Shown here in pieces: positions 1 to 64,000 of a stretch of DNA of 64,000 bases. The translations under genes and the position numbers were made by a program. The notes beneath the pieces were generated by a model that saw nothing but the letters and a program-made list of their open reading frames with translations, was not told the origin of the DNA and ran no database searches. Within the stretch, counting starts at the first letter, position 1; every line of letters begins with the position of its first letter. Origin of the DNA: Chitinophaga vietnamensis (GTDB lineage: Bacteria > Bacteroidota > Bacteroidia > Chitinophagales > Chitinophagaceae). The stretch lies in NCBI RefSeq assembly GCF_902167635.1, contig NZ_CABHMS010000004.1:1-64000 (forward strand), read 5' to 3'.

Positions 1-149
1 GATCTTCTCATCAATCTCCTTTAATCTTTATTAATCCTGTAAAAAAATCCTGGTAATCCTTTCAATCATTATAATCCTGAGCCAAATTAATGCGAGCGAA
101 GCGAGCCTCTGCGCTTTGCGCCTTTGCTACTTAGCGTCTTTGCGTGAAC
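1..149. repeat. Intergenic repeat block (9-nt and 8-nt periodic units)
   Basis: There is no gene here. Bases 20-82 are nearly identical to one arm of the large inverted repeat at 16222-16402, sharing cores such as TCCTGGTAATCCTTTCAATC, and they show a 9-nt rhythm of AATCCTNNN. Bases 107-147 form a second block of 8-nt units (TTTGCGCC, TTTGCTAC, TTAGCGTC, TTTGCGTG) that ends at the stop codon of the FKBP gene. Both blocks lie downstream of that minus-strand gene. Confidence 0.75.
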
Positions 150-860
150 TTACTTCTCGATGGCGAGCAGTTCTACGTCAAATATCAATGTGCTGCCGGG
201 GGCAATCTTCGGACCTGCCTGGCGGTCGCCATAAGCCAGATCAGCAGGGATGAAGAGGCGCCATTTGGAACCTACCGGCATCAGCTGCAGGGCTTCTGTC
301 CAGCCTTTGATCACACCATTCACCGGGAAGGAGATAGGTTCGCCTCTGTCTACAGAGCTGTCGAAAACAGTACCGTCGATGAGGGTGCCATGATAGTGTG
401 TTCTTACTTTATCGGTGGCAGTGGGTTTAGGGCCGTCGCCAGCTCTGAGCACCTGGTATTGCAGGCCGCTGGGGAGCGCTACCACGCCGGGTTTGCTTTT
501 ATTCTCTGCCAGGAATTTCACGCCGGCTTCCCTGTTCTTCGCGAATTTTTCTGCTTTTAACTGTTGCAGATAATTACTGATGCTCATATCACTTTGTTCT
601 TTTGTTAATAATAGCGGACTCTTTTTGAGTACGTCCTGTATTGCCTTGCTCAGCACGGCTGTATTCACATTTTCCAGTCCCTGTGTTTTCAGGTTGTCGG
701 CGATATTGAGGCCGATACCATAGCTGATAGAATCGATGCGTGTTTTCAAAACCGCTGCTTTGGCTGTTGCCGCTGCGGGTTTAGGCTTGGCTTTTGACTG
801 GCTGTAACCCTGCAGGGATAACAATCCCAGGGCGCCTAAAAAGAAAATGCTTTTAGTCAT
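150..860 (-). CDS. FKBP-type peptidyl-prolyl cis-trans isomerase, exported
   Basis: This 236-residue protein should catalyse cis-trans isomerisation of proline bonds in periplasmic or surface proteins. Residues 1-21 are a signal peptide ending in YSQ, followed by a Lys/Ala/Pro-rich linker. About 40-130 resembles the FKBP N-terminal dimerisation domain (FkpA/Mip type). About 135-235 is the FKBP catalytic domain, with the motifs YHGTLIDGTVFDSS, VIKGWTEAL and IPADLAYGD followed by a closing strand. The length fits FkpA-like proteins. It stands alone, divergent from the deacylase gene at 974. The family assignment is secure but the cellular substrate is unknown. Confidence 0.93.
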   Translation of the reverse strand: MTKSIFFLGALGLLSLQGYSQSKAKPKPAAATAKAAVLKTRIDSISYGIGLNIADNLKTQGLENVNTAVLSKAIQDVLKKSPLLLTKEQSDMSISNYLQQLKAEKFAKNREAGVKFLAENKSKPGVVALPSGLQYQVLRAGDGPKPTATDKVRTHYHGTLIDGTVFDSSVDRGEPISFPVNGVIKGWTEALQLMPVGSKWRLFIPADLAYGDRQAGPKIAPGSTLIFDVELLAIEK

Positions 861-973
861 AATATGTTGATGTTGCTTAGGGTTTAGGTCTGCAAGTTAA
901 TCAAATATGCGGTTATTGCTAATGTGTTTCCCGTTCTCCAACAAAAGCGGCGCTGGATTGTTGTTTCATTCGT

Positions 974-2158
974 ATGAAAATCATGTTGCTGGTTGGCCAG
1001 CTATTATGTTTTGGCCTGTTTGCATCGGCCCAGGACACCACCGATCTCTGGGTAAAAGCCAGACAGAATCCCAACCTGGGAAGGCACCGCTACCTGGAAG
1101 TGAAATTACATGGCGGATCACATATCTATTCCGGCGATGGGCTGGACGAGTTGCTGAAACACGGTTACCGCTCGCTGGAACTCCGCACTGGATGGCAGTC
1201 TTCCGGCAGGCAGGTATGGCAGCGCGTATTCAACTGGCCCAGCTATGGCCTTGGTTTTTATACCGGCAATATCGGCGATGTGGCCATACTCGGCAATCCC
1301 AGCGGCTTGTATGGCTTTATCTACATCCCTTTTCATGAACGCAAACGGAATCATTTTGAAGCGGGGTTGTCATTGGGATTTACCTATGATCTCAAACCGT
1401 ATAACGCTAAAACCAATCCGCTGAATGACGCGATCAGTTCCAAGGTAGATGTATATTTTAATGCCAATGTAGGAGGAGTGTTGAGATTATCGGAGATGTT
1501 TGATTTCGTGTACGGACTGGACATCACCCATTTCTCCAATGGCCGCACACATACGCCCAACCTGGGTTTGAACATGGTGGGCCTGAATGGCGGTTTCCGT
1601 TTTCATTACAATGCGATCGGGCGCATCGTACGGGAGCAGATAGACAGCACCTATATCGCGCCACGGCGCCCGGTGAAACTGGAATTGCCGATACCGCCAG
1701 TGAACCATTATCATCAGCTGGCCCTGTACGCCGCCTTCGGCGTGGTGCAGAACGATAGCCGCATCGGCTCCGATGCCTTCTACGGCACTGCTTCGGCAGT
1801 ACTGGACTATAGCTACCGCTATAGCCACGCCGGTAGTGCAGGCGCGGGCATCGACGGGCTTTACGACGCCTCACTGGGACGGGTATACAAAACCAAATAT
1901 GGCCGCAACCCCGTTACCGACAGGATGCTGGCAGGCGTGCATCTCGGCCACTCCCTTCACTTGCAGCGCTTCGAGATCATAACGCAGGCTGGTACCTACT
2001 GGTGGCGCCGCGACGATGAAAAAGGCAGCTACTTTCTGCGCGTAGCGCTACGCTATAACATCAGTAATTATGGTTTTGTGCAGATCGGTTTGAAGACTTT
2101 GTCTGGCGGGGCGGCCGACTGGATCGAGTGGGGCGGGGGCGGAAAATGGCTATGGTAA
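974..2158 (+). CDS. Acyloxyacyl hydrolase / lipid A deacylase (PagL-like) outer-membrane protein
   Basis: This 394-residue protein has a signal peptide (1-19, ending ASA-Q). A region of alternating beta strands follows that fits a small outer-membrane barrel. Residues 186-200 contain HFSNG, then NLGLN, which matches the His-x-Ser catalytic signature and following Asn/Gly region of PagL-type lipid A 3-O-deacylases. Family knowledge suggests it removes a fatty acid from lipid A at the cell surface. At 394 residues it is about twice the length of classical PagL; the C-terminal half (about 215-394) is again strand-rich and may be a second barrel-like segment. Substrate is inferred, not shown. A perfect hairpin follows the stop. 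Confidence 0.75.
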   Translation: MKIMLLVGQLLCFGLFASAQDTTDLWVKARQNPNLGRHRYLEVKLHGGSHIYSGDGLDELLKHGYRSLELRTGWQSSGRQVWQRVFNWPSYGLGFYTGNIGDVAILGNPSGLYGFIYIPFHERKRNHFEAGLSLGFTYDLKPYNAKTNPLNDAISSKVDVYFNANVGGVLRLSEMFDFVYGLDITHFSNGRTHTPNLGLNMVGLNGGFRFHYNAIGRIVREQIDSTYIAPRRPVKLELPIPPVNHYHQLALYAAFGVVQNDSRIGSDAFYGTASAVLDYSYRYSHAGSAGAGIDGLYDASLGRVYKTKYGRNPVTDRMLAGVHLGHSLHLQRFEIITQAGTYWWRRDDEKGSYFLRVALRYNISNYGFVQIGLKTLSGGAADWIEWGGGGKWLW

Positions 2159-2163
2159 AGGAA

Positions 2164-2194
2164 AGCAGCTGTGCAGTATTACTGCACAGCTGCT
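2164..2194. terminator. Bidirectional hairpin terminator
   Basis: A perfect 14-bp stem (AGCAGCTGTGCAGT against ACTGCACAGCTGCT) with a 3-base loop sits between the convergent deacylase and S15 hydrolase genes. No long T-run follows on either side. Confidence 0.7.
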
Positions 2195-2201
2195 ATAAAT
2201 A

Positions 2202-4094
2202 TTACTTCACAACAGGCAGTATCACACTGGATGCGTGCTGCGCATCATGATAAATGCGGATATCTGCTTTCTTGAAATCTTTATCATCTGCTTTATAAAT
2301 ATCCATGAACTGCTGCGGGTTCCTGTCTACCAGCGGGAACCAGCTGCTCTGTACCTGTATCATAATGTGGTGGCCTTTCTTGAAGGTATGCGCTACATCG
2401 GGCATGGTGAATTTTACGGTAGATGGTTTGTTTGGTACGAATGGTTCCGGCTTTTCCAGGCTGTTGCGGAATTTGCCGCGCATGATCTCTCCGCGTACGA
2501 GCATCTGGTAGCCGCCCATCGGGTAGGTGGCGGAAGGTATCCTGCGGTGTTCGCTGGGGGCATCGTCTTCATATTTGAAATCATCCGGGAACACATCGAT
2601 CAGTTTTACGATGAAATCCGCATCAGTGGTGCTGGTGCTGGCGATGATATCTGCTATCACAGGGCCGGCGAGGGTGATATCGTTATCCAGCGCGGCGGAT
2701 TCGAATACGGCTACATCAGGCCTGCGTGCGGCAAAGCGCTGATCGTCGGTCATGTAGTTGATGGTGCGGTTGAAGTGTACATCTTCTGTATAAGGCACCG
2801 GTTTGGCGGGATCGCTGACATATTCCGTGAAACTGTTGCCTGCATTGGGTTTGGTGAAACTGAGCTTGCCGTTTGCCTGCAGGTAGATGGGCTGTTGCTG
2901 CATATCGGCAGGAGGCCATACCGGTAATTTTCTCCATTGATTTTCACCGGTGAAGAAGATTGTCGCTTCTGCGATATCAGGCGCCTGGCCTTTGCCTTTG
3001 AGGTAGTAGTTGAAGAAGGGTACTTCTACATTTTCAGCGTACCAGTCGGAGGTGTTGCTGCCGAAACGCACATTGCCGAGATGCGTACCATCGAGCGATG
3101 ACCATTGGCCATGATACCAGGGGCCCATCACCAGACGGTTGTTGGTAGCAGGGCTTTGCTTTTCGATGGCTTTGTAAGTGTTCCAGGCGCCGAAGCAATC
3201 TTCTGCATCGAATACGCCGCCAACGGTGAGCATGGCGGGTTTCACATTATACAGGAAGTTGCGCACATTACGGGCTTTCCACCAGCTGTCGTAGGTAGGA
3301 TGGTTGTACATCTCCTGCCAGAAGGCTACGCTGTCGCCGATCAGGCGTGCGAAATTTTTCAAAGCGCCGGTTTCGAGATAGAATTTGTAGTTGTCGTGGC
3401 TATAGTAGTTAAAGCCCTTAGGCCCTACAGTAGTGGGTTTGGGGTGAGGATGATCGAAGACGGTATAGAAAGAGAAACCATCGGAGATGAAGAAAGCGCC
3501 GTTGTGGTGGAAGTCGTCGCCCTCGAACCAGTCGGTCACCGGCGCCTGCGGGCTTACTGCCTTCAAAGCGGGGTGATTGCTCAAAGCCGCCATGGTAGAG
3601 TAAAAGCCGGGATAGGAAGTGCCGAACACGCCTACGTTACCATTGTTGCCGTCCACATTTTTCACGAGCCAGTCGATGGTGTCGTAAGTATCGGTGCTTT
3701 CGTCAATATCGTTCTTTGTTTTTTTGTTGGTATTGAAAGGTCTTACGTTTACGAATTTACCTTCGCTCATCCAGCAGCCGCGCACATCCTGTAACACCAT
3801 GATGTATCCTTCTTTCAGGTAGCGGTTGTTCTGGTTGGCGTAGTAAGGGCGGAATTTGTTTTCGCCATAAGGCGCGCAGGAGTAGGGTGTGCGGGTCATC
3901 AGGATAGGATGTTTCTCCAACTGGTCTTTAGGTGTGTATATAGCGGTGAACAGCTTTACGCCATCGCGCATCGTGATATACACTTCTTTTTTTGTGTAGT
4001 TTTCATACATCCAGAGGGAGTCCTGGTTAACGGCTTTGGTGATCACCGGGAATACGAACAGTGCGGCGCAGGCCAGCAGCAGCCATTTTCTCAT
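2202..4094 (-). CDS. CocE/NonD family S15 hydrolase (X-Pro dipeptidyl-peptidase-like), exported
   Basis: This 630-residue secreted serine hydrolase belongs to peptidase family S15 and related acyl hydrolases. The start at 4094 was chosen because it opens directly into a signal peptide (MRKWLLLACAALF..., cleaved near residue 20); the upstream in-frame extension has no signal character. The alpha/beta-hydrolase nucleophile is Ser160 in GTSYPG. The segment DVRGCWMSEG (about 103-112) matches the conserved DxRGxxxSxG motif of the family. The C-terminal third (from about 400) is the jelly-roll X-Pro dipeptidyl-peptidase C domain. The substrate could be a peptide, ester or beta-lactam side chain and cannot be told from sequence. 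Confidence 0.88.
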   Translation of the reverse strand: MRKWLLLACAALFVFPVITKAVNQDSLWMYENYTKKEVYITMRDGVKLFTAIYTPKDQLEKHPILMTRTPYSCAPYGENKFRPYYANQNNRYLKEGYIMVLQDVRGCWMSEGKFVNVRPFNTNKKTKNDIDESTDTYDTIDWLVKNVDGNNGNVGVFGTSYPGFYSTMAALSNHPALKAVSPQAPVTDWFEGDDFHHNGAFFISDGFSFYTVFDHPHPKPTTVGPKGFNYYSHDNYKFYLETGALKNFARLIGDSVAFWQEMYNHPTYDSWWKARNVRNFLYNVKPAMLTVGGVFDAEDCFGAWNTYKAIEKQSPATNNRLVMGPWYHGQWSSLDGTHLGNVRFGSNTSDWYAENVEVPFFNYYLKGKGQAPDIAEATIFFTGENQWRKLPVWPPADMQQQPIYLQANGKLSFTKPNAGNSFTEYVSDPAKPVPYTEDVHFNRTINYMTDDQRFAARRPDVAVFESAALDNDITLAGPVIADIIASTSTTDADFIVKLIDVFPDDFKYEDDAPSEHRRIPSATYPMGGYQMLVRGEIMRGKFRNSLEKPEPFVPNKPSTVKFTMPDVAHTFKKGHHIMIQVQSSWFPLVDRNPQQFMDIYKADDKDFKKADIRIYHDAQHASSVILPVVK

Positions 4095-4138
4095 AAACAG
4101 TTCTTTTTTTTGATATGGACTAAAGTAATAAAAAAAGC

Positions 4139-4486
4139 TTAACCTAGTTGTTCCCTGAGTTTTTTCGGCAGTGAGGCCACCACGAGATCGTAGGAGTGGC
4201 GTATCCATTCCACGATCAGTTTGTTGGGGATGTTACTGTGCGTTTCTACCGAGTTCCAGTGTTTCTTGTTCATGTGATAACCGGGCGTAACGCCGTCATA
4301 GCGCTCGCGCAGCTCTACGGCCAGATCGGGGTCGCATTTGAGGTTGATCCATTCAAATTCGTCGAGGTTGGTGAGGGCAAATACTTTGCCCATCACTTTA
4401 TACACCAGTATGTTGTCGCCGAAAGGAAATTCTTCTGTGACGCCGGGCAGCGACAGGCAATATTCCTGGAATTGTTCGATATGCAT
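4139..4486 (-). CDS. MmcQ/YjbR family protein
   Basis: This 115-residue cytoplasmic protein starts at MHIEQFQEYCLSLPG. It carries the typical YjbR features: an N-terminal LPGVTEEFPFG segment, a central KVMGKVFALTN strand pair, CDPDLAVELRERYDGVTPGYHMNKKHWNSV, and a C-terminal helix ending near LPKKLREQLG. The family adopts a CyaY-like DNA-binding fold but its function is not established. An in-frame start 10 codons upstream is possible but adds only a hydrophobic stub. It follows the S15 hydrolase gene with no visible functional link. Confidence 0.88.
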   Translation of the reverse strand: MHIEQFQEYCLSLPGVTEEFPFGDNILVYKVMGKVFALTNLDEFEWINLKCDPDLAVELRERYDGVTPGYHMNKKHWNSVETHSNIPNKLIVEWIRHSYDLVVASLPKKLREQLG

Positions 4487-4562
4487 GTAAAGGAGATTAT
4501 GCCGCAAAAATAACACAGGCCCGTCAAATAAATGACAGGCCCGCGTAACTCAAAACAAACAG

Positions 4563-5462
4563 TTATATTTTCGTATAGGTAAAAGTGATGTGGTATATTT
4601 TCTTCACCGGGCGGTCATCTTCATCGGTCTCGTTTTTTTCGTATAGCTGTTGCAGTGGTAACAGGGTAACGGGATCGTATTGATAACGGCAGCTGATCTT
4701 GTTCACCACCGTTTCGTTGACGGCGCCCGTGAATGTTTCCTGTATCGTTTTGCTGACTACGTTGTTGGCGGCGTCGGCAAAGAGCACGTTTTCGTTGAAG
4801 GTTTCCCTGCTGATGCCCGGGTAGCTGCTGCACAACGGTGCAAACGGGTTTCGATACTGATCATAGATCAGTGTGGTGATGTTCTCATGTTTAATATAGG
4901 CGTTGCCGTTAGTACCAGTGGTGAAATAATCCTGCGAGCGCAAGGTGCTCAGGTTGGCGCCGTTGTATAGCAGGTCGTCGTAGGATATGAAACGGTGCAG
5001 TTCATCGGTGAGCGTGTCGGGAGTGCCTACCCTGGCGGCTTTCCCGACCTCGTTGAGTGCGATCACCAGTGTGTCGTAGGCCGCATGCGCGGAGGCCTGA
5101 TGGCTCACGGTATAGCGTATCAGTAGTGAGTCGGTCCATGCCAGCGAGTCTGTTCTCATCAATTCATCTCCCCAATATTCCATGATCTTCGTTACCTTAT
5201 TATTACCGCCAACAACGTATTCGTTGTGTGCATCCCAGTGCCTGGTGATATCGTCGTAGAACCAGATGGCCGACAGCTGCCGGCGCTCATCGTATACGAT
5301 ACTGTCTGCCGGTACGCCATTGACCGTAATGGTATGCAGCAGCGGCAGGGTGGCGGGCGGCACTGCCATGTGCTTATCTGATTTGACCAGTGCAGCAGAC
5401 ACCAGCAAGGTACTGAGAATGGTAGCCGACAAAAGATAATGCTTGATACGGAGACGCTTCAT
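4563..5462 (-). CDS. Hypothetical exported protein
   Basis: This 299-residue protein begins with basic residues and a hydrophobic stretch (KRLRIKHYLLSATILSTLLV), which fits a signal peptide or N-terminal anchor. The rest is strand-rich with repeated Y-x-D and W-x-D pairs (for example ERRQLSAIWFYDD, KIMEYWGDE, TTLIYDQYRNPF) and ends in a short strand ITFTYTKI. The pattern recalls Bacteroidota secreted beta-sheet proteins in which text-like repeats describe YD/RHS-type strands, but I do not recognise a named family. The gene lies 18 bp downstream of the membrane protein gene at 5481-5993 on the same strand and may be co-transcribed with it. Confidence 0.7.
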   Translation of the reverse strand: MKRLRIKHYLLSATILSTLLVSAALVKSDKHMAVPPATLPLLHTITVNGVPADSIVYDERRQLSAIWFYDDITRHWDAHNEYVVGGNNKVTKIMEYWGDELMRTDSLAWTDSLLIRYTVSHQASAHAAYDTLVIALNEVGKAARVGTPDTLTDELHRFISYDDLLYNGANLSTLRSQDYFTTGTNGNAYIKHENITTLIYDQYRNPFAPLCSSYPGISRETFNENVLFADAANNVVSKTIQETFTGAVNETVVNKISCRYQYDPVTLLPLQQLYEKNETDEDDRPVKKIYHITFTYTKI

Positions 5463-5480
5463 AGGACCAGGATTTTTTCT

Positions 5481-5993
5481 TTATTTTTTTTGGATGGAGA
5501 TGATCACGCGCGAGTAACGGGCATACGTGATCTCTACCTCCTGGCCTGCACGATATCCTTCGAGGGCGCCACGCATCCAGTAAAAAATGCGTTTCTTTCT
5601 ATTTTCCAGTCTGATAGAAAAGTTGGTCTGGCTGTCGTTGTTTTCCAGGTAAACCGCTTCCAGCGGGGCGTTGAGCGTGGCTTTCTGCAAGGCTACCAGG
5701 TCTTTTTTCAAGGCCCAGTAGCGAATATCTGTTACTTTGATCAGGGCAAATATCAGGGCGATCACAAAGCAGATGAGCCATATCCAGAACCAGGCATTGG
5801 TATAGGAAAATAAAGACTGGTCGGCATCACCGAGGGTATTGTGTGTGTAGAGGTAGATCTGTGGTATCACCGCTGCTATCAACAATAATCCAATACCGAT
5901 CAGGAAAAATTTGGTTAACTGTCGCTTGTTCTTCTTCAGCGCTTCCTGTAACAGAAAGTTCTCCTCAGTGGTGATAAAGGTGTAGTCGGACAT
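5481..5993 (-). CDS. Hypothetical protein with two membrane segments
   Basis: This 170-residue protein has a cytosolic-looking acidic and basic N-terminus (1-27). Two transmembrane helices follow, at about 28-50 (FFLIGIGLLLIAAVIPQIYLY) and about 70-92 (WFWIWLICFVIALIFALI). The soluble C-terminus (about 93-170) contains a basic patch, ENRKKRIFYW, and a final beta strand. No enzyme motif is visible. It is the first gene of a probable two-gene minus-strand unit with the exported protein at 4563-5462. Function unknown. Confidence 0.7.
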   Translation of the reverse strand: MSDYTFITTEENFLLQEALKKNKRQLTKFFLIGIGLLLIAAVIPQIYLYTHNTLGDADQSLFSYTNAWFWIWLICFVIALIFALIKVTDIRYWALKKDLVALQKATLNAPLEAVYLENNDSQTNFSIRLENRKKRIFYWMRGALEGYRAGQEVEITYARYSRVIISIQKK

Positions 5994-6227
5994 AGTATAG
6001 TATGGTTTTTCAGTTGGCTAATATATAGATTAACAATTAATTATTAAAATTTATATATATTTATTTTATACAGATGATTGTGGTTTCGCCAGGATTGTAT
6101 CAATTATATAATTGTATGATAAAATATTATCATTAGATAGGGAGAACGGAAATGCGAATAGTTTTCTAAATTGCGAGCCATCCAGCCCTGCAAAAACGGA
6201 AACATTCGTAACACTAAAACAAGCATT

Positions 6228-7484
6228 TTGAAAAGGATCATTTTGTGGATGGCCATACTGGCATTTGTCGGCGGCCGCAGTGACGCACAGGACACCACAC
6301 AACAGATAGTACCGAACCGTAAGAACAGCGCTTTGCAACAAACAAAGCCTTATGTGATCATGATCTCGATAGACGGATTCCGCTACGACTATGCCGAGAA
6401 ATACCATGCAGAAAACCTGCTGAAGCTCTCTGAGAGCGGCGTACGCGCCACGGCCATGCAACCGTCTTTCCCCACGCTTACTTTTCCCAATCACTATTCC
6501 ATTGCTACCGGTATGTACCCGGCGCATCATGGGTTGGTGGACAACCTTTTCTGGGATCGCAAAAGAAAGGAACGTTATAAAGTAGGCGATACCAGCTCCG
6601 TGCAGGATGGCAGCTGGTATGGCGGCATTCCGCTGTGGGTGCTGGCAGAGAAACAACAGTTGCTCAGCGCCAGCTATTTTTGGGTAGGCTCTGAAAGCGC
6701 CATTCAGAATGTGCGCCCCACTTACTATTTTAAATACCAGGAGAAAACCGGCATCGACCGCCGCATACAACAGGTAGTAGAGTGGCTGTCGCTGCCCGAA
6801 GACCAACGTCCGCACCTCATTACGTTCTATTTCCCGGAAGTGGATCATGCCGGCCATGCCTATGGCCCTGGCTCCGACAGCGTGCGCAAGGCCGTTCAGC
6901 TGGTAGATGAAAGCATCGGCAAAATGGTGACTGCCGTGAGCAAACTGCCGCTGCCAGTGAGTTTCATCGTAGTAGCCGATCATGGCATGACGGAAGTAAA
7001 CACGGTTACTACCCTCTCCTTACCGGATACGCCGGTACTGCGGCCAATGAAGATTATGCCTGGCAATGAAAAAGTGATGTTGTATGGAGAGAATGAACAG
7101 GAGATCAAAGCGGCCTACCAGTTCCTGAAGCAACATGAAGAGCACTATGTGGCTTACCTCAAGAACGAAACGCCTGCCCGCTGGCACTATGGCCAGGAAG
7201 ATGTATATAACCGCATCGGAGATATCATCCTGCTGGCGGAACCCGGCTACGCTTTCAGCGAAGACAAACGCAAAATGCATCCCGGCCATCATGGCTATGA
7301 TAACAACCTCACCGAGATGAATGCCATCTTCATGGCCTGGGGACCGGCTTTCAAGCCGCATACCCGCATCGCTACCTTCGAAAACGTACATGTGTACCCG
7401 TTAGTAGCACGCATCCTCAGCCTGGAGATCACACAACCGATCGATGGCAAAGCGGAAGTGCTGGAAGGTATACTGGCGCAGTAA
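6228..7484 (+). CDS. Ectonucleotide pyrophosphatase/phosphodiesterase (alkaline phosphatase superfamily), exported
   Basis: This enzyme should hydrolyse phosphodiester or pyrophosphate bonds outside the cytoplasm. Key family motifs are present: ISIDGFRYDY (metal-binding Asp), SFPTLTFPNHYS with the nucleophilic Thr of TFPNHYS, EVDHAGHAYGP (metal-binding Asp and His), ADHGMT (Asp-His pair) and HPGHHGYDN (metal-binding His). The start is uncertain. A TTG at 6228 gives a clean signal peptide (KRIILWMAILAFVGG..., 418 residues). A TTG at 6171 adds 19 residues that do not look like a signal peptide, and an ATG at 6249 would truncate the signal. The gene stands alone, and the catalytic core is complete. 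Confidence 0.88.
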   Translation: MKRIILWMAILAFVGGRSDAQDTTQQIVPNRKNSALQQTKPYVIMISIDGFRYDYAEKYHAENLLKLSESGVRATAMQPSFPTLTFPNHYSIATGMYPAHHGLVDNLFWDRKRKERYKVGDTSSVQDGSWYGGIPLWVLAEKQQLLSASYFWVGSESAIQNVRPTYYFKYQEKTGIDRRIQQVVEWLSLPEDQRPHLITFYFPEVDHAGHAYGPGSDSVRKAVQLVDESIGKMVTAVSKLPLPVSFIVVADHGMTEVNTVTTLSLPDTPVLRPMKIMPGNEKVMLYGENEQEIKAAYQFLKQHEEHYVAYLKNETPARWHYGQEDVYNRIGDIILLAEPGYAFSEDKRKMHPGHHGYDNNLTEMNAIFMAWGPAFKPHTRIATFENVHVYPLVARILSLEITQPIDGKAEVLEGILAQ

Positions 7485-7724
7485 TTACGAATGGTATCGC
7501 CCCCACGGGGCTTAACGCAGCGTAGCTCATCTTTCTACCGGGCTTTCGCCCGTACCGGGCGATATATTGGTAGATGTGATGCCTGCTACCAATATGCCGC
7601 CCGTAGGGGCGGTAACAATCGTACCGCCCTTGCAGGCGGCGATACATTTCGCTGCCACCGTAGATGTTCCGCTTCTATACGCCCCGTAGGGGCGATAGAT
7701 TTACACAACGCCAACAAATAAAAC
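7485..7724. repeat. Intergenic spacer with GC-rich inverted-repeat units
   Basis: No gene is seen. The stretch holds several short palindromic GC-rich units: TATCGCCCCCACGGGGC near 7496, CCGGGCTTTCGCCCG near 7538, GCCGCCCGTAGGGGCGG near 7596, ACCGCCCTTGCAGGCGG near 7622, and CGCCCCGTAGGGGCGATA near 7680. The first and last are near-copies in opposite orientation about 180 bp apart. An internal pair (ATATTGGTAG and CTACCAATAT) flanks the second unit. This looks like a decayed REP-like or stem-loop array between convergent genes. Confidence 0.6.
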
Positions 7725-7763
7725 ATTACGGCCCACCAGGTAATCTACCTGGTGGGCCGTAAT
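7725..7763. terminator. Bidirectional terminator, 18-bp perfect stem
   Basis: Perfect 18-bp arms (7725-7742 and 7746-7763, core CGGCCCACCAGGTA) flank a 3-base loop. The outer bases are A/T-rich on both strands. It lies between the phosphodiesterase (plus) and gcvP (minus) and can end both transcripts. Confidence 0.85.
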
Positions 7764-7786
7764 TATTAATTCGTAATCCGTAATTG

Positions 7787-10648
7787 CTACGCAGTAGCTT
7801 CTTCATAAGCGCTTACCGGCTCGCAAGTGCAGATGAGGTTTCTATCGCCATGGGTGTTATTCACACGGCTTACAGAAGGCCAGAATTTATTTACTTTCAC
7901 ATATTCCAGCGGGTAAGCGGCCTGCTGACGGCTGTATGGACGGGTCCATTCGTCAGCGGTGATCACAAACTGTGTATGCGGTGCATTTTTGAGTACGTTG
8001 TTTTGTTTGTCGGCAGTACCGAGTTCTATTGCGCGGATTTCCTCGCGGATGGCCAGCATTGCGTCGCAGAAGCGATCCAGCTCGCCTTTGTCTTCACTTT
8101 CAGTAGGCTCGATCATGATAGTGCCAGGAACCGGGAAGCTCATGGTAGGAGCGTGGAAACCGTAGTCCATCAGGCGTTTGGCCACATCTTCCGCTTCAAC
8201 GCCGGCTGTTGCTTTGAACGGGCGCAGGTCTACGATGAACTCGTGTGCGCAGGTGCCGTTGCTGCCGCTATAGAGGATATCATATGCTTTTTCCAGGCGC
8301 GCTTTCATGTAGTTGGCGTTGAGGATCGCATATTCAGATGCCTGCTTCAGGCCATTGGCGCCGAGCATGCGGATGTAAGCATAAGAGATCAGCAGGATGC
8401 TTGCAGAGCCGAAGGGCGCTGCTGATACTGCACTGGATTTGTTGCCGCTGTTCAGTTCTACGTGACCGGGCAGGAATGGTGCGAGATGTTTTGCTACGCA
8501 GATGGGGCCCATGCCAGGACCGCCGCCGCCATGGGGGATCGCGAAGGTTTTGTGCAGGTTGAGGTGGCACACATCTGCGCCGATGAGACCCGGAGCAGTA
8601 AGACCTACCTGTGCGTTCATGTTGGCGCCATCCATGTATACCTGTCCGCCATGTTCGTGAATGGTGGCACAGATATCTTTCACACTTTCTTCATAGATAC
8701 CGTAGGTAGAAGGGTAGGTGATCATGATACCGGCGAGGTCTTTGGAATGCGCTGCTGCTTTGGCTTTCAGGTCTTCTACATCGATGTAGCCATTTTCCAG
8801 TGCTTTTACTACCACCACTTTAAAGCCGGCCATTACTGCTGATGCAGGGTTGGTGCCGTGTGCGGAGATAGGGATGAGCATTACATCGCGGTGACCTTCG
8901 CCTCTGCTTTCGTGGTAAGCGCGGATCACGAGCAGGCCTGCATATTCGCCCTGGGCGCCGCTGTTAGGCTGAAGGCTGCATGCATCGAAGCCGGTGATCT
9001 TGCTGAGGTATTCTCCCAGTTCTTCTGCTATCTGGTAATAACCGCCTACCTGTGCTTTCGGTGCAAAAGGATGCATTTTGCTCCAGTGCGCCCAGCTCAG
9101 GGGGATCATTTCGGAGGCTGCATTCAGTTTCATGGTGCAGGAACCGAGGGAGATCATGGAGGTGTTGAGGGAGAGATCTTTATTTTCCAGTGATTTCAGG
9201 TAGCGCATCATCAGCGATTCGCTGTGGTGGCTGTTGAACACGGGATGAGTCAGGAAAGAGGAAGTGCGTTGCAGCGCTGCCGGGATAGCGGTAGTGTTGC
9301 TGTTCACGGTAGCGGCGTCGGTGTTACCATCGCCGAATATTTGCAGGATATCGTTGATATCGCTGATGGTGGTAGTTTCATCCAGGGAGATACCTACCTG
9401 GCCATTGGCGAAATAGCGGAAGTTGATACCGGCGGCTTCTGCTTTGGCTTTTACATCAGCGCCTGTAACGGTGATGGTGTCGAAGAAGTGGGTAGCAACG
9501 AGTTTCAGGCCTTTGGCAGTGAGTTTGTCGGCCAGTGTTTTGGCCAGTTTCGCTACGCGTGTAGCGATATGGGTGAGCCCTTCAGGTCCGTGGTACACGG
9601 CATACATGGCGGCCATGTTGGCCAGCAGTGCCTGTGCAGTACAGATGTTGGAAGTAGCTTTTTCGCGTTTGATGTGCTGTTCGCGGGTTTGCAGCGCCAT
9701 GCGCAGTGCGCGGCCGCCTTGTGCGTCGATGCTTACGCCGATGATACGGCCGGGGATCGCGCGTTTGAAATCGTCTTTTACGGCGAAGAATGCGGCGTGA
9801 GGGCCACCGAAGCCCAAAGGAACGCCGAAGCGCTGTGCAGAGCCGAGGGCGGCGTCGGCGCCGAGTTCGCCGGGGCTGGTGAGCAGCGTGAGCGCCAGCA
9901 GATCGGTAGCCATGGCTACAAAGGCGCCGGTTTCATGTACCTTGGCGATGAAGCCCTGGTAATCTTCTACCGCACCAATGTTATTGGGATATTGTATCAG
10001 CGCACCAAAATAAGATGCGTCGATCTGCGCAGTTTTGTAGTCACCTGTCACCACTTCGATGTGCAGCGGTGTAGCGCGGGTGTAGATCACATCCAGCGTT
10101 TGTGGGTACACGTTAGTGTCTACAAAGAATTTAGGTCTGCTTAGGTGGTCATGATCTTTGTTCAGTGCGTTGAAGAACATGGTCATGGCTTCTGCGGCGG
10201 CAGTGGCTTCATCCAGCAGGGAAGCGTTGGCGATGGGAAGGCCGGTAAGATCGCTTACCATGGTCTGGTAGTTGAGCAGGCTTTCCAGGCGGCCCTGAGA
10301 GATCTCAGCCTGGTACGGCGTGTACTGCGTGTACCATCCTGGATTTTCGAACACATTGCGAAGGATCACGCTGGGAGTGATGGTATCGAAATAACCTTGT
10401 CCGATGTAGTTACGTGAAACTTTGTTTTTCAGTGAAACATCTTTCAGGTGACGGAGATAATCGCTCTCGCTCATCGCTGCCGGAACGGCAAGTGGCTGCT
10501 GCATGCGGATAGCGCCTGGTACAGTTTTGTTAATCAGCTCGTCCAGGTTGGCAGTTCCGATGGTTTCCAGCATCTGGTTCGTCTCAGCTTCATTCGGCCC
10601 TATGTGACGGTGCACGAATTCATTTTGTTGAATATCAAAAAGATTCAT
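7787..10648 (-). CDS. gcvP: Glycine dehydrogenase (aminomethyl-transferring), P-protein
   Basis: This 953-residue pyridoxal-phosphate enzyme decarboxylates glycine and passes the aminomethyl group to the lipoyl H-protein of the glycine cleavage system. The length matches the fused single-chain P-protein, with an N-terminal half starting [12 protein letters not shown] and a C-terminal half carrying the PLP lysine in [19 protein letters not shown]. Other hallmarks are [25 protein letters not shown], and GSCTMKLNA in the C-terminal half. The partners gcvT and gcvH are not in this window. A TAnnTTTG promoter lies just upstream (10680-10711). Confidence 0.97.
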
Positions 10649-10679
10649 GATGTAAGCAGGTAGTTTGAAATAGAATGCG

Positions 10680-10711
10680 CAAAGCTATGATGTTTTTAAG
10701 CATTCGCCAAA
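10680..10711 (-). promoter_or_regulatory. gcvP promoter, Bacteroidota -33/-7 type
   Basis: On the minus strand, TTTG (10711-10708), a 20-base spacer, then TAGCTTTG (10687-10680). This fits the Bacteroidota consensus TTG-n19-TAnnTTTG. The start codon is 31 bases downstream. No glycine riboswitch is evident in so short a leader. Confidence 0.65.
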
Positions 10712-10777
10712 CAGTGGGCCGGGGCCGGTGAAAACAGTGATAAACAGGGCATCTCCGGCGAGGGGCTATGTCATAGT

Positions 10778-10806
10778 TTTGTCCATGATTGAAATAACTA
10801 TCTTTG
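10778..10806 (+). promoter_or_regulatory. Promoter of the YkgJ-like gene, nearly leaderless
   Basis: TTTG (10778-10781), a 17-base spacer, then TATCTTTG (10799-10806). The ATG at 10813 starts only six bases after the -7 motif, so the mRNA would have a leader of only a few bases. Confidence 0.6.
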
Positions 10807-10812
10807 CAGCAA

Positions 10813-11307
10813 ATGAGCGACTTACTAGAAAACTGGGAACAGAAGGCGAAAGACAAACAAAAAGCCAATAAGCAATTCCTGCAGAAATTGCAGACCCGCC
10901 GTGGAAAAGGCGTGGAGAAGCTGCTGCCCGAACTGCATGAGGAGGCTTTCAGCAAGATCGACTGCCTCCAGTGCGCCGGCTGCTGCAAAACTATTAGCCC
11001 GCGTTTCAAAGCACCCGATATCAAACGTATCTCCAAATATCTCGGCATGAAGGAAGGCGCCTTCATCGATACTTATCTGCGCATCGATAAAGACGAAGAC
11101 TATGTCGTGAAATTCTCTCCCTGTCCCTTTCTGGGAGAAGATAACTATTGCAGTATCTATGATGTACGTCCCGGCGATTGCCACAACTATCCTTATACCG
11201 ATAGCTACGACTTCTTCAAACGCCCTAATATCACGCATCTCAACAGCACGATCTGTCCGGCGGTGTATTATGTGTTGGAGAGACTAAAAGAGAAATTAGA
11301 TATTTAG
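10813..11307 (+). CDS. YkgJ family cysteine-cluster protein
   Basis: This 164-residue cytoplasmic protein has the YkgJ/Fli-type cysteine signature. A first cluster CLQCAGCC (about residues 52-59) is followed by CPFLGEDNYCSIYDVRPGDC, and a final Cys near the C-terminus (STICPAVYY). Such clusters bind zinc or an iron-sulfur centre; the physiological role is not known. ATG 10813 was chosen over a TTG three codons upstream because the upstream TTG is part of the promoter -7 motif. The N-terminal 40 residues are a charged helix. Confidence 0.87.
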   Translation: MSDLLENWEQKAKDKQKANKQFLQKLQTRRGKGVEKLLPELHEEAFSKIDCLQCAGCCKTISPRFKAPDIKRISKYLGMKEGAFIDTYLRIDKDEDYVVKFSPCPFLGEDNYCSIYDVRPGDCHNYPYTDSYDFFKRPNITHLNSTICPAVYYVLERLKEKLDI

Positions 11308-11311
11308 GGAT

Positions 11312-11404
11312 TTACGGATTTGTGGATTTACGGATTTATCCAATATTTTCAGGTCTTTCCGTCTCCATCAATCAAGAAATCCGAAAATCCATAAATACCT
11401 AAAT
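11312..11404. repeat. Octamer repeat hairpin between convergent genes
   Basis: Starting just after the YkgJ stop codon, 8-nt units GGGATTTA, CGGATTTG, TGGATTTA, CGGATTTA run rightward. After about 45 bases the reverse-complement units (AAATCCGA, AAATCCAT) run up to and over the MFS stop codon. The arms can pair into an imperfect hairpin. It belongs to the NGGATTTA family seen at several gene ends in this window. Confidence 0.75.
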
Positions 11405-12715
11405 TTTTAAATCGAGTTTGCGCATCGCAGGTGAGATGATGTAAGTGGTAACCACTACTCCTAATGTTACGCATCCGCCGAACACCACGCTGGGCACGAG
11501 TCCCATGGCACGAGCCATGAATCCGCTCTCGAAGGCGCCCAGCTCGTTGGACGAGCCCACGAACATAGAACTGACCGAGGCCACACGGCCACGCATATCA
11601 TCCGGCGTTTTCAATTGCAGGATCGTTTGCCTGATCACTACACTTACGCCATCCAGCGCGCCGCTGGCCAACAATATCAACAGAGAGAAATAGAAGCTGG
11701 TGGATAATCCGAAGAGGATGATCGTGATGCCGAAGCCGAAAACGGCTGCCATCAGCTTGATACCTGGCTTGTTCACCAAAGGTTTGTGCGCGATGATGAA
11801 CATAGTGATCAGCGCGCCCACCGCCGGTGCAGAGCGCAACAGGCCATACCCCAATGAGCCTACATGCAGCACATCAGTGGCGAAGATCGGTAACATGGCA
11901 ACGGCGCCGCCAAAGAGCACCGCGAACATATCCAGGGCCATGGCATTCAGCACTACCTTGGTGCGCCATACAAAGCGCATCCCCTGGGTAAGGCTCTCCA
12001 GGAAGGATTCCCCGCGGTCTTTATAGTAGATGGGCTTGGGTTTGATCTGTAAGAGGCTGTAAAGGGGCGGGAAGAACATAAACACCACTATGAGCATGGC
12101 CCAATGTACTCCGAAGAGATAGATGAAAAAGCCGCCCAGCGCAGGTCCCAGCACACCGCCGATCTGCCAGGCAGAGCTGCTCCACGTAGAGGCGTTGGCG
12201 TATAATTGCTTGGGCACCAGTAAAGACAGCAAAGTAAAAGTAGATGGGCTGGTGAAAGCGCGTACCAGGCCGCCTACAAAGGCCAGGCAATAGATCATCA
12301 TCAGTACCCAATGCTTGGGAATGCCCGCCACAGCACGGTCCCAGGTGAGGAAGAAAAGCCCCGTGCTGATGAAGATATAGGCGATTACACACCTCAGTAG
12401 CATGCCCCGTTTCTCGCGTTTATCGACCAGGTGGCCGGCAAATGGCGCCAGCAGCACAGCGGGTATCACTTCGGCCAATCCTATCAAACCCAATGCAAAC
12501 GGATCTCTTGCCAGTTCGTTCACTTTCCATTCAATGATGGCGAACTGCATAGTAAGTGCAAATACAATAGCAAAGCGGATAACGAGATAGAAATTAAATT
12601 CCCGGAAGCGTAACGAGGCGTATGGGTCGTTCTTGGGTGATGCCGAAGTGTCCAATCTGATGAATTTTTTACGAAGGTACGCCAAAGCGAAAAAAATCGT
12701 CACGCCATTCATCAC
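11399..12715 (-). CDS. MFS transporter (enterobactin-exporter EntS-like, DHA3 type)
   Basis: This protein of up to 438 residues has about 12 hydrophobic membrane helices. The loop between helices 2 and 3 reads AGHLVDKREKRGMLLRC, matching the MFS signature G-x-x-x-D-x-x-x-R-R. The overall pattern fits the DHA3/EntS group of proton-driven exporters; no substrate can be assigned. The start is uncertain. ATG 12715 adds 20 residues ahead of a TTG at 12655, where a usual short hydrophilic N-terminus (DTSASPKNDPYASLRFREF) begins. The TTG would also leave more room for the divergent promoter region shared with the sugar dehydrogenase gene. Confidence 0.85.
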   Translation of the reverse strand: MMNGVTIFFALAYLRKKFIRLDTSASPKNDPYASLRFREFNFYLVIRFAIVFALTMQFAIIEWKVNELARDPFALGLIGLAEVIPAVLLAPFAGHLVDKREKRGMLLRCVIAYIFISTGLFFLTWDRAVAGIPKHWVLMMIYCLAFVGGLVRAFTSPSTFTLLSLLVPKQLYANASTWSSSAWQIGGVLGPALGGFFIYLFGVHWAMLIVVFMFFPPLYSLLQIKPKPIYYKDRGESFLESLTQGMRFVWRTKVVLNAMALDMFAVLFGGAVAMLPIFATDVLHVGSLGYGLLRSAPAVGALITMFIIAHKPLVNKPGIKLMAAVFGFGITIILFGLSTSFYFSLLILLASGALDGVSVVIRQTILQLKTPDDMRGRVASVSSMFVGSSNELGAFESGFMARAMGLVPSVVFGGCVTLGVVVTTYIISPAMRKLDLKI

Positions 12716-12774
12716 ATCTATTTATATAATTCGCCAAGATGATTATTTTTAGTGCAGTAAAAAGCTGTATTCTG

Positions 12775-13998
12775 ATGAAAATGCACCGTTTCTTCGGCTG
12801 GGCCTTATTGCCGATGTTTACTATCCAGCTTGCCTGCGCAGCCAACCCCGGCAAGGACGAAGCCGCGCCCCCGGCCCGCAAAGCCAAGCTGGAACTGGTT
12901 ACCGATAAATTTATTTCTCCTGTGAATATGGCTGTTCCGCATGATGGTACGGGCAGGCTGTTCTTCTGCCAGAAAGAAGGAAAAGTGTGGATCGTGCAGA
13001 ACGGCAAACTCCTGCCGCAACCGTTCGTGGATGTGAGCAGCGAAATGGTGAAGATAAACCCCGCCTATGACGAGCGTGGCTTGCTGGGTATGGCCTTCCA
13101 TCCGCAGTTCAAAAAAAACCACAAATTCTATCTGTATTATAGCGCGCCCCTGGCCAATCCGGTGAAAGGCGTGAACCACAAAAGCAAGCTGGTAGAGTTC
13201 ACCGTATCGGCTGCCAACCCTAATGTAGCCGACCCGAAATCCGAAAGGGTGCTGCTGGAATTTGACAAACCTGAATCCAATCACAATGGCGGCCAGCTGC
13301 AATTCGGCCCTGATGGCTATTTATACATCGGTGTGGGCGATGGCGGCGGTGGCGGCGACAAGCACGGTACCATCGGCAATGGCCAGAGCCTCAATACCTT
13401 CCTGGGTAAGATATTACGTATAGACGTGAACGGAACACCGTACAAAGTGCCGGCAGATAATCCTTTTGTAAAAACGGCAGGCGCCAAGCCGGAAATATGG
13501 GCCTATGGCCTGCGTAACCCCTGGCGCTTCTCTTTCGACCGCGACACCAAACGCCTGTTCGCCGGCGATGTAGGCCAGAACCTCTATGAAGAAGTAGACA
13601 TCATTACCCGCGGCGGCAACTATGGCTGGCGTATCATGGAAGGCTATCACGATTTCAACGTACCTCCGGGCACCGATAAAAGCAAGCTGATAGCGCCTAT
13701 CCACGAATATGATCATAACCTCGGCATCAGCATCACCGGTGGTTATGTATACCGCGGCAAAGCCATTCCGTCGTTGAAAGGGCTGTATGTTTTCGGAGAT
13801 TATAATGGCAAGTCTTTTGTACTGGAGCCTTCAGGTAACAAATGGGAGCGGGCCGATCTCGAATTTACCAACCGCCCGAATGAGAATCTCCAGATATTGA
13901 GCTGGGGAGAAGATGAAGACGGCGAACTGTATATGCTTACCAGTTACTCCACCAGCAGCGGCTTCAGAGGAGCCATCTACAAACTGGTCAAAGCGTGA
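12775..13998 (+). CDS. PQQ-dependent sugar dehydrogenase (glucose/sorbosone dehydrogenase family), exported
   Basis: This 407-residue protein should oxidise a sugar or sugar alcohol in the periplasm with PQQ as cofactor. Start 12775 opens a signal sequence (MKMHRFFGWALLP..., with a Cys at the end of IQLAC that could be a weak lipobox). The six-bladed beta-propeller core shows GSDH motifs: DERGLLGMAFHP, LVEFTV, NHNGGQLQFGPDGYLYIGVGDGGG, GKILRIDVNG, EIWAYGLRNPWRFSFD, ADVGQ-like AGDVGQNLYEEV and GGNYGWRIMEG. An in-frame ATG at 12739 is also possible. The redox partner is unknown; PQQ biosynthesis genes are not in the window. Confidence 0.88.
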   Translation: MKMHRFFGWALLPMFTIQLACAANPGKDEAAPPARKAKLELVTDKFISPVNMAVPHDGTGRLFFCQKEGKVWIVQNGKLLPQPFVDVSSEMVKINPAYDERGLLGMAFHPQFKKNHKFYLYYSAPLANPVKGVNHKSKLVEFTVSAANPNVADPKSERVLLEFDKPESNHNGGQLQFGPDGYLYIGVGDGGGGGDKHGTIGNGQSLNTFLGKILRIDVNGTPYKVPADNPFVKTAGAKPEIWAYGLRNPWRFSFDRDTKRLFAGDVGQNLYEEVDIITRGGNYGWRIMEGYHDFNVPPGTDKSKLIAPIHEYDHNLGISITGGYVYRGKAIPSLKGLYVFGDYNGKSFVLEPSGNKWERADLEFTNRPNENLQILSWGEDEDGELYMLTSYSTSSGFRGAIYKLVKA

Positions 13999-14100
13999 TC
14001 ACTACCGCAAATTTTTGTTAAAAGGGATAAAGTGCCCCCGGTGGCGGTTGATTTTATTCTATATTTGGTTAGATAACATTTTTGTTCAATTGAGTATCAT

Positions 14101-16218
14101 ATGAGACTGAAAGTGATAATTCCGGTAGTGCTCCTCAGCATCTCCGCGGGCGTGTTGGCTTTTAACAAGCTGGGACATTATGACGACCCTCCCGGTCGTT
14201 ATGAAGTGATCATGAACCTGGTCGGACAAATGCTGAAGGAAGGCCACTATCAGCCCAAGCCGATCGATGATGCCTTCTCAAAAGAAGTTTTCAATAAATA
14301 CCTTCGTAGCCTGGATGTAGAGAAAAAGTTTTTCCTGAAAAGTGATGTGAACAGCCTGCTGCCACTCTCCACGCATATCGACGATGAGCTGAAAGGCGCG
14401 CCGCTGGACTGTTTCCGCCGCACTAACGAGATCATCAAACAACGTGTAGCCGAGGCAGCCGCCATCTACCCGGAAATCCTCTCCAAACCTTTCGACTTCT
14501 CCCAGAACGAACAGGTAACACTGGATGCCGACAAAATCGATTATCCCGCTGATGACGCCGCCCGCAAAGAAGCCTGGCGCAAAGTGCTGAAATATCGCAC
14601 CCTCGAAAAGATGACCGACCTGATGGACATGCGCGAAAAATCCAAAGATAGCGCCACCAAATCCAAAACAGATGCGCAACTCGAAGCAGAAGCACGTGCC
14701 AAAGTGAAACAACTGTACGACCGCTACTTCGAACGCTTGAAAAATAAACAGAACGATAACGACCGCTTCAACCTTTATGTAAATGCGATCACCACTACCA
14801 TGGACCCGCATACCGACTACTTCCCGCCCGACGAAAAACGCGCATTCGAAGAGCAGATGGCCGGTAAATTCTTTGGTATCGGTGCGCAGCTGAAAGAAGA
14901 AGATAATAAGATCAAAGTTGTGAGCATCGTTACCGGAAGCCCCAGCTGGAAACAAGGTCAGCTCAAAATAAACGACGTGATCCTGAAAGTAGCACAAGGC
15001 GATAAGGAACCTGTTGACATCACCGGTTACCCGGTGGAAGATGCCGTGAAACTGATCCGTGGTAACAAAGGCACGCCGGTGAAGCTCACCGTGAAAAGCG
15101 TGGATGGCACCATCAAGGATATCACCATCGTTCGCGATGAGATCGTAACCGAGGAAACTTTCGCCAAATCCGCCATCATCAACGGCGCGCACAAGATCGG
15201 ATATATCTACCTGCCTGAATTTTATGCCGACTTCAACGACCGTAACGGCGCGCGCAGTGCCGACGACGTAGCCAAAGAAGTGGCCAAACTCAAAGCAGAA
15301 AAAGTAGAAGGTATCATCCTCGACCTCCGTTACAATGGCGGCGGCTCCCTCCAGGATGTAGTGCAGATGGCCGGCCTCTTCATTCCGGAAGGCCCGGTGG
15401 TACAGGTACGTTCCAGGGGCGGTGATGCCGTAGTGCTCCGCGACCGCGACAAAAATGTTCAGTATGATGGCCCGCTCGCCATTATGGTAAATGAATACAG
15501 CGCTTCTGCTTCCGAAATCATGGCCGCTGCCATGCAGGACTACAAACGCGCTGTGATCATTGGCAGCTCCCAGACTTTCGGTAAAGGCACTGTACAGCGT
15601 CTCTTCAATCTCGATGATTTCTATCCGGTGAAAGAAGGCACCAGCCTCGGCGCACTGAAACTTACCCAGCAGAAATTCTATCGCGCTAACGGCGGCTCTA
15701 CCCAGCGCAGAGGCGTAGCTTCCGATATCGTACTGCCCGATCCTTACTACGAAGTAGCCGAACGTAAAGACAGCGACGCACTGGCCTGGGACGAAATTCC
15801 CAAAGCCAGCTTCACGCCCTGGTACAACCCGGTGAACGTAGAACAGCTGAAGAAGAACAGCGAAAAGAGATTGGCCGCCAGCCCGGCTTTCAAGCTGCTG
15901 AGCGAAAACCTGAACACCTTGAAGAAAATGGAAAAGCAGGAAACTTATTCTCTCAACCTGCAAACTTATAAGAACGAACAGAAATCCAATACCGCCGCAT
16001 TAAAGAAATACGATGCTGTCAACGATAAAGTGAAAGAGCTCAACATCAGCAACATCAAAATGGATATGGAGAAACTGGGTAGCGACTCCGCCAAGATCGC
16101 CCGTAACAAGGACTGGCTCAAGGCAAGAACCAAAGACTTCTATCTCGATGAAGCGGTGAGCGTAATGAATGACCTGATCGTTCAGACTTATCCCAAGATG
16201 CATCGCAAAGCGCAGTAA
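14101..16218 (+). CDS. Carboxy-terminal processing peptidase, S41A family (Prc/Tsp type)
   Basis: This 705-residue periplasmic serine protease has an N-terminal signal (about 1-20), an N-terminal helical region (about 30-250), a PDZ domain (about 255-345) and the S41 catalytic core. The catalytic dyad is visible: Ser469 in SASASE and Lys495 in FGKG. After the protease core, a long helical C-terminus (about 565-700) matches the Tsp/Prc C-terminal domain. Prc degrades misfolded or tagged envelope proteins and trims lipoproteins or murein hydrolases in other bacteria. The neighbouring convergent gene encodes a second, CtpA-type S41 peptidase. The usual family length is about 680-720. Confidence 0.95.
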   Translation: MRLKVIIPVVLLSISAGVLAFNKLGHYDDPPGRYEVIMNLVGQMLKEGHYQPKPIDDAFSKEVFNKYLRSLDVEKKFFLKSDVNSLLPLSTHIDDELKGAPLDCFRRTNEIIKQRVAEAAAIYPEILSKPFDFSQNEQVTLDADKIDYPADDAARKEAWRKVLKYRTLEKMTDLMDMREKSKDSATKSKTDAQLEAEARAKVKQLYDRYFERLKNKQNDNDRFNLYVNAITTTMDPHTDYFPPDEKRAFEEQMAGKFFGIGAQLKEEDNKIKVVSIVTGSPSWKQGQLKINDVILKVAQGDKEPVDITGYPVEDAVKLIRGNKGTPVKLTVKSVDGTIKDITIVRDEIVTEETFAKSAIINGAHKIGYIYLPEFYADFNDRNGARSADDVAKEVAKLKAEKVEGIILDLRYNGGGSLQDVVQMAGLFIPEGPVVQVRSRGGDAVVLRDRDKNVQYDGPLAIMVNEYSASASEIMAAAMQDYKRAVIIGSSQTFGKGTVQRLFNLDDFYPVKEGTSLGALKLTQQKFYRANGGSTQRRGVASDIVLPDPYYEVAERKDSDALAWDEIPKASFTPWYNPVNVEQLKKNSEKRLAASPAFKLLSENLNTLKKMEKQETYSLNLQTYKNEQKSNTAALKKYDAVNDKVKELNISNIKMDMEKLGSDSAKIARNKDWLKARTKDFYLDEAVSVMNDLIVQTYPKMHRKAQ

Positions 16219-16221
16219 GCG

Positions 16222-16402
16222 CGGAGGTTGTCTTGCTCAGGATTATAATGATTGAAAGGATTACCAGGATTTTTTACTGACTTATAAAGATTAAAAAAGG
16301 ATTCGCGATTGATCTTCGTGAATCCTTTTTTAATCTTTATAAGTCAGTAAAAAATCCTGGTAATCCTTTCAATCATTATAATCCTGAGCAAGACAACCTC
16401 CG
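16222..16402. repeat. 83-bp perfect inverted repeat filling the gap between two convergent genes
   Basis: The left arm (16222-16304) and right arm (16320-16402) are exact reverse complements over 83 bases. The 15-base centre can extend the stem by about 4 pairs. It begins 3 bases after the stop of the first S41 gene and ends 2 bases before the stop of the second. Each arm has a 9-nt rhythm of AATCCTNNN units. One arm has a near-copy at 20-82. It could act as a bidirectional terminator but is far longer than needed for that. Confidence 0.95.
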
Positions 16403-16404
16403 TC

Positions 16405-18012
16405 TCAATCCTTCACGGCCTCCACAGTTTCGATAGCTTTCTTGATCACTGGATCATTGGCGTTGATGGTTTCGTAGAAGCCTTCGGTGCGGTACAGTTG
16501 ACGCGCCAGCATGGCTTTGAGGCGGGCCTTGATCTGGGTTTCGTCGTGTGTATTGAGGTGGTCGAGGCCCGGGATGCTGTCGGTTTTCGCGAAGGTTTTG
16601 TAGTCGTTGAACAGGGCCGGCGTTACCTGGAACTGTTTGGTGAAATCTTCAGCGTTCTTGTACGGTTTGAACTCGTCTTTGTGAGTGGTATAATATTGAT
16701 AGGCGAAATTGCTGAAGGTATTTCGTGTGTACATGGCCGTTAGTGCCGGCGTGAAACGGGAAGTATCGAAGGGCACGAAGATATCCGGGGTGATACCGCC
16801 ACCGCCGTATACGCGGCGGCCGGAATGGGTTTTATACGGCACGGTATCGGTGATACGGATGCTGTCTTTATTAACCAGTTCGCCATGGTTGTAGCGGTCC
16901 ATGAGATCTTCATCATATGCCTCATGGCCTTTGCCATAGGGCTTTTGAATGCTTCTGTCGGAGGGGATATAGTAGCGGGCTACGGTGAGGCGCAGGGCGC
17001 CGCCGTTGCTGAGATCATACTGTTCCTGTACCAATCCTTTACCGAAGGTACGTCTGCCGATGATGGTGCCGCGGTCCCAGTCCTGGATGGCGCCGGCGAG
17101 GATTTCGCTGGCGGAGGCGGAGCCTTCATCGGTGAGGATGGCGAGGGCGCCTTTCTCGAACATGCCGGGGCGTTTGGTTTTATAGTCGGTGCGCGGATAA
17201 TCTTTTCCTTTGGTATAGAGTATCAGTTTGGGTTCATCGAGCAGTTCATCGGCGATGCGGGTGGCGGCGTCGAGGAATCCGCCGGGGTTCTGGCGCACAT
17301 CGATGATGAGTTTTTTCATGCCGGCGCGGGTGAGTTTGCGCATGGCGTTCATAAATTCATCGTAGGTGGTGGCGGAGAACTTGCTGATCTTGATATAGCC
17401 TACGCCCGGAGCGGCCATGTAGCTGGCATCGATGCTGTAGAGCGGTATCTTGTCTCTTTTGATGGTGACCTGTATTTGTTTCTGCTGGCGCAGCATGGTG
17501 GTTTTTACCAGTGATCCGGCGGGGCCGCGGAGCAGTTTGCGGATACGTTCCGGTGTGATGCTGTTGCCCGCAACGGTGCTGTCGTTCACTTTCAGGATCT
17601 TGTCGCCCGTTTGCACGCCGGCGATTTCGGAGGGGCCGCCACTCAGCACAGATACGACGTTCACCGTATCTGCCGTAATATTGAACTCTACGCCGATGCC
17701 TTCGAAATTGCCTTCCAGGTCTTCATTTACCTGTTGCAGTTGCGAAGGGGGAATGTAGATGGAGTGAGGGTCCAGGTGGGCGAGCAGTCCTTCGATCGCT
17801 TCCTGCTGTAGTTGGTCGGTATTGAGCGAATCAACATATTTGGCATTGATCAGGTCCATAATCTCCTGTAACGGACCACGGTTGGGCTTTGTAAAGAAGA
17901 CAGTAGCGCCGCCGGTATTGGATCCGGGCATCTTATGCCCGAGGAACATGCCCAAGGCTAATACGACTGCAAATAAAAGAGGCAAAAAAACATTCAGCTT
18001 CCTGTTAGACAT
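16405..18012 (-). CDS. S41 family C-terminal processing peptidase (CtpA type)
   Basis: This 535-residue serine protease has an N-terminal hydrophobic segment (about 8-25) that is a signal anchor or signal peptide. A helical lead domain (about 45-95) follows, then a PDZ domain (about 100-185) and the S41 core (about 195-370). The catalytic residues are Ser300 in SASASE and Lys325 in FGKG, 25 residues apart as in known CtpA enzymes. The C-terminal 150 residues are helical and hydrophilic. It lacks the large C-terminal domain of the Prc-type neighbour, so the two are different subfamilies and not a recent duplication. The substrate is not known. Confidence 0.94.
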   Translation of the reverse strand: MSNRKLNVFLPLLFAVVLALGMFLGHKMPGSNTGGATVFFTKPNRGPLQEIMDLINAKYVDSLNTDQLQQEAIEGLLAHLDPHSIYIPPSQLQQVNEDLEGNFEGIGVEFNITADTVNVVSVLSGGPSEIAGVQTGDKILKVNDSTVAGNSITPERIRKLLRGPAGSLVKTTMLRQQKQIQVTIKRDKIPLYSIDASYMAAPGVGYIKISKFSATTYDEFMNAMRKLTRAGMKKLIIDVRQNPGGFLDAATRIADELLDEPKLILYTKGKDYPRTDYKTKRPGMFEKGALAILTDEGSASASEILAGAIQDWDRGTIIGRRTFGKGLVQEQYDLSNGGALRLTVARYYIPSDRSIQKPYGKGHEAYDEDLMDRYNHGELVNKDSIRITDTVPYKTHSGRRVYGGGGITPDIFVPFDTSRFTPALTAMYTRNTFSNFAYQYYTTHKDEFKPYKNAEDFTKQFQVTPALFNDYKTFAKTDSIPGLDHLNTHDETQIKARLKAMLARQLYRTEGFYETINANDPVIKKAIETVEAVKD

Positions 18013-18171
18013 ATTCAGATTATTATCCGCTAATTATTATGACCAATCTTTATCGCTTAAACTTCAAAGGTCCTATTTGTTTTTATGGAACCGTTTTGTT
18101 TAAATTGTGACAAAAATAGCATAAATCAGGAGCAAACCTTTACGATTCTTTAATTTGATAAAATAACGGAC

Positions 18172-19020
18172 ATGCCTGCAAAAATTAAGCTGATAGCTGA
18201 TAGTGGATCTACGAAGGCCGATTGGGGCCTGCTTGGCGGAAGTGCGACCGGCGTTTTCCGGACACAGGGTATCAGTCCTTATTTTCAGTCGGCCGCTGAT
18301 ATACAAGACGTCTTTGAAAAGGAGTTGCTGCCGCAGCTGCCGGCAGGTATACATATCGATGAAGTGCATTTCTATGGCACCGGTCTCGCACAGCAGAAGA
18401 ATGTGCAGCTGGTGGAAGGGGCCCTCAAAGCCCTATGGAAAGATGCTGACATAAGTGTGAACCATGACCTGATGGGCGCCGCCCGCGCCCTCTGTGGCCG
18501 TGAGGCGGGCATCGCCAGCATCCTCGGCACCGGTTCCAACTCCTGTTATTATGATGGGAAGGAGATCGTCAAGAACAACCCGGGGCTGGGATATGTACTA
18601 GGTGATGAAGGCAGCGGCGCCTATCTTGGCAGGAAGGTATTGCAATATTATCTGTATAATACTTTTGATGAAGAGCTGAAGATGCGCTTTGAACAAAAGT
18701 ATCAGACCAATAAAGACGAAATACTGGAAAACGTGTACCGGAAGCCCTTGGCTAACCGCTACCTGGCCGGTTTTGCGATCTTCCTGGATGAGAACCGTGA
18801 ACACTTCATGGTGGAGAATATCCTGGAAGATGGATTAAACGATTTCTTTTTTAACCATATTTATAAATACCGCGAGAGCTGGACCACTTCGCTGCACTTC
18901 ACTGGCGGCGTGGCCTGGGCCTTCCAGGACATCCTGCGGGAGTTGTGCGAACTGTACGAACTGCCCATGGGACGCGTATTGCGCACCCCGATGGATGGCT
19001 TGCTGGTATTTCATAGTTAA
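18172..19020 (+). CDS. BadF/BadG-family amino-sugar kinase (N-acetylglucosamine or N-acetylmuramic acid kinase)
   Basis: This 282-residue ASKHA-fold kinase has the phosphate-1 motif LIADSGSTKADWGL (about 7-20), phosphate-2 loop IASILGTGSNS (about 123-133) and YVLGDEGSGAYLG (about 143-155). The family phosphorylates GlcNAc, glucosamine or, in some Bacteroidota, N-acetylmuramic acid (MurK). The gene is immediately followed (21 bp) by murQ, which uses MurNAc-6-phosphate. A MurNAc or GlcNAc kinase in cell-wall recycling is therefore the most likely role. Which amino sugar is preferred is inferred from context only. Confidence 0.87.
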   Translation: MPAKIKLIADSGSTKADWGLLGGSATGVFRTQGISPYFQSAADIQDVFEKELLPQLPAGIHIDEVHFYGTGLAQQKNVQLVEGALKALWKDADISVNHDLMGAARALCGREAGIASILGTGSNSCYYDGKEIVKNNPGLGYVLGDEGSGAYLGRKVLQYYLYNTFDEELKMRFEQKYQTNKDEILENVYRKPLANRYLAGFAIFLDENREHFMVENILEDGLNDFFFNHIYKYRESWTTSLHFTGGVAWAFQDILRELCELYELPMGRVLRTPMDGLLVFHS

Positions 19021-19041
19021 TCATTTTTCAACAGCGTAAAC

Positions 19042-19860
19042 ATGGCATTTGTTAAAGTAACTGAACAGACTTCTCACTACCGGCACCTGGAAAAAATGAG
19101 TGTGCAGGAATTGCTCACCAATATCAATAAAGAAGACCAATCGGTGCCGCTGGCGGTGGCCGGAGCCATTCCGCAGATCGAGAAGCTCGTAGCCGTTATC
19201 GCTGATAAAATGTTGGCCGGTGGCCGCCTCTTTTATATGGGAGCAGGCACCAGCGGCCGTTTGGGCATTGTAGACGCTTCTGAATGCCCGCCTACCTTTG
19301 GCGTGCCGCATGGCCTCGTGATCGGTATCATCGCCGGCGGCGATGCCGCCATCCGCAAGGCGGTGGAGTTTGCGGAAGATGACCGCGAACAGGGCTGGAA
19401 AGACCTGCAGGAATTCGGTATCACGGATAAAGACGTAGTGGTGGGCATCGCCGCCAGCGGTACCACGCCCTATGTGATCGGTGCGCTGGACAAATGCCGC
19501 AGCAACGGCATCATCACCGGCAGCATCAGTTGCAACCCGGATTCCCCGGTGTCTGCCTCCGCCGACTATCCCGTGGAAGTAGTGGTAGGCCCCGAGTTCA
19601 TCACCGGCAGCACCCGCATGAAAAGCGGCACCGCGCAGAAACTTGTGCTCAACATGATCTCCACCTCCGTGATGATACAGCTGGGCAGGGTAGAAGATAA
19701 TAAAATGGTGAACATGCAATTAAGCAATGAGAAACTGGTGGATCGCGGCGTGAAAATGCTGATGGAGAAACTCCAGCTCACCGACTATGAAGAAGCCCAA
19801 CGCCTGCTGCTCAAAGCGGGCAGCGTAAAAAAGGCGGTTGACGATTTTGCAAAAGCCTGA
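19042..19860 (+). CDS. murQ: N-acetylmuramic acid 6-phosphate etherase
   Basis: This 272-residue enzyme cleaves the lactyl ether of MurNAc-6-phosphate to give GlcNAc-6-phosphate and D-lactate during peptidoglycan recycling. It contains the SIS-domain motif YMGAGTSGRLGIVDASECPPTFG (in two parts about residues 67-90), with the catalytic Glu in SECPPTFG, plus GIAASGTTPYVIGAL and ITGSTRMKSGTAQK, all hallmarks of MurQ. It lies 21 bp after the kinase gene, which would supply its substrate if the kinase accepts MurNAc. Confidence 0.96.
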   Translation: MAFVKVTEQTSHYRHLEKMSVQELLTNINKEDQSVPLAVAGAIPQIEKLVAVIADKMLAGGRLFYMGAGTSGRLGIVDASECPPTFGVPHGLVIGIIAGGDAAIRKAVEFAEDDREQGWKDLQEFGITDKDVVVGIAASGTTPYVIGALDKCRSNGIITGSISCNPDSPVSASADYPVEVVVGPEFITGSTRMKSGTAQKLVLNMISTSVMIQLGRVEDNKMVNMQLSNEKLVDRGVKMLMEKLQLTDYEEAQRLLLKAGSVKKAVDDFAKA

Positions 19861-19873
19861 TGTAAACAAGATT

Positions 19874-20437
19874 ATGCATGATATAGAGCCATATTACAAT
19901 TGGCGGCATTTATACACGGCCGAAGACGATGAGCTATCGCCCTTCTATGGCCGTGAATACAGTGAATTTGAATATTCCAATACCGTATATAATTATTATG
20001 TGCATCCCCAATGGGATGAATTCGGATCGCGTAATCTCTATATAAAAATATTATATGCAGATTATCAGTTCAATTTTGCCATCATTGAATTGCTGGGAGA
20101 ATGGAACGATGCGATCGATAATGATATTATGACACTCAAACGGGAGGTGATCGACGTGATGATCGCCGAGGGCATCACCAAATATATTTTAATTGCAGAG
20201 AATGTGATGAATTTCCATTCATCAGATGATTGTTATTATGAAGAATGGTGGGACGATATCCGGGATGAAGGGGGATGGATAGCCGCTCTCAACATGCCGG
20301 AGCAAACCCGCCAGGAGTTTGAGCGTGCACGGCTGAACAACTACATCACGCTGCTGGACGACGACCGCTGGCGAACATATCAGCCGCTTCATCTGTTTAA
20401 CATGGTGGATAACATCATGTTACGGCGTCTGGAATAG
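19874..20437 (+). CDS. Conserved hypothetical protein downstream of murQ
   Basis: This 187-residue, acidic, soluble protein is rich in Trp, Tyr and Asp (for example DIEPYYNWRHLYTAEDDELSP and DDCYYEEWWDD). It has no signal peptide, membrane segment or recognised catalytic motif. The ATG at 19874 was chosen, 13 bases after the murQ stop; a TTG at 19838 would overlap murQ. Spacing suggests translation from the murQ mRNA. I do not recognise the family; its place after the kinase and murQ is the only clue to its job. Confidence 0.72.
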   Translation: MHDIEPYYNWRHLYTAEDDELSPFYGREYSEFEYSNTVYNYYVHPQWDEFGSRNLYIKILYADYQFNFAIIELLGEWNDAIDNDIMTLKREVIDVMIAEGITKYILIAENVMNFHSSDDCYYEEWWDDIRDEGGWIAALNMPEQTRQEFERARLNNYITLLDDDRWRTYQPLHLFNMVDNIMLRRLE

Positions 20438-20456
20438 GTTTTCCTGATAAATATCA

Positions 20457-20487
20457 TTTGGTTTTAATTTTTCCTGCGTTAAATTTG
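20457..20487 (+). promoter_or_regulatory. sdhCAB promoter, Bacteroidota -33/-7 type
   Basis: TTTG (20457-20460), exactly 19 bases, then TAAATTTG (20480-20487). This is a full match to TTTG-n19-TAnnTTTG. The predicted transcript starts near 20491 and has a leader of about 47 bases. Confidence 0.75.
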
Positions 20488-20537
20488 CCCGACATTTCAA
20501 AACATCTTTTTATACTAGGAAGCTTAGATTTTTACTT

Positions 20538-21221
20538 ATGAAGTGGTCACAGTTCTTTAATACCTCTATTGGTAAAAAGTTATTGGTAGGTGCTACCGGC
20601 TTGTTTCTCTGTAGTTTCGTGATCGTGCACCTGGCGGGTAACATCCAGCTGCTGTATAACGACCAGGGAAAGGCGTTTAACACTTATGCGGCATTTATGG
20701 GCCACAACAGCCTGATTCAGTTCATTGCATGGGGACTTAAAGTGGTGATCCTCCTCCACGCCTTTATCGCATTGCAGCTCACTTTCAGCAACAGGGCTGC
20801 CCGCCCCGTGAAATATGCGGTGAGCCCAGGCAACAAAACTTCTTCCTGGTTCAGCCGCCAGATGGCCATCATGGGAAGCATTCTCTTCATCTTCATCGTT
20901 ATCCACCTCGCTAACTTCTGGGCCAAATTCCACTACACAGATATGCCCACTCAAACTTACGCCGGTGTTGAAGAGCCACTGAAAGATCTTTACAGGTTAT
21001 CTTATGAAACATTCAAAAACGGCTGGCTGGTGGCCTTGTACGTGATCGGTATGATCGGCCTGTCTTTCCACCTGATCCACGGTTTCAAGAGCGCTTGCCA
21101 GACTTTCGGCCTGAATCATAAAAAATATAACGGGATCATCAATTTCATCGGCGTATGGATATTTGGTATAGCCATCCCCGTTGGTTTCGCCATTATTCCC
21201 GTGTTTATCTATTTTAAATAA
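20538..21221 (+). CDS. sdhC: Succinate dehydrogenase cytochrome b558 subunit
   Basis: This 227-residue membrane anchor subunit carries haem b and passes electrons from succinate oxidation to menaquinone. About five transmembrane helices are visible, beginning SIGKKLLVGATGLFLCSFVI, with conserved His residues in HLAGN, HAFIALQL, VIHLANFW and FHLIHGFKSA that are candidates for haem ligands. It opens the sdhCAB operon, with SdhA starting 19 bp downstream. This single cytochrome b subunit without a separate SdhD is normal for Bacteroidota. Confidence 0.95.
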   Translation: MKWSQFFNTSIGKKLLVGATGLFLCSFVIVHLAGNIQLLYNDQGKAFNTYAAFMGHNSLIQFIAWGLKVVILLHAFIALQLTFSNRAARPVKYAVSPGNKTSSWFSRQMAIMGSILFIFIVIHLANFWAKFHYTDMPTQTYAGVEEPLKDLYRLSYETFKNGWLVALYVIGMIGLSFHLIHGFKSACQTFGLNHKKYNGIINFIGVWIFGIAIPVGFAIIPVFIYFK

Positions 21222-21240
21222 TTCTGTAAAGTAAGGATAT

Positions 21241-23214
21241 ATGTTGAATGCGAAAATTCCTGCCGGACCATTAGCCTCCAAATGGGAAGATTATAAAGGA
21301 CATTGTAAACTGGTAAACCCTGCCAACAAACGTAACATCGAAGTGATCATCGTTGGTACGGGCCTGGCCGGCGCTTCAGCGGCAGCTTCATTGGGTGAGC
21401 TGGGTTATAAGGTTAAAGCCTTCTGCTTTCAGGATAGCCCGCGCCGTGCGCACAGTATTGCTGCCCAGGGTGGTATCAATGCGGCTAAAAACTATCAGAA
21501 CGATGGCGACTCTGTATTCCGCCTGTTCTACGACACAGTAAAAGGTGGCGACTACCGCGCCCGCGAAGCCAACGTGCATCGCCTGGCAGAGGTAAGTGGC
21601 AACATCATAGACCAATGCGTGGCACAAGGTGTTCCCTTTGCCCGCGAATATGGCGGCCTGCTCAGCAACCGCTCTTTCGGTGGTACGCAGGTACAACGTA
21701 CTTTCTACGCCGCCGGCCAAACCGGCCAGCAGCTGCTGCTCGGCGCCTACTCCGCACTGGAACGCCAGGTAGCTCTCGGTAACGTGAAAATGTACAGCCG
21801 CCATGAAATGCTCGACGTAGTGAAGATCGATGGTAAAGCACGCGGCATCATCGCCCGCGACCTCGTTACCGGCGAACTGGAACGCCACTTCGGCCACGCA
21901 GTGCTCATCTGCTCCGGTGGCTATGGTAACGTGTTCTTCCTCTCCACCAACGCTATGGGCTCTAACGTAACAGCAGCCTGGAAAGCCACCAAGAACGGTG
22001 CTTACTTCGCCAACCCCTGCTTTACACAGATCCACCCGACCTGTATCCCCGTATCCGGCGACCATCAGTCCAAACTGACCCTCATGTCAGAATCACTGCG
22101 TAACGACGGCCGTATCTGGGTGCCCAAGAAAAAAGACGATAACCGCAAAGCCAGCGATATCCCCGAAGAAGAAAGGGACTATTACCTGGAAAGAAGATAC
22201 CCAGCATTCGGTAACCTCGTTCCCCGCGACGTGGCCTCCCGTGCAGCAAAAGAAAGATGCGATGCCGGCTATGGCGTAGGTACCTCCAAACAGGCGGTAT
22301 ACCTCGATTTCGCCGCAGCGATCGAACGTTACGGTAACATCGAAGCCGGTAAACGCCAGCTGACCAACCTCTCCAAAGAAGAGATCATCAAACTGGGTAA
22401 AGAAGTAGTAGCAGAGAAATACGGTAACCTCTTCGATATGTATGCGAAGATCACTGGTGAAAATCCTTACGAAACGCCAATGCGTATTTATCCTGCGGTA
22501 CACTACACCATGGGCGGCCTGTGGGTGGACTATGAACTGCAAACCACCGTTCCCGGCCTGTACTCCCTTGGTGAAGCCAACTTCTCCGACCACGGCGCTA
22601 ACCGCCTCGGCGCTTCCGCACTGATGCAGGGCCTCGCTGATGGCTACTTCGTGATCCCTTACACCATCGGTAACTACCTCGCTGATGAGATCCGTACCAA
22701 AGCAATTCCTACTGACCACCCTGCATTCGCAGAAGCAGAAAAGAAAGTACAGGATACCCTCAGCAAACTGATAAATATCAAAGGTTCCAAGTCTGTTGAC
22801 TTCTTCCATAAAAAACTCGGCAAGATCATGTGGGACAAGTGCGGTATGGCACGTAACGAGCAAGGTCTGAAAGAGGCGATCGAAGAGATCAAAGCGCTGC
22901 GCGCCGAGTTCTGGAAAGATGTACGCATCCCGGGCGAACTGAAAGAGTTCAACCCCGAACTGGAAAAAGCCGGCCGTGTGGCGGACTTCCTCGAGCTGGG
23001 CGAACTGATGTGCATCGATGCGCTGAACCGCCGCGAATCCTGTGGTGGCCATTTCCGCGAAGAGTCGCAAACAGAAGACGGCGAAGCAAAACGCGACGAC
23101 GAGAACTTCAGCTACGTAGCTGCCTGGGAATACAAAGGCGATGGCCAGTACGAACTCCACAAAGAACCGCTGGAATTTGTAGAATGTAAACCTACTCAAC
23201 GTAGCTATAAATAA
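21241..23214 (+). CDS. sdhA: Succinate dehydrogenase / fumarate reductase flavoprotein subunit
   Basis: This 657-residue subunit oxidises succinate to fumarate with covalently bound FAD. The dinucleotide-binding motif [19 protein letters not shown] is at about 37-55. The covalent FAD attachment site is His71 in [15 protein letters not shown]. Downstream blocks include [20 protein letters not shown]-like [10 protein letters not shown] and [15 protein letters not shown]. Length fits the Bacteroidota/Chlorobi type. It is the middle gene of sdhCAB. Confidence 0.97.
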
Positions 23215-23277
23215 TGGTTATTGGCTGATCACTGATGAACGGCCAGGATTATAAATCAAATAATTGTCCAAGCATAT

Positions 23278-24042
23278 ATGGAACATTATAACATGAACCT
23301 CACATTAAAAGTGTGGAGGCAGAAAAACAAAAACGATCAGGGTAGATTTGATACCATCCAGGCAAAAAACATCTCTTCCGAAATGTCTTTCCTGGAAATG
23401 TTCGACGTAGTGAATGAAGAACTGATCAACGAAGGAAAAGATCCGATCGCATTTGACCACGATTGCCGCGAAGGCATCTGTGGCATGTGCTCCATGCATA
23501 TCAATGGCCGCGCACACGGCCCCTGGGATGGTACCACTACCTGCCAGCTGCACATGCGCGCTTTCAAAGACGGCGATACCATCACCGTAGAACCCTGGAG
23601 GGCAGGCGCTTTCCCGGTGTTGAAAGATCTTACTGTCGACAGAAGTGCTTTCGACCGTATCATCGAAGCGGGTGGCTATATCTCTGTAAATACCGGTAAT
23701 GCGCAGGATGCCAATAACATCCCTGTAGATAAAGATAAAGCAGATGCCGCTTTTGCTGCTGCCGCCTGTATCGGTTGCGGCGCCTGCGTGGCAGCATGTA
23801 AGAACTCTTCTGCCATGCTCTTCGTTTCTGCGAAAGTATCACAGCTCGCGCTGTTGCCGCAAGGCCATCCTGAAAAGAAAACACGCGCACTCAACATGGT
23901 GGCACAGATGGATAAGGAAGGTTTCGGCAGCTGCACCAACACCGGCGCCTGCGAAGCGGAATGCCCGAAAGAAATCTCGCTCACCAATATCGCCCGCCTC
24001 AACAGGGAGTTTATTGCAGCAGGTTTCACCACCGAGAAATAA
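23278..24042 (+). CDS. sdhB: Succinate dehydrogenase / fumarate reductase iron-sulfur subunit
   Basis: This 254-residue subunit relays electrons from FAD to the membrane anchor through three iron-sulfur clusters. Cysteine motifs are all present: [11 protein letters not shown] with a later CQL for the [2Fe-2S] centre, [11 protein letters not shown], and [12 protein letters not shown] for the [4Fe-4S] and [3Fe-4S] centres. Met1 at 23278 or Met6 at 23293 could be the start. A hairpin at 24062-24097 ends the operon. Confidence 0.97.
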
Positions 24043-24061
24043 GGACTTAATGATGCAATAT

Positions 24062-24097
24062 AAAAGCCTCTTCCTGCCATAATGGGAAGAGGCTTTT
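24062..24097 (+). terminator. sdhCAB terminator
   Basis: A 13-bp stem (AAAAGCCTCTTCC against GGAAGAGGCTTTT) with a 10-base loop lies 20 bases after the sdhB stop. Confidence 0.75.
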
Positions 24098-24120
24098 GCA
24101 TAAATGGAAGAATTAGTATT

Positions 24121-24157
24121 AAAGAGAACGCCGGCATTTTGTGCCGGCGTTTTCTTT
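24121..24157 (-). terminator. Terminator overlapping the phytase stop codon
   Basis: Sixteen-base arms (24121-24136 and 24142-24157) around the core AACGCCGGCA/TGCCGGCGTT pair with one G-U mismatch. The stem overlaps the phytase stop on its right side and has A/T-rich ends on both strands. Confidence 0.75.
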
Positions 24158-25206
24158 TAATGTTGCTGGATCCTCGCCATCAACTCGCGCCAGTCGTAAA
24201 TATGAAAGGTACGGTCGGTGCTCATGGCTACAAAGATACCTTGCGGATACTTCGGGCCGAGGTTCACATTGGTAACATCAGAACCATCGCTGTTGATGGC
24301 CGCCACCGGAATGCGGGTGATCAGCGTATGCTGATGCGGCGCGCCCTTGCTGCCTTCGCGGGCATATACGTTAAACGCGTTGGCATCCTGGTCGGATACG
24401 AGGATGTAACCGGTGCTGTCGCCGGTTTTATAAATGCTGATGCCTTCGTTGTCCGCTTTGTACTGGCCCTGACCAAACAATGCCAGTTCGCTGTCGCCGC
24501 GTGCAGGATCAGCGTAATATTTGCGCACACCGGTTTGCTCATCTGAATAGTAGATATACCCCAGTTCATTATCTACTGCGATACTTTCTATCTCTTTCTT
24601 GCCACTGTAATTACCAAATTTTCGTACAACCGTTCCAGTTATATATCCTTTATCTCCATTCAACTGGTATTGCCACAGATAACCTTTGGCAGGCCCGCTT
24701 TTACGGCTTACCACCGCGAAGATGGCCGAATCTGAAGAACGGGTATACATGCTGATGCCCATGGGCCGCCGCTCTGCTTCGCCGGCAAATACTTCGATAC
24801 CGCCATTGTCAACAGGCGTCATATCCGGCAGGCGATAGATACGCAATTTGTTGGTTTCACGCTCGGTGGTAACGGCAACGTCTATACGTTGTGAACCGAG
24901 TGGCAGGCCATAGGCGATATCCACATTGTTAGGGCGTTTCAGGCCGGCCACTTTTTTTACCACCTTGCCGTTGAGGTCGTACACATACAGGGCGCCGTCG
25001 CTGTTTTTGTCGGTGCCTACGATCAGGCTTTTGGAGCTATCGGCCTTGTTGATCCATATGGCAGGATCATCGGTATCATACTGTGTAGCCTCCGTGATCA
25101 CGGCAGGTTGCAGCGCATCAGTGGCCGCTTTGGCGATGGCCTTTTTGTGCGAGCCTTTGCAAGAGAGCAGCACTGCGGCTGCTCCCAGTAAATACATGTA
25201 TTTCAT
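24157..25206 (-). CDS. Beta-propeller phytase (3-phytase), lipoprotein
   Basis: This 349-residue enzyme should release phosphate from phytate, acting calcium-dependently at the cell surface or in the periplasm. Start 25206 begins MKYMYLLGAAAVLLSC, a lipoprotein signal with Cys16 as the lipidated residue. The core has BPP-phytase motifs: DTDDPAIWIN (about 43-52), IVGTDKNSDGALYVYDLNGK, RPNNVDIAYG, ESIAVDNELGYIYYSDE, and DNEGISIYKT. It starts 2 bases after the stop of the beta-helix lipoprotein gene, so the two are translationally linked. It is the last gene of a three-gene operon with a TonB receptor. Confidence 0.92.
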   Translation of the reverse strand: MKYMYLLGAAAVLLSCKGSHKKAIAKAATDALQPAVITEATQYDTDDPAIWINKADSSKSLIVGTDKNSDGALYVYDLNGKVVKKVAGLKRPNNVDIAYGLPLGSQRIDVAVTTERETNKLRIYRLPDMTPVDNGGIEVFAGEAERRPMGISMYTRSSDSAIFAVVSRKSGPAKGYLWQYQLNGDKGYITGTVVRKFGNYSGKKEIESIAVDNELGYIYYSDEQTGVRKYYADPARGDSELALFGQGQYKADNEGISIYKTGDSTGYILVSDQDANAFNVYAREGSKGAPHQHTLITRIPVAAINSDGSDVTNVNLGPKYPQGIFVAMSTDRTFHIYDWRELMARIQQH

Positions 25207-25207
25207 A

Positions 25208-26578
25208 TCAGTGTTGGTTACCGCTGCCATCTACCTGGTAGGCGCCAAGGTCTTTACCAGGCGCCATTACATCGGCGGCATATTCGCCGGTGAGGGTAGT
25301 GGTGCGTAAGGGTGAAAAAGTAATATTGCCTTTTCCCGCTGCCGGCGAACTGGCCTTGATGCGGTAATTAGAAGTACCTTGCTGCAACAGCGCCAGTGGC
25401 TGCTGCTTCCAGGTGGTAGCATTGGCCTTGGTAGTGCCTCCTAGTGTGGTATAGTCAAACTGGTTCACATCGTAAGCATAAAACAGGGGATCGTTCTGTT
25501 TCACATCGCCATGTATATCGCTTGCTTGAAAAGTAGCGTTGGAAGCGGCATCCGTAGCATAGAACTGATTGACGAGCGTATAGGCGTTACCGTAGAAAAG
25601 ATTGTTACCATAGGCGAGGTTTGCAAGATCCGCACCAGTGGCGCCCCCTACGATACGCAGGCTCACACGGCAATTGATGAACAGGTTATTGAATGCCTTG
25701 CCTTTACCGAGCGCTTCAAAGTTGATACCGCCACCGCGGCCTTCCTTGGTTTGGCGGAAGCCACAGTTCACCATCGTGTTATTATACACGTAGATATTGG
25801 TTTGAATGGTTTTATCGCCGGTATTGGCCACTTTGAAAGCATTGGTAGCAGTGCCGGTAGCGAAGTTGTAAGCTACATCGCCCACGGTGCCTGATTTAAT
25901 ATTGAGCGCCTCACCGCCTTTCTCGCCGCACATCTCGAAGGTGTTACGCATCACGCTGATCTTGCCGCCGTCAATGCGGATGGCATCATCTTTACTGCCG
26001 GTGATCCAGCTATCTTCCAGAATAAAATTCTTGTCTACATTGGCGAAATAGATCATATAGCGCGGATCGCCTGCTTTGTAAACATCATTGCCTACTGCAA
26101 CCGGGCCGCCGGCAAATTCTACGTGCGTCCATTTTAATACGAGATCGCCACCGGATTTGCCTTGCACCGGCGTGCACTGGATACCGCCCCAGATGCCTTT
26201 GAAAGCATTGGCAGGTTTGCGCAGCGAATCAGTAACGGTGATATAATTAGGCGCCTCTTTGGTGCCTAAACTGATGAAACTCCCGTTCACCGTGATCTGC
26301 GGGCTCTTGAGCTGACTGCTGCCATCACCGAGCGCGATGAGCTTTACACCGCTTTGCATCACCAGCGTGTCTCCATCATTGATCGTGATATCCGTCGCAA
26401 AGTAATAAGTTTTGCCTGCGAGTAAAGTGCCTTGTATACTGCCCGACAAGGTATCTGACGTGATCGGTTTGCTTGGCTTCACTACTGGTTTGGAGATGAG
26501 CACTTCCGCATCTTTATGACAGGAAGAAAGCATGATACCGCTGCAAATAGCTGCTATGATGTGTTTGTTGAATTGCAT
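25208..26578 (-). CDS. Right-handed beta-helix surface lipoprotein
   Basis: This 456-residue protein has a lipoprotein signal peptide ending LSSC (Cys20). From about residue 70 to 400 it shows repeating short strands with Asn and Gly turns (for example VEFAGGPVAVGNDVYKAGDP, DAIRIDGGKISVMRNTFEMC), typical of the pectate-lyase-like parallel beta-helix fold. No polysaccharide lyase catalytic set can be named. It sits between the TonB receptor and the phytase, 11 bp after the receptor gene. By position it may be the surface binding or processing partner of the receptor, similar in place to SusD but of a different fold. Confidence 0.75.
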   Translation of the reverse strand: MQFNKHIIAAICSGIMLSSCHKDAEVLISKPVVKPSKPITSDTLSGSIQGTLLAGKTYYFATDITINDGDTLVMQSGVKLIALGDGSSQLKSPQITVNGSFISLGTKEAPNYITVTDSLRKPANAFKGIWGGIQCTPVQGKSGGDLVLKWTHVEFAGGPVAVGNDVYKAGDPRYMIYFANVDKNFILEDSWITGSKDDAIRIDGGKISVMRNTFEMCGEKGGEALNIKSGTVGDVAYNFATGTATNAFKVANTGDKTIQTNIYVYNNTMVNCGFRQTKEGRGGGINFEALGKGKAFNNLFINCRVSLRIVGGATGADLANLAYGNNLFYGNAYTLVNQFYATDAASNATFQASDIHGDVKQNDPLFYAYDVNQFDYTTLGGTTKANATTWKQQPLALLQQGTSNYRIKASSPAAGKGNITFSPLRTTTLTGEYAADVMAPGKDLGAYQVDGSGNQH

Positions 26579-26589
26579 ACATAATGGTT

Positions 26590-29361
26590 TTAAATCTTGA
26601 AACGAAGGCCCAGCAGGTAAGTCTGGCCATAGGTGCTTTTACGTACAAGGATGTTCTTACCTGTTTCCTGATGCGGCACGCCGGCTTTGTTGTCATCATT
26701 TTTATGTTTGATGAACAGCTCGTAAGGTGTGTTCAGCAGGTTGCCCACCTTGGCGTAAAGAGAAAGATTTTTCCAGATCTTTTGTTGCAGGGAGAGATCG
26801 AGTTGTACGAAGGATTTTTGCCAGATATCATTATCGAGATAAGGAGATACCTTGTCGATACGCTCACCCGTATACACCATCGCCAATTGCGCGTCTGTAC
26901 CGCTTTTGGTGTCTTTATACAGCAAAGAGAAGTTGGCGACGTGACGGGATTGTCCTTGCAATGGCCTGGTTTGACTAACGGTCTTCTGTGTAACATTACC
27001 ATCTTCCTGACGGAACCATAGCGCTTTATTGCTGCTGATAGATGAATTGGTATAAGTATAGTTGGCACGCACGCCAAATTTGCGGATGTATTTCGCAACA
27101 TCTACTTCCAGGCCATAGTTGGTAGCAGTACCAAAGTTGTTGCTCATGAAATAAATATTGCGGCCTTCCTGTACCAGCGCGGCTTCTATCGGATTCTGAA
27201 TACGTTTGTAGAAAATGCCTGCAAGCAATTGATCCAGTCCTTTCGGGAAAAATTCATAACGCAGATCGAAGTTGTCGGAAGTGGCGCGTTTCAAGTTAGG
27301 ATTACCTTTTTCAGTATAATCTGCTTCGGGATCGCCGCCGATATGTGGTATCACTTCATAAAACCCTGGCCGGCTGATCGCGGAGTAATACGACAAACGG
27401 ATGTTCTGACGTTGATCAGGAGAATATTTGAGATGCAGGCTGGGCATTACATCGTAATATTTGATGCTGCCGGTTTTGCCTGCTACCAGCTCGCTCACAT
27501 CGGAGCGCCATGATTCGGAGGTATGCTCTACACGCACGCCAGCAAGGGTTTGCAGGCGGCCGGTGCTGAACTTCACCTGTGCATAATAAGCGCCTACCTT
27601 TTCTGTGAAATGATAGTTCAGCGCATTATCAAAAGTGCCCAGCCTGGTGAACACACTGAGCGTATGTTTATCGATATCATTGAAGAACTGCTGTGTGGTA
27701 GAGTCTGGACGTAATGCATATTCATCGTAATTACTGCGGCGTTGTTTATCGCGGTACATACCGCCTGCGGAGATCTCTGTTTTAATGCCCGCGATCCTGG
27801 GAGAATAGATAAAGTTGAGATAAGCACTTTTATCTTCATCCTTGTTGCGCGCCCATTCGTGCGTAACGCCATTGAGGGCATCGAGTAATACAGGTTCTTG
27901 TTGCAGACTGTTGTCTTTCTGTTTGGTAACGCCGGTGGTGAGTTTTAATTCAGTGCGGTCAGGGAGATTGGCGGTAGCGCTGGACCATACGGCCGACCAG
28001 TTCATATGCAGATGCCTGGCCAGTTTATGATCGCCATGTAAGGTGATATTGGCAATTTCGTTCACGGTGCGTTCGCTGCGGTATTGGTTGCTGATCCTGC
28101 CGCTGCCAGGGCCGGTACGGCCCAGTTCCAGGCTGGTATCTGAACTGAAACGGAAGAGATTTTGTCCGAGGTTCATGTAAGCGGCATACAAGGATATTTG
28201 TTGATCATCATTAAATTGATAATCTGCTTTACCATGTAATCCAAGTCTTTGTTGCTGGATAGCATATTGCCTGCTTTCTGCCGCGGTGAATGCAGGTTGG
28301 TTGGTGGTGCGGTCTACTTCTGTAGAGAGGAACAGGCCTTCATTATAGCGGTAGGTGTTCTGATAGCTGATACCCGCGATGCCGCCCAGTTTTTTATTAC
28401 GGCTGCGGCCTCCGAGGCTCAGGCCGAAAACGCTGGACAGTGGCGCTTTGCCGGTAGTATAGTGCAAGGGATTGTTCGGGAAGTCTTTGATATTTGCTTC
28501 GTAGCTGTTTCCGTTGCTAATGCGCGGAGATAATTTTGAAGAAGCGCTGCGGTCGAAACGGGGATAGTCATTATTGAAAAGCGTTTGTGCGTAACCGATA
28601 GCTGCGTTGGCATTCAATACAAAACGGTTGGGAGCGTCTTTCATCACCATATTGGTGGCGCCGCCGATGGCATCGGCTTCCATGGCGGGCGTCAGCGTTT
28701 TATATACTTCGAGGCGGTCTACCAGGTCGGCTGGAAAGATGTCCAGCGGTACGTAACGGTTTTTGTTATCCGGGCTGGGGATCTTCACACCATTGATCAG
28801 CGTGTATTGATAACGTTTATCCATACCGCGGATGATGGCGTATTGTCCATCTCCATTATTACTTCTCTCCAAAGATACGCCCGATACGCGTTGCATCACG
28901 TTCGCGATGGTGATGTCGGGAGAAAGCTGGATGGCATTGGCAGAAACGGTGTTCAGCAATTGGTCTGCTTTCTGGATACTTTTGAGGGCGGCCTGTTCAT
29001 TGCCTTTATCGCCCTTTCCTTTCACCGTATGGGTTTGCAGGGATACGTCCCTGGTATCCATCGCCAGTTGAAGCGTGAGCAATTGCCCTTTGTTGCAGTG
29101 AACATGTTGTTCAATTTCGTGATGCCCCATGTCTTTTACTTTCAGTTCGTAATCGCCTTCCGGGATGTTCTTGAACAGGAAGCTGCCATCGAGGCCGGTG
29201 GTGCCGGCGCTGGCGTACTGTGCGCCTTTCAGCTTCACGGTAGCGCCCACGAGCGGCTCGCCGCTTTGCTTGTCTGTGATGATCCCTTTGAAGCCGGTGA
29301 CAGTTTGTGCTACAGTACTGCCGGCTGTTAGCAGGAACAGCAGGGTTAAAGTTCGTCTCAT
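26590..29361 (-). CDS. TonB-dependent outer-membrane receptor with carboxypeptidase-like regulatory domain
   Basis: This 923-residue receptor should import a bound substrate across the outer membrane with TonB energy. It has a signal peptide (1-18), a CarboxypepD_reg/CNA-B-like domain (about 23-105: GIITDKQSGEPLVGATVKLKG), then a plug domain (about 130-240, with ISPDITIANVMQRVSGVSLERS and GMDKRYQYTLINGVKIPSPD). A barrel of about 22 strands follows and ends in the aromatic C-terminus YGQTYLLGLRFKI. It is not a SusC, as it lacks a SusD partner. Co-transcription with a phytase suggests an organic-phosphate substrate (inference). Confidence 0.9.
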   Translation of the reverse strand: MRRTLTLLFLLTAGSTVAQTVTGFKGIITDKQSGEPLVGATVKLKGAQYASAGTTGLDGSFLFKNIPEGDYELKVKDMGHHEIEQHVHCNKGQLLTLQLAMDTRDVSLQTHTVKGKGDKGNEQAALKSIQKADQLLNTVSANAIQLSPDITIANVMQRVSGVSLERSNNGDGQYAIIRGMDKRYQYTLINGVKIPSPDNKNRYVPLDIFPADLVDRLEVYKTLTPAMEADAIGGATNMVMKDAPNRFVLNANAAIGYAQTLFNNDYPRFDRSASSKLSPRISNGNSYEANIKDFPNNPLHYTTGKAPLSSVFGLSLGGRSRNKKLGGIAGISYQNTYRYNEGLFLSTEVDRTTNQPAFTAAESRQYAIQQQRLGLHGKADYQFNDDQQISLYAAYMNLGQNLFRFSSDTSLELGRTGPGSGRISNQYRSERTVNEIANITLHGDHKLARHLHMNWSAVWSSATANLPDRTELKLTTGVTKQKDNSLQQEPVLLDALNGVTHEWARNKDEDKSAYLNFIYSPRIAGIKTEISAGGMYRDKQRRSNYDEYALRPDSTTQQFFNDIDKHTLSVFTRLGTFDNALNYHFTEKVGAYYAQVKFSTGRLQTLAGVRVEHTSESWRSDVSELVAGKTGSIKYYDVMPSLHLKYSPDQRQNIRLSYYSAISRPGFYEVIPHIGGDPEADYTEKGNPNLKRATSDNFDLRYEFFPKGLDQLLAGIFYKRIQNPIEAALVQEGRNIYFMSNNFGTATNYGLEVDVAKYIRKFGVRANYTYTNSSISSNKALWFRQEDGNVTQKTVSQTRPLQGQSRHVANFSLLYKDTKSGTDAQLAMVYTGERIDKVSPYLDNDIWQKSFVQLDLSLQQKIWKNLSLYAKVGNLLNTPYELFIKHKNDDNKAGVPHQETGKNILVRKSTYGQTYLLGLRFKI

Positions 29362-29427
29362 ATAGGTTGTTATTTGAGAGCGAAATAAGCTCGCTTCCCG
29401 CAGTATCCGGGTATGAGACCAGTTAAG

Positions 29428-29448
29428 GAATTATGAAAGAATTATGAA
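29428..29448 (-). promoter_or_regulatory. Pho-box-like 11-bp direct repeat upstream of the receptor-phytase operon
   Basis: On the minus strand the sequence reads TTCATAATTC, one base, TTCATAATTC: two identical 10-mers with an exact 11-bp period. The E. coli Pho box is also an 11-bp-periodic direct repeat with unit CTGTCATAAAT, and TTTCATAATT matches TGTCATAAAT at 8 of 10 positions. It lies 67 bp upstream of the receptor start. Binding by a PhoB-type regulator is inferred. Confidence 0.55.
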
Positions 29449-29557
29449 GTTTATATTAAGATTTTTTCAGAGAGATGAATACCGTTCATACGATGTTATT
29501 CTTTATTCCGGCAGATTTTTATTATCATGCGATTTCCACGTAAAAATGCAGAGAATT

Positions 29558-30943
29558 ATGTCTGATCAATCCCGCAGAAAATTTATCAAACACCTCGGCA
29601 GTACTGCAGCGCTGCTGGGCATTGGCCAGCTGGCCGCCATAGGAAAGGACCATGAACCCGTTCAATTGTTATCAACGGATAACAGAATTTCCGCTAACGA
29701 CAAGATCCGTGTAGCCGCTGTAGGCATGGGCATCATGGGCTTCGGCGATGTGCAAACCGCCATCAAGGTACCGGGTGTGGAATTTGTAGCCGCCGCCGAT
29801 CTTTACGATGGCCATCTCACCCGCGTAAAAGAAGAGTTCGGCCCGAATGTATTCACCACGCGTGATTACCGCGAGTTGCTGCACCGCAAAGATATCGACG
29901 CCATCATCATCGCTACGCCCGACCATTGGCATGATACCATCTCCATCGCCGCCATGGAAGCCGGCAAAGCCGTTTACTGCGAAAAGCCGATGGTGCAACA
30001 GATCGACGAAGGTCATCAGGTGATTGCAGCGCAGCAACGCACCAAAATGATATTCCAGGTAGGCAGCCAGCGTGTGAGCAGCGTTGCATTAGCGGAGGCG
30101 CGTAAACGTTATAAAGCCGGAGAGATAGGCCAGCTCAATGTTGTAGAGGCGCGCATGGATCGCCACAGCGCACTGGGCGCCTGGCAATATTCCATTCCAC
30201 CCGATGCATCACCCAAAACGATCGACTTCGATACCTTCCTGAAAGACACTGCCAAAGTGCCTTTCGATCCCGTGCGATTCTTCCGCTGGCGTAATTATCG
30301 CGCTTATGGCACCGGCATTCCCGGCGATCTCTTTGTGCATCTCATCTCCGGCTTGCACTTTATCACCGGCTCATTAGGCCCCAGCCGCATCTATGCCAGC
30401 GGCAACCTCGTGCAATGGAAAGATGGCCGCGATGTGCCGGATGTAGTAGTGGCTATCTTCGACTACCCGGAAACCAAGGAGCATCCTGCCTTCCAGATGA
30501 CGCTGCGCGTCAACTTCGCCGACGGCAGCGGCGGCGGTGAATACACGCGCCTCATCGGCACCGAAGGCGTACTCGAACTCGGCTGGAACGATTTCAAAAT
30601 TAAAAAGCACAAACTACCTGAAGCGCCCGGCTATGGCGGATGGGATACCTACAACGCTTTCCCGAAAGCCATGCAGGAACAATTCGTAAAAGCATACGAT
30701 GCCAAATACCCGGCCTCGAAAAGACAAACCATCGAATCTTCCTCCGCATACGCAGCGCCCAAAGGCTACGACGACCGGCTCGATCACTTCATCAACTTCT
30801 TTGAATCCATCCGCAGCGGCAAACCTGTAGTAGAAGACGCCACCTTCGGCCTCCGCGCCGCAGGCCCCGCACTGCTTACCAACGAAAGCTACTTCAGCAA
30901 AAAAGTAATCGACTGGAACCCGGTGACTATGAAAACGCTTTAA
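29558..30943 (+). CDS. Gfo/Idh/MocA family oxidoreductase with Tat signal
   Basis: This 461-residue NAD(P)-dependent oxidoreductase is exported by the Tat pathway. Start 29558 gives MSDQSRRKFIKHLGSTAALLG, a twin-arginine signal. The Rossmann motif follows as VAAVGMGIMG (about 53-62), and then AIIIATPDHWHD and YCEKPM (about 141-146) carry the usual catalytic Lys. The C-terminal half is the MocA alpha/beta domain. Such proteins in Bacteroidota act on sugars or inositol-like polyols outside the cytoplasm. It is divergent from the receptor-phytase operon, so an inositol link is tempting but unproven. A Met four codons upstream is also possible. Confidence 0.88.
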   Translation: MSDQSRRKFIKHLGSTAALLGIGQLAAIGKDHEPVQLLSTDNRISANDKIRVAAVGMGIMGFGDVQTAIKVPGVEFVAAADLYDGHLTRVKEEFGPNVFTTRDYRELLHRKDIDAIIIATPDHWHDTISIAAMEAGKAVYCEKPMVQQIDEGHQVIAAQQRTKMIFQVGSQRVSSVALAEARKRYKAGEIGQLNVVEARMDRHSALGAWQYSIPPDASPKTIDFDTFLKDTAKVPFDPVRFFRWRNYRAYGTGIPGDLFVHLISGLHFITGSLGPSRIYASGNLVQWKDGRDVPDVVVAIFDYPETKEHPAFQMTLRVNFADGSGGGEYTRLIGTEGVLELGWNDFKIKKHKLPEAPGYGGWDTYNAFPKAMQEQFVKAYDAKYPASKRQTIESSSAYAAPKGYDDRLDHFINFFESIRSGKPVVEDATFGLRAAGPALLTNESYFSKKVIDWNPVTMKTL

Positions 30944-30945
30944 AT

Positions 30946-31062
30946 ATTTAGGGATTTCTTGATTTACGAATTTGAGAATTTAAATTCCATGTAAATCTTC
31001 ATGGAAATTTAAATTCTCAAATTCGTAAATCAAGAAATCCCTAAATCAAGAAATCCCTAAAT
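30946..31062. repeat. Long hairpin of octamer repeats
   Basis: The left arm (30946-30991) and right arm (31000-31046) are complementary over 46 pairs with a single 1-base bulge and an 8-base loop. The last 16 bases of the right arm are repeated exactly at 31047-31062. Within the arms an 8-nt rhythm is visible (GGGATTTC, TTGATTTA, CGAATTTG, AGAATTTA). It starts 3 bases after the oxidoreductase stop codon. Confidence 0.9.
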
Positions 31063-31088
31063 GTTGTAATTTCCCTAAAAACGCACCC

Positions 31089-33206
31089 ATGATAAGAAAC
31101 TATGTTTGTTTGCTGTTGGGAATTGTGTTATTGTCCTGTAAAGAAAATAAAAAGACTATGAACGAAAAGGAAAAAGCAACACCGCCAGTAGCAGAGAAAA
31201 TACCTAAAGAACTGACCATCCACGGAGATACCCGCATTGATAATTATTATTGGCTCAACGAACGCGAAAACCCTAAAGTGATCGATTACCTGAAAGCCGA
31301 AAACGCTTACCTGGACACGATCATGGCGCCAGAAGCCAAACTCCGCGAAAAGCTCTTCGATGAAATGAAAGGCCGTATCAAAGAAACGGATATGAGCGTT
31401 CCCTATCTCAAAAATGGATTCTATTATTATACCCGCTACGAAAAAGGAAAAGAATATCCCATCTATTGCCGCAAAAAAGGCAGCCTGGAAGCAGATGAAC
31501 AGATCGTGCTCAATGTGAATGAACTGGCGCAAGGCCATGCCTATTGCCAGGTGGCAGGTATCAGTGTAAGCCCCGATACCAAAATGCTGGCCTATGGCAT
31601 CGATACCGTAAGCCGCCGCCGATATGTGCTGCGCTTCAAAAACCTGGAAACAGGCGAAGCGCTGAAAGATGAGATACACGAAACCACTGGCAACGCTATC
31701 TGGGCCAACGATAACAAAACGGTGTTCTATACCACCAAAGATACCGTTACACTGCGCGCAGACCGCATCATGCGTCATGCGCTCGGCAATGCCCAGAATA
31801 AAGAAATGTTCCACGAAAAAGATGAAACCTTCGACGTGAGCGTGGCCAAAACAAAATCAGGAAAGTATATCGTCATCAACAGCAGCAGCACCTTGTCGTC
31901 GGAAAACCTCATACTGGATGCAGCCAAACCAGATGGCGAATTTCGCATTTTCCAGCCACGGCAAAAAGATATGCTGTATGATGTGGATCATAAAGATGAT
32001 AAATTCTATGTGCGCACCAACTGGAACGCGCTGAACTTCCGCCTGATGGAATGCCCGCTGGACAAGACCTCCCGCGAAAACTGGAAAGAGCTGATCCCGC
32101 ACCGCAGCGATGTGCTGCTGGAAGATCTCAGCCTCTTCAAAGATTATATGGTGCTGGAAGAACGTAAGAACGGCCTCACACAGCTGCGTATCATCAACAC
32201 CAAAACACACCAGGAAAAATACCTGCCCTTCGCAGAGCCTACCTATACCGCCGGTATCAGCGTCAATCCGGAAATGGATAGCAAAGAGCTGCGCTATTTC
32301 TACACTTCGCTCACTACGCCCAGCTCCATCTACGATTACAATATGGAAACCGGCAAGAGTGAACTGAAACGCCAGCAGGAAGTACTGGGCGGCTACGATC
32401 CGAAGAATTATATTTCTGAAAGATTATACGCCACCGCAAAAGATGGCACTAAAGTGCCCATCTCGGTGGTGTACAAAAAAGGATTTGAGAAGAATGGCAA
32501 AAGCCCGCTCTTGCTCTATGGATACGGATCTTACGGCCATAGCATCGATCCGGGTTTCAATTCCAACCTCCTGAGCCTGCTCGATCGCGGTTTCGTTTTT
32601 GCGATCGCACATATTCGCGGCGGACAGGAAATGGGCCGCCAATGGTATGAAGATGGCAAGATGTTTAAAAAGAAAAACACCTTTACTGATTTCATTGATT
32701 GCGCAGATTATCTGCTGGCCCAAAAATATTCTACCAAGGAGCACCTGTATGCACAGGGCGGCAGCGCCGGCGGCCTGCTGATGGGCGCCGTAACCAACAT
32801 GCGCCCCGAACTGTGGCACGGCGTTATTGCGCAGGTGCCTTTCGTAGATGTAGTAACCACCATGCTCGATGAAAGTATCCCGCTGACCACCGGTGAATTT
32901 GATGAATGGGGCAATCCAAAGAATAAAGATTCCTATGATTACATGAAGTCATATTCTCCTTATGATAATGTGGAACGCATTGCCTATCCGAATTTGCTTG
33001 TCACCACAGGTTTGCACGATTCGCAAGTGCAATATTGGGAGCCTGCAAAATGGGTGGCCAAATTACGCGATATGAAAACCGACAAAAACCTGCTCCTGTT
33101 GCATACCAACATGGATGCCGGCCATGGTGGCTCCTCCGGGCGCTTCACGATGTTGAAAGAAATAGCTTTGGAATATGCCTTCCTGCTGAAACTGGAAGAA
33201 CAATAA
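31089..33206 (+). CDS. Prolyl oligopeptidase family serine peptidase (S9A, protease II-like), lipoprotein
   Basis: This 705-residue enzyme should cleave short peptides after Pro or basic residues. It has a lipoprotein signal ending LLSC (Cys17). An N-terminal region (about 40-80) then leads into a beta-propeller (about 85-430), and the C-terminal alpha/beta-hydrolase domain follows. Catalytic residues are Ser559 in GGSAGG, an Asp in GLHDSQVQYWEPAKW, and His in DAGHGGSSGRF. Spacing and length match S9A. It lies downstream of the oxidoreductase but is separated from it by the hairpin at 30946-31062. Confidence 0.93.
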   Translation: MIRNYVCLLLGIVLLSCKENKKTMNEKEKATPPVAEKIPKELTIHGDTRIDNYYWLNERENPKVIDYLKAENAYLDTIMAPEAKLREKLFDEMKGRIKETDMSVPYLKNGFYYYTRYEKGKEYPIYCRKKGSLEADEQIVLNVNELAQGHAYCQVAGISVSPDTKMLAYGIDTVSRRRYVLRFKNLETGEALKDEIHETTGNAIWANDNKTVFYTTKDTVTLRADRIMRHALGNAQNKEMFHEKDETFDVSVAKTKSGKYIVINSSSTLSSENLILDAAKPDGEFRIFQPRQKDMLYDVDHKDDKFYVRTNWNALNFRLMECPLDKTSRENWKELIPHRSDVLLEDLSLFKDYMVLEERKNGLTQLRIINTKTHQEKYLPFAEPTYTAGISVNPEMDSKELRYFYTSLTTPSSIYDYNMETGKSELKRQQEVLGGYDPKNYISERLYATAKDGTKVPISVVYKKGFEKNGKSPLLLYGYGSYGHSIDPGFNSNLLSLLDRGFVFAIAHIRGGQEMGRQWYEDGKMFKKKNTFTDFIDCADYLLAQKYSTKEHLYAQGGSAGGLLMGAVTNMRPELWHGVIAQVPFVDVVTTMLDESIPLTTGEFDEWGNPKNKDSYDYMKSYSPYDNVERIAYPNLLVTTGLHDSQVQYWEPAKWVAKLRDMKTDKNLLLLHTNMDAGHGGSSGRFTMLKEIALEYAFLLKLEEQ

Positions 33207-33209
33207 AAA

Positions 33210-33244
33210 AAAGCAGGCTGACCTAAATGAGGTCAGCCTGCTTT
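33210..33244. terminator. Bidirectional terminator
   Basis: Perfect 15-bp stem (AAAGCAGGCTGACCT / AGGTCAGCCTGCTTT), 5-base loop, with an A-run on the left for the minus strand. It separates the convergent oligopeptidase and DUF1801 genes. Confidence 0.88.
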
Positions 33245-33257
33245 ATAATTGGAAAGA

Positions 33258-33632
33258 TCATTTCTTCATTCGTTGCTCATAAGCCTTCATGGCTTCCTTC
33301 AACAATTGCAACAGCGCTGGTTGCGCTATGTCATCTGCCGATTGTATGGCTACATATGCATGCACTTTTCCCGTGCCTTTCAGCAGTCCTGCCGGGTCCG
33401 GCAATTCACGGCCTTTGTAAAACCCCAGCTTGATACCTTTTTGGGAAAGGATGATCGTGCAGATCATTTTCGTATAGCCGGTACCGTAGCCATAGCCTAT
33501 GATGCGGGCAGCTTCGTCGGGCAGCTCGATGATCCCTGGAAGATGATGGAACAGGAAAGCGCGCAGTTCCATACCCAGTGCGCTAACCTTATCATCATAT
33601 CTCGCAAGCAGCTGTGTAGCGGTGATCGTCAT
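33258..33632 (-). CDS. DUF1801 domain-containing protein (YdhG-like)
   Basis: This 124-residue cytoplasmic protein matches the small DUF1801/YdhG fold. It has an N-terminal helix with ALGMELRAFLFHHLPGI, a central ICTIILSQKGIKLGFYKG strand region and a C-terminal Ala/Lys-rich helix. The family has an iron-chaperone-like fold but its function is unknown. It is followed by murI, 23 bp away on the same strand, without any known link. Confidence 0.8.
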   Translation of the reverse strand: MTITATQLLARYDDKVSALGMELRAFLFHHLPGIIELPDEAARIIGYGYGTGYTKMICTIILSQKGIKLGFYKGRELPDPAGLLKGTGKVHAYVAIQSADDIAQPALLQLLKEAMKAYEQRMKK

Positions 33633-33655
33633 TCCCTTTAAATTTATGCAGAGGC

Positions 33656-34474
33656 TTATAACGAAAGATGTTTGGATGCCGCCACCGCCCTGCCGAAGAA
33701 GATCTCCGCCATGCGGTCAAATATCGCCGGATCATCCGTAGTGAAATAAGATTGTTGCCCGCCTTTGCTCAGGCGCGCCTCCATTTCTGGATGACGCTTC
33801 AGGTAGTCTTTCAGGCTGTGCGCCACGATCTTGCCCTGCGCCAGCACGGTAACGCCGCCGGGCAGGTATTGCCGGATCTTCTTCATCAGCAAAGGATAGT
33901 GTGTACATCCCAACACCAATGTATCGATGTTGGTAGACTGCGACAATATTTTATCAAGATATTCCTTCACAAAAAAATCGGCGCCTTCATTTTCATGTTC
34001 ATTATTTTCTACCAGCGGCACCCACATGGGGCATGCCAGCTGGTGCACTTTCACATGTGGAAAGAACTTCGCGATCTCGATCGGGTAGGACTCTGACGAG
34101 ATGGTGCCGTTCGTGGCCAGGATACCTACTTCGCCGGTTTGGGTGATGGTGCCCACCATTTCAGTGGTAGGGCGGATCACGCCAAGCACGCGGTTGTCGG
34201 GTGCAATGCGGGGCAGGTCTTTCTGCTGGATGGTGCGCAAGGCCTTGGCCGATGCGGTGTTGCAGGCCAATACCACCAGCGGGCAGCCCATATCGAAAAG
34301 CTGTTGCACACATTGCAACGTATAGGCGTGTATGGTATCAAAGCCGCGGTTGCCATAAGGCGCGCGGGCATTGTCGCCCAGATAGATGTAATCGTAAGCG
34401 GGCAACTCTGCGATGATCTCTTTCAAAACGGTGAGGCCTCCATAGCCGGAGTCGAATACACCTATAGGTCCCAT
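33656..34474 (-). CDS. murI: Glutamate racemase
   Basis: This 272-residue enzyme makes D-glutamate for peptidoglycan. It shows GVFDSGYGGLTVLKEI with the Asp-Ser pair, the first catalytic Cys in LACNTASA (about 73-80), and the second Cys in LGCTHYPLL (about 190). The length is normal for MurI. It lies 14 bp downstream of the carbonic anhydrase gene on the same strand. Confidence 0.95.
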   Translation of the reverse strand: MGPIGVFDSGYGGLTVLKEIIAELPAYDYIYLGDNARAPYGNRGFDTIHAYTLQCVQQLFDMGCPLVVLACNTASAKALRTIQQKDLPRIAPDNRVLGVIRPTTEMVGTITQTGEVGILATNGTISSESYPIEIAKFFPHVKVHQLACPMWVPLVENNEHENEGADFFVKEYLDKILSQSTNIDTLVLGCTHYPLLMKKIRQYLPGGVTVLAQGKIVAHSLKDYLKRHPEMEARLSKGGQQSYFTTDDPAIFDRMAEIFFGRAVAASKHLSL

Positions 34475-34488
34475 ATGGCTAGTTTGAA

Positions 34489-35151
34489 TTAATCGTTATC
34501 TTTTTGCATCAAACCTTGTCCGGTGAGATCATAAATACGCTGGATCTCGTGCAATACGCCTTCAAAGTCAATTTCCAGGTCTTTCAGCAGGCCATTTTTC
34601 AGATCATATACCCAGCCATGTACGGTGGGGTAACCGTGATCAATATACGCTTTCTGCACTGCGGCCGTTTTGATGATGTTGATGCATTGTTCCTGTACAT
34701 TCAGCTCTACGAGGCGGTTATAGCGTTCGTGCTCATCTTTGATGGCATTGAGTTCATCCATATGCAGGCGGTATACGTCGCGGATATTACGCAGCCATGG
34801 ATTGAGCAGGCCGAGGTCCAGCGGCTGCATGGCCGCTTTCACGCCGCCGCAATTGTAGTGGCCGCAAACAACGATATGTTTTACGCCCAGATGTATCACG
34901 GCATAGTTGATCACCGCCATCACGTTCAGGTCAGTGTTGCAAACAAGATTGGCGATGTTGCGGTGTACAAACACTTCGCCCGCTTCCAGGCCCATGATCT
35001 CGTTGGTGGGCACGCGGCTGTCACTACAACCAATGTACAGATATTTGGGATTCTGTGAATCTGCCATCTTCTCAAAGAACTCCGCATCAGTGGCCTTTTT
35101 GGAGGCTACCCAGCGCCTGTTATTCTCAAAAACCTGGTTGTAGTCTGTCAT
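34489..35151 (-). CDS. can: Beta-carbonic anhydrase
   Basis: This 220-residue enzyme interconverts carbon dioxide and bicarbonate. Zinc ligands of the plant/E. coli Can type are seen: Cys42 and Asp44 in GCSDSRVP, and His/Cys in CGHYNCGGV (about 96-104). No signal peptide, so cytoplasmic; it likely supplies bicarbonate for carboxylations. It is the first gene of a minus-strand run with murI and the DUF1801 gene. Confidence 0.95.
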   Translation of the reverse strand: MTDYNQVFENNRRWVASKKATDAEFFEKMADSQNPKYLYIGCSDSRVPTNEIMGLEAGEVFVHRNIANLVCNTDLNVMAVINYAVIHLGVKHIVVCGHYNCGGVKAAMQPLDLGLLNPWLRNIRDVYRLHMDELNAIKDEHERYNRLVELNVQEQCINIIKTAAVQKAYIDHGYPTVHGWVYDLKNGLLKDLEIDFEGVLHEIQRIYDLTGQGLMQKDND

Positions 35152-35213
35152 AAGTAAATGATTTTTATGCGATAAAGATACGGAGAGAAAGAATATATGC
35201 GTTCGGGTGATGA

Positions 35214-36947
<1,734 letters not shown>

Positions 36948-36948
36948 C

Positions 36949-36988
36949 ATAAAGAAGAAAGGCTCCGGTAGGAGCCTTTCTTCTTTAT
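36949..36988. terminator. Bidirectional terminator
   Basis: Perfect 18-bp stem (36949-36966 against 36971-36988, core AAAGAAGAAAGGCTCC) with a GGTA loop. It is purine-rich on one side and T-rich on the other, and it overlaps the stop region of the response-regulator gene. Confidence 0.88.
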
Positions 36989-37380
36989 AAATATTCTTCA
37001 ATTACTTTCAGCTTGTTTTTGTCGAGCGGCTTTGTGATATAGGCCATCAGTTCCGGTGTGTGCTGTACCTTTTGTATATCGCGCAGGTCCACAGAGGAAG
37101 AGCACATGATAATGGGAATATTATTTTTGAAAGATGATTTCAATCCGCGGTATGCTTCGATAAAATCCCACCCGTTCATGCGTTGCATATTCATATCCAG
37201 GATAATGAGAGAGGGGAGTGTTGGCTGCGGCACTGAAGACAGCTGTTCCAGTGCTTCTTCTGCACAGAGGAAAGAGGTGATAGTCAGGTTATCATCTTGC
37301 TGTCCCAACATCTTTTTAATGATGAAATGAAAAATTTCATCATCATCTACGACGTACACTATTTTATTCTTGTCTTCCAT
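36985..37380 (-). CDS. Single-domain response regulator (CheY-like)
   Basis: This 131-residue receiver domain has no output domain. The acidic pocket is in VVDDDEIF (about 10-17), the phospho-acceptor Asp in LIILDMNMQRMNGW (about residue 62), Ser/Thr in IIMCSSS, and the conserved Lys in YITKPLDKNKL. No histidine kinase is nearby, so it is an orphan in this window. It is preceded by a long 427-bp non-coding stretch. Confidence 0.92.
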   Translation of the reverse strand: MEDKNKIVYVVDDDEIFHFIIKKMLGQQDDNLTITSFLCAEEALEQLSSVPQPTLPSLIILDMNMQRMNGWDFIEAYRGLKSSFKNNIPIIMCSSSVDLRDIQKVQHTPELMAYITKPLDKNKLKVIEEYL

Positions 37381-37807
37381 GCTTGGTTTTTAAATTGGGC
37401 TTCTGAACTATTCCGGTCATAGCAAAAGGTAAGCGCATACTGCTTTTGATCTTCCGGTATCGTCTCTTTCATTCAATAAGGGATCAGGACTTCAGGGTTT
37501 TCACAGGCGTGCTGAAATCTTACTCGCTTATCATCATGATCGGGTTAAGACTCTTATCGAGAGATCATGGCTACGTTGTTACGCATTGGTTTCTTATTCG
37601 CCAGCTGCACAGGCCTTAGGCTATTTGTTGATTACGTACGCAAAGAACGTTAATTTAATTTTATTTTTATATATAACTTTTTGCCAATAACTAATCATTA
37701 ACAAACGCATGATTAGATGAGAATTGCAGAAATTACCGGAAATAAAACAACAAAGGCGGAACAATGGTTCCGCCTTTGCAAAAAATATTGGTAATAGTGA
37801 TAGGATC
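37381..37807. other. 427-bp non-coding stretch
   Basis: No gene of convincing length or codon pattern is seen on either strand. The left two-thirds (37381-37640) is of mixed composition and probably holds the promoter of the response regulator. About 37640-37720 is very AT-rich. A hairpin at 37751-37778 is the terminator of the coiled-coil membrane protein gene. I saw no tRNA-like cloverleaf. Confidence 0.6.
37751..37778 (-). terminator. Terminator of the coiled-coil membrane protein gene
   Basis: Perfect 12-bp stem (CAAAGGCGGAAC / GTTCCGCCTTTG) with a 4-base loop. The minus strand continues in T-rich sequence. Confidence 0.8.
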
Positions 37808-38770
37808 CTAGAACAATCCGCCTTTTCTCAGCGTCACTTTTCCCTGACCGATTTTAAAACCGTTGTGATAGATTTCAACAGCGTAGTCGCCTGGTTTGAA
37901 ATCGGAATTTTGTTTCCAGTCCATTACAACATTCTGTTTCTGGCCGGTTACATAGGAAACGGTTTTCTTGGCAGTGTATAATTTTTCGGTGCCGTCTTCC
38001 AGGGTAAATCTGCCGGAGCCGAGTGCTTCTACTGCCAGCGGGGAGCCATCAGGAGCGGTGATCGCCACATAGATCTCTTTATCGCCGGTAGGTGCGATCC
38101 TGTTATCATCCAGGTCAAACTGTACGCGCATCATATCGGCACGTTTTGCTTTGGAAGTTTCTACTTCTTTGCCGTTATGTTTTACGCGGATAGGCAGTAA
38201 CTTGATGTTGGAGGCATGTAATACAGAGCCGAGATCTACTTTTTTATTCAGGCTGTCTTTTACAACAGAAACGGAATCCCTTTCTTTACGGGCCACGTCT
38301 CTTTCGCCAGCCAGTACGATCTTTTCACCTTCGAGGCGCTCGATCGTTTGCTGATAGCCTTCAATATTGGATTTGAGCTGTTCGATGAGTTTACGCGCTT
38401 CTGCCAGTTCTGCCTGGGTAGCATTTTTCTTGGAGAGAATGCTGGAGATCCTGGCTTTCATATCCTGGATTTCCTTGTCCTTGGTTTTTACCAGGCTATC
38501 CATACGGGTATTCTGAGAGATCAGGTCATCCAGACGGGCGTTGGCGGCATTGTATTCCTGCTGTAAAGCATCGCGGGAGGTGGAAATAGAATCGATCTGA
38601 ATTTTTTGTTGCTGTGCTACTTCAGTAGATTTGTTTTTGTCATACAACATATATATCCAGGTACCTGCAAGCGCCGCAATCAAAATACCGTAAATCAGAC
38701 CGTTGCGGCTGCGTGGTTTTTCAGGTCCGGGTGAACCCGGCGCAGGCGTGTTAAAAGTGTTCTCCGTCAT
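37808..38770 (-). CDS. Conserved membrane-anchored coiled-coil protein
   Basis: This 320-residue protein has a Pro-rich N-terminus (1-24) and one transmembrane helix (about 25-43, LIYGILIAALAGTWIYMLY). A long coiled coil (about 50-175) follows, with heptad-like leucines and many charged residues (for example SNIEGYQQTIERLEGEK). A C-terminal beta-rich domain (about 180-320) ends in KGGLF. The topology suggests a periplasmic coiled coil and a small globular domain. It resembles proteins widespread in Bacteroidota without a known function, and no enzyme motif is seen. Confidence 0.78.
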   Translation of the reverse strand: MTENTFNTPAPGSPGPEKPRSRNGLIYGILIAALAGTWIYMLYDKNKSTEVAQQQKIQIDSISTSRDALQQEYNAANARLDDLISQNTRMDSLVKTKDKEIQDMKARISSILSKKNATQAELAEARKLIEQLKSNIEGYQQTIERLEGEKIVLAGERDVARKERDSVSVVKDSLNKKVDLGSVLHASNIKLLPIRVKHNGKEVETSKAKRADMMRVQFDLDDNRIAPTGDKEIYVAITAPDGSPLAVEALGSGRFTLEDGTEKLYTAKKTVSYVTGQKQNVVMDWKQNSDFKPGDYAVEIYHNGFKIGQGKVTLRKGGLF

Positions 38771-38872
38771 AGTTGTTTGTTTTATGTTTAATTGTTATAT
38801 GGTTAAAAAACGTTATTCAAAAGTAGGTATTTAAATTTTCATTTTTACAAGTTCTAAAACAGTTTTCAAACC

Positions 38873-39598
38873 GTGCTACCAAATATCGGATTAGATCAGT
38901 TGTTACTGCTGGACATAGAAACAACGCCCGGTGTAAAGGCGTTTGAGCAATTGCCGGAACAAATGCAATCGCTCTGGAGGGAAAAATTGGCAAAAATTGC
39001 GCCAGTTTCCGAAAATGAAGACGAAGGATACGCCGACAGGGCAGGCATCTACGCCGAATTCGGCAAGATCGTCTGTATTTCTGTTGGTTTTTTCAACCTC
39101 GAAGATAACCGGTACCATCTCCGCTTGAAGTCCTTTTATCATGACGATGAAGCAATTGTATTGAGCGGATTTTTAGAATTGATCAATAAATTTCATGCGA
39201 GAGTGCCCCGCTTTCAATTCGCCGGGCATAATATCAAGGAGTTTGATATTCCTTTTATTTGCAGGCGTTCTGTGATCCATCAGTTATCTTTGCCCCAGCC
39301 TTTGCAATTGCATGGATTGAAACCCTGGGAAGTGCCCATGCTCGATACCCTGCAACTGTGGCGCTTCGGCGATTTCAAACACTATACTTCTCTCAAGCTG
39401 CTCACCGCCGTTATGGGCATCGATACGCCCAAAGACGATATCGACGGCAGCATGGTCGGAAAAGTATATTGGGAAGATCATGATCTCGCCCGCATCGCCA
39501 CCTATTGCGAAAAAGACGTGCTGGCCGTAGCCCAGCTGCTCCTGCGCTTCAAACGCCTGCCGCTGCTGAAGCCGGAAGAAGTGATCATCGTAAAGTAG
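38873..39598 (+). CDS. Predicted 3'-5' exonuclease, PolB-like (RNase H fold)
   Basis: This 241-residue protein begins with a GTG codon at 38873. It has the DEDD-exonuclease motifs: LLLDIETTP (Exo I, Asp and Glu), AGHNIKEFDIPF (Exo II, Asp), and a late YCEKDVLAVAQL segment (Exo III, Asp). It matches the family of DNA polymerase B-like exonucleases without a polymerase domain. holA follows 9 bp later, so an involvement in DNA replication or repair is plausible (inference from position). Confidence 0.85.
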   Translation: MLPNIGLDQLLLLDIETTPGVKAFEQLPEQMQSLWREKLAKIAPVSENEDEGYADRAGIYAEFGKIVCISVGFFNLEDNRYHLRLKSFYHDDEAIVLSGFLELINKFHARVPRFQFAGHNIKEFDIPFICRRSVIHQLSLPQPLQLHGLKPWEVPMLDTLQLWRFGDFKHYTSLKLLTAVMGIDTPKDDIDGSMVGKVYWEDHDLARIATYCEKDVLAVAQLLLRFKRLPLLKPEEVIIVK

Positions 39599-39607
39599 TT
39601 TATCATA

Positions 39608-40603
39608 ATGGAATACCAGGATATTATCAAGGATTGGAAACAACAAAAGTTCAGACCTCTCTACTGGCTGGAAGGAGAAGAAGATTTCTTTATAGACCAG
39701 GTCACCAATTATGCCGAACACGAACTGCTGAATGAAGCGGAAAAGGGCTTCAATCTCACCGTCCTTTATGGCAAGGATACCGATTGGAGCACCGTTATCA
39801 ATGCCTGCCGCCGGTATCCCATGTTCGCTGAAAGACAGGTAGTGGTGCTGAAAGAAGCCCAGGCCATGCGCGACCTTCTCAAACTGGAAGCCTATATCGA
39901 TCATCCGCTTAACACCACCGTGTTCGTGGTGGCCCACAAACAAGGCAAGATCGATGGCCGTAGCAAAATGGCCAAGCTGATCAAAGAAAAAGGCGTGCTG
40001 TTATCTACCAAAAAAATGTACGATAACCAAATCCCTGCCTGGGCAGAATCCTATGTAAGCAGCCGCGGACTGGCCATCACACAAAAAGCCGCCATCCTGC
40101 TGGCAGATCATATCGGTAATGATCTCTCCCGCATCGCCAACGAAATCGATAAGCTGCTGGTCAATCTTCCCGCACAAAAAAAGATCGATGAAGCTGATAT
40201 CGAAAAATATGTTGGCATCAGCAAGGAATACAATGTGTTTGAATTACAGAACGCCCTTGGCCAGAAGAACGCCGATAAAGTATTCCGTATCGTTAACTAT
40301 TTTGCCGCCAATCCCAAAGCTGCGCCCATCCAGATGACGCTGCCCGCGCTTTATAATTTCTTCGCCAAAGTGAACCTGGTATTCGGCGTAAAAGGCGGCG
40401 ATAAAGAGATCGCTTCCGCACTCGGCGTTCATCCCTTCTTTGTAAAAGATTATCTCAGCGCCGCCCGCCAGTATGGCCCGGAAGGCACAGAGAAAGCCAT
40501 CCTGCTGCTGCATCAATACAACCTGCGGAGTATAGGCGTTAACGATAGCGGCGTAGAAGATGGAGAACTGATGAAGGAACTCATGTATAAAGTGATGAAC
40601 TGA
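39608..40603 (+). CDS. holA: DNA polymerase III subunit delta
   Basis: This 331-residue clamp-loader subunit helps open the sliding clamp. It starts MEYQDIIKDWKQQKFRPLYWLEGEEDFFIDQ, with the usual PLYWLxGEE-type opening, then RRYPMFAERQVVVLKEAQ and the domain-II motif LLADHIGNDLSRIANEIDKL. The C-terminal collar domain starts near YVGISKEYNVFELQNAL. Length and motifs fit the family. Confidence 0.92.
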   Translation: MEYQDIIKDWKQQKFRPLYWLEGEEDFFIDQVTNYAEHELLNEAEKGFNLTVLYGKDTDWSTVINACRRYPMFAERQVVVLKEAQAMRDLLKLEAYIDHPLNTTVFVVAHKQGKIDGRSKMAKLIKEKGVLLSTKKMYDNQIPAWAESYVSSRGLAITQKAAILLADHIGNDLSRIANEIDKLLVNLPAQKKIDEADIEKYVGISKEYNVFELQNALGQKNADKVFRIVNYFAANPKAAPIQMTLPALYNFFAKVNLVFGVKGGDKEIASALGVHPFFVKDYLSAARQYGPEGTEKAILLLHQYNLRSIGVNDSGVEDGELMKELMYKVMN

Positions 40604-40680
40604 AAAATTGATTGAACTCAGATCATATTGATACTTGTTAAAAGCCGCTGCTGGCCTATCTTCGCAAGAAATCAGTTACT

Positions 40681-41013
40681 ATGGATCAGCAACAACAACT
40701 TTTACAGGAAATTTCAGGCAATGTAAGATCAATGAACATCCGCATGGCGGCGATGGAAGGCCGCATGGATGCGCTGGAAACAGGCATGCGCTCCATGGAA
40801 ATGCAGGTGTTTGAAATGGACAAAAAATTAAATGGATTTATTGTGTCTGTAGATCAAAGGTTTGACAAAATCGATAACCGTCTTGACCAAATCGATAACC
40901 GGATCGACACGATGGAGACACATTTCAATGGCAGGTTACAGTCGATAGAAGACAAGATCGAGAAGATCATCGAATGGGTGCCCATCGAAAATAGCGGCTT
41001 CCGCATCCGATAG
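40681..41013 (+). CDS. Small hypothetical coiled-coil protein
   Basis: This 110-residue protein is almost entirely helical with regular hydrophobic spacing. Repeats of about seven residues are visible: MRMAAMEGRMDALETGMRSM at 20-45, then FDKIDNRLDQIDNRIDTM at about 60-80. It resembles short tandem coiled-coil proteins (t-SNARE-like or phage-tail-like) found as orphans. It has no signal peptide. A weak promoter, TATCTTCG, lies upstream near 40662. Function unknown. Confidence 0.72.
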   Translation: MDQQQQLLQEISGNVRSMNIRMAAMEGRMDALETGMRSMEMQVFEMDKKLNGFIVSVDQRFDKIDNRLDQIDNRIDTMETHFNGRLQSIEDKIEKIIEWVPIENSGFRIR

Positions 41014-41053
41014 CCAATGAAATCATCAATCGTACTTCCCTTTTCATGATTCG

Positions 41054-41989
41054 TTACCTCTTCAACATCTCCCTCGCCTTCTCTGAATCCTTATCCATCT
41101 GCACGATCAGTGCATCTATATTATCAAATTTCTGATTGGCTCTGATATAATCTTCAAAGAATACGGTGAGTTGCTGCCCGTAAATATCTTCGTTGAAATC
41201 AAATAAATGTACTTCCAGGCGGAGGTCTGTACCATTGAAAGTAGGACGGGTGCCGATGCTCATCACGGCAGGCAGCAGGCTGGAATGCCCGGCCAGCTGT
41301 ACTTCTACGGCATAGATGCCTTCGGCGGGTATCAGCTTGCGGGTATCGGCTAATTGCAGGTTAGCGGTAGGATAACCCAGCTGGCGGCCCATCTTGTCGC
41401 CATGCACCACTTCGCCGCTGAGAAAATAACGGTAGCCCAGCAATTCGGTGGCCAGGCGTACCTGGCCTTCCTGCAGGCTTTTACGGATCTTGGTGGAGCT
41501 GACGGTAAGGTCATGTACCACTTGCTGTGGTATCTCTATCAGCTTGAAGCCATAACGTTCCTGTTCGGCTTCCAGCAGCTCGAGGCCACCCTCCCGGTTA
41601 TGCCCGAAACGGTGATCATAGCCGATAATAATAGTATGCGGCTTGAAACGCGCTACCAGAAAGTCTTCCAGGTAAGCTTGCGCAGAAAGTTCGGAGAAGG
41701 CTTTGGTAAAAGGAACCACCACCAGGTGATCCACTCCTTGCTGTTCCAGTAAAGTGATCTTTTCTGCTAAAGTGGTCAGCAGGTGTATGCTGCCCGGCTT
41801 TGGCGCCAGCACCTCCCGCGGATGCGGATCGAAGGTTACGATCACAGTTTCGCCCCCGCAGGCGGCGGCAGCCTGCTCCAGCTGCTGTAAAATGTAGCGG
41901 TGGCCTGCATGTACGCCGTCAAAAGTGCCTATTGTAACAATAGCATTACGGAATTCCGGTAGATGATCTAAGTCCCTGTGAACCTGCAT
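41054..41989 (-). CDS. ribF: Bifunctional riboflavin kinase / FAD synthetase
   Basis: This 311-residue enzyme makes FMN from riboflavin and FAD from FMN. The N-terminal nucleotidyltransferase has the GTFDGVHAGHRYIL motif (about 22-35) and GYDHRFGHNREGG. The C-terminal kinase (about 190-311) has GVVHGDKMGRQLGYPTANLQ-type residues and ends in a helix with KMLKR-like basic residues. It diverges from purM across a shared promoter region that holds a TAGATTTG -7 element for ribF. Confidence 0.95.
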   Translation of the reverse strand: MQVHRDLDHLPEFRNAIVTIGTFDGVHAGHRYILQQLEQAAAACGGETVIVTFDPHPREVLAPKPGSIHLLTTLAEKITLLEQQGVDHLVVVPFTKAFSELSAQAYLEDFLVARFKPHTIIIGYDHRFGHNREGGLELLEAEQERYGFKLIEIPQQVVHDLTVSSTKIRKSLQEGQVRLATELLGYRYFLSGEVVHGDKMGRQLGYPTANLQLADTRKLIPAEGIYAVEVQLAGHSSLLPAVMSIGTRPTFNGTDLRLEVHLFDFNEDIYGQQLTVFFEDYIRANQKFDNIDALIVQMDKDSEKAREMLKR

Positions 41990-42011
41990 ATAATTCTATA
42001 ACAATCAAAAA

Positions 42012-42067
42012 CGCCGTGCAAATCTAACACATTCGCCGTGCATTCTGCACGGAATCTGTTACTTTTG
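42012..42067. promoter_or_regulatory. Shared divergent promoter region of ribF and purM with a dyad
   Basis: The ribF -7 element TAGATTTG lies on the minus strand at 42026-42019. The purM -7 element TACTTTTG lies on the plus strand at 42060-42067. Between them the perfect dyad CCGTGCA-TTC-TGCACGG sits at 42036-42052. The nonamer CGCCGTGCA occurs twice, starting at 42012 and 42034, 22 bp apart. The arrangement fits a shared operator. Confidence 0.55.
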
Positions 42068-42069
42068 CA

Positions 42070-42110
42070 GCCTGAAGAAATCCGTAAATCTCTAATTTTC
42101 TAAATCTCAT
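42070..42110. repeat. Half-copy of the octamer repeat in the purM leader
   Basis: Reverse-oriented 8-nt units GAAATCCG, TAAATCTC, TAATTTTC, TAAATCTC follow the purM -7 element and so would be transcribed into its 5' leader. No partner arm is seen. Confidence 0.65.
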
Positions 42111-42117
42111 ATTCCAG

Positions 42118-43296
42118 GTGGATCAGAATATTTACGCCAAACGTGGCGTTTCAGCAGGCAAGGAAGATGTGCACAATGCCATTAAGAACATTGACAAGGG
42201 CCTGTTCCCGAAAGCATTTTGTAAGATCGTGCCCGATATTCTCGGGGGCGATGAGGCTTACTGCAACATCATGCACGCGGATGGCGCCGGCACCAAATCG
42301 TCGCTGGCATATGTATACTGGAAAGAGACCGGTGACCTCAGCGTTTGGAAAGGTATCGCCCAGGATGCCATTATTATGAATATGGACGACCTGCTCTGCG
42401 TAGGCGCTACCGATAATATCCTGCTTTCTTCAACCATCGGCCGTAACAAACAGCTGCTGCCGGGAGAAGTGATCGCGGCCATCATCAACGGTACGGAAGA
42501 AATACTGGCCGAACTGCGCAGCCACGGTATCAGCATTTATTCCACCGGCGGCGAAACCGCTGATGTAGGCGACCTGGTACGTACCATCATCGTGGATTCT
42601 ACCGTTACCTGCCGCATGAAAAGGGAAGATGTGATCTCCAACGATCGCATACAGGCCGGCGATGTAGTAGTAGGACTGGCCTCTTACGGACAAGCTACCT
42701 ACGAAACCGCCTACAATGGCGGCATGGGCAGCAATGGCCTCACCAGCGCGCGTCACGATGTGTTCCATAAAGCTATCGCAGAGAAATATGCAGAGAGCTT
42801 TGATCCCGGTATCCCGTATGAACTGGTGTTCAGCGGAAAGAAATCATTGACAGATAAGATAGATATTCCCGGCTTTGGCGCAGTGGATGCAGGTAAACTG
42901 GTACTTTCACCTACCCGCACCTATGCCCCGGTGATCAGGAAAGTACTGGAACAGTTCCGTCCGCAGGTACACGGCATGGTGCATTGCAGCGGCGGTGCAC
43001 AAACCAAAGTGCTGCACTTTATCGACAAGCTGCATGTGATCAAGGATAACCTGTTCCCGGTACCGCCCTTATTCACATTGATACAGGAACAATCCGGCAC
43101 CTCCTGGAAAGAGATGTATCAGGTGTTCAATATGGGCCACCGCATGGAGTTGTACGTGCCGGAAGCCATTGCGGCAGCGATCATCGATATCTCCAAAAGC
43201 TTCAACATCGATGCACAGATCATTGGCAGGGTAGAAGCGGCGGAACAAAAACAAGTGACCGTGAAAGCGCCTGCAGGCACTTTTATTTATCATTAA
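42118..43296 (+). CDS. purM: Phosphoribosylformylglycinamidine cyclo-ligase (AIR synthetase)
   Basis: This 392-residue ATP-grasp-like AIR synthetase closes the imidazole ring in purine biosynthesis. It starts with GTG at 42118 (VDQNIYAKRGVSAGKEDVHNAI). Motifs seen: HADGAGTKSS, MNMDDLLCVGA, YSTGGETADVGDLV, GLASYGQATYE, and HCSGGAQTKVLHF in the C-terminal domain. The length is longer than the 345 residues of E. coli PurM and is typical of Bacteroidota homologues. A half-copy of the octamer repeat lies in the leader at 42070-42110. Confidence 0.88.
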   Translation: MDQNIYAKRGVSAGKEDVHNAIKNIDKGLFPKAFCKIVPDILGGDEAYCNIMHADGAGTKSSLAYVYWKETGDLSVWKGIAQDAIIMNMDDLLCVGATDNILLSSTIGRNKQLLPGEVIAAIINGTEEILAELRSHGISIYSTGGETADVGDLVRTIIVDSTVTCRMKREDVISNDRIQAGDVVVGLASYGQATYETAYNGGMGSNGLTSARHDVFHKAIAEKYAESFDPGIPYELVFSGKKSLTDKIDIPGFGAVDAGKLVLSPTRTYAPVIRKVLEQFRPQVHGMVHCSGGAQTKVLHFIDKLHVIKDNLFPVPPLFTLIQEQSGTSWKEMYQVFNMGHRMELYVPEAIAAAIIDISKSFNIDAQIIGRVEAAEQKQVTVKAPAGTFIYH

Positions 43297-43318
43297 TCAA
43301 AGTATTAAATATAAAAGC

Positions 43319-43348
43319 AAAGCCCTTCATCACGCGATGAAGGGCTTT
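43319..43348. terminator. purM terminator
   Basis: Perfect 13-bp stem (AAAGCCCTTCATC / GATGAAGGGCTTT) with a 4-base loop and a following T-run on the plus strand. It also faces the convergent M56 gene. Confidence 0.87.
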
Positions 43349-43372
43349 TTTGTTGGTGGAACAAATAGTGTA

Positions 43373-45001
43373 TCAAGGGCCTGGTGTAAACCGGATGGGC
43401 AGATTATATTGCACGTTCACATCGTGTCCGTTCTGTTTGCCGGGATTCCAGTGGGGCATGTTTTGCACCACGCGGATCGCTTCTTCTTCCAGTCCATAGC
43501 CTTTCGGGGCGCCTAGTGTTTTAACATCCTGTACCTGTCCTTTACGGTCGAGCACAAACTGAACGGATATGGTACCGCCTTTTTGGGCTTTGCGGGCTTC
43601 TTCCGGATATTTGATGTTGTCAAAAAGATATTTGGACAAGGCTTCTTCGCCGCCAACAAAGGATGGTGGCTGCTCTACGAAGGTGAATACTTCTTTGGCT
43701 TCATCAATATCTTGCAAGGTGAAGCGGATGGGCAGGTTAAACTCAACGGCTACACGCTTTTTGTTCTGCGTGCCGGGAACCCAATCGGGCATGCCTTCTA
43801 TCACACGAATCGCTTCTTCTTCCAGCCCATAGCCTTTCGGGGCGCCTAAGGCATGTACAGACCTGATCTTGCCATTGGCATCTACAATGAACTGTATGAA
43901 CACCGTGCCTTGTTTGTTATTGGTCTGGGCAGCCTTGGGATATACAATGGTCCTGGAGAGGTAGCTGTTCAATGAGTCTTCGCCGCCTTTAAATGTAGGC
44001 GGGTTTTCTACGAAGGTGAACACTTCATCGTGCAACTTGCGCGTGTCAGGTTTTACCGTATCTGCAACCGTGCTTTCAGCCACAGTGGTAAAGGGCGTGA
44101 AGGCCAGTGGCGCCGTTGATGTGATAGATGGGTGTTTGTCAGCAACAAAGGCCAGGGAGCAGAAAATAAATGCAGCCAGCGGCAGTACCATGATTCTTCG
44201 CAGGTAACTGAACCTGGGTGTATGGAACTTTGTGAGCATAACGATTCTACGTTTTATAGGCGGATGGAAGAAATCGTTGGTGATTGTAAACTGTTTGCTC
44301 TGAAAGGCCATCTGGAGAATGGTTTCAGCATATCCGGCTACTTCTTTGCCGGCAGCTTTCTGATCGGCGATGAACTCATGTACGAGCGACAGCTCCCGTT
44401 TGATCAGGTGAAAGAAGGGATTGATCCAGCAGCAGGCTGTAACTATTTCCAGCAGCATTTTGTCGGCGCTGTGTTTTTCTTTCAGGTGCACCAGCTCATG
44501 TTTCAGTATCTGCTGGCCTTCGCGGCTATCAAGCGATGTCTGGTTGTTCCAGAAAATATAGGAGAAGAAGGAGAATGGCGCCTGTATGCCGCGGCCGGTC
44601 ACAAAGCGGTAGGGTGGTACCTCCTGTACGGTGTTGCGGCTGATCAGCCGCTTTATCTTCACAAAGCTCAGCAGCAGCCGTATCAGTAATACCGACAGCA
44701 CAGCGATGTAGATAACGGCAAGCCATATACGATAATTCCATACCGGCCGGGGCGCTGGCATGACGGCCTCCCGCAGGGTGATTATACGGGTGGTATAGCT
44801 CATCATCACGGAGCTGGTTTCCTGCGGGCTAACGCTAAGGGGTATACGTAGCAGTGGCACCAACAGGGATACCAGTGTGATCAACACCAGGTAGTAACGG
44901 TTCCAGTGATGGAAGCGGTTATTGCGCAGCGCGATATGATAATAACCATATAGCAGCGCTGAACACACGATCACTTTGCAGAGATACAAGAGCGCTATCA
45001 T
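43373..45001 (-). CDS. BlaR1/MecR1-type M56 metallopeptidase with two TonB C-terminal domains
   Basis: This 542-residue membrane protein has about four N-terminal transmembrane helices (within 1-120 and near 270-290). The zinc-protease motif HELVHLKEKHSADK (His-Glu-x-x-His) sits near residue 187. After the last helix, two TonB C-terminal-like domains (about 335-430 and 440-540) each contain an FxGGEExLxxYL motif and end with IRF-T. In other bacteria M56 proteins sense a signal and cleave BlaI to derepress transcription. Its start overlaps the upstream blaI-type stop by 4 bases, so the pair is translated together. Confidence 0.88.
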   Translation of the reverse strand: MIALLYLCKVIVCSALLYGYYHIALRNNRFHHWNRYYLVLITLVSLLVPLLRIPLSVSPQETSSVMMSYTTRIITLREAVMPAPRPVWNYRIWLAVIYIAVLSVLLIRLLLSFVKIKRLISRNTVQEVPPYRFVTGRGIQAPFSFFSYIFWNNQTSLDSREGQQILKHELVHLKEKHSADKMLLEIVTACCWINPFFHLIKRELSLVHEFIADQKAAGKEVAGYAETILQMAFQSKQFTITNDFFHPPIKRRIVMLTKFHTPRFSYLRRIMVLPLAAFIFCSLAFVADKHPSITSTAPLAFTPFTTVAESTVADTVKPDTRKLHDEVFTFVENPPTFKGGEDSLNSYLSRTIVYPKAAQTNNKQGTVFIQFIVDANGKIRSVHALGAPKGYGLEEEAIRVIEGMPDWVPGTQNKKRVAVEFNLPIRFTLQDIDEAKEVFTFVEQPPSFVGGEEALSKYLFDNIKYPEEARKAQKGGTISVQFVLDRKGQVQDVKTLGAPKGYGLEEEAIRVVQNMPHWNPGKQNGHDVNVQYNLPIRFTPGP

Positions 45002-45369
45002 GATCTGGGCTTTTGAGTGTCTTTGATTTTCTGTATCAGTTTTTCCAGTTCAGTTACGCTCAGTTCCTTTTCTTTCACAAAAAAGGACACCATGTTACTG
45101 AACGATCCTTCAAAATATCCTTTCACAATGTTGTTCACCGTTTTATGGCTATAGGCCTCCTTGCTGATGAGGGCATGGTACTGGTGCGATTTGCCGAAGG
45201 CCTTGAAATCCACGAAGCCTTTATCCATCAGTATTTTGATCAGGGTGGAAACGGTGTTGTAGTGCGGTTTCGGGTCGGGCATGGCTTCGATGATGTCTTT
45301 CACAAATGCGGGTCCTGTTTGCCAAAGGGCCTGCATCACTTGTTCTTCTGCTTTGGTCAGCTGTTTCAT
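44998..45369 (-). CDS. BlaI/MecI/CopY family transcriptional repressor
   Basis: This 123-residue repressor has an N-terminal winged helix: LTKAEEQVMQALW, a recognition helix near YNTVSTLIKILMDKGFV, and the wing DFKAFGKSHQYHALIS. The helical C-terminal dimerisation and cleavage region contains MVSFFVKEKELS, near the site where BlaR1-like proteases cut. It sits directly before the M56 gene (4-base overlap). Two matching palindromic operators lie 28-63 bases upstream of its start, so autoregulation is likely. Confidence 0.92.
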   Translation of the reverse strand: MKQLTKAEEQVMQALWQTGPAFVKDIIEAMPDPKPHYNTVSTLIKILMDKGFVDFKAFGKSHQYHALISKEAYSHKTVNNIVKGYFEGSFSNMVSFFVKEKELSVTELEKLIQKIKDTQKPRS

Positions 45370-45387
45370 ATGCCGGAATTATTTAAC

Positions 45388-45432
45388 GAAAGTTATAACT
45401 AATTATTTAGTTTGAAAACTATTTTTTTAGTT
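45388..45432 (-). promoter_or_regulatory. Paired BlaI-type operators over the blaI promoter
   Basis: Two 16-bp palindromes, AACTAATTATTTAGTT (45397-45412) and AACTATTTTTTTAGTT (45417-45432), lie 20 bp apart, so two helical turns. The -7 element on the minus strand is TAACTTTC (45395-45388), so the sites cover the -33 to -7 region. The core ACTA-n-TAGT resembles known BlaI/MecI sites. Confidence 0.7.
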
Positions 45433-45484
45433 GATGAAAAAAATTTGTGAAGAATTTATCACAAGGAGTTATGTTGTAATTGGT

Positions 45485-45492
45485 TATTTTTG
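45485..45492 (+). promoter_or_regulatory. Candidate ftsE -7 element
   Basis: TATTTTTG fits TAnnTTTG 33 bases upstream of the ftsE start. The -33 element is not clear and the region is AT-rich, so this is a weak call. Confidence 0.4.
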
Positions 45493-45524
45493 TCGCTATC
45501 AAGCTTACTAAACTGAAACTAGGA

Positions 45525-46220
45525 ATGACGCCCGAACAACCTATCATCCAATTAACGAATGCCAGCATATACCAGGGGAATTCATTGATCTTGTCAGATG
45601 TGAATATCACTGTCAATAAAGGAGAGTTTGTGTATCTCATTGGTAAAACCGGCACGGGCAAGTCCAGCCTGTTGAAAACGCTGTATGGCGACCTGCCTTT
45701 GAAAGATGGCAATGGCCAGGTGGTAGGATTTGATCTGAAGAAGATGGATTGGAAGAAAGTGCCTTACCTGCGTCGTAACCTGGGCGTGGTTTTCCAGGAT
45801 TTCCAGTTATTGACCGACCGTAATGTACACGATAACCTGAAATTCGCTTTGCGTGCTACCGGCTGGCAGGATGCCAAGCAGATCGAAGACAAGATCAACG
45901 ATGTGCTGGAGAAAGTAGGTCTGGGCACAAAAGGTTTCAAGATGCCTTATGAATTGAGTGGTGGTGAGCAGCAGCGTGTGGATATCGCACGGGCCATGCT
46001 GAACTCTCCCCGTCTGATCCTGGCTGATGAGCCTACCGGTAACCTCGATCCTGAAACTTCCGATGGCATTATGCAGTTATTGTTCCGCATATGCCGGGAA
46101 GGTACGGCCATTGTGATGGCTACGCACGACTATATCGTGTTGCAGAAATTTCCGTCAAGGGTGCTTCGTACGGAGAATGGCCGGGTAACTGATAACGCTG
46201 CGGTGAATTTTTCTTCCTAA
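45525..46220 (+). CDS. ftsE: Cell-division ABC transporter ATP-binding protein FtsE
   Basis: This 231-residue ATPase couples ATP hydrolysis to the FtsX-dependent control of murein hydrolases at the division site. The start 45525 follows an AGGA-like sequence. Motifs: Walker A GKTGTGKSS (about 37-45), Q-loop VFQDFQLL, signature LSGGEQQR and Walker B LILADEPTGNLD, then ATHDYIV. FtsX is not next to it in this window; in many bacteria ftsE and ftsX are adjacent. A LolD/FtsE-like assignment other than FtsE is possible, as the families are similar. Confidence 0.87.
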   Translation: MTPEQPIIQLTNASIYQGNSLILSDVNITVNKGEFVYLIGKTGTGKSSLLKTLYGDLPLKDGNGQVVGFDLKKMDWKKVPYLRRNLGVVFQDFQLLTDRNVHDNLKFALRATGWQDAKQIEDKINDVLEKVGLGTKGFKMPYELSGGEQQRVDIARAMLNSPRLILADEPTGNLDPETSDGIMQLLFRICREGTAIVMATHDYIVLQKFPSRVLRTENGRVTDNAAVNFSS

Positions 46221-46301
46221 AAAGAGATTATATATTTATTATTGGAAGTGAACGATTTATGATCATAAATCGTTTGCTATCAATTATTAATTTCCTGTTA
46301 A

Positions 46302-46332
46302 TTGGTATTTCGTATTTTTTGAACTACCTTTG
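46302..46332 (+). promoter_or_regulatory. rpsO promoter
   Basis: TTGG (46302-46305), 19 bases, then TACCTTTG (46325-46332), matching the Bacteroidota consensus. The start codon is 51 bases downstream. Confidence 0.75.
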
Positions 46333-46383
46333 CCCCGGAAAAAATAGCGACAAAAACATTACTATTACTTATTATTATTAAAG

Positions 46384-46656
46384 ATGTCTTACTTAACTGT
46401 TGAAAAGAAAGCCAATATTTTTAAGGAATTTGGTGGAAGCGAGAAAAATACAGGCTCTGTGGAAGCACAAATTGCACTGCTGACTGAGCGTATCAACAGC
46501 ATTTCCAATCACCTGAAGGAGAACAAAAAGGATTTCTCTACCCACCGTGGTCTGATGAAAATGGTTGGTCAGAGAAAGCGCCTGCTTGCTTACCTGTCCA
46601 AAACTAACCTCAGCGGCTACCGTGCCCTTATCGAGAAGTTAGGTATCAGGAAATAA
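46384..46656 (+). CDS. rpsO: 30S ribosomal protein S15
   Basis: This 90-residue primary rRNA-binding protein has the S15 signature [15 protein letters not shown], then [29 protein letters not shown]. It sits between ftsE and pnp; rpsO-pnp is a classic neighbour pair. Confidence 0.97.
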
Positions 46657-46675
46657 CCATGACTTAATTATAGCG

Positions 46676-46709
46676 CTATTCCCAACTTTCTGGTTGGGAA
46701 TAGTTTTTT
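46676..46709 (+). terminator. rpsO terminator
   Basis: Perfect 11-bp stem (CTATTCCCAAC / GTTGGGAATAG) with a 6-base loop and a following run of six T. It may allow partial readthrough into pnp. Confidence 0.87.
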
Positions 46710-46779
46710 GTATGTGTACCTTTTGTTGTTCTTTAGCAAGCAAAAAAAGAATAACTTTATTTTTAATCTTCACTTTTTT

Positions 46780-49104
46780 ATGAATCTGACACCTATTTCA
46801 GTGAAATTCGATATAGGAGACGGCCGCATAGTGACCATCGAAACCGGTAAGTTGGCCCGTCAGGCTGATGGTGCCGTTACGGTGCGTTTAGGTGATGCTA
46901 TTCTGCTGGCTACTGTAGTAGCTAACAAAGAGCCCAAACCCGGCCAGTCATTCTTCCCGCTAACTGTTGACTACCAGGAAAAATTTGCTTCTGCCGGCCG
47001 TATACCCGGTTCATTTTTCAAACGCGAAGGCCGCCTGTCTGACTATGAAGTATTGATCTCCCGCCTGATCGACCGTGCGCTTCGCCCTTTATTCCCCGAT
47101 GATTATTTCTGCGAAGTACAGGTACTCGTTAGCCTCATCTCTTCCGATCCGGAAGTGATGCCGGATGCGCTGGCCTGCCTCGCCGCTTCTGCCGCCCTCG
47201 CTGTTTCTGATGTGCCCGTCCAGGAGATCATCTCCGAAGTACGTGTGGCACGCATCGATGGCAAATATGTGATCAACCCGAACCGCACTGACCTGGCTAA
47301 AGCTGACATGGACTTCATCATTGGTGCTACTGAAAAGAACATCATGATGGTGGAAGGCGAGAGCAAGGAATGCCAGGAAGAAGACCTGATCCAGGCTATC
47401 GAGGCAGCGCACGCTGCTATCCGTGTGCAGGTGAAAGCCCAGGAGCAACTCCGCGACCTGAAAGGCGTTACCGGCAAACGCGAATACGCCAAACCTCACC
47501 AGAACGAAGAACTCAAAGCAAAAGTGATCGCTTTTGCAAAAGATAAAATCTACCAGGTAGCCAAATCTGCTTCCGCTAAACACGATCGTTCCGATGCGTT
47601 CAAGAAGATCAGCGAAGAGCTGAAAGAACACCTGGGCGAACTGCCGGAAGAAGATCAGCCACTGGTAGGCGAATACTTCCACTCGCTTGAAAAAGAAGTG
47701 GTGCGCAACATGATCCTGGACGAATCCATCCGCCTGGATGGCCGCAGCCTCGATCAGGTACGCCCGCTGGCGATGGAAACAGATATCCTGCCTTCTCCGC
47801 ACGGCTCCGCTTTATTTACCCGTGGTGAAACACAGTCGCTGACTACCGTTACATTGGGTACACCGGAAGATGAGCTGCTGATCGAAAGCGCAGCGGTTTC
47901 CAACTACGTGAAATTTATCCTCCACTATAACTTCCCTCCGTTCTCTACCGGTGAAGTGAAAATGATGCGCGGCCCCGGCCGTCGTGAAGTTGGTCACGGT
48001 AACCTGGCGATGCGTTCCCTGAAGCAGATGATGCCAGGTAACGATTACCCCTATACGGTAAGGGTGGTATCTGATATCCTCGAATCCAATGGTTCCTCTT
48101 CTATGGCAACCGTTTGCGCTGGCTCGCTGGCACTGATGGATGCAGGTGTTCCGCTGCCGAAACACATATCCGGCGTGGCAATGGGCCTGATCTCCCGTGC
48201 TTCCGACGGTAAATGGGCAGTACTCACCGATATCCTTGGTGATGAAGACCATCTCGGTGATATGGACTTCAAAGTAACTGGTACCCGCGATGGTATCTGC
48301 GGTATCCAGATGGATATCAAAGTGGATGGCCTGAGCATGGATGTAATGCGTTCGGCGCTGGCGCAAGCACAGAAAGGCCGTCTGCACATCATCGACGCTA
48401 TGTATGCAGCTGTTCCTGCTGCCCGTCCTGAACCGAAACCACATGCGCCACGTATGGAAAAACTGATCATCGACCGCGAATTTATCGGTGCTGTGATCGG
48501 GCCTGGTGGTAAAATTATACAGGAGATCCAACGCGAAACCGGTACTACCATCAACATCGAAGAAGTGGGAGAAACCGGCGAAGTGAGCATCTTCTCTGCA
48601 CAGAAAGAAGGTCTGGATAAGGCTGTGAAGTGGGTGAAAGGCATCGTGGCCGTACCTGAAGTTGGCGAAGTTTATGAGTCAGTAGTGAAATCTATCATGC
48701 CTTATGGTGCATTCGTAGAGTTCATGCCTGGCAAACAAGGCCTGCTGCACATCTCCGAAGTATCCTGGAAACGCCTCGAAACCATGGAAGGCGTATTGTC
48801 TGAAGGCGAAGTGGTAAAAGTAAAGCTCACCGGTACTGATCCCAAGACCGGCAAGTTCAAACTGAGCCGCAAAGTGCTGATGCCAAAACCTGAAGGTTAT
48901 GTTGAGCGTGAAGAACGCAGCGACAGACCTGAAAGAGGAGATCGTGGAGATCGTGGTGGCGACCGTGGCGGCCGTGGCCGTGATGATCGCCGCGGCGGTG
49001 GCGACAGACGCGATAACCGTGGCCCGCGTGAAGACCGTGGTCCGCGCGAAGACCGCGGCCCTCGTCCTGAAAAGCCACAGGAGCCTTACTTCGATGAACA
49101 ATAG
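46780..49104 (+). CDS. pnp: Polyribonucleotide nucleotidyltransferase (PNPase)
   Basis: This 774-residue enzyme degrades RNA 3' to 5' phosphorolytically. Order: RNase PH domain 1 (about 5-225), helical linker, RNase PH domain 2 (about 325-540; FSTGEVKMMRGPGRREVGHG), KH domain (about 565-625; IGPGGKIIQEIQRETG), and S1 domain (about 630-705; SIMPYGAFVEFMPGKQGLLHIS). The start ATG 46780 was chosen over an upstream in-frame ATG because the extra residues are not conserved in character. The C-terminal tail (about 715-774) is an Arg/Gly/Asp-rich low-complexity stretch built of RGDRG and REDRGP repeats. Confidence 0.96.
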   Translation: MNLTPISVKFDIGDGRIVTIETGKLARQADGAVTVRLGDAILLATVVANKEPKPGQSFFPLTVDYQEKFASAGRIPGSFFKREGRLSDYEVLISRLIDRALRPLFPDDYFCEVQVLVSLISSDPEVMPDALACLAASAALAVSDVPVQEIISEVRVARIDGKYVINPNRTDLAKADMDFIIGATEKNIMMVEGESKECQEEDLIQAIEAAHAAIRVQVKAQEQLRDLKGVTGKREYAKPHQNEELKAKVIAFAKDKIYQVAKSASAKHDRSDAFKKISEELKEHLGELPEEDQPLVGEYFHSLEKEVVRNMILDESIRLDGRSLDQVRPLAMETDILPSPHGSALFTRGETQSLTTVTLGTPEDELLIESAAVSNYVKFILHYNFPPFSTGEVKMMRGPGRREVGHGNLAMRSLKQMMPGNDYPYTVRVVSDILESNGSSSMATVCAGSLALMDAGVPLPKHISGVAMGLISRASDGKWAVLTDILGDEDHLGDMDFKVTGTRDGICGIQMDIKVDGLSMDVMRSALAQAQKGRLHIIDAMYAAVPAARPEPKPHAPRMEKLIIDREFIGAVIGPGGKIIQEIQRETGTTINIEEVGETGEVSIFSAQKEGLDKAVKWVKGIVAVPEVGEVYESVVKSIMPYGAFVEFMPGKQGLLHISEVSWKRLETMEGVLSEGEVVKVKLTGTDPKTGKFKLSRKVLMPKPEGYVEREERSDRPERGDRGDRGGDRGGRGRDDRRGGGDRRDNRGPREDRGPREDRGPRPEKPQEPYFDEQ

Positions 49105-49129
49105 TCGATAACTGAAATTAGATAAAAAG

Positions 49130-49155
49130 AAAGCAGTCACGAAAGTGACTGCTTT
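49130..49155 (+). terminator. pnp terminator
   Basis: Perfect 11-bp stem (AAAGCAGTCAC / GTGACTGCTTT) with a GAAA tetraloop and a short T-run. Confidence 0.87.
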
Positions 49156-49183
49156 TTCATTTTACGTATAGGTGTTTCCGTTA

Positions 49184-49765
49184 TCAATGCCGGAGTAATT
49201 GTTCTACACAAAAAGTACTCTCCCGGAAAATCTCTTTACCACTATTCAAACGAAAAGTACGGTAGGTTTTTCCATCGATCGGCTCAAACACCATGCGGTA
49301 GGAAGCTGCGATGCCCTTGCTGCTTCTGTCTATCACCCTTCCTTTCCCTTCGTTCAACATATTCGGGATGATCTCTTCCACATAAGGATGGAGGATGCCG
49401 CCATCTTCTGCCCAGAGCATATACATTTTATCGGTTGTGTAATTCAGATCGCGGTTGGCGCTGTCTGCCAGGTAGCAGAATGCTTTCAGGTAATGGGCGG
49501 CCATGTCGTTGCGATCCAGGTGCGACAGCTCAATATGATTGAATACCCGGTTGTTGAACTTGTTGTTGCGCAGCGTGGTGTCCATACTGAGCATATAGTT
49601 ATAGAGTTCGGCCCGGTCGAGGATGATGACGGCGTTGTCGTTTTGATAGATAATAGAGTCTTTGATCGGTTCCGTAGCAGGCGGTACTTTGATTACTTTA
49701 AACTGCTGCGCCATCGCAGCGCTGCCCAGCATCAGTGTTGTGAGCAGGAGAAGAAGTGTTTTCAT
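49184..49765 (-). CDS. Hypothetical exported protein
   Basis: This 193-residue protein has a signal peptide (MKTLLLLLTTLMLGSAAMAQ). The mature part has no recognised motif. It is a mix of helix and strand with several conserved-looking tracts (NAVIILDRAELYNYML, HIELSHLDRNDMAAHYLKAF, MLWAEDGGILHPYVEEIIP). It stands alone between pnp and prmA on the opposite strand. I do not recognise a family. Confidence 0.68.
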   Translation of the reverse strand: MKTLLLLLTTLMLGSAAMAQQFKVIKVPPATEPIKDSIIYQNDNAVIILDRAELYNYMLSMDTTLRNNKFNNRVFNHIELSHLDRNDMAAHYLKAFCYLADSANRDLNYTTDKMYMLWAEDGGILHPYVEEIIPNMLNEGKGRVIDRSSKGIAASYRMVFEPIDGKTYRTFRLNSGKEIFRESTFCVEQLLRH

Positions 49766-49838
49766 AGGTATGGTAATATTAAATAAAAAACAAATATAGT
49801 AAATGTTGCCGATCCTCCTTTCATCAGTACAATTTTCC

Positions 49839-49846
49839 TATATTTG
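49839..49846 (+). promoter_or_regulatory. prmA -7 element next to the start codon
   Basis: TATATTTG ends only five bases before the prmA ATG at 49852. A transcript from it would start at or just before the ATG, so nearly leaderless. The -33 element is weak (TTTC near 49820). Confidence 0.5.
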
Positions 49847-49851
49847 CCGCC

Positions 49852-50667
49852 ATGTCACACATTGCCATAACGTTGAAGGCTGGCCCGGAGCTGGCCGACG
49901 TGCTGGTTGCCCAGCTGTCGGACGCCGGGTTTGAAGGTTTTGAAGAGCAGACTGACGCCCTCGTTGCCTACATTCCGGAGGGAGATTTCAATGAAGATAT
50001 TTTACGGGAGATTGTAGCGCCTTACGGGGTCGGCTATACGAAAGAGACGATTCAGCAGGAGAACTGGAACGCGGTATGGGAAAGTAATTTCCAGCCGGTA
50101 CGGGTAGGGGATTTTTGTGGCATCCGTGCGGCGTTTCACGCGCCTTTCGAGCCGCAGCCGGCGCACGAGATTGTGATCACGCCGAAGATGTCGTTTGGTA
50201 CGGGGCATCATGCCACTACTTCTTCTATGATACGCCTGATGCAAGGCCTTTCCTTTGAAGGCAGGCGGGTATTCGATTTTGGTACGGGTACCGGCATCCT
50301 GGCCATCCTGGCTGAAATGCTGGGAGCTGCGGAAGTAGATGCGATCGATTACGACGAGTGGGCGGTAAATAACACGCTGGAAAATCTCGAAGCCAATCAT
50401 ACTCAACATGTTAAAGTATGGCAGGCAGATACATTGAAGGAGATCTCGGGGAAATACGATATATTGCTGGCAAATATAAACCTGAATGTGCTGTTACAAT
50501 TTATGGGTGAGATGCGCCGATTGCTGAAGCCGGGCGGCGTGCTGCTGTTGAGCGGTATTATGCCGGCAGATGAACAGCAGATACTAGCGGCAGCTCAACC
50601 ACAAGGCTTTGAATTTCAGCACAAAATAGAAAAAGACAATTGGCTGGCCATTCAATTCGGGGTGTGA
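49852..50667 (+). CDS. prmA: Ribosomal protein L11 methyltransferase
   Basis: This 271-residue SAM enzyme methylates lysines and the N-terminus of ribosomal protein L11. It has the N-terminal substrate-binding domain (about 1-95), then KMSFGTGHHATTSSMI, SAM motif VFDFGTGTGILAIL (about 138-151), DAIDYDEWAVNNT and DILLANINLNVLL. The length is a bit shorter than E. coli PrmA (293), as is usual in this phylum. Confidence 0.95.
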   Translation: MSHIAITLKAGPELADVLVAQLSDAGFEGFEEQTDALVAYIPEGDFNEDILREIVAPYGVGYTKETIQQENWNAVWESNFQPVRVGDFCGIRAAFHAPFEPQPAHEIVITPKMSFGTGHHATTSSMIRLMQGLSFEGRRVFDFGTGTGILAILAEMLGAAEVDAIDYDEWAVNNTLENLEANHTQHVKVWQADTLKEISGKYDILLANINLNVLLQFMGEMRRLLKPGGVLLLSGIMPADEQQILAAAQPQGFEFQHKIEKDNWLAIQFGV

Positions 50668-50798
50668 TAAGCATGTAAGTAGCGCTAAAAAATACATATG
50701 AAAAGTATTGATTTTCGTACTTTTGTGTTACAAACTTTTCTAATATTCGCTTAATTTTAACACATTATTCGTTATCTTAGCAATCCTAACTCATAGTG

Positions 50799-51440
50799 AT
50801 GACAGAATTTTTATTGCTTTTTTGTGCTTATCTGATTGGATCTGTACCTACAGCGGTTTGGGTAAGCAAAGGCGTGTTTGGCATGGATATCAGGGAGTAT
50901 GGCAGCGGTAATGCCGGTGCTACCAATACTTTCCGGGTATTGGGCCCTAAAGCGGGCACTTTTGTAATGATGGTAGACATGCTGAAAGGAGTTTTAGCAG
51001 TAAGGCTGGCATACCTGGCTCCCTATTACCATGAACCGGAACATCTCACCCAACTGGTCAACTTTCAGATAGGCCTTGGCCTGGCCGCCGTATTGGGCCA
51101 TATCTTCCCGATATGGGCTGGTTTCAGAGGCGGCAAGGGTATTGCTACCCTCTTTGGTTTGGTGCTGGCTATTCAGCCGCTGGTGGCGCTGTGCTGCGTA
51201 GGCGTGTTCCTGATGATCCTGTTCCTCACCCGTTATGTATCGCTGAGTTCTATCATCGCAAGTATTGCATTTCCGATCCTGATATTATACATTTTCAATG
51301 AGCCAGAGATCTTCTACCGCATTTTTGCCATTGCAGTGGCCCTGATGGTGGTATTAACGCACCAGAAGAACATCTCCCGTTTGTTGAAAGGCAACGAAAG
51401 CAAAGTACCTTTATTCAGAAACAGGAAAGAAAAACACTAG
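50799..51440 (+). CDS. plsY: Acyl-phosphate glycerol-3-phosphate acyltransferase
   Basis: This 213-residue inner-membrane enzyme makes lysophosphatidic acid from acyl-phosphate and glycerol-3-phosphate. It has about five membrane helices and the PlsY motifs GSGNAGATNTFRVLG (about 34-48) and FRGGKGIATLFG (about 107-118). The ATG at 50799 is used; a GTG sits three bases upstream. Confidence 0.95.
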   Translation: MTEFLLLFCAYLIGSVPTAVWVSKGVFGMDIREYGSGNAGATNTFRVLGPKAGTFVMMVDMLKGVLAVRLAYLAPYYHEPEHLTQLVNFQIGLGLAAVLGHIFPIWAGFRGGKGIATLFGLVLAIQPLVALCCVGVFLMILFLTRYVSLSSIIASIAFPILILYIFNEPEIFYRIFAIAVALMVVLTHQKNISRLLKGNESKVPLFRNRKEKH

Positions 51441-51459
51441 TTATAGCGTCATCTGTATA

Positions 51460-51501
51460 AAAACCTATTGGATCGGAATCTTATCCCTTTCAATAGGTTT
51501 T
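51460..51501 (+). terminator. plsY terminator
   Basis: An 11-bp stem (AAAACCTATTG / CAATAGGTTTT) with a 20-base loop and a T-rich tail lies about 20 bases past the stop. Confidence 0.68.
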
Positions 51502-51642
51502 ATTTTTTACGAATGGCATAACGATTGCTAATAGGCTACGAAAATTTTGACCAGTTGAGTCAACAGGCGATGGACATTTGGTGTTAAAGGATTGGTTATT
51601 GTTGCCATTGATTCAGCAGTCATCTCATAAATTGATTCACCC

Positions 51643-52446
51643 ATGAAAAAGATTGCATTATTCTTTACTGCCAGCCTCGGATTAGTGGCTGCCTGTACGC
51701 GAGTACCGATCACAGGTCGCAGCCAGTTAAACCTCATTCCCGAAAGCACCATGCAGTCCATGGCCCTGCAGCAGTACCAATCCTTCCTTTCCGAAAACAA
51801 AGTGGTATCACAGGCTACCAGCAAGGACGCCGATATGGTGAAACGTGTAGGACAACGTATATCCGCTGCCGTTACCCGCTACATGAACGCCAACAACATG
51901 GGCAACGAGGTAGCGAATTACAAATGGGAATTCAACCTTGTAAATAGTAAAGAGGTAAATGCCTGGTGTATGCCTGGAGGTAAAGTAGTAGTATATACCG
52001 GCCTCTTGCCGGTTACCCAGAACGAAACGGCGCTGGCTTGCGTAATGGGTCATGAGATCGCGCATGCGATCGCCCGTCATGGTAACGAGCGTATGAGCCA
52101 GGGGCTGCTGGCACAAGGCATCCAGGTGGCTGGTTCGGTAGCATTGGGCAAGAACCCGACTGCCGTAGGTATCTTTAACCAGGCGTTTGGTATCGGCGGT
52201 AACATGGGCATGTTGGCCTTCTCCCGCCAGAATGAACTGGAAGCCGATCACCTCGGCGTGATCTTCATGGCGATGGCTGGTTACAATCCGCAGGAAGCTA
52301 TTCCTTTCTGGCAGCGCATGGCCAGCATGAGCGGCGGTAATAAGCCACCAGAGCTGCTTAGCACGCACCCCAGCGATGAGCGCCGCGTAGCGCAGCTGCA
52401 ACAGCTGATGCCGGAAGCTATGAAATATTATACGCCACAGCGATAA
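51643..52446 (+). CDS. M48 family metallopeptidase, lipoprotein (BepA/LoiP-like)
   Basis: This 267-residue zinc protease should act in envelope quality control. It has a lipoprotein signal with Cys18 in LVAAC, and the catalytic motif GHEIAHAIARHGNE (about 135-148) supplies HExxH. The third ligand is in QNELEADHLGVIFM, the M48 ExxxD-type Glu. The C-terminal tail STHPSDERRVAQLQQLMPEA is typical. It is Loi/BepA-like but lacks TPR repeats. Confidence 0.92.
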   Translation: MKKIALFFTASLGLVAACTRVPITGRSQLNLIPESTMQSMALQQYQSFLSENKVVSQATSKDADMVKRVGQRISAAVTRYMNANNMGNEVANYKWEFNLVNSKEVNAWCMPGGKVVVYTGLLPVTQNETALACVMGHEIAHAIARHGNERMSQGLLAQGIQVAGSVALGKNPTAVGIFNQAFGIGGNMGMLAFSRQNELEADHLGVIFMAMAGYNPQEAIPFWQRMASMSGGNKPPELLSTHPSDERRVAQLQQLMPEAMKYYTPQR

Positions 52447-52517
52447 ATAAATAACGGAATAAAAAATTACGGCCCCGCCATGTGGCGGGGCCGTAATTTT
52501 TTATTCCGTTATTTATT
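52446..52517. terminator. 35-bp perfect palindrome between convergent genes, bidirectional terminator
   Basis: The arms 52446-52480 and 52483-52517 are exact reverse complements over 35 bases with a 2-base centre. The GC core is ACGGCCCCGCCA and the outer parts are A/T-rich, giving a T-run after the core on both strands. The left end includes the last base of the M48 stop codon, and the right end contains the oxyR stop codon. Confidence 0.92.
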
Positions 52518-53457
52518 GAAGATCGATCTCCACTACTTTGCGGCTTTTCTGTGCTTTCATCTTCTCGGGTACATGAGCCAATATCTCTTTTTTGAAGGCT
52601 TCTATCAGCGCTTGTTTGATGAAGTGGCGGTGGGTAACCAGGCTTACTTCGCGCACCGGCTCCGGCGACTTGAAATAGCGCACCATATTGAGCTGGCGGG
52701 CGGAAAGGTCTTGCAGCGATAGCTCGGGAAGTATGGTATAACCTTCATTAAGATCTACCATGCGTTTAAGTGTTTCCACACTGCCGGTATTGTATTCCAG
52801 GTTTTTGTATTCGCCCATCGTGAATTTATCCTTGCAGATATTGAGCACCTGGTTACGCATACAGTGGCCTTCGTTGAGGAGCCATACTTCTCTTACATCC
52901 AGCTCTTCGGCGCGGATCACTTTTTTATCATAGAGCGGGTTGGTTTTGGCAGTGTATACCACGAACGACTCATAGAACAAGGGATGTTCTTCGAGGTGCG
53001 GGTTATGCAGGGGAGTGGCCAGCAGCCCGCAATCCAGCAGTTCCATTTTTAATTGCTGGATGATCTGCTCTGTGGGATATTCCCATATCTCCAGTTTTAC
53101 TTTCGGATATTTTTTCATGAAGCCGGTGAGGATGCGGGGAAGCAGGTAAGGCGCCAGGGTAGGGATGATGCCTACTTTAAGGTTACCTTGCACTTCTTTT
53201 TTCTGATCAGCGATGATCTCACGGATACGTGCATTCTCCTTCAGAATGATCCTGGCTTGCGCAATTACGGCTACGCCAATTTCCGTGGGGACTACCGGCA
53301 ATTTGCTACGATCGAATAATTTGATGCCCAGTTCATCCTCCAGTTTCTGGATCTGCATGCTGAGGGTGGGCTGTGTTACAAAACATTTCTCCGCCGCCAC
53401 CACAAAGCTTCTGTAGGTATCTACCGCTACAATATACTCCAATTGAACTGTCGTCAT
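52513..53457 (-). CDS. oxyR: Hydrogen peroxide-inducible LysR-type regulator
   Basis: This 314-residue LysR protein has an N-terminal winged helix (about 1-65; SFVVAAEKCFVTQPTLSMQIQKLEDELG) and a substrate-type sensor domain. The redox pair is present at Cys199 and Cys208 in EGHCMRNQVLNICKDK, the same positions as in E. coli OxyR, whose disulfide activates the regulator. It therefore likely controls catalase and peroxidase genes elsewhere. It converges with the M48 gene on a long palindrome. Confidence 0.93.
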   Translation of the reverse strand: MTTVQLEYIVAVDTYRSFVVAAEKCFVTQPTLSMQIQKLEDELGIKLFDRSKLPVVPTEIGVAVIAQARIILKENARIREIIADQKKEVQGNLKVGIIPTLAPYLLPRILTGFMKKYPKVKLEIWEYPTEQIIQQLKMELLDCGLLATPLHNPHLEEHPLFYESFVVYTAKTNPLYDKKVIRAEELDVREVWLLNEGHCMRNQVLNICKDKFTMGEYKNLEYNTGSVETLKRMVDLNEGYTILPELSLQDLSARQLNMVRYFKSPEPVREVSLVTHRHFIKQALIEAFKKEILAHVPEKMKAQKSRKVVEIDLQ

Positions 53458-53510
53458 TTCCCAAAATTGATCCGTAAAGGTATTGATAAAATCTATATCA
53501 TTTTCGGATT

Positions 53511-53608
53511 TATGAATTTTGGAATTTTCGGATTTAATAGAAAAGGGCCTGGTCTCCAGGCCCCAATCAATAAATCAATAAATCCGTAAATCCGAAAATC
53601 AATAAATT
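53511..53608. repeat. Octamer repeat hairpin with an embedded GC hairpin
   Basis: Left units CGGATTTA, TGAATTTT, GGAATTTT, CGGATTTA are mirrored by right units TAAATCCG, TAAATCCG, AAAATC. In the centre a GGGCCTGG-TCT-CCAGGCCC hairpin (53545-53563) could serve as the terminator of the hypothetical gene at 53609. The array lies between the head of oxyR and the end of that gene. Confidence 0.75.
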
Positions 53609-54856
53609 CTAAAATATTCTGTATCTGTATTTGATCTTTTCTGTGTTGCTATACAGTTCCCTGATGTTGATAGAGGCCTGTATCTCTTGTACAGCTTCGG
53701 TTTTCAGGTTCCTGAATTCGGCCTGTTTCCCTTCGATCACGCTCTTGTCGGCGAGGTTATTATCCTGGGCAATTTTCAGGGAGTTGTTCACCTTGGAATA
53801 GTAGGAATCCAGCAGGGTGAAGTATTCGTTGTAAAGATTTTCGAAACGTTTGGTTTGCAGCACGAGATCTTCCAGCTGGTTGTTCACTTCTTTCAGGTTC
53901 GGATTTTCGCGCAGCAATGCTTCGTAGTCGATGCGTTTACCTTTGGTATATTGTGCTTCGAGTTTATCGAAGAAATCGGCTACTTTTTCTTTCTTGAAAT
54001 CGAAGAAATAATCGTTCATGGTCTGGCTCAGGCTCTGGCTGCCCTTTTGCGGAGGCGGGAATTTGAGCGAGGTAGCGGTGAACGAGAGATGATCGAACAG
54101 GTTGTCTTGCAGAAGACTTAACTGATCTTTATTGAAGTTGAGGCCGTATTCAAATTTCTGGTTGGCATCGTTCAATGCGGTGTAGTACACCACGTATTTG
54201 TTCAGTTCTTTTTCAAATTCCTGTAAGGATTTCTGATTGATCTGTTTATTGTTGACGCTCACACTGTGCAGGAAATTCATCACGGAATTGGCGATGGCCA
54301 GCGGAGGTGTGAGAGAGGTAAAGCTCTGGAAGATGGGGCTGTTGATAATGGATTTGGTGGATTCTACGATCTTGCTGTTCTTTTCTCCCTTATCTGATTT
54401 ATTTTTCAGGATGATCTTTTCTACCAGTTCCACGATGCGGTCGCTCAGCGAGAAGCCAAGGGCCTTGCTTTCGGGGTTGTTCAGTGAAGTGATGAACACG
54501 TCGAGATTATTGGTAGTAGTACGGGATTTCAGGTCGATGATCTTTTTGTTGAGCAGGTAATAAGTTTCGCTGGCATTGATGATATTGCTTTTGATCAGCG
54601 TGTACTTGCTCATGTTATCTATCTCTTTACCTTGCAGCAAGGCCTGAATAGCGTTGGAGTTCTGTTTGTCGCTGTCAGTGATGCGTTGCAGCTCGTCCAC
54701 GATCCTTTTAATGGTCGTATCCTGTGTTTTAATGGTAGGAGCTGTAATGGCTTTCACTTCTGGATCCTGGGCTTGTGCCTGGAAAGACAAGAGCAGGACC
54801 ATGGGCACCGGAACAATTTTCAACCACTTCATTGCCTTCGGTAGGTGTTTTAACAT
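53609..54856 (-). CDS. Hypothetical exported helical protein
   Basis: This 415-residue protein starts at 54856 (MLKHLPKAMKWLKIVPVPMVLLL) with a signal peptide ending QAQAQ. The mature part is predicted helical throughout and rich in Lys, Asn and Leu (for example MSKYTLIKSNIINASETYYL, KFEYGLNFNKDQLSLLQDNL). It looks like a long periplasmic or surface coiled-coil bundle. I do not recognise a domain. An upstream in-frame Met would add eight basic residues. Confidence 0.72.
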   Translation of the reverse strand: MLKHLPKAMKWLKIVPVPMVLLLSFQAQAQDPEVKAITAPTIKTQDTTIKRIVDELQRITDSDKQNSNAIQALLQGKEIDNMSKYTLIKSNIINASETYYLLNKKIIDLKSRTTTNNLDVFITSLNNPESKALGFSLSDRIVELVEKIILKNKSDKGEKNSKIVESTKSIINSPIFQSFTSLTPPLAIANSVMNFLHSVSVNNKQINQKSLQEFEKELNKYVVYYTALNDANQKFEYGLNFNKDQLSLLQDNLFDHLSFTATSLKFPPPQKGSQSLSQTMNDYFFDFKKEKVADFFDKLEAQYTKGKRIDYEALLRENPNLKEVNNQLEDLVLQTKRFENLYNEYFTLLDSYYSKVNNSLKIAQDNNLADKSVIEGKQAEFRNLKTEAVQEIQASINIRELYSNTEKIKYRYRIF

Positions 54857-54987
54857 GTTCTTTTTGCTTTTTGTTAACAAAAATTAGAAAATATGATGCC
54901 AAAAACATCAAGGAACAAAGATAAATAATTAATAACAGTTAATATTAAATCATGATGGGTGGTTGTGTATGGTTTTACGCTTTATAT

Positions 54988-55017
54988 TTTGAATTATCAG
55001 CAGGTAAGTTACCTTTG
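54988..55017 (+). promoter_or_regulatory. Glycosyltransferase gene promoter
   Basis: TTTG (54988-54991), 18 bases, then TACCTTTG (55010-55017). The ATG is 22 bases downstream. Confidence 0.7.
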
Positions 55018-55039
55018 CAGCCAAATTTAGTCCGCTGTT

Positions 55040-55777
55040 ATGCTCAATAACAAAAAGATAGTGGTTGTACTGCCGGCTTACAATGCAGCGCTCACACTGG
55101 AAAAAACATTCCGGGAAATCCCCTTTGACATTGTTGATGACGTTGTGCTGGTAGATGATGCCAGTAAAGACGAGACCATCGAGGTGGGAAAAAGTCTGGG
55201 TATCCGGCATCTGATCCGTCACGACAACAACAAAGGATATGGCGGTAACCAGAAATCCTGCTACAACAAGGCTTTGGAACTGGGCGCCGATATTGTGGTG
55301 ATGTTGCATCCCGACTATCAATACACGCCAAAACTGATCACTGCCATGTGTAGCATCATTGCCAACGACGTGTACCCGGTAGTATTTGGCAGCCGCATCT
55401 TAGGCAAGGGCGCGCTGAAGGGAGGCATGCCTTTGTATAAGTATGTATTTAACCGTTGTCTTACCTTAACACAAAATATCCTGATCGGGCAGAAACTGAG
55501 CGAGTACCATACTGGTTACCGTTCTTTCTCTGCTGAAGTGCTGCGTAATATTAACTATATGGCAGACAGTGATGATTTTGTGTTTGATAACGAGATGATT
55601 TCACAGATATTTATGAAGGGATACGAGATCGCCGAGGTCACCTGCCCTACAAAATATTTCGATGAGGCTTCCAGCATCAACTTCAAGCGCAGCGCCATTT
55701 ACGGGCTGGGCGTGTTGAGGGTATCGGTGCAGCACCGTTTGTACAAATGGGGTCTTATAAAAGGAAAGATTTATTAA
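55040..55777 (+). CDS. Glycosyltransferase family 2 (polyprenyl-phosphate or surface glycan type)
   Basis: This 245-residue GT-A glycosyltransferase has VVLPAYNAALTLEKTF (about 9-24), VLVDDASKDET (about 36-46, the first metal-Asp region), LHPDYQY (about 89-95, DxD-like) and YHTGYRSFS. No membrane helix follows, in contrast with DPM-synthase fusions. It begins a plus-strand run with a methyltransferase 13 bp later, so it may be involved in building a surface glycan. The donor and acceptor are unknown. Confidence 0.85.
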   Translation: MLNNKKIVVVLPAYNAALTLEKTFREIPFDIVDDVVLVDDASKDETIEVGKSLGIRHLIRHDNNKGYGGNQKSCYNKALELGADIVVMLHPDYQYTPKLITAMCSIIANDVYPVVFGSRILGKGALKGGMPLYKYVFNRCLTLTQNILIGQKLSEYHTGYRSFSAEVLRNINYMADSDDFVFDNEMISQIFMKGYEIAEVTCPTKYFDEASSINFKRSAIYGLGVLRVSVQHRLYKWGLIKGKIY

Positions 55778-55790
55778 AATTCATATAGCC

Positions 55791-56588
55791 TTGAGTTTAG
55801 CGCAACAGTATAAAGTAGCCCGGAAGTACCTGCGGTATTATTTTACCGCCGGTAACCGTCATGATGTACATTCTCCTTTTGTATTTTCTCTGATAGAGGA
55901 TGTATTGCGCGACAAGCGGCCACAGGCCGCTTTCGGGGAAATAGAACAGTTGCGCAAGGAGCTGTTGCAGAGCCGGGAAACCTTGCAGGTCACTGATCTG
56001 GGCGCCGGCTCGCTGGTATCTGCCGGCAATGAGCGCAAGGTGAGCGACATCACCCGCTACGCTGCGAAACCTCCTAAATTCGGACAGTTGTTTTACCGGC
56101 TCATCCAGTATCTGCAACCTAAACAATTGCTGGAGCTGGGTACGTCCATGGGCCTGTCTACCGCCTATATGGCCAAAGCCGCGCCCGGTGCGCAAGTGGT
56201 GACGATAGAAGGATGCCCTAATATTGCTGCGCGTGCCCGTAAAAATTTTGATGCGCTCCATCTTCACAATATCAAACAGGTAACCGGTAATTTCGATACG
56301 GTGCTGCCCGCCGTGCTGCGCGATATGCAGCGCCCCGATTGGGTATATATCGACGGCAACCACCGCAAAGAGCCTACCCTGGCCTATTTCAGGCAATGCC
56401 TGCAATATGTGCATGAACATACGGTGCTCATCTTCGATGATATCCACTGGACGGCAGATATGGAAGCCGCCTGGGAAGAGATACAATCCAATGAACAGGT
56501 AACTATGACCATCGACCTGTTCTTTATCGGGCTGGTGTTCTTCCGCAAAGATTTCAAAGTAAAGCAGCATTTTACGCTTAAATACTAA
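55791..56588 (+). CDS. SAM-dependent O-methyltransferase-like protein
   Basis: This 265-residue protein starts with TTG at 55791, 13 bp after the glycosyltransferase stop, with no ATG nearby. The N-terminus (about 1-95) is helical. A catechol-O-methyltransferase-like SAM domain follows, with the motif LLELGTSMGLSTAYMAKAAP (about 117-136), VVTIEGCPNIA and WVYIDGNHRKEPTL, then TVLIFDDIHW. The substrate is unknown. Gene spacing suggests it modifies the product of the preceding enzyme or shares its pathway. Confidence 0.8.
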   Translation: MSLAQQYKVARKYLRYYFTAGNRHDVHSPFVFSLIEDVLRDKRPQAAFGEIEQLRKELLQSRETLQVTDLGAGSLVSAGNERKVSDITRYAAKPPKFGQLFYRLIQYLQPKQLLELGTSMGLSTAYMAKAAPGAQVVTIEGCPNIAARARKNFDALHLHNIKQVTGNFDTVLPAVLRDMQRPDWVYIDGNHRKEPTLAYFRQCLQYVHEHTVLIFDDIHWTADMEAAWEEIQSNEQVTMTIDLFFIGLVFFRKDFKVKQHFTLKY

Positions 56589-56636
56589 ACTTGCAATAAC
56601 CCTTTACAGGTAGTATATTCGGAGAAAACTATCCTT

Positions 56637-57428
56637 ATGCATCATCTCCGCAATCTCCTTGCTATTTGCGTGTTATTGATCGCCGGCGCTGTACATGCGC
56701 AGGATCTCAGCGCCTATAGCTACGAATCGTTTAGCCGTCACGGTGATACCCTGAATTACCGCATGCTCACCCCGCTCAGCTATGATATCCAGAAAAAATA
56801 CCCGCTGATCATTTTCCTGCATGGCGCAGGAGAAAGAGGATGGGATAACAATGCGCAGCTGTTACATGGCGGTACCTGGTTCCTGAAAGACAGCATCCGC
56901 AAAGCGTTCCCGGCATTTGTGATCTTCCCGCAATGCCCGCCCAACACCACCTGGGCGCCCATGAATGTGAAAATGGATTCCACTAAAAAGCGGGTGGTGG
57001 GTTTTGACTTTCCGCTGAATCAAAACACGGTGCCTGCCACGTTGTTGAAATCGCTGCTCGACAGTTTACTCGCTACCGGCCGGATAGATACCAAGCGGGT
57101 CTACATCGGCGGCCTCTCTTTAGGTGGTATGGGCACTTTTTATATGATCACGAGATATCCTGATATGTTTGCTGCCGCATTCCCCATCTGTGGCGCTGGT
57201 AATGTAGCAGAGGCGGGCCGCTTCGCCGGCAAGGTACCCATATGGATCTTCCATGGCGGCAGTGATCCGGTAGTGCCGGTGCAGGCCTCACGCGCTTACT
57301 ATGAGAAATTACAATCGCTGGGCGCCAAAGTGAAGTACACCGAGTTTCCCGGCGTAGGGCACAACAGCTGGGACAACGTTTTCGTAGAACCCGGCGTAAT
57401 ACCATGGTTGATGGAGCAGAAGAAATAG
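56637..57428 (+). CDS. Carboxylesterase / prolyl oligopeptidase-like hydrolase, exported
   Basis: This 263-residue alpha/beta-hydrolase has a signal peptide (1-21, ending HAQ). The oxyanion region is FLHGAGERG (about 58-66). The catalytic residues are Ser in GGLSLGGMG (about 159-167), Asp in FHGGSDPVVPVQAS, and His in GVGHNSWD. It resembles secreted dienelactone/feruloyl-esterase-like enzymes of the PhaC/POP type; the substrate is unknown. It comes 48 bp after the methyltransferase gene. Confidence 0.85.
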   Translation: MHHLRNLLAICVLLIAGAVHAQDLSAYSYESFSRHGDTLNYRMLTPLSYDIQKKYPLIIFLHGAGERGWDNNAQLLHGGTWFLKDSIRKAFPAFVIFPQCPPNTTWAPMNVKMDSTKKRVVGFDFPLNQNTVPATLLKSLLDSLLATGRIDTKRVYIGGLSLGGMGTFYMITRYPDMFAAAFPICGAGNVAEAGRFAGKVPIWIFHGGSDPVVPVQASRAYYEKLQSLGAKVKYTEFPGVGHNSWDNVFVEPGVIPWLMEQKK

Positions 57429-57431
57429 CAG

Positions 57432-57573
57432 GGGGATTTACGGATTTATGGATTTATTGATTTATGGATTTATGGATTTACGGATTTGTGGCATGCTTCA
57501 GATCCGCCACAAATCCATAAATCAATAAATCCATAAATCAATAAATCCGTAAATCAATAAATCCGAAAATCCC
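57432..57573. repeat. Long octamer repeat hairpin between convergent genes
   Basis: The left arm (57432-57492) has about seven copies of an 8-nt unit NGGATTTA, with units such as CGGATTTA, TGGATTTA and TTGATTTA. A 13-base loop follows, and the right arm (57506-57573) has the reverse-complement units. The arms pair with about one mismatch per unit. It fills the gap between the esterase and the efflux outer-membrane gene. Confidence 0.88.
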
Positions 57574-57577
57574 TAGT

Positions 57578-59008
57578 TTAATAACCTCCTAGTGTTCTGT
57601 ATAATGTTACCATGCCTTGGTATACGTTCCGGCGGGCGGTGACGAGGGCTAGCTCGGCTTCCAGTACGCTTTTTTGTGCGGTGATCACTTCGAGGTAGGT
57701 GGCGTAGCCAGTGGTGAAGAGGGTGTTGGCTGTAGATACGGCGTCCTGCAATACAGCTACCTCCTGACTTTTCAGTTGCCATGTTTCCTGTTCGTTGGCT
57801 ATTTTGCTGAGCGCGGTGGCTACTTCCTGGTAACCATTTAATACTATTTGCTGGTAGTTGTAGAAGGCGGTGAAAGCCTCTGCCTTGCTGATGTTGAACT
57901 GTGATTGTAATTGCTGCTTATTGAAGATGGGGACGGTGAGTCCGCCGATGGCGCCCCAGGCGATGGAGGCCGGTTCAAACAACAGACCTGCCTTGAAGGC
58001 ATTGAAGCCGCCGTAAGGAGTGAGAGTGAGTGCCGGGAAAAAGGCTGCCCTCGCGGCTTTCACATCGGCTTGTGCGGCAGCCAGCTCAAATTCAGCGCGT
58101 TTGATATCCGGCCGTTGCAGTAATAGCGTGGTTGGTATACCCTGCTGTATGGCGGGTGGTAATGCCTCTTCTGCCGCTACACTGCTGCGTTTCACTGGTT
58201 GCGGCAGTTTGCCGGTGAGTGCATTGAGTTGATTTTCGGTGGCTGTGATCTGCTGTTTTATGCCATATTCCAATGCACGGGTGCTGAGGAGTTGTGCTGT
58301 GAATTGTTGTACAGCCAGTTCTGTGGCCCGTCCGCCAGCTTTTTGAACAGTGACAGTAGCCACCGCTGCCTCCTGTAGCTTGATATTTCTTTTGATGATG
58401 GCCAACTCATGATCCAGTGCGATCAGTTCATAATACAGGCCTGCAATGCCGGCTACGATCTGTGTGCCGAGCAGCTGGCGACCCTGACTGGTGGCCAGGA
58501 AACGCGCATGGGCAGCCACTTTCTGTTGTCTTAGTTTTCCCCAGAGATCTATCTCCCATGAACTGCGGAGCCCCGCAAAAAACTCCGGTGTGGGCGAAGG
58601 GATATGTTGGTCTTCGCTGATGTTGGGAGAAAGATTGGTATCGTAATTACCTACACCGTTCATCGTATAATCGCCGTAGCGGTCTATGCCGGCGCTCAAC
58701 GAGCCATTGATATGCGGCAGCCAGGCCTTTTTAGCCATCATGAGTTGTTGCTGTGCAATAGCCACCCTTTGTGATGCTGCCAGCAGGTCAAAGTTGTTGT
58801 GCATAGCGGTATCGATGAGGCGGCGCAGATCAGGATCGTTGAACACTTGCTGGAAGTTGGCCAGCGAAACCGTGTCTGTAGTGGTTTCCGGCAATTTCAC
58901 CGCTTCGGGAAGCGACAATTGTTTAGGCGTGTTGCACGCACCGATGGCGGTGGCCAGCAGCAGTGCGTATAGCCATTTACGTGAGTATGTTGTGTGATCG
59001 TTATTCAT
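57578..59008 (-). CDS. Efflux outer-membrane factor (NodT/OprM family TolC-like lipoprotein)
   Basis: This 476-residue protein starts at 59008 with a lipoprotein signal ending ATAIGAC. It has the two repeated TolC helix-strand modules: residues about 60-250 with RVAIAQQQLMMAKKAWLPHI, and about 260-450 with RPDIKRAEFELAAAQADVKAARAAFFPALTL. It forms the outer-membrane channel of the RND pump and overlaps the RND gene end by 8 bases, so it is the last gene of the operon. Confidence 0.93.
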   Translation of the reverse strand: MNNDHTTYSRKWLYALLLATAIGACNTPKQLSLPEAVKLPETTTDTVSLANFQQVFNDPDLRRLIDTAMHNNFDLLAASQRVAIAQQQLMMAKKAWLPHINGSLSAGIDRYGDYTMNGVGNYDTNLSPNISEDQHIPSPTPEFFAGLRSSWEIDLWGKLRQQKVAAHARFLATSQGRQLLGTQIVAGIAGLYYELIALDHELAIIKRNIKLQEAAVATVTVQKAGGRATELAVQQFTAQLLSTRALEYGIKQQITATENQLNALTGKLPQPVKRSSVAAEEALPPAIQQGIPTTLLLQRPDIKRAEFELAAAQADVKAARAAFFPALTLTPYGGFNAFKAGLLFEPASIAWGAIGGLTVPIFNKQQLQSQFNISKAEAFTAFYNYQQIVLNGYQEVATALSKIANEQETWQLKSQEVAVLQDAVSTANTLFTTGYATYLEVITAQKSVLEAELALVTARRNVYQGMVTLYRTLGGY

Positions 59009-62000
59009 TCGTATATGCTTTAAGTTCAACCTTCTTTTTCGGGACCATGGATGCGAAGAGCACGTATAATCCGGGTATGACGAGCACACCGAACAAGGTG
59101 CCGATGAGCATGCCGCCAGCGGCGGCCGTACCGATAGAACGGTTGCCCATGGCGCCGGCGCCGGAGGCGATACACAGCGGTATCAGGCCGGCGATGAATG
59201 CGAAGGAGGTCATGAGAATAGGCCGCAGACGCGATACCGCCCCGGCTTTGGCAGCTTCCGGTATGCTGGCGCCGTGTTTGTTTTTGAGGATCGCAAATTC
59301 TACGATGAGGATGGCGTTCTTACCTAATAATCCGATCAGCATTACCAGCGCTACCTGTGCATAGATATTGTTTTCCAGTCCGAGTATTTTGAGAGAGAAG
59401 AAGGCGCCGAAGATGCCGGCAGGCAGTGAAAGTATCACTGGCAGCGGTAACAGAAAACTTTCGTATTGTGCTGCCAGCAAGAGGTATACGAATACGAGGC
59501 AGATGAGGAAGATGTATACTGCCTGGTTGCCGGAGAGGATCTGCTCGCGGGTCATGCCGCTCCATTCGTAGCTGTAGCCGCGCGGCAGTTCTTTTGCCGC
59601 CGTTGCCTGTACGGCGCTGATAGCCTCACTGCTGCTATATCCCGGAGCGGCGTCGCCATTGATCATGGCGGCGGTGTACATGTTGTAGCGGGTGAGTTGC
59701 TCGGGGCCGTATACTCTTTCCAGTTTGATGAAATCGGCATAGGATACCATTTCACCGCGTTCGTTCTTTACATGCAGCTGGAGCAAGTCTTCCGGTTTGG
59801 TGCGGTAACGCGGGTGTGCCTGTACCATCACTTTGTACATCTGTCCGAAACGGATGAAGTTAGAGGCATAGAAGCTGCCCATCAGCGTTTGGAGGTTGCT
59901 CATGGCATTGTCGATGCTGACGCCCTTTTTGGCTGCCATGGCCTGATCCACGTGTATCATATATTGCGGGAACTCCGCGTCGAAGCTGGTGAAGGCGCTG
60001 CCGATTTCGGGGCGCTTTTTTAATGCGGCGATGAAATTGTTCGTGACCTGTGCGGTTTGTTGCAGGTCGCCACTGCCACTGCGATCGAGCAGGCGGAGCT
60101 CGAAGCCGCTGGAATTACCGAAGCCTGGTACGGTGGGCGGCGGGAAGAACTCGATAGTAGCATCTGCAATATGCGAGGTCTGATCTTTCAGGCGTTTGAT
60201 GATATTTTGTACAGATGCCTTGCGGTGATCCCAGGGTTTCAGGTTTACCATGCCCATGCCGTAAGAAGCGCCAGCCACCTCGTTTACAAGGCTGTAGCCT
60301 GCCAGGGTGGATACCGACTCCACTTCACCGAAAGCAGCTGCGATGGCTTGTATCTGGTCGAGTACTTCTTCTGTACGCTCTACTGTAGCGCCCGGAGGTG
60401 TTGTCACATTGACATATATTATACCCTGATCTTCGGTAGGGATGAAGCCGGAAGGCAGGATGGCGCTCATGCCCCAGGTAGCGATGAAAAAGAATACCAG
60501 GGCTGCGAGGGTGATAAATCTTCTCCCTGCTATCTCGCCAATCCACTGTGCATATTTATTTTCTGTGGCCTGGTATCCTTTGTTGAAACCTGCGAAGCAC
60601 CTTTGCAGCAGGCTTTTCCGGGCGCTGATGCCGGGGCTGTGTTTCAGCATGATGGCGCAGAGTGCAGGCGTGAGCGTTACCGCATTGATACCTGATATCA
60701 CGATGGAGATGGCCAGTGTGAGTGAGAACTGACGATAGAAAACGCCCACTGGCCCGGAGAGAAAGGCTACCGGAATGAATACCGCCGACATCACCAAAGT
60801 AATGGCCACCAGGGCGCCGCTGATCTCTTTCATGGCTGCCAGCGTGGCTTCCAGCGGAGGAAGGTGTTCTTCATTCATCTTCACATGCACCGCTTCTACC
60901 ACTACGATCGCATTGTCTACTACAATCCCGATGGCGAGTACCAATGCAAATAAAGTGAGCAGGTTGATGGAGAAGCCCATCATCTGCATAAATGCGAGCG
61001 TACCGATCAGCGCTACGGGTACGGCCAGCGCGGGTATGAGCGTGGAACGGAAATCCTGCAGGAAAATGAACACTACCAAAAATACCAGCAGGAAGGCTTC
61101 GAAGAGCGTGCGTACTACTTCATGTATAGAAGCGTCGAGAAAACGGGATACATCGTAATTGAAGTTATAGCTCATGCCGGGCGGGAAGGAGGTGTGCTTC
61201 ATCTCTTCCATCTTTGCTTTCACGTTGTTGATCACCTCGCGGGCATTGGAGCCGGGCCTCTGTTTGAGCATGATGGAAGCCGATGGCCGGCCATCGGTTT
61301 TTGATACCATGCTGTAAGTGAGCGAGCCGAACTCTACATCGGCAATATCTTTAAGATGCAGTACTGATCCGTCTTTCCCGGCACGGATCACGATTTGCTC
61401 ATACTGTTCCGGTTCAAAAAATTTGCCGGTATAGCGCAATACATATTGCAGCATCAGCGGGTTTTTATCGGAGCTCTCGCCGGTTTTTCCGGGCGCGGCT
61501 TCGATATTTTGTTTGCGGATAGACTGTATCACTTCTTCAGCAGCAACGTTATAGGCCAGCATGCGGTCGGGTTTCAGCCATACGCGCATGGCGTATTCCT
61601 TGGCGCCCATGATCTCTGCGCGGCCAACGCCATCGATACGTTTGAGTTCCTGTAGTGCGTTGATGTCGGCGAAGTTGTAAATGAACTGTTCATTGAGTGT
61701 GGTATCGGTGCTCATAAGGTTGAGATAGAGCAGCATACTGTTCACTTCTTTTTCGGTGGTAACGCCGGCTTTGATCACTTCTTCTGGCAGTTCATCGATG
61801 ATGGTGGCTACGCGGTTTTGTACGTTTACCGCGGCCTGATCGGGGTCGGTGCCTACCTGGAAAAATATTTGTATCACCGTGATACCATCGTTGCTGGATA
61901 CGGAAGACATGTACGTCATGCCGGGAACGCCGTTGATGGCCCTTTCCAGCGGAGTGGCCACGGCTTTGGCGCATACTTCTGCGTTGGCGCCGGTGTATTT

Positions 62001-62141
62001 GGCCGTTACCGTAACGGATGGCGGCACAATATCAGGGAACTGGGTAACGGGCAGCGTGAACAGCGCCAGCAGCCCTACCAGCGTGATAATAAGCGATATG
62101 ACCAGTGACAGCACCGGCCTTTTGATAAAAGTGTCGAACAT
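59001..62141 (-). CDS. RND multidrug efflux transporter permease (HAE1/AcrB-like)
   Basis: This 1046-residue inner-membrane pump expels drugs or detergents using protons. It has 12 transmembrane helices and two large periplasmic loops (about 35-330 and 555-860). The transmembrane proton-relay motif is ...GIVVDNAIVVVEAV: Asp409 is kept, but the partner aspartate of AcrB (Asp408) is Asn410 here. The matching lysine is present in LIGLLGKNAILIVEF. The operon order is small protein, adaptor, pump, outer-membrane channel. Confidence 0.95.
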   Translation of the reverse strand: MFDTFIKRPVLSLVISLIITLVGLLALFTLPVTQFPDIVPPSVTVTAKYTGANAEVCAKAVATPLERAINGVPGMTYMSSVSSNDGITVIQIFFQVGTDPDQAAVNVQNRVATIIDELPEEVIKAGVTTEKEVNSMLLYLNLMSTDTTLNEQFIYNFADINALQELKRIDGVGRAEIMGAKEYAMRVWLKPDRMLAYNVAAEEVIQSIRKQNIEAAPGKTGESSDKNPLMLQYVLRYTGKFFEPEQYEQIVIRAGKDGSVLHLKDIADVEFGSLTYSMVSKTDGRPSASIMLKQRPGSNAREVINNVKAKMEEMKHTSFPPGMSYNFNYDVSRFLDASIHEVVRTLFEAFLLVFLVVFIFLQDFRSTLIPALAVPVALIGTLAFMQMMGFSINLLTLFALVLAIGIVVDNAIVVVEAVHVKMNEEHLPPLEATLAAMKEISGALVAITLVMSAVFIPVAFLSGPVGVFYRQFSLTLAISIVISGINAVTLTPALCAIMLKHSPGISARKSLLQRCFAGFNKGYQATENKYAQWIGEIAGRRFITLAALVFFFIATWGMSAILPSGFIPTEDQGIIYVNVTTPPGATVERTEEVLDQIQAIAAAFGEVESVSTLAGYSLVNEVAGASYGMGMVNLKPWDHRKASVQNIIKRLKDQTSHIADATIEFFPPPTVPGFGNSSGFELRLLDRSGSGDLQQTAQVTNNFIAALKKRPEIGSAFTSFDAEFPQYMIHVDQAMAAKKGVSIDNAMSNLQTLMGSFYASNFIRFGQMYKVMVQAHPRYRTKPEDLLQLHVKNERGEMVSYADFIKLERVYGPEQLTRYNMYTAAMINGDAAPGYSSSEAISAVQATAAKELPRGYSYEWSGMTREQILSGNQAVYIFLICLVFVYLLLAAQYESFLLPLPVILSLPAGIFGAFFSLKILGLENNIYAQVALVMLIGLLGKNAILIVEFAILKNKHGASIPEAAKAGAVSRLRPILMTSFAFIAGLIPLCIASGAGAMGNRSIGTAAAGGMLIGTLFGVLVIPGLYVLFASMVPKKKVELKAYTNE

Positions 62142-62163
62142 GATGGTTGATTTCAGCGATAGA

Positions 62164-63282
62164 TTATAAGCTCAGTAAACTGTCCATGGATACGGCTTGC
62201 GGCCTTATCTGCATTCCGTCGCGGATATTGCGGACGCCTTCTACTACTACATGTTCGCCAGGCTGAAGGCCTGATTGTACGATGTAGAAATGTGCGAAGC
62301 GCGCCTGCGGGGTGAAGTTTTTCATCTTCACTTTGTTGGCGGCGTCCACTACGAAAACGTAGTTTTTATCCTGCATTTCAAAGACGGCTTTTTGCGGGAT
62401 GATGATGGCGCTATCCATTTCCGTGGTGAGCCGTACCTTGCCGCTGGCGCCATGTTTGAGCAGTTTGCCTGGATTGGGGAAGCGGGCGCGGAAGGCGATG
62501 GAGCCGGTATTTTCTTCGAACTCGCTTTCCATGGTTTCGATCTTTCCGCTATGATGATAATCTGATCCATCGGCCAGTACCAATTGTACCTGGCGGTAGT
62601 TGTTGTCGCCGTTGGCGAGGGCTTTATTATATTGGAGGTATTCAGTTTCGGAGACGTTGAAGTAGGCATATACTTCGCGTGTATCCGATACCGTAGTAAG
62701 GAGGGCGCCTTCGCTGATGAGGCTTCCTTTTTTGAGTGGTATGCGGTCGATGATGCCATCGAAAGGTGCGCGGATGCTGGTGTAGGAGAGACGCATGGCG
62801 GCATTGCTGGCATTGGACCTGGCCTCGTCTATTTTAGCTTGTGCCGCGGCGAGACGGGCATTGGCCACTTCAAGTTCGGAGGCGGCAATCACGTTTTTAT
62901 CGACCAGCAATTTCACACGTTCTACTTCCAGTGCGGCGGCCTTCGATTCGGCTACGGCGCTGCTGAGCACCGCTCTGGCTTTGGCCAGCTCGGCACTGTA
63001 TTCGGCATCGTTAAGACCGAAGAGCAGCTGCCCTTTCTTCACTTCCTGTCCTTCATCTACATAAATTTTATCAAGAAAACCACTCACCCGCGCTCTGATC
63101 TCCACGTTCTGTACAGCCTGTATATCGGCCACATAAGAACGGTGCAATACGGTGTCGGTGGTGATAAGTGTGGTGACAGGCAACAGTTTTAATTCTTCTT
63201 TGTTCGTGCTTTCACCTTTAGTGGCACAGGCGGCCATAAAAAGGGCGACAAGCGATGTATATATCCCTGTATATTGACGCAT
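62164..63282 (-). CDS. RND periplasmic adaptor subunit (membrane fusion protein), lipoprotein
   Basis: This 372-residue protein bridges the pump and the outer-membrane channel. The start 63282 gives the lipoprotein signal ending LFMAAC. It has a biotinyl-lipoyl-like domain (about 55-90: VEIRARVSGFLDKIYVDEGQEVKKGQLLF), a helical hairpin (about 95-145, Ala-rich), then SYTSIRAPFDGIIDRIPLKKGSLI, a beta-barrel and the C-terminal membrane-proximal domain. It lies 22 bp before the pump gene. Confidence 0.94.
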   Translation of the reverse strand: MRQYTGIYTSLVALFMAACATKGESTNKEELKLLPVTTLITTDTVLHRSYVADIQAVQNVEIRARVSGFLDKIYVDEGQEVKKGQLLFGLNDAEYSAELAKARAVLSSAVAESKAAALEVERVKLLVDKNVIAASELEVANARLAAAQAKIDEARSNASNAAMRLSYTSIRAPFDGIIDRIPLKKGSLISEGALLTTVSDTREVYAYFNVSETEYLQYNKALANGDNNYRQVQLVLADGSDYHHSGKIETMESEFEENTGSIAFRARFPNPGKLLKHGASGKVRLTTEMDSAIIIPQKAVFEMQDKNYVFVVDAANKVKMKNFTPQARFAHFYIVQSGLQPGEHVVVEGVRNIRDGMQIRPQAVSMDSLLSL

Positions 63283-63359
63283 AGCAATAAGATGTTGTTT
63301 CCGGTGATGACCGGAATGAATGAAATCAAAAAATAAAAATGCCGGGAAGAGGGCTTGCG

Positions 63360-63773
63360 TCAAAAGGGAGTGAACCGGAAGAGGAAACTATAGTAAGTGG
63401 GCAGAAATGCTTTCTGGACGCGGTATTCGCCGGTTTTATCAACAGGGAGGCAGCTGCTGTTAGCTATCGTATTGGTATCGATATAAGCAACCCTGTTGTC
63501 GAAAGAGAATTGTTGAGAAGATGCGGAGATGTAGAATCTCGTTTTACGGCGATGCTTGGTAGCATATACATAATCAGGAAGATCATCATCCGGTTCGATG
63601 TGAACGGGTAATTTCGCGAGGAGATTTTCAAAATAATCCTGCCGGGCTTCCTGTATACTGATCTCCTGGAGCAGCGTGTGCCGGTGTGCGGCCACAGCAG
63701 GCAATATACCGGCTGCCAGCTGTATGCACAGCAAGAACACAATATAGGTCCATCTGATCAGATGCTTATTCAT
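63360..63773 (-). CDS. Small exported protein leading the efflux operon
   Basis: This 137-residue protein starts at 63773 (MNKHLIRWTYIVFLLCIQLAAG) with a hydrophobic signal or anchor. The mature part has acidic and basic halves (EPDDDLPDYVYATKHRRKTRF) and ends FLPTYYSFLFRFTPF, an aromatic, Phe-terminated tail. It lies 77 bp upstream of the adaptor gene, so likely in one transcript with the RND pump. I do not recognise a family. It could be an accessory or regulatory protein for the pump. Confidence 0.68.
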   Translation of the reverse strand: MNKHLIRWTYIVFLLCIQLAAGILPAVAAHRHTLLQEISIQEARQDYFENLLAKLPVHIEPDDDLPDYVYATKHRRKTRFYISASSQQFSFDNRVAYIDTNTIANSSCLPVDKTGEYRVQKAFLPTYYSFLFRFTPF

Positions 63774-63779
63774 GAGCAA

Positions 63780-63787
63780 CAAAAATA
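63780..63787 (-). promoter_or_regulatory. Candidate -7 element of the efflux operon
   Basis: On the minus strand TATTTTTG ends six bases before the ATG at 63773, which would give a nearly leaderless mRNA. The upstream -33 region falls inside the octamer repeat array and has no clear TTG. Weak call. Confidence 0.4.
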
Positions 63788-63792
63788 AACAT

Positions 63793-63880
63793 TTTCGGAT
63801 TTATTGATTTACGGATTTATGGATTTGAGGATTTGGTGGGAACGGCAAATCCCAAATCCATAAATCCATAAATCCAAAAA
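63793..63880. repeat. Octamer repeat hairpin upstream of the efflux operon
   Basis: Left units CGGATTTA, TTGATTTA, CGGATTTA, TGGATTTG and AGGATTTG are mirrored by right units CAAATCCC, AAATCCAT, AAATCCAT and AAATCCAA around a short GGTGGGAACGG-like centre. It is the same family as the arrays at other gene ends, here between the efflux operon head and the next gene end. Confidence 0.78.
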
Positions 63881-63895
63881 TAAAAAAATAAAAAA

Positions 63896-63922
63896 GGGTT
63901 GGCTTTTTTCAAAGGCCAACCC
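63896..63922 (-). terminator. Terminator of the gene at the right edge
   Basis: 12-bp stem (GGGTTGGCTTTT / AAAGGCCAACCC, one G-U pair) with a 3-base loop. The minus strand continues in a T-run. Confidence 0.85.
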
Positions 63923-63950
63923 ACCACTCAGCACAGGATTGAATTGTTAA

Positions 63951-64000
63951 CTATTTGATCGCCTGCATGGCGGATTTGGCTGCTTGTATGGTTGCGTCGA
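63951..64000 (-). CDS. C-terminal fragment of a gene running off the right edge
   Basis: Reading the minus strand, the frame gives DATIQAAKSAMQAIK and then a TAG stop at 63951-63953, followed by the terminator hairpin at 63896-63922. Only about 16 codons are inside the window, so neither product nor start can be told. The short Ala/Lys/Gln-rich end is helical in character. Confidence 0.6.
   Translation of the reverse strand, partial: DATIQAAKSAMQAIK

What the first reader, a model, noticed from the sequence alone, without database searches (positions are those of the whole stretch)
16222..16402. 83-bp perfect inverted repeat filling the whole gap between two convergent S41 peptidase genes
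Seen: 83 bases are exact reverse complements around a 15-base centre, and the element starts 3 bases after one stop codon and ends 2 bases before the other. A normal terminator needs 8-18 bp. Perfect identity of both arms implies recent formation, gene conversion between arms, or selection for the duplex. The transcripts of both genes would end in a very long hairpin. Inference: it could stabilise both mRNAs, be cut by an RNase III-like enzyme, or be a mobile or self-copying repeat.
Basis: partly seen in the sequence, partly recalled or inferred. Interest (0 to 1): 0.75.

Follow-up and report, generated by a model that had tools for sequence, protein, structure and literature searches.

The report
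Copy of nuclease-linked long hairpin repeat
This perfect inverted repeat is one of about a hundred near-perfect DNA palindromes scattered behind stop codons in a Chitinophaga bacterium, and one copy encloses the genome's only gene for a small nuclease-like protein of unknown job, which hints at a new repeat-and-enzyme partnership.

Summary
Confirmed: 83 bp perfect arms (87 bp with one G·T), filling the gap between two convergent S41 peptidase stop codons. It is not unique: the genome (genus Chitinophaga) holds about 100 copies of this palindrome family. Of 22 congeners with the same S41 pair, 21 lack it and C. niastensis has a sibling palindrome (135-nt arms) filling the same gap. Copies lie right behind stop codons (33 of 40 convergent copies abut both stops) and rarely between divergent genes. 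Arms within a copy are 97% identical, between copies 85%; changes and indels are paired, without G·U excess, so DNA-level arm copying explains the perfection better than RNA selection. The genome's only GxxExxY gene (PD-(D/E)XK nuclease fold) lies inside one copy; across Bacteroidota GxxExxY genes have inverted flanks in 21-25 of 30 loci, against 0 of 29 control genes. Best reading: a REPIN/RAYT-like partnership of dispersed hairpin and single-copy nuclease gene. Association shown; mobilisation inferred. Against: no clean empty site, three repeat-bearing genomes lack the gene, no sign that the gene maintains the arms, and four-helix-bundle genes have similar flanks in 17-18 of 30 loci.

The parts
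16222..16308 (+). left arm of the palindrome (family ends GCGAAGGTTGTCT..CTCAGGATT; here CGGAGGTTGTCTTGCTCAGG)
16309..16315 (.). 7-nt loop
16316..16402 (-). right arm, 86 of 87 positions complementary to the left arm
16249..16274 (+). family core TGATTGAAAGGATTACCAGGATTTTT, left arm
   Evidence: 102 forward and 97 reverse matches at up to 3 mismatches in the genome, 0 for the backward control
16350..16375 (-). family core, right arm
16298..16331 (.). tip: 11-bp stem, 7-nt loop, then T-run; fits a simple intrinsic-terminator pattern on both strands
   Evidence: own criterion; the standard scan did not list it
14101..16218 (+). 705-aa S41 peptidase gene (TSP_NTD, PDZ, Peptidase_S41, DUF3340) ending 3 nt before the palindrome
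16405..18012 (-). 535-aa S41 peptidase gene (PDZ, Peptidase_S41) ending 2 nt after the palindrome
1..90 (.). half of another copy of the same family, cut by the contig start

Best explanation
The palindrome is a gene-less member of a dispersed family of long DNA hairpins. Shown: about 100 copies in the genome; position immediately behind stop codons; concerted evolution of the two arms; one copy that encloses the genome's only GxxExxY (PDDEXK_3) gene; similar arm-plus-GxxExxY arrangements in congeners and across Bacteroidota. Inferred: the arms are the DNA substrate of the GxxExxY nuclease. In single-stranded or cruciform form the stem with its GATT words about ten nucleotides apart is recognised and cut, and repair by copying one arm onto the other (template switching) both keeps the arms identical and lets the hairpin spread, while the nuclease gene stays at a fixed place, as RAYTs do for REPINs. 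Arm copying around an existing hairpin would also explain why both stops are abutted: in C. niastensis the arms enclose what looks like the old terminator. Behind stop codons the hairpin is tolerated, and some copies (this one included) have a terminator-like tip that could serve in place of the old terminator.
Against: No clean empty site and no constant target duplication was found; the spacer of relatives is replaced, not merely split. Mobility is not shown. C. ginsengisegetis (G004) has 81 pattern matches and no PF13366 hit; G060 and G019 likewise have 41 and 20. Arms in gene-less C. ginsengisegetis (median identity 0.845, 18 copies) are not more decayed than in gene-bearing C. polysaccharea (0.830, 42 copies), though C. 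niastensis (0.918, 14) and the own genome (0.982, 75) are higher; so the gene is not shown to maintain arms. In C. niastensis the arms around GxxExxY match its dispersed family poorly. Five or six of 19 GxxExxY loci in the genus have no arms at z>=4. Four-helix-bundle genes have inverted flanks in 17-18 of 30 loci, so arms are not specific to GxxExxY. The two counting patterns were taken from arms seen at GxxExxY loci, and relatedness of genomes is not controlled; the family-free count (15 against 3 hairpins in 10 and 10 genomes, p 0.036) is weak. Two of 62 sibling elements share an own site by both flanking genes and four more by one, so some sites may be old rather than newly hit.
Confidence: 0.47

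Rival explanations
1. Host-selected 3'-end element: the hairpin is kept because it ends transcription in both directions between convergent genes or shields mRNA 3' ends; dispersal is incidental.
For: Strong bias to convergent and downstream positions; this copy has a terminator-like tip on both strands; 22 congeners have some shorter hairpin or, in C. niastensis, a long sibling palindrome around a terminator-like centre in the same gap (inverted repeats of 11-42 bp in the other 21).
Against: Terminator-like tips in only 23 of 76 copies on at least one strand, 0 of 24 with the B centre, and in 6 of 62 sibling elements; no G·U excess; sequence families differ by species.
Confidence: 0.23
2. Selfish palindrome moved by another enzyme (an insertion-sequence transposase or the host's replication machinery); GxxExxY is only cargo that entered one copy.
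For: Hairpin loops accept many different contents: B, C and D centres, about 3.6 kb with an 877-aa gene between partner arms (L084), and four-helix-bundle genes elsewhere in the phylum.
Against: GxxExxY loci, unlike S41 loci or random places, are regularly flanked by such arms across the phylum; the genome's only Y1_Tnp gene is flanked by another repeat. Other transposases were not surveyed.
Confidence: 0.25
3. Assembly or sequencing artefact making the arms equal.
For: Six contig ends fall in copies of the family (C3, C4, C5, C7, C9; C13).
Against: Copies have unique flanks and different, paired arm variants; named draft genomes of four other species show the same type.
Confidence: 0.03

Closest known systems
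REPIN/RAYT system (REP doublets with a single-copy REP-associated tyrosine transposase)
   Same: Many dispersed extragenic hairpins, placement downstream of and between convergent genes, termini touching stop codons (passages of PMC3733652), a single-copy partner gene (passages of PMC3116915). Here GxxExxY is single-copy and sits at two fixed sites in the genus.
   Different: Partner has a PD-(D/E)XK nuclease fold, not a Y1 transposase; arms of tens of bp with phased GATT words; GTAG in only 23 of 152 ends and CGTC in none.
23S rRNA intervening sequences (IVS) with S23/four-helix-bundle gene
   Same: Small gene of unclear function in an element called selfish in the Coxiella paper (abstract read, PMC4990558); four-helix-bundle genes in Bacteroidota also have inverted flanks.
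   Different: Here intergenic DNA at stop codons, a different gene, and high copy number.
MITEs and other bacterial palindromic repeats (ERIC, Correia/NEMIS, Rickettsia palindromic elements; recalled, from no call)
   Same: Short non-coding dispersed inverted repeats.
   Different: Nearly the whole element is one palindrome; no parent transposon or target duplication was seen, though neither was searched for systematically.
Inverted repeats kept equal by template switching (yeast; Nematomorpha mitochondria) and long perfect inverted repeats of plasmids with symmetrical indels
   Same: Arms homogenised at the DNA level (starts of abstracts of PMC8604942 and PMC6649704 in the listing; symmetrical indels in a passage of PMC13155455).
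   Different: Here a dispersed multi-copy family with a resident nuclease gene.

Membership tests
REP/REPIN (RAYT-linked) | 20-40 bp palindrome with GTAG or CGTC at the foot | tested here: not met
   GTAG in the outer 21 nt of 23 of 152 ends (both ends in 4 of 76 copies), CGTC in 0 of 152; elements of roughly 170-320 bp. Definition from the abstract start and passages of PMC3733652
REP/REPIN (RAYT-linked) | RAYT (Y1_Tnp) gene flanked by copies of the family | tested here: not met
   One Y1_Tnp hit in the genome; its flanks carry CGCCCCACAGGGGCGG.. repeats instead
REPIN-like organisation (works like) | single-copy partner gene bearing the dispersed repeat at its flanks | tested here: met
   GxxExxY once in G000, inside own-family arms
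MITE | target-site duplication and matching autonomous transposon | tested here: inconclusive
   No constant duplication seen by eye in 150 listed element ends; no systematic test, no transposase census
23S rRNA IVS | location inside 23S rRNA genes | tested here: not met
   76 copies placed by gene caller: between protein genes or undetermined; no Rfam family reaches its gathering score at this site
23S rRNA IVS | S23/four-helix-bundle ORF in the hairpin | tested here: not met
   The only PF05635 hit in the genome has no inverted flanks by the test
Intrinsic terminator | G+C-containing stem followed by a T-run | tested here: inconclusive
   Tip of this copy fits on both strands and 23 of 76 copies on at least one, 0 of 76 shuffled, but the standard scan lists none here
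GxxExxY / PDDEXK_3 (partner gene) | match to TIGR04256 and PF13366 above cut-off | tested here: met
   Own copy 131.3 bits to TIGR04256 and 128.3 bits to PF13366; P0001 130.8 and 126.5 bits
GxxExxY / PDDEXK_3 (partner gene) | nuclease activity on DNA | not testable with these tools
   Catalytic-type residues conserved; activity not assayed

The most novel reading that the evidence does not exclude
GxxExxY proteins, a family without known function found in 75 of 148 Bacteroidota genomes examined, are the dedicated nucleases of dispersed long phased-repeat hairpins: a REPIN/RAYT-like replicating system built on an unrelated enzyme fold, which cuts hairpins and drives arm-onto-arm copying, so that palindromes grow around existing terminators out to the stop codons and stay perfect.
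Probability: 0.35. Interest if true: 0.85.

Novelty: new variant of a known kind. Interest (0 to 1): 0.66.

Why it matters
GxxExxY is a widespread gene family for which I found no described job, and I know of no described mover for the long intergenic hairpins of these bacteria. Linking them gives the protein a testable substrate and, if right, a second origin of the one-enzyme-many-hairpins arrangement known from REPINs and RAYTs. The family is also natural material for studying how long palindromes survive and stay perfect in bacterial chromosomes.

Tried and rejected
Rejected as a unique oddity: about 100 copies. Rfam: only sub-threshold matches, nearly all to miRNA-type families, as a long hairpin may give by shape alone. 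RAYT link: not supported. Four-helix-bundle link in the own genome: not supported. RNA-structure selection: no G·U excess. Arm decay without GxxExxY: not seen. Empty sites among paralogues: the only flank match among the fetched own stretches was one exact inverted duplication of about 2.7 kb holding the element in both copies. Large-loop copies: L212 holds GxxExxY; L167 (601-nt loop) and L199 (459-nt loop) hold no convincing gene; L159 and L191 (276 and 250 nt) were not examined. Terminator-like centres as a general feature of sibling elements: only 6 of 62 by a strict pattern, 0 of 310 shuffled. GxxExxY in viral contigs: 0, 5 and 1 relatives in three scans. PDB: no sequence match at E<=1; Foldseek nothing at E<=0.001. 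Print: searches for GxxExxY (2 papers) and PF13366 (1 paper) and for Chitinophaga, Bacteroidetes, REPIN, MITE or four-helix-bundle palindromes listed nothing linking GxxExxY to repeats; the ten papers listed for PDDEXK_3 or inverted repeat do not hold PDDEXK_3. Only one of the three GxxExxY/PF13366 papers was opened (PMC8934634, one passage: GxxExxY reported where a cas4 gene was expected). The library lacks most subscription papers.

Limits of counts. The 76 paired copies come from 80 fetched stretches plus the window, chosen from the places that searches listed (roughly three quarters of all copies), so weakly matching copies are under-sampled; 9 motif hits were unpaired. Sibling-species statistics use 80 of the 98 stretches (62 elements). 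S41 loci: the best 30 of 60 matched genomes were fetched. misread loci on the minus strand; redid all 30. G078 (24.4 bits, in a 327-aa frame) was dropped from the Fisher table; with it the repeat-poor group has 7 of 44. L263-L265 (weak or broken hits) were dropped from the flank test. In some searches the flanks of L142 and L271 were misplaced; one search used the right places.

Full report
Observation. The inverted repeat is as described: 83 bp perfect around 15 nt, or 87 bp with one mismatch around 7 nt, filling the space between two convergent genes that both match Peptidase_S41. Its folding energy is far outside shuffled controls.

It is a family. A search of the window's own genome (6.3 Mb, 15 contigs) gave 80 matches from the 40 candidates scored, and the core motif occurs 102 times forward and 97 times reverse with no backward-control match, i.e. 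about 100 palindromes. Of 80 fetched stretches plus the window I extracted 76 paired copies; 9 motif hits were unpaired. Copies share outer ends GCGAAGGTTGTCT..CTCAGGATT and conserved GATT/GGATT words about ten nucleotides apart, with centres of at least four kinds (A; B with AGCCCTTGAAGCGC; C with GATTTATTGATTT; D with a GGAACCCGGGG hairpin). Sibling families exist in C. polysaccharea, C. niastensis, C. ginsengisegetis and C. hostae. The own-family query matched 6 of 35 congeners in the draw and none of 23 genomes outside the genus.

Where copies sit. By a simple codon-usage gene caller, 40 copies are between convergent genes, 31 between codirectional genes, 2 between divergent genes and 3 undetermined; the window's own gene pairs are 12/23/12. 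33 of 40 convergent copies abut both stop codons, 7 one, none neither; 26 of 31 codirectional copies start at, over or within 7 nt of the upstream stop. In the four other species the trend is weaker: of 62 elements 18 convergent, 28 codirectional, 5 divergent, 11 undetermined (gene pairs in the same loci 54/217/59); 5 of 18 convergent ones have both stops within 15 nt, 9 one, 4 none.

History of this site. Of 29 congener loci fetched (best 30 of 60 genomes, own included), 22 have the same convergent S41 pair with C-termini like the own ones; gaps are 90-867 nt. Nineteen gaps under 400 nt hold inverted repeats of 16-42 bp; of the three longer ones, two hold 11 and 20 bp and the third, C. niastensis, holds 135-nt arms with the sibling motif. 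That palindrome spans 452 of 459 nt between the two stops and encloses a terminator-like hairpin resembling the one in the C. ginsengisegetis gap (L118). No congener gap holds the own-family core at up to 5 mismatches. So this copy is specific to the own lineage in this sample and shows no sign of truncating the genes. One relative has an analogous palindrome at the same place, built around what looks like the old terminator. Among 62 sibling and 76 own elements, two pairs share both flanking genes and four more share one closely (66-87% identity), so some positions may be old or favoured.

Why the arms are equal. Over 54 nt, arms of one copy are 0.968 identical (40 of 76 perfect) and arms of different copies 0.849; the own arm is strictly nearest in 44 of 76. 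On an alignment of all arms, 477 changes from consensus occur identically in both arms, 333 in one arm only (154 of these in the twelve outermost columns next to stop codons) and 38 differ; with partners shuffled, paired changes fall to 95.5. 40 of 105 kinds of paired change occur in one copy only. First-spacer lengths agree between arms in 73 of 76. In codirectional copies, oriented by the transcribed strand, G·U mismatches (29) do not exceed A·C (41). This fits copying of one arm onto the other in DNA, as described for template switching (start of abstract of PMC8604942), rather than selection on RNA pairing. Spread of already-equal variants as whole units also contributes and was not separated.

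A nuclease gene in the loop. In C. polysaccharea one copy encloses a 129-aa ORF, a GxxExxY protein (TIGR04256, PF13366). PF13366 is found in 20 of 60 Chitinophaga genomes; the own genome has one (TIGR04256 131.3 bits), and it lies between 65-nt arms of the own palindrome family, closer to the own family than to the families of the four other species. GxxExxY sits at two fixed sites in the genus (7 and 11 loci sharing a neighbour gene, one locus apart), with arms in some genomes and not in others: the gene stays, the arms turn over. Across Bacteroidota, GxxExxY flanks are inverted repeats at z>=4 in 21-25 of 30 loci over five runs, against 0 of 29 S41 loci and 2 of 160 random places. Many arms are phased short words such as CACAGAG, GCAAAG or ACGGAT; ten of 30 phylum loci also show direct repeats.

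Tie between gene and repeats. By pattern counts, 16 of 60 genomes have at least 9 matches to either pattern, 13 of them with GxxExxY; of 44 others 6 have it (Fisher 2e-6). Exceptions with repeats and no gene are G004, G060 and G019. The patterns came from arms seen at GxxExxY loci and the genomes are related, so this is suggestive only. Within gene-bearing genomes, the 14 with armed loci have more matches than the 5 without (p 0.03). A family-free count of long hairpins in 40 kb from each of 10 gene-bearing and 10 gene-less congeners gave 15 and 3 (p 0.036). Arms in gene-less C. ginsengisegetis are not more decayed than in C. polysaccharea, which speaks against a maintenance role.

A rival cargo. 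Four-helix-bundle genes (PF05635), found in 116 of 148 Bacteroidota genomes, have inverted flanks in 17-18 of 30 loci. So hairpins with phased arms may be a broader class in which GxxExxY is one of at least two resident genes.

Effect on the neighbours. This copy's tip fits an intrinsic terminator on both strands, as in 20 of 76 copies, and 23 on at least one strand; the standard scan did not list it. A terminator role is possible for some copies but is not a family trait.

Verdict. Shown: a dispersed, equal-armed palindrome family behind stop codons, with the genome's one GxxExxY gene inside a member, and a phylum-wide association of GxxExxY with inverted flanks. Inferred: that the nuclease acts on the hairpins and drives their spread. 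The comparison with REPIN/RAYT rests on passages of PMC3116915 and PMC3733652.

Noticed in passing
L178 5092-5543 (C. niastensis; same place as L120 = G027:C2): Sibling-family palindrome with 135-nt arms fills the same S41 gap and encloses a terminator-like hairpin: arms seem built around an older terminator.
   Followed up: partly
window 57434-57564, 63799-63889, 30946-31046, 52446-52517: Other long hairpins of different sequence (GGATTTATTGATTT type; 41-bp and 35-bp perfect arms; ATTACGGCCC type).
   Followed up: no
L084 (G000:C4:634000-639500): Two partner arms with the same rare variant flank about 3.6 kb holding an 877-aa ORF and a 123-aa ORF: looks like a palindrome split by a later insertion.
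   Followed up: partly
L085 (G000:C4:665700-668400): One element appears to start inside another copy of the family (nested, truncated).
   Followed up: no
L095 and L096 (G000:C7): Inverted duplication, 100% identical over about 2.7 kb, some 68 kb apart, each holding a copy.
   Followed up: no
L034 (G000:C4:222211-222555): The only Y1_Tnp hit of the genome is flanked by a different repeat, CGCCCCACAGGGGCGG..TATATTGGTAGC.
   Followed up: partly
G000 contig ends C3, C4, C5, C7, C9, C13: Six assembly ends fall inside copies of the palindrome.
   Followed up: no
L147 7046-7508 (C. niastensis): Palindrome with 205-nt arms holding the sibling-family motif.
   Followed up: no
L342-L371: Four-helix-bundle (PF05635) genes of Bacteroidota are also flanked by inverted repeats in 17-18 of 30 loci.
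   Followed up: partly
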